Position numbers and translations under genes: made by a program
Source of the DNA: Candidatus Thorarchaeota archaeon
GTDB lineage: Archaea; Asgardarchaeota; Thorarchaeia; Thorarchaeales; Thorarchaeaceae
Length of the DNA stretch: 34,847 bases
Direction: 5' to 3'
Assembly: GCA_018238375.1 (NCBI GenBank)
Contig: JABCTJ010000155.1
Coordinates: 1-34,847 of the forward strand
Shown: positions 1 to 34,847 of the stretch, piece by piece
How positions within the stretch are numbered: the stretch's first letter is position 1
Layout of the letters: each line of letters opens with the position of its first letter
The notes under the pieces: generated by a model
Databases searched by the model: none
What the model saw: only the letters and a program-made list of their open reading frames with translations
Told to the model about the DNA's origin: nothing

Positions 1-48
1 TTCGTTAGTCAAGTAATGACAATCTCTGCACGCCTTTAATTTTGCCAC
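1..48 (-). CDS. spt4: Transcription elongation factor Spt4 (RpoE''), N-terminal 16 codons only
   Basis: Partial gene running off the left edge. The minus strand reads GTG at 48-46, then a peptide beginning MAKLKACRDCHYLTNE. This carries the first CxxC zinc-binding knuckle of archaeal Spt4, the small partner of Spt5 in the transcription elongation complex. A purine-rich Shine-Dalgarno (GAGAGGA) lies between the Rpo7 stop at 65 and this start, which supports the GTG. Its place directly after Rpo7 is the usual archaeal order (rpoE1-rpoE2). The C-terminal half with the second knuckle lies outside the window. The call rests on the short motif plus synteny. Confidence 0.8.
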   Translation of the reverse strand, partial: MAKLKACRDCHYLTNE

Positions 49-64
49 GCGATTTTCCTCTCAG

Positions 65-670
65 CTATTTTTTCTTCTTCTTTTTCTTGTCTTTCTTCCC
101 TGTTTCGCCTCTTGCAGCCCTAACATCGTCTTCGACCCACGAGAGCTGAGGCCCTACTTTACCGAGGAAGGGTTGACGCATGGTTAGACCCAGTTTACCT
201 GACCGATTGCCAGACTCGAAGCTTATGGACGTTATTCGGGCACGAACTTGGTCGCCCTCCGAGAGGGTTCTGCCAGTTTCCTTGCCAAGCAGAGCACTTC
301 CTTTCGTGTCCTGCGTAATGAAGTCATCACAAATTTGACTCACATGACAGAGGCCGTCAAGTGGTCCCATTCGGATGAACGCACCGAAGTCCATCAGCTC
401 AACCACATTACCTTCCACAATCTCCTGTCTGATTGGCTTGAAGACTAGGACTTTGTACGCAACGCTGTGGTATGTCGCACCGTCACCGGGCATCAAGCGA
501 CCTTGACCAATATCGTCAATGTCTATGACTGCAATCACGAGACCTATGTCTCTGTCCAGTACGTTTTCGTGGTTCTTCCTCAGGTGGTTCATGGCCGCCG
601 CTTTCATGGGCTGACCAAACTCTTTCGGGGGAATCCGTACGATGTCCCTCACCGTGACAATGCTGTACAC
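65..670 (-). CDS. rpo7: DNA-directed RNA polymerase subunit Rpo7 (RpoE')
   Basis: Stalk subunit of archaeal RNA polymerase, homologous to eukaryotic Rpb7. It pairs with Rpo4, binds emerging RNA and helps open the promoter. The 201 aa protein has the N-terminal tip domain (about residues 1-80, with the typical start MYSIVTVRDIVRIPP) and a C-terminal S1/OB RNA-binding domain (about 82-165, with GNVVELMDFGAFIRMGPLDG). It ends in a run of lysines (193-201, KKDKKKKKKK), an added basic tail beyond the S1 fold. It lies downstream of the PIN protein and just upstream of Spt4, in the conserved archaeal eS6/aIF2-gamma/rpoE cluster. Confidence 0.95.
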   Translation of the reverse strand: MYSIVTVRDIVRIPPKEFGQPMKAAAMNHLRKNHENVLDRDIGLVIAVIDIDDIGQGRLMPGDGATYHSVAYKVLVFKPIRQEIVEGNVVELMDFGAFIRMGPLDGLCHVSQICDDFITQDTKGSALLGKETGRTLSEGDQVRARITSISFESGNRSGKLGLTMRQPFLGKVGPQLSWVEDDVRAARGETGKKDKKKKKKK

Positions 671-800
671 TTACAAACGCACCTCATATAATGACAACTT
701 CTCGTAGAACAATCAGACCTTAGTCGCAACCACCGAGGTCCGGACCCTACGGCTCAGCGATGCATCAATTCGGTACGAATAAAAACGTTGTGACATTGAC

Positions 801-1217
801 TCAAAAAACTGTCCCTTCGAGGACCACTCTTTTCTTACCTCTGAGTAATAGCACTGGTATTCTGCGTTCTCGTGCTTTCCTTCTGAGCTCTCTATCGTTT
901 GTGGCTAGTGCGCCCCTGACCAAACTTGCATACTCGAGGAGCTGGTCATCGACTGGCATTGCTGTTAGCGATTCTGGGACCTTGACCACCTTACATCTAT
1001 GGATAAGATCCTTGGCAATTTTGAAAACATGCCTGTTTGTTTTCCCAGCGCCTAGTCCCCCTTTTAGATCAATTTCTTTGACAGTTGACTCCAGCAGCAC
1101 GAACTCCACTCGCCTCTCTAGTACTCGCTCAATTTCAGAGAATATGTCTACTCCAAACTGCGCGGGCACTGCTAGGAAGTTTGTATCCAGTATGACTTGG
1201 AATGCCACTTTACTCAC
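801..1217 (-). CDS. PIN-domain endoribonuclease-like protein (Fcf1/Utp24-like)
   Basis: A PIN-fold protein of about 138 aa. The acidic residues expected of the metal-dependent nuclease site are present: D in VILDTNF near the N-terminus, E in STVKEID, D in MPVDDQLLEYA, and D in ATNDREL. Archaeal PIN proteins at this locus, between aIF2-gamma and rpoE, are relatives of the rRNA-processing nuclease Utp24/Fcf1. A role in pre-rRNA processing is therefore likely but inferred. The frame is open from an ATG at 1256, but that would overlap the aIF2-gamma stop (1226) by 31 nt. I prefer GTG at 1217, 8 nt after that stop, because it places the first beta strand at residue 6 as is normal for the family. 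Confidence 0.85.
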   Translation of the reverse strand: MSKVAFQVILDTNFLAVPAQFGVDIFSEIERVLERRVEFVLLESTVKEIDLKGGLGAGKTNRHVFKIAKDLIHRCKVVKVPESLTAMPVDDQLLEYASLVRGALATNDRELRRKARERRIPVLLLRGKKRVVLEGTVF

Positions 1218-1225
1218 AGGACCAA

Positions 1226-2467
1226 TCAGACGACTGCATGGCCTATTAGTCGCCACTTATTCTCGACTCTTCGACCGATTGCGATACGCTGTCCCTTCTC
1301 GACACACACTGGCCGTTTCAGTTCGAGCTCGATTTCATCTCCATGAAGCTTGGTAATGATTCCCACTGTGGGCGCGGTGCCAACAACGAGCATCAGAGAT
1401 TCCTTTAGTCTTAGATTGTCAACCTCTTTCTTTGACTCCATTCCCACAACCCTTTGCATAAGCTCGGGCTTAATCATGAGTTTGTACACTGCCTTTGGCG
1501 TTTTTCCTGCTTTGCCAACAATGTTGCCTCTAAGCCTATCAGCGCGTGTGAAGGCTGGGTCCAAACCTGTACCGAGACCAATCAATCCCCCAGGGTACGC
1601 CTCTTCCAGCTGATTTCCACTGCCCGAGAGCAGACTTGTAATCTTAGCTTTGATGGGTTTGAATCCCTTCTCAGCCTTTGCGCCAGGAGAAATTTCTATT
1701 TCATCACCGATTTTTAGTTTTCCTTGGATAATCGAGCCGCCAACTACTCCTCCCTGCAAATCAGCTGGTAGTGTGCCCGGCTTGTTGATATCAAAGGATC
1801 TAGCAACATACATCTTCGAATCGGCTTCATCATCTCTCTCTGGAGTTAGAACGACCTCCTCTATGGTTTGGATGAGGAGATCTGCATTTGATCCGAAAAC
1901 AGCTGATATCGGTATTACTGGAGCGTTTTCTGCGACTGTTCCCTTGACGAACTCCTTAATTTGCTGATAGTGTTTCAAGGCTTGCTCCTTGGAAACAAGC
2001 TCGATTTTATTCTGCACGATTATAATATTCCTGACTCCAGTGATATCTAGTGCGTGAAGATGCTCTGAGGTCTGTGGCATAGGGCATGGCTCGTCTGCAG
2101 CTATCACCAGAATAGCACCGTCCATCAGGCTAGCTCCGCTAAGGCAGGTAGCCATTAGTGACTCGTGACCAGGACTGTCCACAAATGATATCTCTCTAAG
2201 TGTTTCGAGCTTGCCGCCGCACTTCACACACTTCCCTTCCTTTGCCATGTGCGATGTCGTGTACGCGTCGGGATCAGGGCATTTTGTGCATTTCATTAAG
2301 GTGGTAGCAGCATAACCGAGTCGGATAGATATGCCACGTCTGACCTCATCCGAGTGACGATCAGTCCACTCACCTGTGAGGAGCTCCACCATCGTTGTCT
2401 TGCCGTGGTCGACATGGCCCAATGCGCCTATATTAACTTCTGACTGTCCTTCGTATTTCCTAGTCAC
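1226..2467 (-). CDS. eif2g: Translation initiation factor 2 subunit gamma (aIF2-gamma)
   Basis: The GTP-binding core of aIF2, which carries Met-tRNAi to the small ribosomal subunit. At 413 aa it is normal length. Visible motifs are the P-loop GHVDHGKT (17-24), a zinc knuckle of C60xxC63 and C80xxC83, DSPGHE (G3, about 97-102) and NKIE (G4, 153-156), followed by two beta-barrel domains. It sits between eS6 (upstream) and the PIN protein (downstream) in one minus-strand run. The alpha and beta subunits are not in the window. Confidence 0.97.
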   Translation of the reverse strand: MTRKYEGQSEVNIGALGHVDHGKTTMVELLTGEWTDRHSDEVRRGISIRLGYAATTLMKCTKCPDPDAYTTSHMAKEGKCVKCGGKLETLREISFVDSPGHESLMATCLSGASLMDGAILVIAADEPCPMPQTSEHLHALDITGVRNIIIVQNKIELVSKEQALKHYQQIKEFVKGTVAENAPVIPISAVFGSNADLLIQTIEEVVLTPERDDEADSKMYVARSFDINKPGTLPADLQGGVVGGSIIQGKLKIGDEIEISPGAKAEKGFKPIKAKITSLLSGSGNQLEEAYPGGLIGLGTGLDPAFTRADRLRGNIVGKAGKTPKAVYKLMIKPELMQRVVGMESKKEVDNLRLKESLMLVVGTAPTVGIITKLHGDEIELELKRPVCVEKGQRIAIGRRVENKWRLIGHAVV

Positions 2468-2605
2468 CTAGTCTTCACTTCCGGCTGCGCCTTGTTCGTT
2501 ATGGTCGTCAGACTCATCTGGACCTCTTATGAAGTCTATGGTTTAAACTGAGAAACATCGCGTCAAGGCCTGCTATAGTGGCTCTTCCATAATAGCACCT
2601 GGAAA

Positions 2606-2989
2606 CTATGCAGCTTTCATAACCAGATCTTTTAGTGGAGCTGCACCTTTCTCTTCGACCCGCATATTCACTTGTGCAATATCAGGGCCAAGCTCTCCAC
2701 CTCGCACTGTCTTGCGCTTGGCAATCCCTTTCCTCTGGGGTCGAAATCCAGGCGGTCCTCGTATCAACACCCTCTTCTTTCCGCTACCATGAACACCAGG
2801 TCGCATTGGAAAACCAGACGAGTCGCTGCCGCCAGTAATCTTAAGCTTGTATCCTGGCAGGCCAATTACATCCCCCTCGATTATTTCTCCCACCGTCTTG
2901 CCAACCAGAGCATTTGTCTTTGCATCATCTAGTTCGTACTGGATGGCCTTTCCCGTTTCGGGATCGCTGATTACTAATTTGAATGGCAC
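2606..2989 (-). CDS. rps6e: Small ribosomal subunit protein eS6
   Basis: 127 aa, the usual length of archaeal eS6, which is shorter than the eukaryotic form because it lacks the phosphorylated C-terminal extension. The beta-barrel signature is clear: MPFKLVISDPETGKAIQYE at the start, then PGYKLKITGGSDSSGFPMRPGV and a basic LIRGPPGFRPQRKGIAKRK stretch. It is the first gene of the eS6, aIF2-gamma, PIN, Rpo7, Spt4 run. The 138 bp gap before aIF2-gamma shows no extra gene. Confidence 0.96.
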   Translation of the reverse strand: MPFKLVISDPETGKAIQYELDDAKTNALVGKTVGEIIEGDVIGLPGYKLKITGGSDSSGFPMRPGVHGSGKKRVLIRGPPGFRPQRKGIAKRKTVRGGELGPDIAQVNMRVEEKGAAPLKDLVMKAA

Positions 2990-3176
2990 TTATCGATTCG
3001 CCTACTTGAAACTATAGGATGTCCGAAAAGGACTCCAGCGGTAGCGAAAGTTGGTCACTTTATGAGGATTGCGGTGCGGCCGGATTGAAACACAGGGCTT
3101 GTCCTTGACGCAAGCATTATAACAATCACGGACTTTGCCCCGCAATCGGTACGTACTCCGCTAGAAGTGATATTTT

Positions 3177-4352
3177 ATGGATCCAATGACTGTGCTGATA
3201 ATTATCGCAGCTATCTACATTGTCCTCTACGTTGTTGGCCAAGCGATTGGAGTCAAAAAGCTGAGTGAGAGAGGCCTTGAGATAGGCACACCCTTCTTCT
3301 TGATGTTCAAGACGGAGCGACTGAACGCATTCCTTACGAGAATGGGCAAGAAGTTCCCAAAGGCATTCTTCAATGTGGGCATAATCGTTGCCTTTGGTGG
3401 GATGGCATTTGGCTTCTGGATGTTCGCAGAGAATCTGCTCAAATTTTTCATTCAGCCTGCTACCGCTGGTGGCGTGGTCCCGATAATCCCGGGAGTCACC
3501 ATAACCGGCCTACCACTCTATTACATGGTGATTGCTCTCGCAGTCACTCTTCTAACTCATGAGTTTGCGCACGGGTTAGCTTCATCCCGAGATGACATTC
3601 CCATTAAGAGCTCAGGTCTCATCTCCTTTTTCGTACTCTTCGGTGCCTTTGTAGAACCCGACGAAGAATACTTCGAGAAGGAAGCAAGTCCAAGAGCGCG
3701 CATGCGTCTTCTTGCCGCTGGCTCATATGCCAACCTAATCTGGGGGCTCTTTTTCCTTCTCATCATCGCCAACTTCACTCCTATGATGTCTATTGCGTTC
3801 AATCCTCCCAGTGGGGCATACATCTACGATGTCTCTTCAGGAACACCTGCCTCCGCCGCAACCCTGCAAATTGGTGACGTCATTATTGGACTCAACGATA
3901 CAATAATTGAAAGCTGGAGCGATGTCGGCGTGTATATGGCTGACACCGAGCCTGGAAACAATCTCACAATACATCGCTTGAATGGCGTCTCTCTCCCAGT
4001 AACGCTTGCAGAGCATGAAGCCAACGCATCTAGAGGCTACATGGGAGTGTATGGCGCTGATTACTGGGAACCAAAACCTGGTTGGGAATGGATTCCCGGA
4101 GGCCCGATGTACGCATTCCACATGCAGCAGATACTACAGTGGTGTTTCATAGTCCTGATCTCAGTTGCTCTGTTCAATCTCCTTCCAATACCAATGCTGG
4201 ATGGTGACAAACTGCTGTCCAATGGATTGAGCCTATTCATTGATGATGAGAAGAAGATCAAACGAATCATGTGGCCTATGAGAATCCTATCGTTATCCAT
4301 AGTGCTTCTTAGCATCGGCCTTTCTCTATGGTATGGAAAGGGTCTATTCTAG
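3177..4352 (+). CDS. Site-2-protease-type intramembrane metalloprotease (M50 family) with PDZ domain
   Basis: Multi-pass membrane zinc protease expected to cut transmembrane substrates within the bilayer. Hydrophobic segments lie at about residues 5-24, 66-92, 113-135, 180-200, 318-340 and 366-385. The zinc motif HEFAH is at 128-132, inside a membrane segment. The third metal ligand is D342 in NLLPIPMLDGD. A PDZ-like domain (about 208-285, with GTPASAATLQIGDVIIGLN) sits between the two catalytic parts, as in RseP/S2P homologues. The ATG at 3177 is preceded by a TATA-like element (about 3113-3123). It has no operon partner, and its substrate cannot be read from context. Confidence 0.93.
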   Translation: MDPMTVLIIIAAIYIVLYVVGQAIGVKKLSERGLEIGTPFFLMFKTERLNAFLTRMGKKFPKAFFNVGIIVAFGGMAFGFWMFAENLLKFFIQPATAGGVVPIIPGVTITGLPLYYMVIALAVTLLTHEFAHGLASSRDDIPIKSSGLISFFVLFGAFVEPDEEYFEKEASPRARMRLLAAGSYANLIWGLFFLLIIANFTPMMSIAFNPPSGAYIYDVSSGTPASAATLQIGDVIIGLNDTIIESWSDVGVYMADTEPGNNLTIHRLNGVSLPVTLAEHEANASRGYMGVYGADYWEPKPGWEWIPGGPMYAFHMQQILQWCFIVLISVALFNLLPIPMLDGDKLLSNGLSLFIDDEKKIKRIMWPMRILSLSIVLLSIGLSLWYGKGLF

Positions 4353-5226
4353 CTGCGCCATGGCTCAATTGGTAGCATTGGCTCGTATCGAACGTGTTGC
4401 TGAGGCTTTCAAGGGAATCCGGAGCGATGGAATTCTTACAGATCTCTAGTGATTTGGAATACAGAGATGTAAGAAACATGTAAGATTCTCACAACAAATA
4501 GGAGTCATCCTTCTTGTGCCTATAATCATAATTGCGTGGTCCTTATTATTACTGGAGAGCCACTACATTCTGTGATAGGACTAGGCAAGTGGGCTAATGC
4601 TGTTTCGCGCAGTATATGCTCGCTCCCGAAAGCCCAAGGGAAGGTTTCTTCTCGAAGGAGGTCTCTACTCTCCATGAAGAGTGGTGTATCGCACTCTGGG
4701 GAGTCCGCGGCTGTTCACCATGCTCAGACGAGCCTTCTCGGTTTCAGTGATGGATCTGGGATGGGTGATAATGACCCCGCCGTGGCAAGAACTGTGAAGA
4801 CCCTCTCTGTCGCTGGAAGTGATACGCCAGTAACAAGACAGGAGAAGGAAGCCAGGTCTGTGGGAGGGATACCATCTCGATGATGACAGACAAAGCCCTT
4901 GCTAACTCCAGACTCCGATGGAGAATGAAGGATGGCAACATCTGGCAGGGGAAGGGTGGAACACAGGAGTTTCTTACAGTTGAGTATCACTCACATGAAA
5001 TGTAGGAAATGGGTTATAGAACGGTAGATGATATTATTCAGGCTGCGAACTTCCGTACGTCGAAGGTTGCGGTTCAGGCTAGACAGGTCCAGCCGTTAGC
5101 CAAGGAGAAGGATCAATCACCTAGGGAACTGCGTTCCAAAAAGTAGCGCCTCGTTTCCTCCATCCTTTATCAGATGTAAACGAGCAGTTTTAACGAGAAT
5201 GCAACAGAGGTCAGTCGGAGTGTCCG
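4353..5226 (+). other. 874 bp stretch with no convincing intact gene
   Basis: No frame on either strand gives a recognisable full protein. Several short coding-like stretches occur in different plus frames: about 4597-4674, 4619-4747, 4681-4791 and 4823-5143. This looks more like a decayed gene than random sequence, but I could not assign a family. A D-arm-like motif at about 4356-4380 resembles the 5' part of a tRNA but has no matching acceptor or T-arm. I also compared the region with RNase P RNA and SRP RNA motifs and found no adequate match. A diverged non-coding RNA cannot be excluded. Confidence 0.4.
4880..5146 (+). pseudogene. Possible small ORF interrupted by an in-frame TAG
   Basis: From ATG 4880 (or 4883) the frame reads about 41 residues with coding-like composition, including RLRWRMKDGNIWQGKGGTQE. 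It meets TAG at 5003 and then stays open another 46 codons to TAG at 5144, including MGYRTVDDIIQAANFR and a basic tail. A purine-rich GGAGGG lies at about 4863-4868, upstream of the start. It may be one broken gene, two short ORFs (the second from ATG 5009), or chance. I do not recognise the sequence. Readthrough of TAG is possible in principle, but nothing else in the window supports it. Confidence 0.25.
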
Positions 5227-6171
5227 ATGTCCCAGAAATGCTCGAAGTGTGATTCCCCTGCCGTGTACTTGCGGAGATACACGTCAGAAGCACTTTGCAA
5301 GTCATGTCTAATTAAGACAACACTAAACCGCGTTAGACGCACAATCAACCGCAAGAAGATGCTCCAAAGGGGTGATCGAGTAGCGGTGGCCATCTCCGGT
5401 GGGAAAGATAGCGCAGTCTTACTGGACGTGCTTCACCGGATTGAAAGCAACTTTCCCGATTCAGAGCTTATTCCCGTAACAATAGATGAGGGCATTAAGG
5501 GATACAGGGACGAGGCGTTGGAATCAGCAAAGGCACTTGTGCACTCATTGGGACTGAAGCTTGAGGTTCGATTGTTTGAAGATATGTTCGGACTTTCACT
5601 GGATGAGATAGTGCAACTTCGCAGTGACATCACTATCGGTGCTTGTTCGTATTGTGGTGTCTTGAGGCGGAGAGCGCTGAACATTGCAGCTTTCGATATC
5701 AGTGCTGATGTCATAGCCACCGGTCATAATCTCGATGACGAAGCACAGACAATCATGATGAACATGATGCGCGGTGATAGTCCGAGAATTGTGCGAACTA
5801 ATCGCCCTCGGGACAAGCCGATTGAGGGGCTAGTTTCCCGTATCAAGCCCATACTGGAGTTATCTGAGCGTGACGTCGTTGCGTATTCCCATCATCTTGA
5901 ACTGCCCTACCACGATGTGCCATGCCCCTACTACAGGGAAGCAATGCGCAACGATTTGAGGGATTTCTTGAATGAGATGGAGCACAAACGCCCGGGAACT
6001 CTTCTTGCGATTCTTCGTTCAGGCGAGGCAATAACTGCATCTTTAGAAGCGAATACGCATGCAATCCAATCCGGAAAGTGCGAGAAGTGTGGAGAGGTTA
6101 CTTCTGGCCAGATTTGCAAGGTGTGCAGATTGATGGATGAATTGCCAAAAAGGGAGAGGATAGCTGATTAG
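5227..6171 (+). CDS. tRNA 2-thiolation protein, TtuA/Ncs6 (CTU1) family
   Basis: ATP-pyrophosphatase that adenylates a tRNA uridine (U34 or U54, depending on the subgroup) and replaces its 2-oxygen with sulfur taken from a ubiquitin-like carrier. The 314 aa protein has an N-terminal zinc site (C5, C8, C24, C27), the PP-loop SGGKDS (57-62), GHNLDDEAQT (166-175), a C-terminal zinc site (C285, C288, C297, C300), and the three cysteines expected to hold the catalytic [4Fe-4S] cluster (C140, C143, C233). All hallmark residues are intact. It is the first gene of a tight three-gene plus-strand set. Its stop is one base before the start of the nucleotidyltransferase, implying co-transcription. Confidence 0.93.
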   Translation: MSQKCSKCDSPAVYLRRYTSEALCKSCLIKTTLNRVRRTINRKKMLQRGDRVAVAISGGKDSAVLLDVLHRIESNFPDSELIPVTIDEGIKGYRDEALESAKALVHSLGLKLEVRLFEDMFGLSLDEIVQLRSDITIGACSYCGVLRRRALNIAAFDISADVIATGHNLDDEAQTIMMNMMRGDSPRIVRTNRPRDKPIEGLVSRIKPILELSERDVVAYSHHLELPYHDVPCPYYREAMRNDLRDFLNEMEHKRPGTLLAILRSGEAITASLEANTHAIQSGKCEKCGEVTSGQICKVCRLMDELPKRERIAD

Positions 6172-6172
6172 C

Positions 6173-6874
6173 ATGTCTAAGAAGCCCGAAACTCTTCATG
6201 ACAGTCGCAAGGTCACCTATGATGATTCCCACTGGAAACTCCTGAACGAGCTAAGAGAGAGCGCACTTGAGGTGATGCAGGCACTACAGGACAATGGAGT
6301 CACTTCGTTTGTGTACGGCTCAGTCGCAAGAGGGGATGTCAGCAAATCATCTGATATTGATATCATCGTTCCCTATACGGTGTCCAGCTACAAGCTCGAG
6401 ATTGCAATTGGCTCAGGCATTAGAAGAGAGCTCGTTCAAGCTACTCCTTCTATGGTCCTAAAGGGACACATCTATCTTGAGAATGACATTGTAGTCACTT
6501 TTCCCCTCTTCAAGTTCAAATCGCGTGAGGAAGAGTTCTACCGATGGGGTGGACAAACGAGCACCAGCCAACTCAGCGAAAGAATCCGTGTTCCTGGTGT
6601 TGACAAGAGATTGATTCTGATTGAGCCTAGCGAAACAGGACATGTGGAACGCGGCGTCATTGGCTACGAACATATCGCAGCGAAGAAGGTGGGCGTAAGC
6701 ATTGATATCGCAAAGGATAGGGTACGAGTGCTCACTCGTCGTGATAGCGTTGGTCGCACAGGCGTCTACTTAACCAGAAACCTCTCTCCAGACGAGAGCT
6801 TCGAGGCTGTTGCTAAAGACCTAATGGACAGTGACCCAGCTCTGCGGCGCACAATCCAAAGACGTGCGAAGTAA
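6173..6874 (+). CDS. Predicted nucleotidyltransferase (Pol-beta superfamily, archaeal COG2413-like)
   Basis: 233 aa with the nucleotidyltransferase signature FVYGSVARGDVSKSSDIDIIV: G49-S50 followed by D61 and D63, two of the metal-binding carboxylates. The rest of the protein resembles an archaeal family of predicted nucleotidyltransferases with no established substrate. It is longer than minimal MNT-type antitoxins, and no HEPN partner is adjacent, so a toxin-antitoxin role is not supported. The start is one base after the TtuA-like stop, and the radical SAM gene follows within about a dozen bases. A role linked to tRNA or cofactor chemistry is possible but only inferred from context. Confidence 0.8.
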   Translation: MSKKPETLHDSRKVTYDDSHWKLLNELRESALEVMQALQDNGVTSFVYGSVARGDVSKSSDIDIIVPYTVSSYKLEIAIGSGIRRELVQATPSMVLKGHIYLENDIVVTFPLFKFKSREEEFYRWGGQTSTSQLSERIRVPGVDKRLILIEPSETGHVERGVIGYEHIAAKKVGVSIDIAKDRVRVLTRRDSVGRTGVYLTRNLSPDESFEAVAKDLMDSDPALRRTIQRRAK

Positions 6875-6886
6875 GGAGTGTATGAG

Positions 6887-8002
6887 ATGACCCGTTCAGT
6901 CCGTTCAATCAGTGGTGATTCGCTTCTCGTTGGTGAGCTACCTCGGGGGTGTTCGCTCTGTACTAAGGGCTCAAAGATGGTTCTCTTTGTTACTGGTCTG
7001 TGCGACAGCTCGTGTTACTACTGCCCGCTGTCAAAAGATAAGGCAGGCAAGGATGTTGTATTCGCTGATGAGATGCCGGTTTCTGATGATAGTGACATGT
7101 TGTACGAGATTGAGGCAATCGGTGGTGAGGGGGCTGGCATCAGTGGTGGCGACCCTCTCTGCAGCATCGAGAGAACCCTGTACTACATCTCCCTTCTAAA
7201 GACCCGTCAGGGTGATGATTTTCACATTCACCTCTATACGAGCAAGGCTGACGCTGATGAGGGTGTATTTCAGATGTTGCGAGATGCTGGCCTCGACGAG
7301 ATCCGATTCCATCCCCAAAGTAAGGACTGGTCCGGGATTTCATCTGCACTCAGAATAGGGCTGGATGTGGGGATAGAGGTGCCAGCATTGCCAGGCAAGG
7401 CGGAACAACTGAAGAACGTGGCTCGTAGAGCAGAGGAGATGGGCGTATCGTTCATGAACATCAACGAACTGGAGGCCAGTGAAACCAACTTCCAGCGCCT
7501 TGTGGCCCTCGGGATGCGCCTCACAGACTTAGAGAGTGCAAGCATCGATGGCAGTGCAGACGTAGCAAGAGAGGTACTAGAGTGGGCATCCTCTAACCTG
7601 AAAACGCTCTCTGTTCACTATTGCTCCTCCCGATTCAAGGATTCCGTACAGATGCGCAACAGGCTTGAAAGGAGGCTGGTGCGTACAATGCGAGAGTTCG
7701 AGGAGCGTGACGAGGATGAGCCTCTGCTCATGTTGGGGATCATCCGGGGACGTCTTAGTGAGAAACTAGACCAAGAACATCTGACTATTATTCAGCGCAT
7801 TCTGACGTCTGAGTTCGATGTTCCGGTCCGTCTGATGAATGTTGACACGGCTCGCATGCGAGTAGAGATTGCGCCATGGATCCTAGAACAGATTGCTGAT
7901 GAGCTCAAGCGCCTACTGCCTCAAGATGTTGCAATGGAAATTGGCATTGCTTTCGAGTATCCATCATGGGATCGACTACAAACAATGTTCAGTCCGCTCT
8001 AA
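6887..8002 (+). CDS. Radical SAM protein (COG2108-like, uncharacterised)
   Basis: About 371 aa. The radical SAM cluster motif appears as C39-x3-C43-x2-C46 (LCDSSCYYCPL). It is preceded by a second cysteine pair (GCSLC, C22 and C25) typical of an archaeal family annotated as related to pyruvate formate-lyase activating enzymes. Downstream, GGEGAGISGGDPL matches the SAM-binding GGE-type motif. The frame is open from GTG 6878, but the AGGAG at 6873-6877 is too close to that codon and well spaced for ATG 6887, so I use ATG. It ends immediately next to the convergent Pelota stop (8003). Its reaction is unknown. Confidence 0.82.
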   Translation: MTRSVRSISGDSLLVGELPRGCSLCTKGSKMVLFVTGLCDSSCYYCPLSKDKAGKDVVFADEMPVSDDSDMLYEIEAIGGEGAGISGGDPLCSIERTLYYISLLKTRQGDDFHIHLYTSKADADEGVFQMLRDAGLDEIRFHPQSKDWSGISSALRIGLDVGIEVPALPGKAEQLKNVARRAEEMGVSFMNINELEASETNFQRLVALGMRLTDLESASIDGSADVAREVLEWASSNLKTLSVHYCSSRFKDSVQMRNRLERRLVRTMREFEERDEDEPLLMLGIIRGRLSEKLDQEHLTIIQRILTSEFDVPVRLMNVDTARMRVEIAPWILEQIADELKRLLPQDVAMEIGIAFEYPSWDRLQTMFSPL

Positions 8003-9091
8003 TCACCGGTCCATCTTGAATCTCAGAATCGCAGCGATACCGCTTAGGTTATGCAATTGGTTTCCTGCTGGATGGTCTGTTGAAATGATGTGGAACTCCG
8101 CACGAATCTTCTCGACATCACGAATGAGCCGATCCATCTTGCGCCTTTGCTCGTCAGTGCCCTCTCTAAGCTTCTTATCAGTGATAAGCAGGGTTTCTAC
8201 TGCCCCGAACTGCACAGCCTTCTTGACTTCATCATCGCCATACGCAACAAGACCATTATCTTTTGCAAGATGCTCTATCAGCTTCTCGACAAGCTGAGTT
8301 TCAGCTTCCAGCTTCAAGCCCTTAATCGCCTTGCCGATAATGCCACGAAATAGAATCTCTTTTGCCCCTGGAATCCCGATCGAGTTAGCACTCTCAGCGA
8401 CAACTGAAGGAAGGTCTTTCACTCCTGCTGCTATCAGATGCTTTTTGAAATGATCTTTGACAAAACCAGGACCTGCAATGACAATCAATCCGATATCGTT
8501 CTGTTCAATCTGCGAACGCACAGCAAGAGTTACACTCGAAAAGAATTCTTTCACAGTCTTATCGTGTGATTTCTGATCTCCTCGTTTCCGAGATATGGTA
8601 GTCCTAACCCGGACGCCCTTACTCAGTCCGAAGTCAGCTGCTAGGAAGAGTTCAGCCATGCCATCCTCAATAGTCACAATCAGACAGACAGGGGTTCCCT
8701 GCGTCTTCTCAGCTTGCTTCAATCGCGTTAGTAGATATCCTGGCCAGTGTTCTTTGAGGATTGTCAGCGTCCTGCCTGGCTCCACGTTGATAGTGTGATG
8801 AGATCCTATGTTCACCAAGTCATCGGGCCCCTCAAGGACGGTACCGAGTATTCTCACTCTGTTGCTGAATGTATGAAATGACACGTCCTCCACGCTTATC
8901 TTGAGAGTCATGGGCTTTCGGACGCTCTCCTGCTTTCTACCACTCTCATCACCCACTCTCACTCGCCGCATGGTCCTAGAAATAACTTGGTCTCCAGGAC
9001 CTACTACGTTGTAGAGGTGCCAGAGATCATCGAGGGTTTCAATCTTTAGCTTGATTTTACCCTCCTTCAGGATTCTTTTCAGGACCTTCAA
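8003..9091 (-). CDS. pelA: Pelota (aPelota/Dom34), ribosome rescue factor
   Basis: eRF1-related factor that enters stalled ribosomes and, with an ABCE1-type ATPase and a GTPase partner, splits them. It has the Sm-like N-terminal domain starting MKVLKRILKEGKIKLKIET, a central domain (IVIAGPGFVKDHFKKHL) and an L7Ae-like C-terminal domain (VQFGAVETLLITDKKLRE). It lacks a GGQ loop, as expected for Pelota rather than aRF1. The frame is open to an ATG at 9148, which would add 19 residues and overlap the upstream ATPase by 29 nt. The family normally starts at the MKVLK position, which here is a TTG at 9091. The start is therefore uncertain between these two. Confidence 0.92.
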   Translation of the reverse strand: MKVLKRILKEGKIKLKIETLDDLWHLYNVVGPGDQVISRTMRRVRVGDESGRKQESVRKPMTLKISVEDVSFHTFSNRVRILGTVLEGPDDLVNIGSHHTINVEPGRTLTILKEHWPGYLLTRLKQAEKTQGTPVCLIVTIEDGMAELFLAADFGLSKGVRVRTTISRKRGDQKSHDKTVKEFFSSVTLAVRSQIEQNDIGLIVIAGPGFVKDHFKKHLIAAGVKDLPSVVAESANSIGIPGAKEILFRGIIGKAIKGLKLEAETQLVEKLIEHLAKDNGLVAYGDDEVKKAVQFGAVETLLITDKKLREGTDEQRRKMDRLIRDVEKIRAEFHIISTDHPAGNQLHNLSGIAAILRFKMDR

Positions 9092-9119
9092 AGCGACACC
9101 GCCAGTCTGCGAATGCTCT

Positions 9120-10580
9120 CTAGAAGAAATAGTCTCCGTAGCTCTCATGTGGTTTTTCTGTTCGCTTTACGTAAAGACCATGAATTGAATTAGCATCAAA
9201 TCCTCTGGTTACTTCCTTTGCCCGCTCAACTTGCTCACTGTAGACTGCATCATGCCTTTCATGTACCGCAAGATCTCCTGCTACCCTGACAAGGCCACCC
9301 AATTCACGTAGCCGCAGTGTGAGAGCATCTCTTTGTCCATCAAGTTGGAACGCTATCTTCTCAGCAGTTTCCAGAACGGAATGGACTGCGTCGACTGTAA
9401 GGTGCGGGACTCTCCCGTCTTCCACAACGGTCTGTGCAATGAATCGCACTAGCGAGTCTAAGTTCTCAGTGTTTTTCTTCATCCATGAGGAGAGCATAAT
9501 TTCATAGCCATAGCCGCGAATTCTTGACCTGAGGGGTGGTAAAATGCTGGGTAGGTCCTCTACATTGCATGCTGCGAAAAGAACGAAATCACATGGTACA
9601 TCATCGACTCGCACAGCGGCCCCCGAGCTCTGTGGGTTATGTCCTGTAATTGGATACTTCTTATCTTGCATGGCGGTGAGAAGATGCTTCTGAAGTTGTC
9701 CTAATGTATTCAGCTCGTCAATGTATAAGATACCCTCGTGCGCTTCGTGAATGGCCCCTGGCACAACTCTAAGGTGAGCAGGCTTGCCCATTGGTTCTGC
9801 AGTTCCATAGGGGTCATGCTTGACATCTCCAAGGAGTTCAACAGGGCTGGCGCCACTTACTCGGATAAACCGTGTTGAGCTTCCGGGAATCAAGACTCGC
9901 CAATCACTGTCCTCCACATTGCTTCGTTGATGATGCTGAATGTTTTGCTGGAATCTAGTTACTCTGATAGTGTCCGAGCCTGTTCTTTCATAAACGATTT
10001 CATATCCGACTCCATTTACGGAGTCTTGATGAGAAACCTCGCTCAATGCAGGAGCTCTTACAACGTCCAGCATTCTAAAGAGCCCGTGGAACGACGCGCC
10101 ACAGTTCATATCGGCTCTCTTTGCAGCTCCACATTCCATGCAGGTACTGTGACTAGGTAGTGAGAAGCTCCCACATTTGGAGCATCTGTACCCCATCTCT
10201 GCGGCAACTTCGAAGGGAATCTCATGCGGTCGCATATACACTATGTCACTGGGCTGCTCTCGAATATCCGAGGGGATGCACTTCTCGTTAGCTCTTACAA
10301 CTATGACCTCAGGTCTGTCGACTTGGTTTGGGTTATGACGAAGCACAATCTCCTCTGCTGGTGGTGGAAGCAGAGAATGCGCGGCTTTGGCAAGCATCGA
10401 TTTCCCCACGCCAGGTGCTCCACAGAGCAGAACGTGTCTGCGTTGGGTCACTGCGGAGCGAACTAGAGTGACAGCATGCTCCTGACCTACTATCATCTCA
10501 AACGGATCGTTACATACTGGTATTCCCGCTGTGGTTTCCAGTCCGTCGAGCAGAGATGTCACGTCATAAAGCCTCGGCAT
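9120..10580 (-). CDS. LonB-like AAA+ ATPase with zinc ribbon, no protease domain
   Basis: 486 aa AAA+ protein. Walker A is GAPGVGKS (54-61), Walker B ILYIDEL (284-290), sensor-1 AACN (336-339), and arginines in RSRIRGYGYE (351-360) are candidate fingers. The stretch from GDVKHDPYG to GMIH-like VVPGAIHEAHEGILYIDE closely matches archaeal LonB. LonB carries membrane segments between Walker A and B, whereas this protein carries a zinc ribbon there (C133, C136, C147, C150). The serine/lysine Lon protease domain expected after the ATPase module is absent, and the protein ends after a short helical C-terminus. It should be a soluble remodelling ATPase. It sits directly upstream of, and probably co-transcribed with, Pelota. 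Confidence 0.85.
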   Translation of the reverse strand: MPRLYDVTSLLDGLETTAGIPVCNDPFEMIVGQEHAVTLVRSAVTQRRHVLLCGAPGVGKSMLAKAAHSLLPPPAEEIVLRHNPNQVDRPEVIVVRANEKCIPSDIREQPSDIVYMRPHEIPFEVAAEMGYRCSKCGSFSLPSHSTCMECGAAKRADMNCGASFHGLFRMLDVVRAPALSEVSHQDSVNGVGYEIVYERTGSDTIRVTRFQQNIQHHQRSNVEDSDWRVLIPGSSTRFIRVSGASPVELLGDVKHDPYGTAEPMGKPAHLRVVPGAIHEAHEGILYIDELNTLGQLQKHLLTAMQDKKYPITGHNPQSSGAAVRVDDVPCDFVLFAACNVEDLPSILPPLRSRIRGYGYEIMLSSWMKKNTENLDSLVRFIAQTVVEDGRVPHLTVDAVHSVLETAEKIAFQLDGQRDALTLRLRELGGLVRVAGDLAVHERHDAVYSEQVERAKEVTRGFDANSIHGLYVKRTEKPHESYGDYFF

Positions 10581-10668
10581 TCTATTGCCGATGGAACATG
10601 CTGTGATGTGTGAGATAATTCCTTGTAATACATCAGGGCTGAGTTGAGATGAGTGACATGTTTATGGG

Positions 10669-13185
10669 CTATTCATCTGATTCTGCCACTTTCACAGTTG
10701 GTATGAGACCCTTCCTCTTGAGTGGCGCCTCAATCCTTTTCCTCGCCTTTTCATTCTCTTCTTTGATCTTGTCAATCCCAATGTCTTCAAGCTGCTGAGA
10801 CATATCCTTCATAGTGTTCGCAAATATGATGCCCTCTGCAGCAGAGATTTCTTTCCAGCGGAGTCTCTCAGGGCTAATCCCGGCTCCCTCCACCACTTTG
10901 GCATACCTCTCGATGCGCTCCTTTGCGTGAACGTTCCCCGCGATGTAATGACAGTCAGTGGGTAAGTGACAGGCACCGACTAACACCATCCCTGCACCCA
11001 GCCTGTAGGCCTCAGCCACGAAGTCCGTGTCCACACGTCCAGAGCACATCACGCGGATGATTCTGGAATTCGGCGGGTACTCGAAACGACTCGTTCCTGC
11101 TAGGTCTGAGCCGCTGTAGCAACACCAATTGCAGGCGAAAACCAAAATTTTCTCCTCTGCTTTGTCTTCAAGTGCCGCTCTGACCTGAGCCATTATTTGT
11201 TCATCTGTGAAGTGCATCTGCGTTATGGCGTCTTGTGGGCAAGATGCAACACAAGTTCCACAGCCGTGACAGTTGGCGACGTTCACTACTGCCGCCTTAC
11301 CTTCAAGGGCGGTTATGGCTCCATATGGGCACTTGTCAACACAGATGCCACATTTCCTATCTGTGTTTACGCACGTTTCTGGGTCAATTACTGCAACAAT
11401 GGGCTCGATTTCCACGGTTTTCTTAGACAGTACAGTCGCAGCCCTTGCCGCGGCCCCACTGCCCTGAGCAACTGAATATGGAATGTCCTTGAGACCCTGA
11501 CATGCACCAGCTAGGTAAATTCCGTCAACAGGCGTGTCTAGGGGTTTGAGCTTTGGATGTGATTCCATGAAGAACCCATCTCCGCTTCGAGTGATGTGCA
11601 GTTTGCTGCCAAGTTCGTCGATTCCCTCGCTGGGCTCACCAGCTGTCGCGAGTATTAGCAGATCTACCTCAACTTCGATAGGTTCACCCAGAAGAGCATC
11701 CTCTGTCCTGATGAGGAGGTTCTTTGTGACCGGGTCTTCAGTGACATCGTAGGGCCTGCCCTTGATGAATGTGAATCCTGACTCTCTTCCTCGTCTGTAG
11801 AAGTCCTCGTAGCCCTTTCCGGAGGTCCGCATGTCAATATAGAAGATGTAAATCTCCGTATCTGGCTCATGCTCCTTAATCAGAACTGAGTTTTTGATTG
11901 TTGCCATGCAGCAATAATTCGAACAATACTCGTACTTGTTAACGTCCCTTGAGCCAACACACTGAATGAACCCGACCCTCTTCGGGTGCTTTCCATCTGA
12001 CCTGCGGATTAGCTCCCCACCGGTTGGTCCACCTGCGCAGACAAGTCGCTCTACCTCAAGGTTGGAAAGCACGTTGTCAAACTTGCCATAACCATAGTAT
12101 CCCTTTTCCGCTGGCTTACTCTCAGATCCAGGTGTTGGTTCATACATCGAGTGGAAACCAGTCGCTACGACTATGGTGCCAACCTCTACCTCGATCTCCT
12201 CAGGCTCTTGGGAGAAGTTTATGGCTTGCCTATCGCCGCAGGCGTCAATACACCTGAAGCACTCAATACAGTGGTCCATGTTTATCGTGAAGACGAGTGG
12301 AACTGCTTGGGCGAATGGAATTGATATCGCCTTTCGCGTTCCGAGGTTCTGCTCCCAGCTGTTTGGATATTCCACTGGACAACTCTCGACACACTCGCCA
12401 CATCCTGTACATTCTGACTGTATAACGTATCTTGCTTTCTTCAGAATCTTGACCTTGAAATTGCCAATGTAGCCATCAACTTTGAGAATGTCTGCATACG
12501 AGATGATCTCGATATTCGGATTTCTGGAACATTCGACCATCTTCGGTCCTTCGATGCAAATCGAGCAGTCTAACGTTGGGAATGTCTTGTCGAGTTGAGC
12601 CATGTGGCCTCCAATGCTCTCATCGCGCTCCACAAGATAGGTCTTGAATCCCATGTTCGCTAGATCCAGAGCAGAATGGATTCCAGCAACTCCGCCACCT
12701 ATTACCATGGCCTTCGGGGTGACTGGGACCTCGAACTTCTTGAGTGGCGCGAAGAGTCGGACCTTAGCCACTGCCATCTTTATGATTTCTTTTGCTTTCT
12801 CCTGTGTAGCCTCTCCCTTGGGGTGGCACCATGAACAGTGCTCCCTTATGTTTGCCATTTCAAAATAGAACTCGTTGAGACCCGCATCTTTGACAGTGGT
12901 CCTGAAGGTTGGTTCGTGCATTCTCGGAGAACAAGCTGCCACCACAACTCTAGTAAGGTCCTGTTCTACTATTGCCTTTCTAATCTCATCTTGTCCTGGG
13001 TCAGCACATGTGTACCGGTTCTGTTTTACAAAAACAACATCTGGCAATTTCTTGGAGTACTCTTCGAGGTCGTCCATGTCAAGAGTTCCAGCGATATTCA
13101 AGCCACAGTGGCAGAGAAACACACCTACGCGGGGCTCCTTGAGCTCTACTACCTTTGTATCGGTATCTGTCTTTGACTCTGTCAT
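10669..13185 (-). CDS. hdrA: Heterodisulfide reductase subunit A fused to MvhD (HdrA-MvhD)
   Basis: Flavin-containing core of Hdr-type electron-bifurcating complexes. The 838 aa protein has: an N-terminal HdrA domain with cysteines such as C25/C27, C60, C85 and the REHCSWCHP motif (115-122); an FAD Rossmann motif GGGVAG (163-168) followed by the HdrA signature LDCSICIEGPKMVEC (205-219); two inserted [4Fe-4S] motifs (C259-C269 and C306-C316); a second dinucleotide-binding part; two C-terminal [4Fe-4S] motifs (C605-C619 and C639-C649); and an MvhD-like domain (about 679-795) with C685, C688, C689, C714, C739 and C745. MvhD normally links HdrA to a hydrogenase or other electron donor. No MvhA or MvhG is present here. 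It starts 2 nt after the polyferredoxin stop. Confidence 0.95.
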   Translation of the reverse strand: MTESKTDTDTKVVELKEPRVGVFLCHCGLNIAGTLDMDDLEEYSKKLPDVVFVKQNRYTCADPGQDEIRKAIVEQDLTRVVVAACSPRMHEPTFRTTVKDAGLNEFYFEMANIREHCSWCHPKGEATQEKAKEIIKMAVAKVRLFAPLKKFEVPVTPKAMVIGGGVAGIHSALDLANMGFKTYLVERDESIGGHMAQLDKTFPTLDCSICIEGPKMVECSRNPNIEIISYADILKVDGYIGNFKVKILKKARYVIQSECTGCGECVESCPVEYPNSWEQNLGTRKAISIPFAQAVPLVFTINMDHCIECFRCIDACGDRQAINFSQEPEEIEVEVGTIVVATGFHSMYEPTPGSESKPAEKGYYGYGKFDNVLSNLEVERLVCAGGPTGGELIRRSDGKHPKRVGFIQCVGSRDVNKYEYCSNYCCMATIKNSVLIKEHEPDTEIYIFYIDMRTSGKGYEDFYRRGRESGFTFIKGRPYDVTEDPVTKNLLIRTEDALLGEPIEVEVDLLILATAGEPSEGIDELGSKLHITRSGDGFFMESHPKLKPLDTPVDGIYLAGACQGLKDIPYSVAQGSGAAARAATVLSKKTVEIEPIVAVIDPETCVNTDRKCGICVDKCPYGAITALEGKAAVVNVANCHGCGTCVASCPQDAITQMHFTDEQIMAQVRAALEDKAEEKILVFACNWCCYSGSDLAGTSRFEYPPNSRIIRVMCSGRVDTDFVAEAYRLGAGMVLVGACHLPTDCHYIAGNVHAKERIERYAKVVEGAGISPERLRWKEISAAEGIIFANTMKDMSQQLEDIGIDKIKEENEKARKRIEAPLKRKGLIPTVKVAESDE

Positions 13186-13187
13186 TG

Positions 13188-14057
13188 TTAGTCACCGCCA
13201 GCTCCAATCACTTGTCTCCTCACCATGGACTCGGCTATCTTGGAGGTTCTCTTTGTTTGCATCTCCTGTTCCAATGCTGTGCCTGTGGTCAACTTCTCCA
13301 ATGTTTTGTTCCACGCCCCGGACTTCACCTGAGTGTGACGGATTGAGGTACGGGTCACTGTCAATGCTTCTGGTTCTGGACAGACCTTGACACACGCTTC
13401 ACAATAGACGCAGAATTTGTCTATTGGGTAGACCTTTCCATCGTCCCTGAGCTCCAAGGCATCCACTGGGCACACATCGAAGCAGTTCTGGCAACCCTCA
13501 GGACACCGCTCCTGATCTATCTTGATTGACCCATGGAAAATTTTGCGGACTTTAATTGCACCATCTGTCTTGTCTTCGCAGACTCTGCAACACGGACAGG
13601 ACTTCCCATCGATTGAAAGCTTACCACCTTCGACGGAGATGAGCCCTAGTGGGCAGAGTGCTTCTGCTCTTTCAATATAGGGCACAATCTTCGACTCGTC
13701 TATGACAATCTCACGGATATACTCAGGGAAGGCCTCGATTTGGTGTACACAGACTATAGGCTCCCCATTGATGGTGTGTGTTATCGCTGCGAAGGGACAG
13801 GTCGCCTCACATATACCACAATGATCGCACAAGTGTGGGTCAATGTCAATCTGGGCTCTCACAGCTCTCTCTTTGCCATCAATGACTTCCTTAGGTCGTT
13901 CGTGAAGAGATATTGCGCTTGTGTGGCAGACTCTCTCACAAATACCACACCCCCTGCACGTTTCTCTATCAACAATCAGAAGGAATCGCTTAGTATAGAG
14001 CCCACGCTCGATTGTCAGAGTGCGGTCGTCTTCAGTTCTGGTGAGTTTCAGCGGCAC
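13188..14057 (-). CDS. Polyferredoxin (multiple [4Fe-4S] iron-sulfur protein)
   Basis: Electron-transfer protein rich in cluster motifs. Counting from the upstream GTG at 14081, these are C42-C52 (CRGCGICERVC), C85-C95 (CDHCGICEATC), a CPCCRVC group around 162-168, C193-C204 (CPEGCQNCFDVC) and C224-C234 (CVYCEACVKVC). At least four clusters are expected. The frame is open from GTG 14081, but a strong GGAGGA at 14064-14069 sits 6 nt upstream of a second in-frame GTG at 14057. I choose that one (289 aa). It is immediately upstream of hdrA-mvhD (2 nt gap), so it is likely co-translated and an electron conduit to or from HdrA. Confidence 0.9.
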   Translation of the reverse strand: MPLKLTRTEDDRTLTIERGLYTKRFLLIVDRETCRGCGICERVCHTSAISLHERPKEVIDGKERAVRAQIDIDPHLCDHCGICEATCPFAAITHTINGEPIVCVHQIEAFPEYIREIVIDESKIVPYIERAEALCPLGLISVEGGKLSIDGKSCPCCRVCEDKTDGAIKVRKIFHGSIKIDQERCPEGCQNCFDVCPVDALELRDDGKVYPIDKFCVYCEACVKVCPEPEALTVTRTSIRHTQVKSGAWNKTLEKLTTGTALEQEMQTKRTSKIAESMVRRQVIGAGGD

Positions 14058-14269
14058 TGTTCTTCCTCCAAGGACGAACACTTAGTCCTAGTTCCGTCCA
14101 ATACTCCTGTCCATCGGGCGATGCATGGCATGTACTATTCAAATCTGTTTTCCAGACTTAGACCTGCCAATGGGTTTACTTCGGTTTTGAACTCTCCTTC
14201 TTAAATACTAGGAAATGGCGCACTCCCAGATGACAATATGGTTCATTCATCTACCGAATAACCCTTCCC

Positions 14270-14286
14270 GATACCTATAATTATAG
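14270..14286 (+). promoter_or_regulatory. Putative TATA promoter for the aldehyde oxidoreductase operon
   Basis: An A/T-rich CCTATAATTATA element sits about 27-40 nt upstream of the GTG at 14314. That spacing predicts a short leader or near-leaderless transcript. The element is near-palindromic (TATAATTATA), and it lies in the 256 bp divergent region between the polyferredoxin and AOR genes, so the two operons could share control. A second AT-rich box, TCTTAAATACT at about 14201-14211, could serve either strand. Confidence 0.45.
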
Positions 14287-14313
14287 CAGTGCAGGGCTAG
14301 TTGAATCAGTCTT

Positions 14314-16227
14314 GTGGCACATGAAGAACTGAGAGAGTGTTTCGTATTGGAAGGATATGCAGGAAAGATACTCTATGTTGACTTGACGTCTGGTGTGTCC
14401 AGAACCGAGCCGCTTCCCGAGAAGATGGCTGAAGACTTTCTGGGAGGCGCCGGATTCGGAATCAAGATGATAACTGACCTTCAGCGGCCAGGAACTGATG
14501 CCTTTGACCCTGAGAACCCTATTGTCTTTTCGCTGGGTACCTTCTGTGGCGTGATGGTTCCGGCGGCAAGCAGCAAATGGGGGGTTGCGGCCAAGTCTCC
14601 TCAATCAAACGCCCTTGGAGAGGCCTACTCAACAGGATTCTTTGGATCTGAGATGAGGCGGGCAGGCTACGATATCGTAGTGATAACGGGCAAGGCGAAG
14701 AGCCCAGTTTACCTCTACATCGAGAACGAATCAGTACAGTTGATGGATGCCTCACATCTCTGGGGGAAGGACAACTGGGAAACTGAAGACATGATAAAGG
14801 AGGAGCTAGGCGACCCGGACGTTCGAGTGGCATCCATAGGGCCGGCCGGGGAAAAGCTAGTACGATTCGCATGCATCATCAATGATAGACTGCGCGCAGC
14901 AGGACGGACAGGAATGGGCGCAGTCATGGGATCGAAGCTGCTCAAGGCAGTCGCTGTGAGAGGCACCGCAGATATCACTGTGGCTGACGTTGAGAAGTTC
15001 AAGGAGCTGTCCTTTGAGATGTACAATCGTGCTAAAGGGCCTGCGACTGAGAAGTATCGAGGGCTTGGCACAGCAGGCAACGTGCTAGTGCTCAATAAGG
15101 CCGCAGCCATGCCGACAAGGAACTGGCAGGACGCAGTCTTTGAGGGCGCCGAAACAATAAGTGGGGAGTATATGAATGAGCATTATGTCACAAAGATTCA
15201 GGGATGCGATGGCTGTGGAAGCAGATGCGAGCACGTGGCCACTGTAAACGAGGGCCCATACAAAGGAGCCATTGCGCGAGTCGAATACGAACCAATCTAC
15301 TCTCTTGGTTCCTGCACAGGCGTTGACCGAGCGGATGCCATTATCAGGTCAGTACAGCTATGTGATCTCTACGGGCTGGATGCATTGTCTGCAGGGGTTG
15401 CCGTTGCTTTCGGTATGGAGCTTTTTGAGAAGGGGTTGATCACTGAAAAAGACACTGGCGGAATTGACCTTCGCTTTGGGAACGCAGAAGCGCAGACTGA
15501 GATGCTTCGGAAGATTGCCTTCAGAGAGGACATAGGAGATATCCTGGCTGAAGGCGTGAAGAGGGCGTCAGAGAAGATTGGTAAAGGCTCAAAGGCTTTT
15601 GCTATGCACATCAAGGGTGTCGAGATGACTGGTTATGATGTCCGGGGTCTCAAGACAGCTGCTCTGGGCTACGCTGTTTCCCGAAGGGGTGCTGACCATC
15701 AGCGTCATGGAGCATACGGTCCAGACCTAAAGGGTACAGTAGACCGTTTCAAGGCTGACAAGGATCGTGGACCCCTTGTTGTAGATGGAGAAGATTTGTA
15801 CAGTGTGATGGACTCACTCATCCTTTGTAAGTTCAACAGAGGGATCTGGAATTATGATGAAATGGCCCAGATGTACACTTACGTCACCGGCCTTTCAATG
15901 ACTGGGAAAAAGATACGCCAAGCTGGAGAGAGAATCAGCAACCTAGCTAGGATATACAATATCCGTGAGGGTCTTGGCAGAGCCGATGATAACTTGCCCA
16001 TACGGTGCATGAAGGACCCCATCAAGTCTGGGGTAGCAAAAGGCAGTCTTGTGACACAAAAGGATCTGGATATTCTACTCGATGGCTACTATGAAGCACG
16101 TGGTTGGACCAACAAAGGCGTCCCGACAAAGGCGAAAATTGACGAACTGGATCTGAGTGAATACTACCAATACCTCAAGGGATTGGCCAAGACACCGAAA
16201 GCCGAAAAGGCCGAGAAGGAGGGTTAG
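14314..16227 (+). CDS. aor: Tungsten/molybdopterin aldehyde ferredoxin oxidoreductase family protein (AOR)
   Basis: Oxidises an aldehyde to the acid with ferredoxin as acceptor in classical members. Relatives such as BamB reduce aromatic acyl-CoA. The 637 aa protein matches the usual length. It shows the N-terminal AOR start (GYAGKILYVDLTSG), the [4Fe-4S] cysteines C298-x2-C301-x3-C305 with the distal C505, DLYGLD (351-356) for pterin binding, and SRRGADH (457-462). Both cofactor-binding regions appear intact. The start is a GTG at 14314 behind a TATA-like box. A four-cluster ferredoxin follows with zero gap. Substrate specificity cannot be fixed from sequence by eye. Confidence 0.93.
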   Translation: MAHEELRECFVLEGYAGKILYVDLTSGVSRTEPLPEKMAEDFLGGAGFGIKMITDLQRPGTDAFDPENPIVFSLGTFCGVMVPAASSKWGVAAKSPQSNALGEAYSTGFFGSEMRRAGYDIVVITGKAKSPVYLYIENESVQLMDASHLWGKDNWETEDMIKEELGDPDVRVASIGPAGEKLVRFACIINDRLRAAGRTGMGAVMGSKLLKAVAVRGTADITVADVEKFKELSFEMYNRAKGPATEKYRGLGTAGNVLVLNKAAAMPTRNWQDAVFEGAETISGEYMNEHYVTKIQGCDGCGSRCEHVATVNEGPYKGAIARVEYEPIYSLGSCTGVDRADAIIRSVQLCDLYGLDALSAGVAVAFGMELFEKGLITEKDTGGIDLRFGNAEAQTEMLRKIAFREDIGDILAEGVKRASEKIGKGSKAFAMHIKGVEMTGYDVRGLKTAALGYAVSRRGADHQRHGAYGPDLKGTVDRFKADKDRGPLVVDGEDLYSVMDSLILCKFNRGIWNYDEMAQMYTYVTGLSMTGKKIRQAGERISNLARIYNIREGLGRADDNLPIRCMKDPIKSGVAKGSLVTQKDLDILLDGYYEARGWTNKGVPTKAKIDELDLSEYYQYLKGLAKTPKAEKAEKEG

Positions 16228-16722
16228 ATGATGTCACCGAGAGAACACAAGTTTGTGTCTGCAGACCCCAATCTGTGTACTGGGTGTAATGTTTGTGTGT
16301 ATGCTTGTGCCCTTGAGAAGGATGGTGTGTTCAATCCATTGAGATCAAGGATTCGGGCGGTCAGGCTCTATCCAAGCGGCAATATCGCAATTACTTGCAG
16401 GCTCTGTGAGAGTGCACCCTGTGTCATTGCATGTCCAAGAGACGCGCTTACACAATCAGAAGAGAATGGTACAATCCTAGTAGATGATGACAAGTGTGAC
16501 GGCTGTGGATGGTGCCTTGAAGCCTGCGACTTCGGTGCAATCACTATCCATCCTGTGACAAAGAAGGCAATAGTGTGCGATCTATGCGGTGGAGAACCCA
16601 AGTGTATCGAGATATGTCCCGTGGAGGCTCTTTCCCTCGCCAGTCGGGACACTCATGCCACAATAGCTCGGATAGAAGCCTCAAGGAAGCTCCTGAAGGC
16701 CCAAGAAGAATCAGAGATCTAG
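16228..16722 (+). CDS. Four-cluster [4Fe-4S] ferredoxin, AOR partner subunit
   Basis: 164 aa with sixteen motif cysteines: C17/20/23/27, C57/60/65/69, C90/93/96/100 and C117/120/126/130, enough for four [4Fe-4S] clusters. This arrangement resembles the electron-transfer subunits of molybdo- and tungsto-enzymes (HycB/CooF/BamC-like). The ATG follows the AOR stop directly, so the two are almost certainly one operon and one complex. The last 30 residues are charged and probably helical. It should carry electrons from the AOR active site to a larger partner, plausibly the adjacent Hdr modules. Confidence 0.92.
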   Translation: MMSPREHKFVSADPNLCTGCNVCVYACALEKDGVFNPLRSRIRAVRLYPSGNIAITCRLCESAPCVIACPRDALTQSEENGTILVDDDKCDGCGWCLEACDFGAITIHPVTKKAIVCDLCGGEPKCIEICPVEALSLASRDTHATIARIEASRKLLKAQEESEI

Positions 16723-16734
16723 AGTTGGCCGAAC

Positions 16735-17259
16735 TCACGTTCGGTCCGTCTCTTTTCTTTTTCTCTCAGCTATTTCACGAATCAGCTGTTTCACTGCACT
16801 CTGTTCTCCATGAATCACCGCAAGAATCGGTGACTCTTCCTTCAAAGCGAGTCCTTGATTGGTCGCTGCTTCTCTCAGCTCGTCAATGGTCACTGTATCG
16901 CCAATCTCAACTCGAATCCAATAATCGCCCCTAGGTACTCCCGCTGGAAACCCTCTCTTTGTACCCACCGGCTCTGGTCTACTGTGCCGAGCTTTGCCTA
17001 TCTTCTCAAGCCAGTCATTGGAATACTCCTTGCCAATCTCCTTCTCAGCCAAGTTGAGTAGTTCTGACTCCAAATCAACGAGATACGCTTCGAGTACCGC
17101 AGTTGTTTCCTCATAAGTCGGATCGGCTTCGTGAATTGCAATGGTCGCTCGCGTTGTACGAAGTTTCTTTGCTATGTGGTCTGGAATGCTTACCCCCTTG
17201 GCCTTTAGCGTAGGCACAAGCGCTTCAAGGACTTTCCAGGCAGCAGAATAATTCTCCAT
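16735..17259 (-). CDS. DUF2096-like archaeal protein of unknown function
   Basis: 174 aa soluble protein. The N-terminal helical part (ENYSAAWKVLEALVPTLKAKGVSIPDHIAKKLRTTRATI) and the C-terminal part (PRGDYWIRVEIGDTVTIDELREAATNQGLAL) resemble an uncharacterised archaeal family I associate with DUF2096. I recognise the family only from its general pattern. There are no cysteines or membrane segments, so it is unlikely to be a redox subunit despite lying between the AOR ferredoxin (convergent, 12 nt away) and HdrB (same strand, upstream). No function is proposed. Confidence 0.6.
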   Translation of the reverse strand: MENYSAAWKVLEALVPTLKAKGVSIPDHIAKKLRTTRATIAIHEADPTYEETTAVLEAYLVDLESELLNLAEKEIGKEYSNDWLEKIGKARHSRPEPVGTKRGFPAGVPRGDYWIRVEIGDTVTIDELREAATNQGLALKEESPILAVIHGEQSAVKQLIREIAERKRKETDRT

Positions 17260-17298
17260 CTTTCTTCAGCTCCATGCTTTCCTCACAGAGTGATCAAC

Positions 17299-18231
17299 TC
17301 ACGCTGTCTGTTCCATTGCAATCAGGAACCCTTCGGGTTTCACCTTTAGCTCATCTAAAGCCAGCTCTTCAGCTGGTATTCCCATTGCCAGGCCTAGTAG
17401 TTGAGTGAAATGTAGTACTGGCATGTTGTAAGTTTCGTCAAACATCTTCTCAGCGGAGGACTGGTGTTGGTCATACATCAAGTGACAACTGGGACATATG
17501 GTGGTCATTGCATCAGCTTGGGCATTTTTGACGTTACGGAATTTGTCCGCAATTAGATTCAAAGGCAGATCAAGATTGACGCCTGCTATCACTGCACCAC
17601 AACATTCCTTCTCGTCTGCATACCTCACAGGTTCAGCACCCAGCAATGCAATGAACTCCCGAAGGAATTCGGGGTCCTCAAAGTCGTCGAATTCTAGATA
17701 CTTGGAGGGCATCAAGAGGTGACAACCATAATGGGCAGCTATTCTCATACCGCTGAGAGGGCGCTTGATGTAGGTCTTGAGTTTCTCGAATCCAATGTCT
17801 TCAACAAAGACTCTAAGTAGATGCTTAACTTCTATGGTTCCCTGAAACTCTGTACGAATGGTCTTGAGGTATCTGTTGACGCGCTCCCTACTCTTTCTGT
17901 TTCCCTTCAGATGCTTATTCGTCTTCATGAGCTGTCCTGTACAACCAGAACAGAGTGTGAGTATATCTAGACCCTTCTTCTCTGCGATGGCTAGGTTTCG
18001 CGCAGACAGGGCAAGAGTCATCTCGTGGTTGACTGCATCAATCGGAAGGCCGCAGCAATTGGCTCCTTTCATCTCCACAAGTTTTACTCCAAGCTTCTTC
18101 AGGACTCTCCTTGCAGATATCTCGTAGGCGCGCTCACGTAAGGGGGTCGCGCAGCCTAGATAGAATGCATATTTCAACACAGCGTCCTTCTTCGACTCTG
18201 AATTTCCTGCACTCTTTGGCTTGCCACTCAT
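17299..18231 (-). CDS. hdrB: Heterodisulfide reductase subunit B (HdrB)
   Basis: Catalytic-type Hdr subunit with two CCG domains that bind non-cubane [4Fe-4S] clusters. The 310 aa protein shows CCG site 1 as C27, C59-C60, C94 and C97 (YLGC, NCCG, CSGC), and site 2 as C170, C210-C211, C246 and C249 (HYGC, ECCG, CPSC). All ligands are present. In methanogens this subunit reduces the CoM-S-S-CoB heterodisulfide. In non-methanogens the disulfide or other substrate is usually unknown. It overlaps the upstream hdrC stop by 4 nt, so the two are translationally coupled. It has an N-terminal basic, lysine-rich extension of about 18 residues. Confidence 0.93.
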   Translation of the reverse strand: MSGKPKSAGNSESKKDAVLKYAFYLGCATPLRERAYEISARRVLKKLGVKLVEMKGANCCGLPIDAVNHEMTLALSARNLAIAEKKGLDILTLCSGCTGQLMKTNKHLKGNRKSRERVNRYLKTIRTEFQGTIEVKHLLRVFVEDIGFEKLKTYIKRPLSGMRIAAHYGCHLLMPSKYLEFDDFEDPEFLREFIALLGAEPVRYADEKECCGAVIAGVNLDLPLNLIADKFRNVKNAQADAMTTICPSCHLMYDQHQSSAEKMFDETYNMPVLHFTQLLGLAMGIPAEELALDELKVKPEGFLIAMEQTA

Positions 18232-18782
18232 TCTTTGTCCTCCTTCTCGGCTATTGTATCATGAAAGCCTGTGGCTTTAGCCAGCTTTTCCATGTGTGCT
18301 GGCGGTGTTTCAGAAAGTGGCGGGAGTCCTATCGCTATTCTCTTTTTCATCTTGAATTTGGAGGTTTTGTACGCATAGCCTGCGCTTAGGATGTTCTTCC
18401 CGACTTCTCTATAGACTCTCGGTATGTACCCCTTTTTCACTGCCAGATTCTGGAACACACGAAGCACATCCTTGACTTCTACACCTTGGGGGCAATGATC
18501 AGTACATGTGTAGCAGGCGGCACACAACCATATTGTATCGCTGGAGAGAAGCCTCTCCTCGAGTCCCAGTTGAGCTAGTCGTATTGCTGTACGAGGGCGG
18601 TACGAGTCTGTGATATCAGCTATCGGGCAGCAGGAAGTACATGTCCCACATTGGAAGCAGTACTTGAGGGTCTCCCCTCCTGGCATGCTCAACACTTCAT
18701 GCTTGAACGCTGGGTCGACCCTTGAGGGCGTCTGCAACTTTACTCCTTCAGATTCTACGACATTATCGGTCATGTCATCCAC
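18228..18782 (-). CDS. hdrC: Heterodisulfide reductase subunit C (HdrC)
   Basis: Electron-transfer subunit linking HdrA to HdrB. The 184 aa protein has two classical [4Fe-4S] motifs, C42-x2-C45-x2-C48-x3-C52 and C87-x2-C90-x2-C93-x3-C97, in the typical HdrC context (YCFQCGTCTSCCP, WLCAACYTCTDHCP). No transmembrane HdrE-like partner is present, so this is the cytoplasmic HdrABC type. It is the first gene of the hdrCB pair on minus and lies about 4 kb from hdrA-mvhD on the same strand, with the AOR operon in between. Confidence 0.93.
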   Translation of the reverse strand: MDDMTDNVVESEGVKLQTPSRVDPAFKHEVLSMPGGETLKYCFQCGTCTSCCPIADITDSYRPRTAIRLAQLGLEERLLSSDTIWLCAACYTCTDHCPQGVEVKDVLRVFQNLAVKKGYIPRVYREVGKNILSAGYAYKTSKFKMKKRIAIGLPPLSETPPAHMEKLAKATGFHDTIAEKEDKE

Positions 18783-18939
18783 TTGCTCCCATTTCGTGAG
18801 TCAGAGAATGCGTTGCTCTCGGTTCCAAAATGCGAGTATTAACGTTTGCGAAGTGTGAGCTTCATGTCTGGGATAAAAATAGTGCCACATGGAGCCCCGA
18901 ATGGAGCTCCCATCTGCCTGTGATGCAACCAGCGGCGGT

Positions 18940-19383
18940 CTACTTGTGAATGATATCTAGATTCTCAACTAGTTTTACACAGCTGCCTACAAGACACTGC
19001 CCAATCGGGCACGAGTTGACCGCGATATCGAAGAGTCTCTGGACCTTCTTATCAGCAACGCCTTTCGGCACGGCCACTTTCGTGTTGATGTAGATGGCAG
19101 TGAAGGCGCTTAGCTGAGTTTCCTCGTCGGTCTCATAATCGCCTGTGATCTCAGACGTCAGGTCTAGGACCTCAATTCGACCCTTGCCACACGCAATCTC
19201 GAAAATGATGTTGACACAGGAACCGATTGAAGCAAGGAACAACTGGTGTGGGGTTGTTGTTCCGGGGTGGCTCGTCAATTCCGGTGGTGCACACACAGCG
19301 GCGCTTTGGTACCCGCCAAGCGTGATGTGATGAACCTCAGGAACAGTGGTTCTCTTCAGTGTAGCTTTGAACTGTTTTGCCAT
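18940..19383 (-). CDS. OsmC/Ohr-family protein
   Basis: 147 aa protein of the OsmC fold, whose members reduce organic hydroperoxides using a pair of reactive cysteines. The helix cysteine is C56 (ASIGSCVNII). The C-terminal region has C125, C130 and C135 (NSCPIGQCLVGSC), in the position of the second catalytic cysteine (typically SCPV). Cysteines are more numerous than usual. The N-terminal LTSHPGTTTPHQLFLASIGSC matches the standard GxxPxxLLLAALGSC pattern. It lies alone between HdrC and DnaG. A peroxide or thiol role is consistent with the neighbouring oxygen-sensitive enzymes but is inferred. Confidence 0.85.
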   Translation of the reverse strand: MAKQFKATLKRTTVPEVHHITLGGYQSAAVCAPPELTSHPGTTTPHQLFLASIGSCVNIIFEIACGKGRIEVLDLTSEITGDYETDEETQLSAFTAIYINTKVAVPKGVADKKVQRLFDIAVNSCPIGQCLVGSCVKLVENLDIIHK

Positions 19384-19545
19384 TGCATTTCCACTCTGTT
19401 AGATAAAATGGGCGACAAGTGGTGTCACATTGACGCCTTAATTCCTGTTGGCCCAATCCATTCGCCACTTAAACCTTACAGTTTCCACCCAAATACCCAA
19501 CGAACGGCCATGTTCTGTAACCAATCTGTTCCATTGAGATTCTAT

Positions 19546-20883
19546 TTACTGCTCCACGTCATCAAAGGTAGCAACCCGCATGGTTGCAGGTTTCTTCTCG
19601 ATGTCAGTTTTCGCAGCTCCAATCAGCAGTTTCACCTTCTTGCTGTTCGCTACGTCAACTAGGCGTTGCGTAACAACACCATCGAAAATCACCGCATCAA
19701 CGGAATCCTGTAACTCCAATGTCTTGGCCAAATCAGCAACCCCGCATTCAACTAGGACTTTCTGATTGTTGCCAAACAGAACTGCTTTGAACGATTCCTT
19801 GACATCGGTCACCGCCTTGATGTAAGCTGCATCTACATTCTCAGTCGACAGTTTGGGTGTTCTGCTTCTTCTCGGTGTTTCAGCACGTCTAGTCGTAGTT
19901 CCAGCTCTCTTAGGCGCTCGAGATTGCGTAGTCCGAGTTTTGCTCGGCGTTCTAGTGCGAGTGGTTCTAGTCTTCTCAGTCTTTCGAAACGCATCCTCTC
20001 TCCTAGGCTGGCGTCTTGTCTTTGCAGGTGCTTTTGTCTTTCGACCGCTGACGAGAGCCAAAGCTTGGTCTGCTGGTATCCTAGTCTGCAAAGCCTTAGT
20101 CACTTGACGGCGTGAGAGTTCTTCAACCTCCTTTCCCTCAGGAGCCCTTGCGATATAGTCTACATTGGCTACTTGCATCAGCTCACGAAGGATTAGGTCT
20201 CCACCACGATCCCCATCGAGGAACGCGATTGTTGTCATTCCTCTCTTCTTTGTCAAATTGATGACTGTTTTGGGCACACGTGTGCCCTCAACGGCGATTG
20301 TGTTGTTGATTCCCATCTTCATCAGGTTGATTATATCCGCTCTGCCCTCAACAATGATAATCTCTTTGCTGCCAGCCAATTCTGGACCTGCTGGAAGCTT
20401 ATCCAGCCCATACTTGGCGACGTTCCTCTTGCTGGCCTTCGTGACAGCAGACGTTATCTCATCCGACCCGGGGGCAATGTCCTCTTCCCATCCTTTGAGT
20501 ATGCTAATTGCTCGGCTTACAACCTTTCTACGCTTAGCACCTCGGATATCCTCAAGCTTCAACAATGTAACCTTGGCCATGCAAGGGCCTACCCGGTCGA
20601 CGGTTTCTAGGGACGCAGCTAAGATTGCTGTGGCAGTTTTATTGAGTGATACTGGAATCACTACTTCGCCTTTGCTCTTGCCGCCTTGGGATCTGATTAC
20701 AATCTGAATTCTTCCAATTCTACCCGTTCGCTGAAGTTCTCTTAGGTCAAGGTCCTCTCCAAGAAGACCTTCTGTCTGTCCGAATACTGCTCCAACGACA
20801 TCTGGCTTGTCGACTACCCCATCTATTTCGATCTTTGCTCTAATGACATATTTTGCCGTTGAGCTATCGAAGTCTGTACCCAT
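19546..20883 (-). CDS. dnaG: Archaeal DnaG (TOPRIM primase-like protein) with basic low-complexity linker
   Basis: 445 aa. The N-terminal domain (about 1-165) is followed by a TOPRIM domain (about 172-255) with the catalytic glutamate E179 in IIIVEGRAD and D223/D225 in FLDGDRGGD, all intact. Archaeal DnaG has been described both as a primase and as an exosome-associated RNA-binding subunit. Residues about 281-345 form an unusual linker rich in arginine, threonine and proline (KTRTTRTRTPSKTRTTQSR and similar), with no predicted fold. A conserved-looking C-terminal domain (350-445) follows. The linker probably binds nucleic acid, which is an inference. Confidence 0.92.
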   Translation of the reverse strand: MGTDFDSSTAKYVIRAKIEIDGVVDKPDVVGAVFGQTEGLLGEDLDLRELQRTGRIGRIQIVIRSQGGKSKGEVVIPVSLNKTATAILAASLETVDRVGPCMAKVTLLKLEDIRGAKRRKVVSRAISILKGWEEDIAPGSDEITSAVTKASKRNVAKYGLDKLPAGPELAGSKEIIIVEGRADIINLMKMGINNTIAVEGTRVPKTVINLTKKRGMTTIAFLDGDRGGDLILRELMQVANVDYIARAPEGKEVEELSRRQVTKALQTRIPADQALALVSGRKTKAPAKTRRQPRREDAFRKTEKTRTTRTRTPSKTRTTQSRAPKRAGTTTRRAETPRRSRTPKLSTENVDAAYIKAVTDVKESFKAVLFGNNQKVLVECGVADLAKTLELQDSVDAVIFDGVVTQRLVDVANSKKVKLLIGAAKTDIEKKPATMRVATFDDVEQ

Positions 20884-21031
20884 CTATTTTCTACTCCTAT
20901 TGTCTTCTCATATGATACTGCCATGTGTACGCCTCCGACTGACCGAGTCTCCGCCTCGATGGCTCGTCACAGCCTATGCTATCTCTTCACATTCCGTTTG
21001 GAATGAACTACCAACTACCGCGGTAATGTTT

Positions 21032-21172
21032 CATGACCTTTGTGAAATGATGATTGTGATGTGATAATCCCATGAATGATGATGGTCCTCAGACCAGCGT
21101 AATGGTTTCTTACGGCTCGCTCTTGAGCCAGAGGAACCACATGACATTTGTAATATGATGATTTTATGATAT
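21032..21172 (+). repeat. Imperfect direct repeat pair (about 33 bp units, 108 bp apart)
   Basis: The first unit (21032-21064) begins CATGACCTTTGTGAAATGATG. The second (21140-21172) begins CATGACATTTGTAATATGATG. Both continue with GATT and a run of ATG/GTG-rich sequence. The spacing and AT-rich content could mark a regulatory or replication-linked element, or ATGATGA-type C boxes of small RNAs. I could not find matching D boxes for either. Confidence 0.45.
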
Positions 21173-21390
21173 GCAAAGTTTCACTGGAACATATCCAGCA
21201 GTACTCTACACACAAAAAACGGGAATGTATCTATTTGAAGCTGTCGCTGTTAACATATGGTTTTACAATTCAAAAGATTCTGCTTCGTCAATCAATTGCA
21301 GTTCGCGCCAATTAGCAATGCTAATAACAATCCATGTTTAAGTTCTCAAGTCCGGATTCAACATGCCCGGCCGCGAGGGCGCACTGAGAT

Positions 21391-21592
21391 TTGCTCGATG
21401 ATGTGTTGCGCAAAGGCTGGGAAACAGTCTGGATTCAGCCTGTTGAATACCATTTGGACGAGCCACAACGGACTCGTATGATAGGGATGCAAATCCTCAG
21501 ATGAATCATGGGTCACCCTGGTTTCGTACATTGACAGGCCGGTCAGTGCCATAATGTCCCGGCACGAGACAGCTCAGTGGAGCCGGAGGTAA
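21391..21592 (+). pseudogene. Possible remnant of a small frameshifted gene
   Basis: Frame 1 is open from TTG 21391 to TGA 21502 (37 codons, rich in W, D, E and R). Another frame is open from 21485 to TAA 21590 with a similarly protein-like sequence. Joining them requires a shift near 21490-21505. I recognise no family. It could equally be chance in a GC-moderate region. An RNA-level or comparative search would be needed to decide. Confidence 0.22.
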
Positions 21593-21654
21593 CCTCTGAC
21601 GCTGTGATACTGGGAGTTAGTGTGATGGGACACAGGCATTGACCACCATCGTAG

Positions 21655-22326
21655 CTAAACTTCTACAGACTCACCGGGCTTGATAATCTCAACCTTAACT
21701 TCTGGAATTTGCTTGTTCACAAGACGCTTGAACTCTGCAGGGTCTGCTTGGATGACCGGGAAGGTATCGTAGTGCATGGGAATCACAACGCGTGGCTTGA
21801 TTAGCTCAGTAGCCACGGCAGCCTGGCGGACATCCATAACATAGTAGGATCCAATCGGAAGAAATGCAACATCGGGTTTGTAGAGCTGTCCAAACAGCTT
21901 CATACTGGCGAACACACCCGTATCCCCTGGATGATAGAAAGTGCCACTGGAAAATCTGACGATGAAACCAGTAGGCGCTCCCACTCCACACGAATGAAAC
22001 GCTTGCACCAGTGTCACGATTACGCCATCAATATCCACACTACCACCAATATTCAGAGTGTGAATGTTCTTGACACCCTGTTCTCGCGCTTGGATTGCCA
22101 GCTCGTTTATTGCCACGAAGTAGGCTCCGGTCTTCTTGCAGATCTCGAGTGCTTCTGAATAGCCATGGTCCCCGTGGTCATGTGTGACAAGTACAATGTC
22201 TGCTTTGCCCACATCTTTGACCTTTATCGGTGAGGTTGGACCGTTCAACCAAGGGTCAACATATACAGTCTTGCCATCTGCTTCAACCTTGAATGAAGCG
22301 TGACCGAGATATGTAATTTTCATCAT
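21655..22326 (-). CDS. UPF0173-type metal-dependent hydrolase (metallo-beta-lactamase fold)
   Basis: 223 aa protein with the metal-binding signature THDHGDH (48-54) and further ligands in VQAFHSC, HPGDTG and PMHYDT. It starts in the family manner, MKITYLGHASFKVE. It belongs to the UlaG-like branch of beta-lactamase-fold hydrolases, a compact family common in archaea and bacteria whose substrate is mostly unknown. The two leading methionines (22326 and 22323) are both possible starts, with a GGAAA ribosome-binding site upstream. It is divergent from the first methionine aminopeptidase gene. Confidence 0.9.
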   Translation of the reverse strand: MMKITYLGHASFKVEADGKTVYVDPWLNGPTSPIKVKDVGKADIVLVTHDHGDHGYSEALEICKKTGAYFVAINELAIQAREQGVKNIHTLNIGGSVDIDGVIVTLVQAFHSCGVGAPTGFIVRFSSGTFYHPGDTGVFASMKLFGQLYKPDVAFLPIGSYYVMDVRQAAVATELIKPRVVIPMHYDTFPVIQADPAEFKRLVNKQIPEVKVEIIKPGESVEV

Positions 22327-22440
22327 ATCATTTCCTGAACTATTCTAGGTTCATACTTGAGCAGTTTCTTACTTCAATGCTTTGGCTTATTCAACACGTT
22401 GCGCAAGTGTTGATGACGTTCGTCATTTGCGGCCATCAAG

Positions 22441-22450
22441 TAACTTTAAG
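22441..22450 (+). promoter_or_regulatory. Putative TATA box of the first methionine aminopeptidase gene
   Basis: TAACTTTAAG lies about 26-30 nt upstream of ATG 22472, the spacing expected between an archaeal TATA box and the transcription start. The transcript would begin at or near the ATG, that is, leaderless. This is the main reason for rejecting the much longer upstream reading frame. Confidence 0.45.
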
Positions 22451-22471
22451 ACCGCGCCTGAGGCCAGCTGC

Positions 22472-23380
22472 ATGATTACTCACATGACAATTCGTCCGAC
22501 TCCAGATTTCATTAAGGCTGGAGCTATTGCCGCAAGGGTTCTGAGAGAAGTCACTAAAGAAGTCCGACCGGGTGTGAAGGTCATTAGGATTTGCCAGCTG
22601 GCTGAACATAAGATAGCAGAGTATGGGGGCAAACCAGCTTTTCCCTGCAACGTTTCGATAGATGATGAGGCTGCCCATTACACCAGTCCCCATGGTGACA
22701 AGAAGGTGTTTCCGGACAAAGGGCTCGTCAAGGTGGACCTAGGGGCGCACGTGAATGGTCATCTATCTGATACAGCAGTAACAGTAGACCTAGATGGATC
22801 TTATGAGAAATTTGTCACAGCGGCCAAAATTGCTCTTGAGAGGGCAATCGAGGTGATTGAACCTGGTGTGAAGCTTGGAGAGGTAGGCGCAGTCATCGAG
22901 AGAGAGATAAAGAAACATGGTCTACGTCCGGTCCACCAACTCTCTGGACATCAGCTGAAGCCTTGGACACTTCATGCAGGAAAAACTGTGCCAAATGTTG
23001 GCATGCGAAGAAGCGAGAGGATGAACCTTGGTGAAACCTTCGCAATCGAACCTTTCTCCACCGACGGCAATGGAACAGTCAAGGGCAGCAATGATGCCTA
23101 CATCTTTTCGAATGTCATGTCCAGCAAGAAGAAGATGGACCGCCTGTCTGCACAGATTCGTAACATAGCTCGACGGAGATTTGGAACACTACCATGGGCA
23201 GGAAGATGGCTAAACGACAAGAAGATAGACGTTACAGCTGCTCTTCACTCCCTCTTAAGGGCTGGTGCCATCAGAGCCTATCCTGTCCTGCTTGAAGGTA
23301 AGGGCGGCATGGTTGCCCAGTTCGAGCACACGGTTTTTGTCGCGGAGGAAGGGGCGATTGTTACAACCCGGCCCAACTGA
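22472..23380 (+). CDS. map: Methionine aminopeptidase type II, copy 1
   Basis: Removes the initiator methionine from nascent proteins. All five metal ligands and the catalytic histidine are visible: H in EAAHYTSP, D in KVDLGAH, D in LSDTAVTVD, H in LSGHQLK, E in AIEPF and E in FEHTVF. The frame is open from a TTG at 22382, but that adds 30 unlikely residues. ATG 22472 (or 22484) fits the family start (TIRPTPDFIKAGAIAARVL) and the TATA spacing. A second, diverged MetAP gene follows 65 bp downstream on the same strand. Confidence 0.94.
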   Translation: MITHMTIRPTPDFIKAGAIAARVLREVTKEVRPGVKVIRICQLAEHKIAEYGGKPAFPCNVSIDDEAAHYTSPHGDKKVFPDKGLVKVDLGAHVNGHLSDTAVTVDLDGSYEKFVTAAKIALERAIEVIEPGVKLGEVGAVIEREIKKHGLRPVHQLSGHQLKPWTLHAGKTVPNVGMRRSERMNLGETFAIEPFSTDGNGTVKGSNDAYIFSNVMSSKKKMDRLSAQIRNIARRRFGTLPWAGRWLNDKKIDVTAALHSLLRAGAIRAYPVLLEGKGGMVAQFEHTVFVAEEGAIVTTRPN

Positions 23381-23445
23381 TAGTAGATAGCGTGTTCAAA
23401 GAACTTCTTAAGAACACTGCATGAACTATTCTTGCGTGCACATCA

Positions 23446-24345
23446 ATGAACGCAAAACCTAATCCTGCTCAAGTGAAGGCGGGCAAAATCGCAGCAAGGG
23501 TCCTTCAAAAAACCTGTAATGAGGTGAAACCAAGGGCCTTGGTCCGCACAATCTGCAGGAATGCTGAGAAAAAGACAATCAAATATGGAGGCAGTCCTGC
23601 CTTCCCATGCAATATTTGCATAGACCAGATTGCTGCACACTACACATCACCCAAAGATGATCGAGCCAAGATTCCCGATTCCGGTCTAGTGAAGGTTGAC
23701 ATCGGCGTGCACATCGATGGATACATCGCCGATACTGCAAGAACTATTGATGTGGACAGCACGTTAGAGGGTTTCGTGGCATCAACAGAGGACGCATTGG
23801 AAGAGGCAATCAATCTACTCAAACCCGGACTACCCCTTGGAGATGTGGGCAAGCTGATTGAAAAAATAATCAAAGCATATGGCCTCCGTCCTATCAAGAA
23901 CCTCTCTGGCCACAGTTTGAAGCAGTACAGACTACATGCAGGGAAGGTAATACCAAATGTCAAACGGCGAGGAACTGAGAAAGTAGAGATTGGCGACTGC
24001 TATGCCATTGAGCCTTTCGCCACAAATGGGACTGGTACTGTGATAGACAGTGATTATGTCTACATATTTTCAAATACGGGCATTGACAAACCCCTTGAGG
24101 GGTTGACAGAGAAGCTTAGGCTGCATCTCCGAGAGCGGTACGGTCCGTTTCCTTTCGCATCACGTTGGATAGGAACTGCTGGCACACAGCTTAACATAGG
24201 TGATGGGCTCAAGGAGCTGCTGAAAGCCAAAGCAATCCGGGGCTATCCTGTGCAGGTTGAGAAGAAGGGGCGCCTAGTAGCCCAGTCTGAACACACAGTC
24301 TTCATTTCAAGTGAAGGTCCGATGATACTGACCAAACCGGATTAG
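23446..24345 (+). CDS. map: Methionine aminopeptidase type II, copy 2 (tandem paralogue)
   Basis: 299 aa. It keeps every catalytic position seen in copy 1: H in IAAHYTSP, D in KVDIGVH, D in IADTARTID, H in LSGHSLK, E in AIEPF and E in SEHTVF, so it should be active. It is clearly a relative of copy 1 over its whole length but differs at many positions (for example HLSDTAVTVD against YIADTARTID). The duplication is therefore old rather than recent. Divergent S1 pockets would allow different substrate preference. It overlaps the convergent zinc-ribbon membrane protein gene by 4 nt at the stops. Confidence 0.94.
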   Translation: MNAKPNPAQVKAGKIAARVLQKTCNEVKPRALVRTICRNAEKKTIKYGGSPAFPCNICIDQIAAHYTSPKDDRAKIPDSGLVKVDIGVHIDGYIADTARTIDVDSTLEGFVASTEDALEEAINLLKPGLPLGDVGKLIEKIIKAYGLRPIKNLSGHSLKQYRLHAGKVIPNVKRRGTEKVEIGDCYAIEPFATNGTGTVIDSDYVYIFSNTGIDKPLEGLTEKLRLHLRERYGPFPFASRWIGTAGTQLNIGDGLKELLKAKAIRGYPVQVEKKGRLVAQSEHTVFISSEGPMILTKPD

Positions 24346-24704
24346 AACCTGTCCTTCTCCGGCTCTTCTCTGACGACATAAACGCCCTCTATAGCCATCT
24401 TTCCACTACACTTGGGGCAGTTCGCCTCCAAGGGCTTGAGAATATAATCGCCTTTCTCGTAGTCACGTATCTCCTTGAAGTCGCACCCGTTACACCTGAT
24501 TTCGGTGACTGTCGGAAGTGATGTTTTTACTTCCTTCTTCTTTCGACCTGCAGTTAACAGGCTGAATCCCATTGACATCATTACCAGACCGACGATAAAT
24601 AGAACAAACGATAAGCTTCCCGTATTAGGATCCATCCCATAGGCTAGAGTCAAACCCCCACCGATTGTCAAGACCGCGCCAAGTATCTTAGAAATAATTC
24701 CCAT
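24342..24704 (-). CDS. Small membrane protein with C-terminal zinc ribbon
   Basis: 120 aa. Two hydrophobic helices (about residues 5-23 and 31-52) are followed by a basic turn (GRKKKE) and a cytoplasmic zinc ribbon with C71-x2-C74 and C96-x2-C99. The linker CDFKEIRDYEKGDYI is a pattern I recall from small archaeal membrane proteins of unknown function. It lies 9 nt downstream of the DUF1512 gene on the same strand, so the two are probably one transcript and may act together at the membrane. Confidence 0.75.
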   Translation of the reverse strand: MGIISKILGAVLTIGGGLTLAYGMDPNTGSLSFVLFIVGLVMMSMGFSLLTAGRKKKEVKTSLPTVTEIRCNGCDFKEIRDYEKGDYILKPLEANCPKCSGKMAIEGVYVVREEPEKDRF

Positions 24705-24713
24705 GCAAACACC

Positions 24714-25835
24714 TCAGAGACCTATGCCAATTGTATTCCCAATGCCTGCAAGGATAATCTTATCGCCTGACTTGGTTCTCTTTGTAATCGCAATTTTGAT
24801 TCGCTCGATGACCTCAGGCACCGAATCAAGTACTCGTTTGTCCATTACTCCAACAGCTGCGGCTTCATCTTCCTTTATCACTATTGCCTCGATACCAATT
24901 CCGTACTCGGTTGCAGCCTGTTCAATTGCATATTTCTCCGGTCCTGGGTCACCGATTGCCGCTCCAGTTCCCTCTGAAACACGACCCATCTCCTCACCCT
25001 CAAGCTTGAGAGCCGCGTCCACTGTGATTATTTGAGCTATCTTTCCCTTGTTATCCTCAACAATCTTCTTCACTGCAAAGCCGGGTTTGCCCACCGTTCC
25101 GCCCGGACCAGTTGCTCTCAAAGCATAGACGGTGCGTCCCTCAACTTCAATCGGGTAGTAGCCCACCTCTTTGCTTATCTCGTGGACATAGGTTTCAGGA
25201 GTTGCATCATATTCCCTCGCCAGCTTGGTGACGACAAGTGGACCGATACCGTCCCCAATTGGTTTTCCTTGAGCGAATGCTTCCATTGCGTCAGAGTATG
25301 CTTTTGCAAGACGTAGTAGCTCCGGCATTATCATCTGAACCTGCATTACCATGATTGTACTGCCAGTCTTCTTGCCAAGCAGGTAGAAGTGACGCACAAT
25401 CCGGAAAATTAGGCTTAGTACCTGGGTTACTTCCAGAGTGTTCTCGAGATTCATTCTTTCACTGTTACTGGCATCCGGAGTTAGATCAGTAACGAACTCT
25501 TGGAAGCGGTCTCTGCGTTGGTCAAGAAGGTGGTCTAGACGCTTCAAGATTCCTGCTGGATCCAAATCCACTGGCATGATTGTGAAATAGTCCAGCCATC
25601 GGTCAATTTCCTTGGCAACTTCTTCCTCATCTGTGCCATGCTCTTTGAATGCGTCAATGGCAGATTGCCTAGACTCAATTGCCATGCGCTTTAGCTCTAT
25701 CAGACCAGCTTCAATCTGCTTGAGCCATTGCCACATCTGTATCTTCTGTCCATAAAGGCTCATAGTAATGATGAAGGCAAAGAATACGAGGTTGAGTATC
25801 CAACTATAATCGCCTTCCGGCAGACTGATTTGCAT
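24714..25835 (-). CDS. DUF1512-family archaeal protein
   Basis: 373 aa. One N-terminal transmembrane segment (about residues 12-30) precedes a long helical region (about 38-180, probably coiled) and a Gly-rich alpha/beta C-terminal part (GPGGTVGKPGFAVKKIVEDNKGKIAQIITVDAALKLEGEE). This matches an archaeal family I associate with DUF1512. Its function is unknown. It is membrane-anchored by one helix and paired with the zinc-ribbon membrane protein downstream. No catalytic motif is obvious to me. Confidence 0.8.
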   Translation of the reverse strand: MQISLPEGDYSWILNLVFFAFIITMSLYGQKIQMWQWLKQIEAGLIELKRMAIESRQSAIDAFKEHGTDEEEVAKEIDRWLDYFTIMPVDLDPAGILKRLDHLLDQRRDRFQEFVTDLTPDASNSERMNLENTLEVTQVLSLIFRIVRHFYLLGKKTGSTIMVMQVQMIMPELLRLAKAYSDAMEAFAQGKPIGDGIGPLVVTKLAREYDATPETYVHEISKEVGYYPIEVEGRTVYALRATGPGGTVGKPGFAVKKIVEDNKGKIAQIITVDAALKLEGEEMGRVSEGTGAAIGDPGPEKYAIEQAATEYGIGIEAIVIKEDEAAAVGVMDKRVLDSVPEVIERIKIAITKRTKSGDKIILAGIGNTIGIGL

Positions 25836-25853
25836 ACCCCGTCAGACCAAGAG

Positions 25854-25962
25854 TTGTCCTTTAATCCTTGTGAACGATGCAAGAAAACGGAATGTTGTGC
25901 AGGACCAGACAGATTTTTCCCTTGATGATATTGAACTCTGGATGAAGGAATTATTGAATTAA
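25854..25962 (+). pseudogene. Frameshifted fragment with a YkgJ-like cysteine motif
   Basis: From TTG 25854 the frame encodes SFNPCERCKKTECCAGPDRF and then stops at 25923. Shifting one base at the TTTTT run (25914-25918) gives SLDDIELWMKELLN and a stop at 25960. The joined peptide has the spacing CxxC...CC followed by (L)xxDIE that is typical of the N-terminal half of YkgJ-type metal-cluster proteins. It is too short for an intact member, and the remainder would run into the 5S rRNA terminator region. It is most likely a relic, or a sequencing error in a very short gene. Confidence 0.3.
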
Positions 25963-25980
25963 TCCGAAAAGGGAAAAATG
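25963..25980 (-). terminator. T-rich terminator of 5S rRNA
   Basis: Immediately after the 3' end of the 5S RNA, the minus strand reads CATTTTTCCCTTTTC. Two T tracts (5 and 4 residues) match the poly-T signal that ends archaeal transcription. No strong hairpin is needed or seen beyond the RNA's own terminal helix. Confidence 0.6.
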
Positions 25981-26096
25981 TGCCAGCTCAAGGGCTTGTC
26001 ACGGGCTCGCGCACCGCACATTTCCCTTGACGGACATCGGGCTTAACTTCTGAGATCGGAACGAGATCAGGTGAACCCCGACGCCTTTGGCCGGCA
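25981..26096 (-). rRNA. rrf: 5S ribosomal RNA
   Basis: On the minus strand the 116 nt sequence begins TGCCGGC and ends GCTGGCA, which pair to form the terminal helix I (6 Watson-Crick pairs and one G-T). It contains the characteristic core CTCGTTCCGATCTCAGAAGT followed by TAAGCCC, and GTGCGCGAGCCC of the second arm. The gene is not linked to 16S or 23S in this window and has its own promoter, consistent with an unlinked 5S gene. The exact ends may vary by a base or two. Confidence 0.95.
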
Positions 26097-26117
26097 TCAC
26101 TATCATTTCACCAGTAT

Positions 26118-26130
26118 TTCGTTTTAAAGG
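26118..26130 (-). promoter_or_regulatory. TATA promoter of the 5S rRNA gene
   Basis: On the minus strand, CCTTTAAAAC is centred at about 26125, some 27 nt upstream of the predicted 5' end of the 5S RNA (26096-26098). This is the standard archaeal TATA spacing and supports independent transcription of the 5S gene. Confidence 0.65.
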
Positions 26131-26248
26131 TTACTCTGGAACCAAGATTCAATCATTAGCCAATCCACCATTTCTCTGCTTCGATGCCACTACGAACAAG
26201 CCCAGCCTGTACTCTCTTTGCATCTTCCGGGATACTTCTCAACCAATC

Positions 26249-26258
26249 TTTTAATATT
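26249..26258 (+). promoter_or_regulatory. Putative TATA box for the small membrane protein gene
   Basis: The plus strand reads CTTTTAATATT around 26248-26258, which would start transcription near 26280, inside or at the base of the adjacent hairpin. The same A/T run could act on the other strand, so assignment is tentative. Confidence 0.35.
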
Positions 26259-26272
26259 CCCCCCTTCTTCAC

Positions 26273-26300
26273 ATCGTTTGGTGGGAAGCCGCCAAACGAT
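26273..26300 (+). promoter_or_regulatory. Strong 12 bp hairpin upstream of a membrane protein gene
   Basis: ATCGTTTGGTGG and CCGCCAAACGAT form a 12-pair stem (one G-T pair) around a GAAG loop. It lies just downstream of the AT-rich box and 18 nt before the candidate GTG start at 26319. There is no T tract after it on plus, so it is not an obvious terminator. It could be an operator palindrome or a structured leader. On the minus strand it lies directly before a GTG (26272) that opens a 37-codon frame. Confidence 0.55.
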
Positions 26301-26318
26301 CCGGGGGCGCGACCTGAA

Positions 26319-26765
26319 GTGACAGCTCGAGAAGACACAACAAGACCGTTCGGGATTCTTGTCCTTTGGCTACTCAGTTTTATCCGCATTGCTTGCCTCT
26401 TTGCCCTTATGATTGCAGCCCACCTTGCTTTCTTGGAATGTATCAAAGGTCCCGGTCCCCCGCCGTCCTGTCCCTACTATACGCATTACCTTGCAGCAGT
26501 TGGTTTCTTCGACATTGCAGTCCTCGCCTTGCTGCGCAGACCGGGTCACCGCAGGTTGTTACTTGCGTCTGCCTTTGACGTCTTTCTGTGTGCTATTGGA
26601 ACATTGGTTGTAGTGGGAGGTCTATGGCACTTCTCATCTCTGCTGCATTTCTACGCCAGTGCTATATGGTTGATATCCATAGCGCATGCCGCGATGTTCC
26701 ATGTTCCAGTGGTACGAGAGTACTACAGAACGCGAACTGATCTCACATTGGCAAACCAGAAATGA
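26319..26765 (+). CDS. Small multi-pass membrane protein of unknown function
   Basis: About 148 aa from GTG 26319. Four hydrophobic stretches are visible: ILVLWLLSFIRIACLFALMI, a YLAAVGFFDIAVLALL helix, LLLASAFDVFLCAIGTLVVVGG, and FYASAIWLISIAHAAMF. A short charged tail follows. I do not recognise a family. The frame extends upstream to 26184, but that part reads through the promoter-like box and hairpin and is proline/serine-rich, so it is unlikely to be translated. A minus-strand frame (26156-26446) overlaps its 5' part and is judged less likely. It stands alone between 5S rRNA and tRNA-Trp. Confidence 0.55.
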   Translation: MTAREDTTRPFGILVLWLLSFIRIACLFALMIAAHLAFLECIKGPGPPPSCPYYTHYLAAVGFFDIAVLALLRRPGHRRLLLASAFDVFLCAIGTLVVVGGLWHFSSLLHFYASAIWLISIAHAAMFHVPVVREYYRTRTDLTLANQK

Positions 26766-27142
26766 CCGGACAGCTTGAGGCCTAGATAAATATAGGTGGA
26801 AAGAAACGCATCTCTGAGTCTAGAAGAGATACTTCAAGTGCCCTCGTGGTCGGGAGAACACCTCAGCAGCAACTCTGGATACTGCACGAACCACGCTTTT
26901 GATCTGTACACTTTGGGCACTATCAGGAAACAATGCCTAGAAAAGACTCAGAACTAGGGGGCAATACTGGCTCTAGGTTTGGTGGTTTTAATGAGGAGTG
27001 ATCGTCCAGTGTATTTCTCATGCTCGAAACCGTCTTGGCACTTGCTTCGAACTTGTGGGCACTCCTCATCCTCATATCTATCTTAAACAAGGACTCATAC
27101 GATGAGTCGCTTGTCGATAAGCTTTGCAGCACGCCTGTAAAG
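26766..27142 (+). other. Intergenic region without a supported gene
   Basis: About 380 bp between the membrane protein and the tRNA-Trp promoter. It contains short inverted repeats (26781-26796, CCTA/TAGG; 26810-26830, ATCTCT/AGAGAT), a perfect 7 bp hairpin at 27092-27108, and a stretch (about 27079-27117) that resembles part of the downstream tRNA-Trp. Short frames on both strands show no family resemblance. Confidence 0.4.
27079..27117 (+). repeat. Degenerate partial copy of the tRNA-Trp intron and 3' anticodon stem
   Basis: Aligned to 27264-27307 (second intron plus anticodon stem and variable loop), this stretch shares ATCTTA, AAAC, AAGG, TCATA, GAGTC and GTCGAT in order, with a few mismatches and short gaps. 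The best part is about 29 matches over roughly 35 aligned positions. The flanks do not align as a tRNA, so only a fragment was copied or kept. Within it, GACTCAT-ACG-ATGAGTC (27092-27108) is a perfect hairpin. Confidence 0.5.
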
Positions 27143-27158
27143 GCGAAAGCTTCTTATC
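27143..27158 (+). promoter_or_regulatory. Putative BRE/TATA of the tRNA-Trp gene
   Basis: GCGAAAGCTTCTTATC combines a purine-rich BRE-like GCGAAAG with a TATA-like CTTCTTAT. It would start transcription about 10-15 nt before the tRNA 5' end at 27195, leaving a short leader for RNase P to remove. Confidence 0.45.
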
Positions 27159-27211
27159 CGCCCACAAGTTTGCTCGCACACCCATTGCGGCATTGGGGAC
27201 GTGGCCTAGTC

Positions 27212-27242
27212 AACGATATGGCGTGTCCATATGCGTCTAGAA
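27212..27242 (+). other. tRNA-Trp intron 1 (31 nt, in the D-loop)
   Basis: The flanking exon and intron form a bulge-helix-bulge. The exon CTAG (27206-27209) pairs with the intron CTAG (27237-27240). The 5' bulge is TCA (cut TC^A) and the 3' bulge is AAC (cut AA^C). Inside, an ATATGG/CCATAT hairpin closes the intron. The outer helix on the 3' side is weak (one pair), so it is a relaxed motif. Removal restores a canonical D-loop. This is a non-canonical intron position, between about nucleotides 17 and 18. Confidence 0.8.
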
Positions 27243-27263
27243 CGGTATGGCGACGGGCTCCAG

Positions 27264-27297
27264 ATCTTATGAAACTAAGGGGTCATAACGAAGAGTC
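27264..27297 (+). other. tRNA-Trp intron 2 (34 nt, canonical 37/38 site)
   Basis: Located after G37. The anticodon stem GACGGG/CTCGTC forms the outer helix. CTCC (27258-27261) faces AGAG (27292-27295) as the central helix, with three pairs and one C-A mismatch. AGA and TCA form the two 3-nt bulges, and TTATGA/TCATAA is the internal stem. This is the usual archaeal intron site. It is far shorter than the box C/D-RNA-bearing introns known in euryarchaeal tRNA-Trp, and I see no box C/D motif in it. Confidence 0.82.
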
Positions 27298-27408
27298 ACT
27301 CGTCGATCCCGAGTTCGAATCTCGGCGTCCCCACCATCTCCTAACCTTTCGCCAACAATAGCTGTGCAGACAGATTTGATAATAAGCGGGAGTTATTCTT
27401 GAATTGTT

Positions 27409-28095
27409 ATGAGTCCCAGCGATAGTGAACTTCGCGGCGTTGCCGGGATTGATGAGGCCGGCCGCGGTCCATTAATCGGCCCTCTTGTTGTTTGTGGAAC
27501 ACTTTTCGAGCAAGAAACGATTCATGATTTGAATGGTTTGAGAGTGAAGGACTCCAAGATGTTGACTCCAAGGCGCCGAACGCAGCTATTGGAACCAATC
27601 AAAAGACTAGCCAGCAAGATTGAATTGCGGTCCATATCGGCGTCTGAAATCGACAGACTGAGAGAGCAAAAAGTGAATCTGAATGAGATTGAAATCCGTG
27701 CGTTTGTTTCCATAGCCCAAGCTCTGAAACCCTCCTTGCTATATTTGGATGCCGTAGATGTAAAGGCGCAAAGATTCGGAACAGCGGTTTCCGAGCGAAG
27801 CGGTCTGTCGACATTGGGGTGCAAAGTCGTGTCAGAACACAAAGCCGACTCGAAGTACCCTGTTGTTTCTGCAGCTTCTATTGTGGCCAAGGTAGAGCGC
27901 GATAAAGCCATCAAGCTTCTTCATGAGGAGTTTGGGGATTTCGGCTCTGGTTATCCGTCAGATCCAAAGACTATCGAGTTCGTCCGGGGTTTCCTATCCG
28001 ATACAGGGGAACTACCAAGCATAGTCCGGCATAGTTGGGAATCAGTCAACAGAATACGAGATGAATTAAGAGCCAAGCAGTTGAAACTTGGCTAA
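27409..28095 (+). CDS. rnhB: Ribonuclease HII
   Basis: Cleaves RNA in RNA-DNA hybrids and removes misincorporated ribonucleotides. The 228 aa protein is typical archaeal length. The four catalytic acidic residues are visible as D15 and E16 (GIDEAGRGPLIGPLV), D114 (LLYLDAVD) and D147 (HKADSKYPVVSAASIVAKVERD). The C-terminal GSGYPSDPKT motif is also typical. TAATAAG lies about 25-32 nt upstream of the ATG, so the mRNA may be leaderless. It is convergent with the HTH gene, 7 nt away. Confidence 0.96.
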   Translation: MSPSDSELRGVAGIDEAGRGPLIGPLVVCGTLFEQETIHDLNGLRVKDSKMLTPRRRTQLLEPIKRLASKIELRSISASEIDRLREQKVNLNEIEIRAFVSIAQALKPSLLYLDAVDVKAQRFGTAVSERSGLSTLGCKVVSEHKADSKYPVVSAASIVAKVERDKAIKLLHEEFGDFGSGYPSDPKTIEFVRGFLSDTGELPSIVRHSWESVNRIRDELRAKQLKLG

Positions 28096-28102
28096 CCTCA
28101 GT

Positions 28103-29065
28103 CTATGCGCTTGATCTCTCATCTAGTATCTTCTTGAGATCTCGTGGCTTTTCAATGTCATCTAGTTCATGTTGTCTAATCACTGGCAAATCCGACACGC
28201 TCTCCTGTGCGCGGCCTTCTTCCACAATGATGAGTGCATCAGACTCCGTGATGCTGGAAACGCTCTTCAGAATCCCAACGCGTTTCTGCAATCCCCCGCT
28301 CTTCAGTGAGCCGACTCCGGATATCAGGGGAGGACCTTTCTCCTTTGCTGCCACGTTGAACGGAGCGCGATCAGTCCAAAGCACCTTCATACCTAATCGG
28401 TCAAAGAATTCATTCACCTTTATCTCAAGATTCGGTATTTGCATTGGCTTTTCTAGCTCGGTGAGATGCTCTCGTGTCCAGGGCTCATTAAAGACATCGA
28501 TGGGTATCACAAGATCAGTTTCAAGCACTTTTTCCAAACGATCAGCAATGTTGGTGCTAATATCCATCTCATCCTTCTCATATGCCAAGATAGCTCGGGT
28601 TGAAACTTCAACACATTCAGCTAGTTCCTCTTTGGTCATCTTCTGGGAGAGCCGCACCTCTCGTAGCTTTGCACCATCGATTGCCACAAATCGTCCACCC
28701 CGTTGGATGAACTCGCGAGGCATCTTCCTTTCTGCGATTATGCCATGTAGACTAGTCGGTGCGATGGTGGAAACACCATATCTCTTGTACACAACGCCAG
28801 AGCTGAGCGCGGATCTCCGAGTTCTTAATCCTATTATGATCGGAGTAGCGTTGAAGAAATGAGCAACAAGCTGAAGTGCAATTGCGTCCTCACTGGTCAA
28901 GGAGTCGATATTAGCAAGGACCTTTACAAGTATGAGTTGGTCTTCCCTCCGCGCTACCAAGTCGAAACAACTCGGACGCACATCACACTGTGATGACGGA
29001 CTAAACCCAGCCTCCTCTAACTGAGTAGTCACATCGCGAATGAGCTTGGTTCTAGCCTTGGTCAA
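28103..29065 (-). CDS. Archaeal HTH transcriptional regulator, COG1395-like
   Basis: 320 aa. The N-terminal alpha/beta part (about 1-125) resembles a nuclease-like fold (DLVARREDQLILVKVLANIDSL) without a clear full catalytic set. A Cro/C1-type helix-turn-helix follows at about 148-200 (KLREVRLSQKMTKEELAECVEVSTRAILAYEKDE). The C-terminal domain (about 220-320) is of unknown function. The arrangement matches a conserved archaeal family annotated as putative HTH-type regulators, whose targets are unknown. It is followed on minus by no close partner; the UPF0216 gene lies upstream with a 76 bp gap. Confidence 0.85.
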   Translation of the reverse strand: MTKARTKLIRDVTTQLEEAGFSPSSQCDVRPSCFDLVARREDQLILVKVLANIDSLTSEDAIALQLVAHFFNATPIIIGLRTRRSALSSGVVYKRYGVSTIAPTSLHGIIAERKMPREFIQRGGRFVAIDGAKLREVRLSQKMTKEELAECVEVSTRAILAYEKDEMDISTNIADRLEKVLETDLVIPIDVFNEPWTREHLTELEKPMQIPNLEIKVNEFFDRLGMKVLWTDRAPFNVAAKEKGPPLISGVGSLKSGGLQKRVGILKSVSSITESDALIIVEEGRAQESVSDLPVIRQHELDDIEKPRDLKKILDERSSA

Positions 29066-29141
29066 AGCAAACGTCTCTCATTCAACTTACGAATGTAACC
29101 TTTTCAGGATTCCTGCTTGCACATGCAAAGGCATGAATCGC

Positions 29142-29603
29142 TCACTCTGGCTTTTCACGACTCGTTTCAACAGCCATTGTGAATCCTATGCAAGTGGTGG
29201 ATGGCAATTCACGACGTAGTACCTGCACATGAGGTCTTGCCAGCTGATCATTCATTTTCCATTCTGGGAGTTTATCCCATTCTAGGTCAACATCTCCTAC
29301 GATAAGATGCTGAATAAGAAACAACTCCACTTTGTTGCCTGCCACGGTGTGTATTCCTAGTCCATAGTCGATACGTCTTAGAATCACTATTGGCAACCAT
29401 ATCTCGCCATGGAATTTCCGTGGAACTATCTCTTCGAGTTTCGCGATTTCCTCCTTGCAAAAAGCTGAGGTTTCGCCATTGCGAGTAACGTATTGGGGCG
29501 ATTCTGCAGCGATCAACGCATTGAGAGAAATTCTCTCTCTGGGCAAGTCATCATTGATAGAGGCTATGTCATGTTCCAGCAATTTGTCGATGTTCGAATC
29601 CAC
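29142..29603 (-). CDS. UPF0216-family archaeal protein
   Basis: 153 aa protein with the family pattern LPRERISLNALIAAESPQYVTRNGETSAFCKEEIAKLEEIVP and WLPIVILRRIDYGLGIHTVAGNKVELFLIQHLIV. I recognise this as the uncharacterised archaeal DUF61/UPF0216 family. It is soluble, with no obvious catalytic site. It lies 13 nt downstream of fibrillarin on the same strand, so it is probably in the nop5-flpA transcript. That hints at an RNA-related role, which is inference from context only. Confidence 0.85.
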   Translation of the reverse strand: MDSNIDKLLEHDIASINDDLPRERISLNALIAAESPQYVTRNGETSAFCKEEIAKLEEIVPRKFHGEIWLPIVILRRIDYGLGIHTVAGNKVELFLIQHLIVGDVDLEWDKLPEWKMNDQLARPHVQVLRRELPSTTCIGFTMAVETSREKPE

Positions 29604-29616
29604 TTAATGCCCCCCA

Positions 29617-30309
29617 TCATCCTGTTACTCGGACAACTACCATCATGTGATCCTTCTCCAGCGGTTCAAGATCTACAGTTTCCACAATCTCAAGATCGTA
29701 GTTGTTGAGAGTGGATATCTCCCTTTTGTAAACTGTCCTAACATCAGCTGTTGAATCAATGCTGCGCGCCTCGATAGCAATCATACCCCATGCCCCGTCT
29801 GAGCAGAATGTACTAAGATTCTCAAAGAGAATTCTCGCTTGATCCGTTTGAGCGACATCTTGGTAGACGACATCAATAGGGCCTGCCACTATAGGAGAAT
29901 ATCTGGTTGGGTGTCTGGCATCGCTAACGATCGGGAACACGTTGGTCCTAGTTTCGCTTAGCTGAAGCAATTTTCTTGCAACTCGTGGTGAGAATTCCAC
30001 AGCGTAGATAATGCCACTCGGGCCTACAATATCAGACACATGACTCACTGTGGTTCCCGAGGCAGCTCCCAGGTAGAGCACTCTGGAACCTGGTTGTATT
30101 GGCATCTCCTTTAGACCTTTCAGAATGGATGCTGCCAACTTTGATCGTCTTGGCATCCAGAGTCGAAATTCGCCATCTTCTGCTTTAATCAGCTTCTCTC
30201 CATAAACACTTTCACCCGGAACCAATGAGAGAGTAGCGAGCGATGACCTCTCTCCAGTTTTGATTGTGAAGACCCCAGGTAGCCGGTGCTTCTCAACCTT
30301 CGTTATCAC
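29617..30309 (-). CDS. flpA: Fibrillarin-like rRNA/tRNA 2'-O-methyltransferase
   Basis: Catalytic subunit of box C/D ribonucleoproteins. The 230 aa protein is typical of archaea, which lack the eukaryotic GAR domain. The SAM-binding motif is LYLGAASGTTVSHVSDI (78-94), with E105 in YAVEFSP binding SAM ribose and D151 in VYQDVAQ. It starts at the base next to the Nop5 stop, so the two genes are translationally coupled and their products form the well-known Nop5-fibrillarin complex. Confidence 0.97.
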   Translation of the reverse strand: MITKVEKHRLPGVFTIKTGERSSLATLSLVPGESVYGEKLIKAEDGEFRLWMPRRSKLAASILKGLKEMPIQPGSRVLYLGAASGTTVSHVSDIVGPSGIIYAVEFSPRVARKLLQLSETRTNVFPIVSDARHPTRYSPIVAGPIDVVYQDVAQTDQARILFENLSTFCSDGAWGMIAIEARSIDSTADVRTVYKREISTLNNYDLEIVETVDLEPLEKDHMMVVVRVTG

Positions 30310-31563
30310 CTAGTTTCCCCACTTTCTTCTCTTTCCGGGTCTGTAATCCCTTCTTCCTCGTTTCTTCTGTGGGCGTCTATCAGGTTTCTTAGGTGGCTTG
30401 GGTGGAGGTGCATCCGGATACAATCGTTGAATCTCTTCAACTCTTTTGTTGAATCGAGCCCTAAGGTCTTCACCAACATCTCTCTCAGAATATGCATCAA
30501 TGCGTGCTGCAATGGATAGCTTACCTGCCAGTGCTCTAGCAATCTTTCCTCTCTGCCAGTATGGTGCAGTATGTATATCTGCCACCTGGAAAATTACGCC
30601 ATGTTTCGGGGGACTAGCCCCGGTTTTCAGACTTCGGAAGAGTGCCTTCTCGGCGCCAAAAATTTGTACGGCACTCGATGGTTTGCGTGCTAACTCCATG
30701 AGAGAGCCTGCAAGACTGATGAGTCGAGCTCCAACAAGAGGGCCGACGAGTGCAGTGACATTCGGTGCAAGAGTGTCCATGAGATCCGATAAATACTCCT
30801 CCAGTTCATGCCTCATTTCATGGAGGTTTACAATTCTCTCTGCCAATTTCCGGAGGATAACAATGTCTGTATCCCGAAACTCAGCGCCAGTGTCCCTATC
30901 CAAACTCTCCATAATCGACTTGATCAACGAGTCCGATAGACCTAAGGCGGCAAGAGCCCCCTCATTGATTTGTGATTTTCCACCACAATCTTTCACAATT
31001 TGGACGAACTGCTTGCTATCTTCAACCAACCTGCTGAGCGACGGATGATGGAGTGAGTATATTTCCCGAAGCCGCATTGTGAGTACATTGATTGACTTGT
31101 CAATCTCGCCAATGGTGTCCACCGCATGTTTCACGAGAATATCCTTCTCTTCGCTGGCCTCAACCACTGCGGCTTTTGCTACGATCAGTGCCACATCTCG
31201 TCTGAAAGAAGAAACTTCTTCTGCGGAGCCGACCTTTCCACTCTCAACAAGGTACGTATCCTCACCGTTTCTGAATCCAGTCACTACATCAGGCTTCTTG
31301 TCAACTCTCACCGGAATCTTCGTTGCTTGTGAAAGCGATCGTGCTAGCGTTAATCCATCAACAAGAATCTCGTCAATTTTGAGTTTTTCCAAACTCTTCA
31401 AGACTGCTTTCAAAGAATCTGATGAGCTTCCATCATTGACTGCCATGATGTTCGAGGAGGCGAGCTTAGCGTCGGGGTAAGCAATCTGTTCAATAACGAC
31501 TTTGCTCTCTGAGTCTAGCACGAAGATCCCGAACGATGTGAGAGTGAGATAGACTGTCACCAT
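30310..31563 (-). CDS. nop5: Nop5/Nop56/Nop58-type box C/D RNP scaffold protein
   Basis: 417 aa. The N-terminal fibrillarin-binding domain is followed by a coiled coil (about 150-250) and the Nop domain with its GPLVGARLISLAGSLMELARKPSSAVQIFGAEKALFRSL and KHGVIFQ signatures, which bind L7Ae-RNA. The C-terminus (about 370-417) is a strongly basic tail (PPKPPKKPDRRPQKKRGRR), like the lysine-rich tails of eukaryotic Nop56/58. It is upstream of and coupled to fibrillarin. Confidence 0.96.
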   Translation of the reverse strand: MVTVYLTLTSFGIFVLDSESKVVIEQIAYPDAKLASSNIMAVNDGSSSDSLKAVLKSLEKLKIDEILVDGLTLARSLSQATKIPVRVDKKPDVVTGFRNGEDTYLVESGKVGSAEEVSSFRRDVALIVAKAAVVEASEEKDILVKHAVDTIGEIDKSINVLTMRLREIYSLHHPSLSRLVEDSKQFVQIVKDCGGKSQINEGALAALGLSDSLIKSIMESLDRDTGAEFRDTDIVILRKLAERIVNLHEMRHELEEYLSDLMDTLAPNVTALVGPLVGARLISLAGSLMELARKPSSAVQIFGAEKALFRSLKTGASPPKHGVIFQVADIHTAPYWQRGKIARALAGKLSIAARIDAYSERDVGEDLRARFNKRVEEIQRLYPDAPPPKPPKKPDRRPQKKRGRRDYRPGKRRKWGN

Positions 31564-31690
31564 TAATCATCTCTAAGGATGACTCTCCATGCAATACTCG
31601 GATAAGTGTGACGCTGCATCAGCGGAGCTCCTGAATGTCTGCCATTGAGCTTATTACACAACATAGAGCATTATTCTGACAGGTGACCGC

Positions 31691-32560
31691 TTGAAGATAC
31701 AAGGCTATTGGTTGGCTTCCGGGATTCTAGGCGTCACAGGCGCAATCATGAAGCGCGTTAGCGCTTCAGGCGCAGACGCGATTGTTACGAAGTCTATCGG
31801 TCCCGTTCCAAGAAGAGGGCATTCTGGCCCAATTTTGGCCACATCGCATGGCGGGCTTCTCAATGCCGTGGGATTGACAAACCCCGGGATTGAGGGTTTC
31901 AGGGACGAGATTTCAACCCTGAGAGACTCCGGGATCCCTGTTGTATTGAGCATCTTTGGGAGCACCATAGACGAAATCACTGAAGTTGCCACGAAAGGTC
32001 TCGAACTGAAACCTGATGCCTTCGAGCTTAATCTGTCGTGTCCTCATGCGGAGATTGGACAGATAGCCCACGATCCTGACCTAACATTCAGATACGTCAA
32101 GTCTGTAAAAGATGTAGTTGATCGTCCAGTCTTTGCTAAGATTACCCCGAATGCCTCCGATGTTGTTTCTGTAGGAGCGGCCGCAGAACGCGCAGGAGCG
32201 GATGCTGTAGTTGCTATCAACACTGTGCGTGGAATAAAGATCGATATCTATCAGAAGCGCCCGATGCTTGGCAACAAAGTGGGCGGGCTCTCCGGACCAC
32301 CAGTATTCCCAATCGCAGTGAGATGCGTATATGACCTCTACAGAGAGCTCTCAATACCAATAATTGGAGTTGGCGGTGTCACATCATGGGAGGACGCAGT
32401 TGAGATGCATTTAGCCGGTGCAAGCGCAATCCAAGTGGGTACAGCCGTACTCGACGGTGTCGATGTTTTTAATCACATCAAGCAGGGTGTTGCGAAGTAT
32501 CTCCATGATGAGGGGATCTCAAAAATCTCCGAGATTGTCGGGGCAGCTACGAGGTCGTAG
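31691..32560 (+). CDS. pyrD: Dihydroorotate dehydrogenase, class 1B catalytic subunit (PyrD)
   Basis: FMN enzyme that oxidises dihydroorotate to orotate in pyrimidine synthesis. The 289 aa barrel protein shows VTKSIGPVPRRGHSGP, NAVGLTNPG, the catalytic-cysteine loop FELNLSCPHAE, AKITPNASD, VVAINTVRG, KVGGLSGP and the FMN-phosphate motifs GVGGVTSWEDAVEMHLAGASAIQVGTA. The start is TTG 31691, supported by AGGTGA at 31681-31686. No ATG lies in a suitable place. PyrK follows with a 2 nt gap, which marks it as the NAD-linked 1B type. Confidence 0.95.
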   Translation: MKIQGYWLASGILGVTGAIMKRVSASGADAIVTKSIGPVPRRGHSGPILATSHGGLLNAVGLTNPGIEGFRDEISTLRDSGIPVVLSIFGSTIDEITEVATKGLELKPDAFELNLSCPHAEIGQIAHDPDLTFRYVKSVKDVVDRPVFAKITPNASDVVSVGAAAERAGADAVVAINTVRGIKIDIYQKRPMLGNKVGGLSGPPVFPIAVRCVYDLYRELSIPIIGVGGVTSWEDAVEMHLAGASAIQVGTAVLDGVDVFNHIKQGVAKYLHDEGISKISEIVGAATRS

Positions 32561-32562
32561 TA

Positions 32563-33387
32563 ATGGATATCGAAAAACTGATGGGAACCCCCGCGACAGT
32601 CCAGGTCTCTAAGACAATCAGTGAGAACAAAAAAGCACGTACTCTAGTCTTCGAGCTACCTGAGGCTAATCATCAATTCAAGCCCGGCCAGTTTCTCATG
32701 TGTTGGATTCCAGGAATCGATGAGATTCCAATGAGCATATCGCTATGGAATCCTCCAGAAGTTGGTGTGACAGTGCTTCCAGTTGGCGAAGCAACCAGTG
32801 TGTTCTCAGCTCTCTCCACAGGTCAGAGGTTTGGTGTTAGGGGTCCATTTGGTTCTGGGTTTTCCCTTGAATGTGAGCGGGCTCTAATCATTGGTGGTGG
32901 AATAGGAATGGCGCCTTTGAGACCGCTGGCGTATCAGTTGCGTGAGCATGGAATTGATGTGACTGCACTCATAGCAGCTAAGACTAAGAATGAACTCCTA
33001 TACGTTGATGAACTTGAAGGATTGGTAGGTGATGGCTTCGATGTCCAAGTGGCCACCGATGATGGCTCAGCAGGTTTCAAGGGCATTGCAACAGATGTTG
33101 TTCGTGAGATATTTCAGAATGCACGCTACGACACCATTTACACCTGTGGACCCGAACCGATGATGGCTAAGCTCCACATGTTTTCCAAAGAGATGGGTAT
33201 CACGATTCAAGCATCCTTGGAGCGGTTCATGAAGTGCGGATGCGGAATATGCGGCACATGCGCTCTGGACCCGACTGGTGACTTGGTCTGCGTGGAAGGT
33301 CCTGTGTTCACTGGAAACAGACTGAATGCTATAGAAGAATTTGGAAAATATCATCGTGACTCTACTGGAGTAAAAATACGATTCTAG
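32563..33387 (+). CDS. pyrK: Dihydroorotate dehydrogenase electron transfer subunit (PyrK)
   Basis: FAD and [2Fe-2S] subunit that passes electrons from PyrD to NAD. The 274 aa protein has an FAD-binding barrel (PGQFLMCWIPG, IPMSISLW), a nucleotide-binding domain (LIIGGGIGMAPLRPLA, TCGPEPMM) and the cluster motif C225-x4-C230-x2-C233-x9-C243. An extra cysteine, C227, lies inside it. It is coupled to pyrD. Confidence 0.95.
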   Translation: MDIEKLMGTPATVQVSKTISENKKARTLVFELPEANHQFKPGQFLMCWIPGIDEIPMSISLWNPPEVGVTVLPVGEATSVFSALSTGQRFGVRGPFGSGFSLECERALIIGGGIGMAPLRPLAYQLREHGIDVTALIAAKTKNELLYVDELEGLVGDGFDVQVATDDGSAGFKGIATDVVREIFQNARYDTIYTCGPEPMMAKLHMFSKEMGITIQASLERFMKCGCGICGTCALDPTGDLVCVEGPVFTGNRLNAIEEFGKYHRDSTGVKIRF

Positions 33388-33426
33388 CAGAGTCGAAGAT
33401 ACTGCTCAAGAAGGATGCGCTATCTT

Positions 33427-33588
33427 TTACTTGCGGACTCCGATAACCTGTCCCTTGATGACACGCTTGATGTAGTTCCTCTTGTGGCGGATGCGTGGAA
33501 TGGGTGTGTGACGCTCACGACCCTTTACCTTTGGGGTTGACTCTCTGACTTTACCCGCTTTTGTTAGGGATCCGTGTGAACCTGGCAT
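33427..33588 (-). CDS. rps30e: Small ribosomal subunit protein eS30
   Basis: A 53 aa gene. The minus strand from ATG 33588 encodes MPGSHGSLTKAGKVRESTPK and continues into the basic core RIRHKRNYIKRVI, ending VIGVRK before TAA at 33427. Eukaryotic eS30 has the same HGSLxxAGKVRxxTPKV start. It shows a TATA-like TTTTTATG (about 33636-33643) and an AGAGGT ribosome-binding site. eS30 is found in crenarchaeal-type, TACK and Asgard archaea and eukaryotes but generally not in Euryarchaeota, so it helps place the organism. Confidence 0.93.
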   Translation of the reverse strand: MPGSHGSLTKAGKVRESTPKVKGRERHTPIPRIRHKRNYIKRVIKGQVIGVRK

Positions 33589-33705
33589 CTGTACTACCTC
33601 TTTTCAGTGCTATAGGTGAACCCACAAAGTACTCATAAAAAGCTATCCAATGGGCGCAACCCAACCACAACATCATTATCACGAATCGGTGATTAACTGT
33701 ACGCC

Positions 33706-34847
33706 ATGCCTATTCATGACGATGACTATGCGTTCCACAGGGAAATTATTGAAGCGCTTCTCAGCTCTGATCATCCCTTAGACCGTCGTGTAGTCAATCG
33801 TATCAAGAATAGAATTTGTGGCAAGTACCGACGTGCAAGAGTCCCATCAAACCCAGACATACTTCAGGCAGCAATTCCTGAAGAAATCGAGATCCTGAGG
33901 CCTTTTCTCCAGAAACGACCTGTACGCACAGTTTCTGGTGTGGCTGTCGTAGCCACAATGACTGAGCCATATGCCTGCCCGCACGGCAAATGCGCATACT
34001 GTCCGGGTGGTCCTGAGGCTGGCGTTCCACAGAGCTATACAGGCCATGAGCCGGCAACGATGAGGGGTCTACAGCACGAGTTTGATCCCTATCGGCAGAC
34101 CGAAAGCAGATTGAATCAGTTACGCACAATTGGCCACTCAATTGAGAAAGTAGAGCTCATAGTGATGGGTGGTGATTGGTGCTCTAAACCCTCAGAATAT
34201 CGTGAATTCTTCGTCAAGGGATGCCTCGATGCAATGAATGGCATGCCGAGCAAGAACTTGGGTGAAGCGAAGGCGTTGAACGAGTCTTCAGAAGTTCGCA
34301 ACGTGGGCATGACCTTTGAAACACGCCCCGACTGGGTTACTGAGGAAAATCTTGACGATATGCTGGAAATGGGTGCAACAAGAGTCGAAATCGGAGTACA
34401 AACACTCTCCGATGATGTTCTAGAGCTTGTAGAGCGCGGCCATGATGTTGAGGCTACGATACAGGCAACCAAGTTGCTTCGCGACAGTGGGCTGAAAGTT
34501 GCATATCACATGATGCCAGGACTGCCCACAAGCTCCCCCGCAGATGACCTTGTGATGTTTGAAACACTCTTCAAAGATTCATATTTCTGTCCAGATATGC
34601 TGAAAATTTACCCTACAATCGTCACAAAGAACACGAAATTGCATGAATGGTGGGTCAATGGCGATTACACGCCCTATGCCACTGAACAGACGGTTTCCCT
34701 GATTGCTAAGGCAGTGAGTAGAATGCCCGAGTATGTTAGAATTCAGCGGATGCAGCGCGACATTCCACTTCATCAGATTGAGGCCGGACTAGATGTTGGT
34801 AATCTTCGGGAATTAGTGAATCAGAGAATGAAATCCTTGAATTTGAG
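33706..34847 (+). CDS. elp3: Elp3-family tRNA uridine(34) acetyltransferase, C-terminally cut by the window edge
   Basis: Radical SAM plus acetyltransferase enzyme that makes the cm5-type modification on wobble uridine. About 380 residues are visible. The cluster motif CPHGKCAYCPGG (C91, C96, C99) is the form typical of Elp3, and GMTFETRPDW and RVEIGVQTLSDDVLELVERGH are the usual radical SAM core motifs. The C-terminal acetyltransferase domain lies beyond the window. The start ATG 33706 gives MPIHDDDYAFHREIIEALLS, consistent with the family's N-terminal helical segment. It pairs functionally with the TtuA/Ncs6-type thiolase elsewhere in the window, since both can act on wobble uridines. Confidence 0.95.
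   Translation, partial: MPIHDDDYAFHREIIEALLSSDHPLDRRVVNRIKNRICGKYRRARVPSNPDILQAAIPEEIEILRPFLQKRPVRTVSGVAVVATMTEPYACPHGKCAYCPGGPEAGVPQSYTGHEPATMRGLQHEFDPYRQTESRLNQLRTIGHSIEKVELIVMGGDWCSKPSEYREFFVKGCLDAMNGMPSKNLGEAKALNESSEVRNVGMTFETRPDWVTEENLDDMLEMGATRVEIGVQTLSDDVLELVERGHDVEATIQATKLLRDSGLKVAYHMMPGLPTSSPADDLVMFETLFKDSYFCPDMLKIYPTIVTKNTKLHEWWVNGDYTPYATEQTVSLIAKAVSRMPEYVRIQRMQRDIPLHQIEAGLDVGNLRELVNQRMKSLNL

Follow-up and report, generated by a model that had tools for sequence, protein, structure and literature searches.

Lon-type and proteasome-docking ATPases of archaea

Lon enzymes are the textbook case of a motor and a protease fused in one chain. In archaeal LonB (TIGR00764; Thermococcus onnurineus, PDB 3k1j and 4zpx), the AAA+ core carries two inserted membrane helices and is followed by a Ser-Lys protease domain. 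Lon-like-Ms of M. smithii and similar Lon-like proteases are Lon-type ATPases without membrane helices (PMC4864567). The archaeal 20S proteasome works with several ATPases, PAN, Cdc48 and AMA (PMC4192671), and also with PAN-2 (PMC11475706).

The window analysed here is a stretch of 34,847 nucleotides from a Thorarchaeota assembly, and it encodes an AAA+ ATPase (hereafter the ribbon ATPase) related to these proteins. It shares with LonB the AAA+ core, all of its motifs and the insertion site. Unlike LonB, it has neither membrane helices nor the Ser-Lys protease domain; a zinc ribbon and a beta region are present instead, and it has a C-terminal tail of its own. Lon-like-Ms keeps a C-terminal protease-type domain, whereas the ribbon ATPase has none. 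PAN, Cdc48/VAT, AMA and PAN-2, the archaeal ATPases docking to 20S, are likewise protease-less AAA+ proteins with a flexible C-terminal tail, and the tail LYG seen in one family of ribbon ATPases (f14) fits their HbYX motif. However, the ribbon ATPase belongs to the Lon clade and not to the classical AAA proteins, lacks the PAN domain architecture, and its tail is not uniform. Likeness to Cdc48/p97, the segregase of ribosome quality control, would be a proposed analogy of role only, as the ribbon ATPase is a single LonB-type AAA+ module with no Cdc48 match.

No description of the ribbon ATPase was found in the open-licence papers searched. It is a new variant within Lon-type AAA+ ATPases. A conserved Asgard lineage retains the motor without the protease or the membrane anchor and has acquired a ribbon, so the fusion can be undone. 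This raises the question of whether, in the archaeal group nearest to eukaryotes, the motor feeds the proteasome or works on ribosomes.

AAA+ core, zinc ribbon and lost domains

The gene and the features of its core are as follows.

9120–10580, minus strand: zinc-ribbon, protease-less LonB-type AAA+ ATPase, a single open frame of 486 aa (open reading frame, LonB profile match, alignment)
10398–10421, minus strand: Walker A GAPGVGKS, residues 54–61 (G54, P56, G57, G59, K60 and S61 invariant in 46 aligned proteins)
9714–9728, minus strand: Walker B LYIDE, residues 285–289 (D288 and E289 invariant in 46)
9216–9404, minus strand: AAA+ lid region, residues 393–455, with sensor-2 R425 (weak match to PF20436 LonB_AAA-LID; R425 invariant)

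The TIGR00764 profile matches the protein in two halves flanking an insert (E = 5e-102). The top PDB sequence matches are Thermococcus LonB (4zpx/3k1j, E ~ 1e-78), and the AlphaFold model (mean pLDDT 80.6) has LonB as the top Foldseek match (4zpx, TMt 0.86–0.88). After Lon proteins, the next-closest folds include Mg-chelatase, MCM and ComM. Asgard LonBs are ~48% identical to the ribbon ATPase over the second AAA+ block. Walker A and B, the finger-region arginines and sensor 2 are invariant in the alignment of the window protein with 45 relatives, and the sensor-1 Asn is nearly so. The loop preceding Walker B retains H255, P257 and the aromatic Y258. The protein thus has an AAA+ ATPase module, as do the 20S ATPase caps, and the LonB-type core proposed by the initial annotation is confirmed. 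A decayed pseudogene is ruled out, since all motifs are conserved.

The insert occupies the site of the membrane helices in LonB.

9903–10286, minus strand: insert of ~128 aa, residues ~99–226, with the zinc ribbon and a beta-rich region (gap between the two LonB match blocks; AlphaFold strands at 181–211)
10116–10193, minus strand: zinc ribbon CxxC-x10-CxxC, C133, C136, C147 and C150 (cysteines invariant; weak zf-ChsH2 match)

All four ribbon cysteines are invariant in the 46 aligned proteins, and zinc binding is predicted. The largest hydropathy over 19 residues is 1.25 in the window ATPase, versus at least 2.1 in every LonB examined, and on this sequence-based prediction membrane helices are excluded. 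The replacement of membrane segments by a CxxC...CxxC ribbon, noticed at first reading, is therefore upheld by the invariant cysteines and the hydropathy. The claimed absence of the protease domain stands as well: the domain search found no Lon_C (PF05362) in the protein. The relatives in the Asgard families f11, f13 and f14 keep a segment like the linker of LonB into its protease and end soon after, which suggests a clean loss of the C-terminal domain. A frameshift concealing a protease domain is ruled out, since 45 relatives have this architecture as well, with no hidden protease domain. The protein scores 342.4 bits against the curated whole-protein cut-off of 516.6 for TIGR00764. With a score below this cut-off, no membrane helices and no protease, it was not filed as LonB. 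We describe the window protein as a paralogue of archaeal LonB that is soluble and lacks the protease.

The source assembly belongs to a Thorarchaeota family labelled f1 here. The ribbon ATPase is present in 44 of 47 f1 genomes and in most genomes of f11, f13 and f14, among which sampling is thin for f14 (four genomes) and f13 (three). The initial annotation proposed to look for a complete LonB elsewhere in the genome; neither Lon_C nor a second LonB match was found in the source assembly, which is 92.6% complete. A search with the ribbon protein as query found no membrane-type LonB in f1, and readily finds ordinary LonBs in other families (f5–f11 and f27–f29). A Lon_C search of f1 gave weak matches only, to Lon-like proteins of ~800 aa in four genomes.

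Adjacency to Pelota

The gene following the ATPase encodes a ribosome-rescue factor.

8003–9091, minus strand: Pelota (aPelota/Dom34), with TTG start at 9091 (TIGR00111, 279.6 bits against a cut-off of 177.65; start conserved)
9097–9103, minus strand: Shine-Dalgarno-like GGCGGTG before Pelota (GGTG or similar before the start in most f1 members)

Pelota lies directly downstream of the ribbon ATPase on the same strand in 35 of the 36 f1 loci inspected. In the exception (L024, G198), ~1.4 kb is inserted between the two genes with the break at the Shine-Dalgarno sequence, and the junction element described below is intact. The Pelota start conserved across f1 is TTG, or rarely GTG, with GGTG or a similar sequence just before it in most. 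From the ATPase stop to this start there are 27 nt in 24 of the measured loci, and 25–28 nt in all but two, which have 34 nt. In the window, the distance is 28 nt. The position of the ATPase directly upstream of Pelota was thus correctly recognised at first, but the possible overlap of the two genes was not: the apparent 29-nt overlap arises from an upstream ATG, and the conserved start is the TTG at 9091. The f1 ATPase gene is probably co-transcribed with Pelota.

As for the conservation of this adjacency, which the initial annotation proposed to check, it holds in f1 and fails in f11, f13 and f14. The neighbours in f11 are DnaG and a cysteine-desulfurase-like protein; archaeal DnaG stands directly upstream of the ribbon ATPase in L054, L055 and L057–L059 (NF003108, E = 1e-146 in L054). 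Archaeal DnaG is linked to the RNA exosome. In the four f14 loci (L050–L053), a gene for a tRNA-splicing endonuclease precedes the ribbon ATPase and genes for two SAM methyltransferases of unassigned target follow it, and in f13 an XPB-like helicase and a methyltransferase are the neighbours. Linkage to Pelota is thus specific to a single family. The synteny block of f1 also holds three convergent downstream genes, encoding a radical SAM protein, a nucleotidyltransferase and a TtuA-like protein, which indicates that the gene order of this region is conserved in general. In the window, the nucleotidyltransferase (6173–6874, plus strand) lies between the radical-SAM protein and the TtuA-like tRNA thiolase and is weakly similar to MntA-type antitoxins; it is syntenic in those f1 loci long enough to show it.

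A conserved nucleotide element at the ATPase/Pelota boundary

When the C-terminal YFF was examined for conservation at the protein level, conservation of another kind came to light.

9123–9138, minus strand: conserved putative cis element, mostly C[AG]GARRCTATTTCTTY, at the very end of the ATPase coding sequence (silent positions invariant in 33 genes; ~1 copy per genome)

The final 16 coding bases of the f1 ATPase are nearly invariant at the nucleotide level in 33 genes, silent positions included, and the consensus stands immediately before the ATPase stop. Among the 43 conserved columns of two-fold-degenerate codons in these genes, 41 show silent variation. The two columns without it are the tail Tyr (TAT in 33/33) and the first Phe (TTC in 32/32). 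Position -16 is C in all 33 although its codon encodes Tyr, Ser, Phe or Pro, and no variation is found at the third codon positions -13, -10, -7 and -4. From the ATPase stop to the Pelota Shine-Dalgarno, the sequence is variable and the length nearly constant, so the element sits at a near-fixed distance before Pelota.

The element occurs about once per f1 genome, nearly always at the ATPase/Pelota junction. Outside f1 it occurs at about the control frequency, and the ribbon genes of f11, f13 and f14 lack it at their 3' ends. Use as a regulon site is unsupported by these counts. Dual coding with Pelota is ruled out by the gap, which is 27 nt in most genomes and places the Pelota start in the ATPase frame, behind the ATPase stop. 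No known RNA family matched the junction, and single-sequence folds gave no evident conserved RNA fold. We read the element as a putative cis element serving Pelota, which might be a promoter, an operator or an mRNA element. That it keeps a near-fixed distance to Pelota argues for regulatory coupling in f1. It is a separate and unexpected lead on the regulation of ribosome rescue in these archaea.

C-terminal tails and the 20S proteasome

The element coincides with the end of the protein.

9123–9131, minus strand: C-terminal Tyr-Phe-Phe tail after a disordered linker, residues 460–486 (Y at -3 in 35/35; linker pLDDT < 50)

In the AlphaFold model, residues 460–486 have pLDDT below 50, as a disordered linker ending in the conserved C-terminus. 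The tails are conserved within families and not between them. They end in YFF, YFL or YYL in f1, and in LYG in f14, which fits HbYX and is encoded by codons that vary at silent positions. The RYG of f13 is missing the hydrophobic residue of HbYX, and the WNG of f11 is not HbYX. The loci examined, which are enriched for the ribbon ATPase, contain 366 distinct long frames, of which 37 end in Y[FY][FL]; all but one of these 37 are ribbon ATPases. Across archaeal proteins, HbYX ends have a frequency of about 0.93%, whether by chance or for other reasons (PMC11475706). Human 20S prefers the Y-F/Y form of the tail, and Phe at the second-last position is at least as good as Tyr (PMC8907193). The f1 tails have this form. 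PAN tails in the lineage of f14 are IYA and MYA, and Asgard PANs sometimes have Phe at the second-last position (MFC, FFV, FFT). A PCNA-binding (PIP) box was considered for the tail and ruled out, as its hydrophobic position is missing. The f1 tail codons are fixed at the nucleotide level, so YFF may simply follow from the cis element.

20S subunits are present in all 47 f1 genomes, with up to four subunit genes per genome (G000 and f1 genomes). PAN-type ATPases match in 228 of 228 Asgards, 197 of them above the PAN cut-off. One alpha subunit of the source assembly retains the EKI motif around the pocket lysine.

Possible functions

As the best explanation, we tentatively favour a soluble LonB-derived unfoldase that passes proteins on to a partner, possibly the 20S proteasome, and is linked to Pelota in f1. 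By analogy with LonB, the protein would most likely form an ATP-driven ring that threads polypeptide and unfolds proteins or pulls on them. In the LonB geometry the ribbon would lie on the side where substrate enters and would select or dock it, and the polypeptide would be handed to a separate partner at the face that in LonB bears the protease. The 20S proteasome would be the most likely and most economical partner, held by the flexible C-terminal tail, given the presence of 20S and PAN-type ATPases, the retained pocket lysine motif and the resemblance of the tails to 20S-docking tails. Since the gene is probably co-transcribed with Pelota in f1, stalled or aberrant translation products could be the likeliest substrates there. 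That genomes with the ribbon ATPase already have PAN counts against the proteasome. This reading is held tentatively because the f1 tail is confounded by the element, the f11 and f13 tails are WNG and RYG, and few f13 and f14 genomes are available.

In the reading of the initial annotation, the ATPase may be a remodelling factor of ribosome rescue that, together with Pelota, acts on stalled ribosomes or on nascent chains; the proteasome would not be needed. Its same-strand position directly upstream of Pelota in nearly all inspected f1 loci, usually at 25–28 nt, and the junction element, absent in lineages without the adjacency, are in line with this, and zinc ribbons are common among translation-associated proteins. 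However, the usual ATPase partner of Pelota in archaea is ABCE1, the conserved block in f1 extends to the three convergent genes, and without the Pelota adjacency in f11, f13 and f14 ribosome rescue cannot define the role of the whole protein family. The initial interpretation is thus supported in part, and we consider this proposal somewhat less probable than the favoured reading. A stand-alone unfoldase, disaggregase or assembly chaperone that releases its substrate, with no protease partner and with a tail and tail partner differing by lineage, appears equally probable. It would account for tails that are specific to each family (YFF, LYG, RYG, WNG), for the varying gene neighbours and for the retention of LonB in f11, but the f14 tail is PAN-like, and otherwise this reading can hardly be separated by sequence from that of a proteasome partner.

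Quite improbable is a nucleic-acid remodelling or regulatory ATPase with a ribbon binding DNA or RNA, as in the related ComM/MCM-like rings. Mg-chelatase, MCM and ComM are indeed among the folds next to the Lon proteins, and DnaG, a tRNA endonuclease and an XPB-like helicase are among the neighbours outside f1, but the closest relatives by far are the protein-translocating LonBs, as the identity over the second AAA+ block indicates, and the motifs preceding Walker B are retained. To return to the favoured unfoldase, it can be speculated, with small probability, that a Lon-clade ATPase traded its own protease for 20S and in f1 was wired to Pelota through the junction element, which would constitute an archaeal route from the stalled ribosome to the proteasome driven by a motor that is not Cdc48.

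Origin of the ribbon ATPase

Ribbon proteins and LonBs form separate clades with 100% support. Family f11 carries both the ribbon protein and a full LonB, and the two do not group together. Recent truncation of a resident LonB is thus unsupported, and the ribbon protein looks like an old paralogue.

The phyla searched were the Asgards and one DPANN phylum. In the latter, LonB-type matches occur in 201 of 237 genomes. All of those listed are interrupted at the insert in the manner of ordinary LonB, and there is no ribbon-type protein among them. One f21 genome (G161, G161:C165, L049) has a ribbon ATPase nested inside f14. The bin is 9% contaminated, and this copy is probably bin contamination and was discounted. 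Two other loci, L143 (G008:C1:~1114000) and L148 (G041:C2:~397000), encode second LonB paralogues that keep the membrane segments and have a C-terminal domain not scoring as Lon_C. They are possibly LonBs with a degenerate protease.
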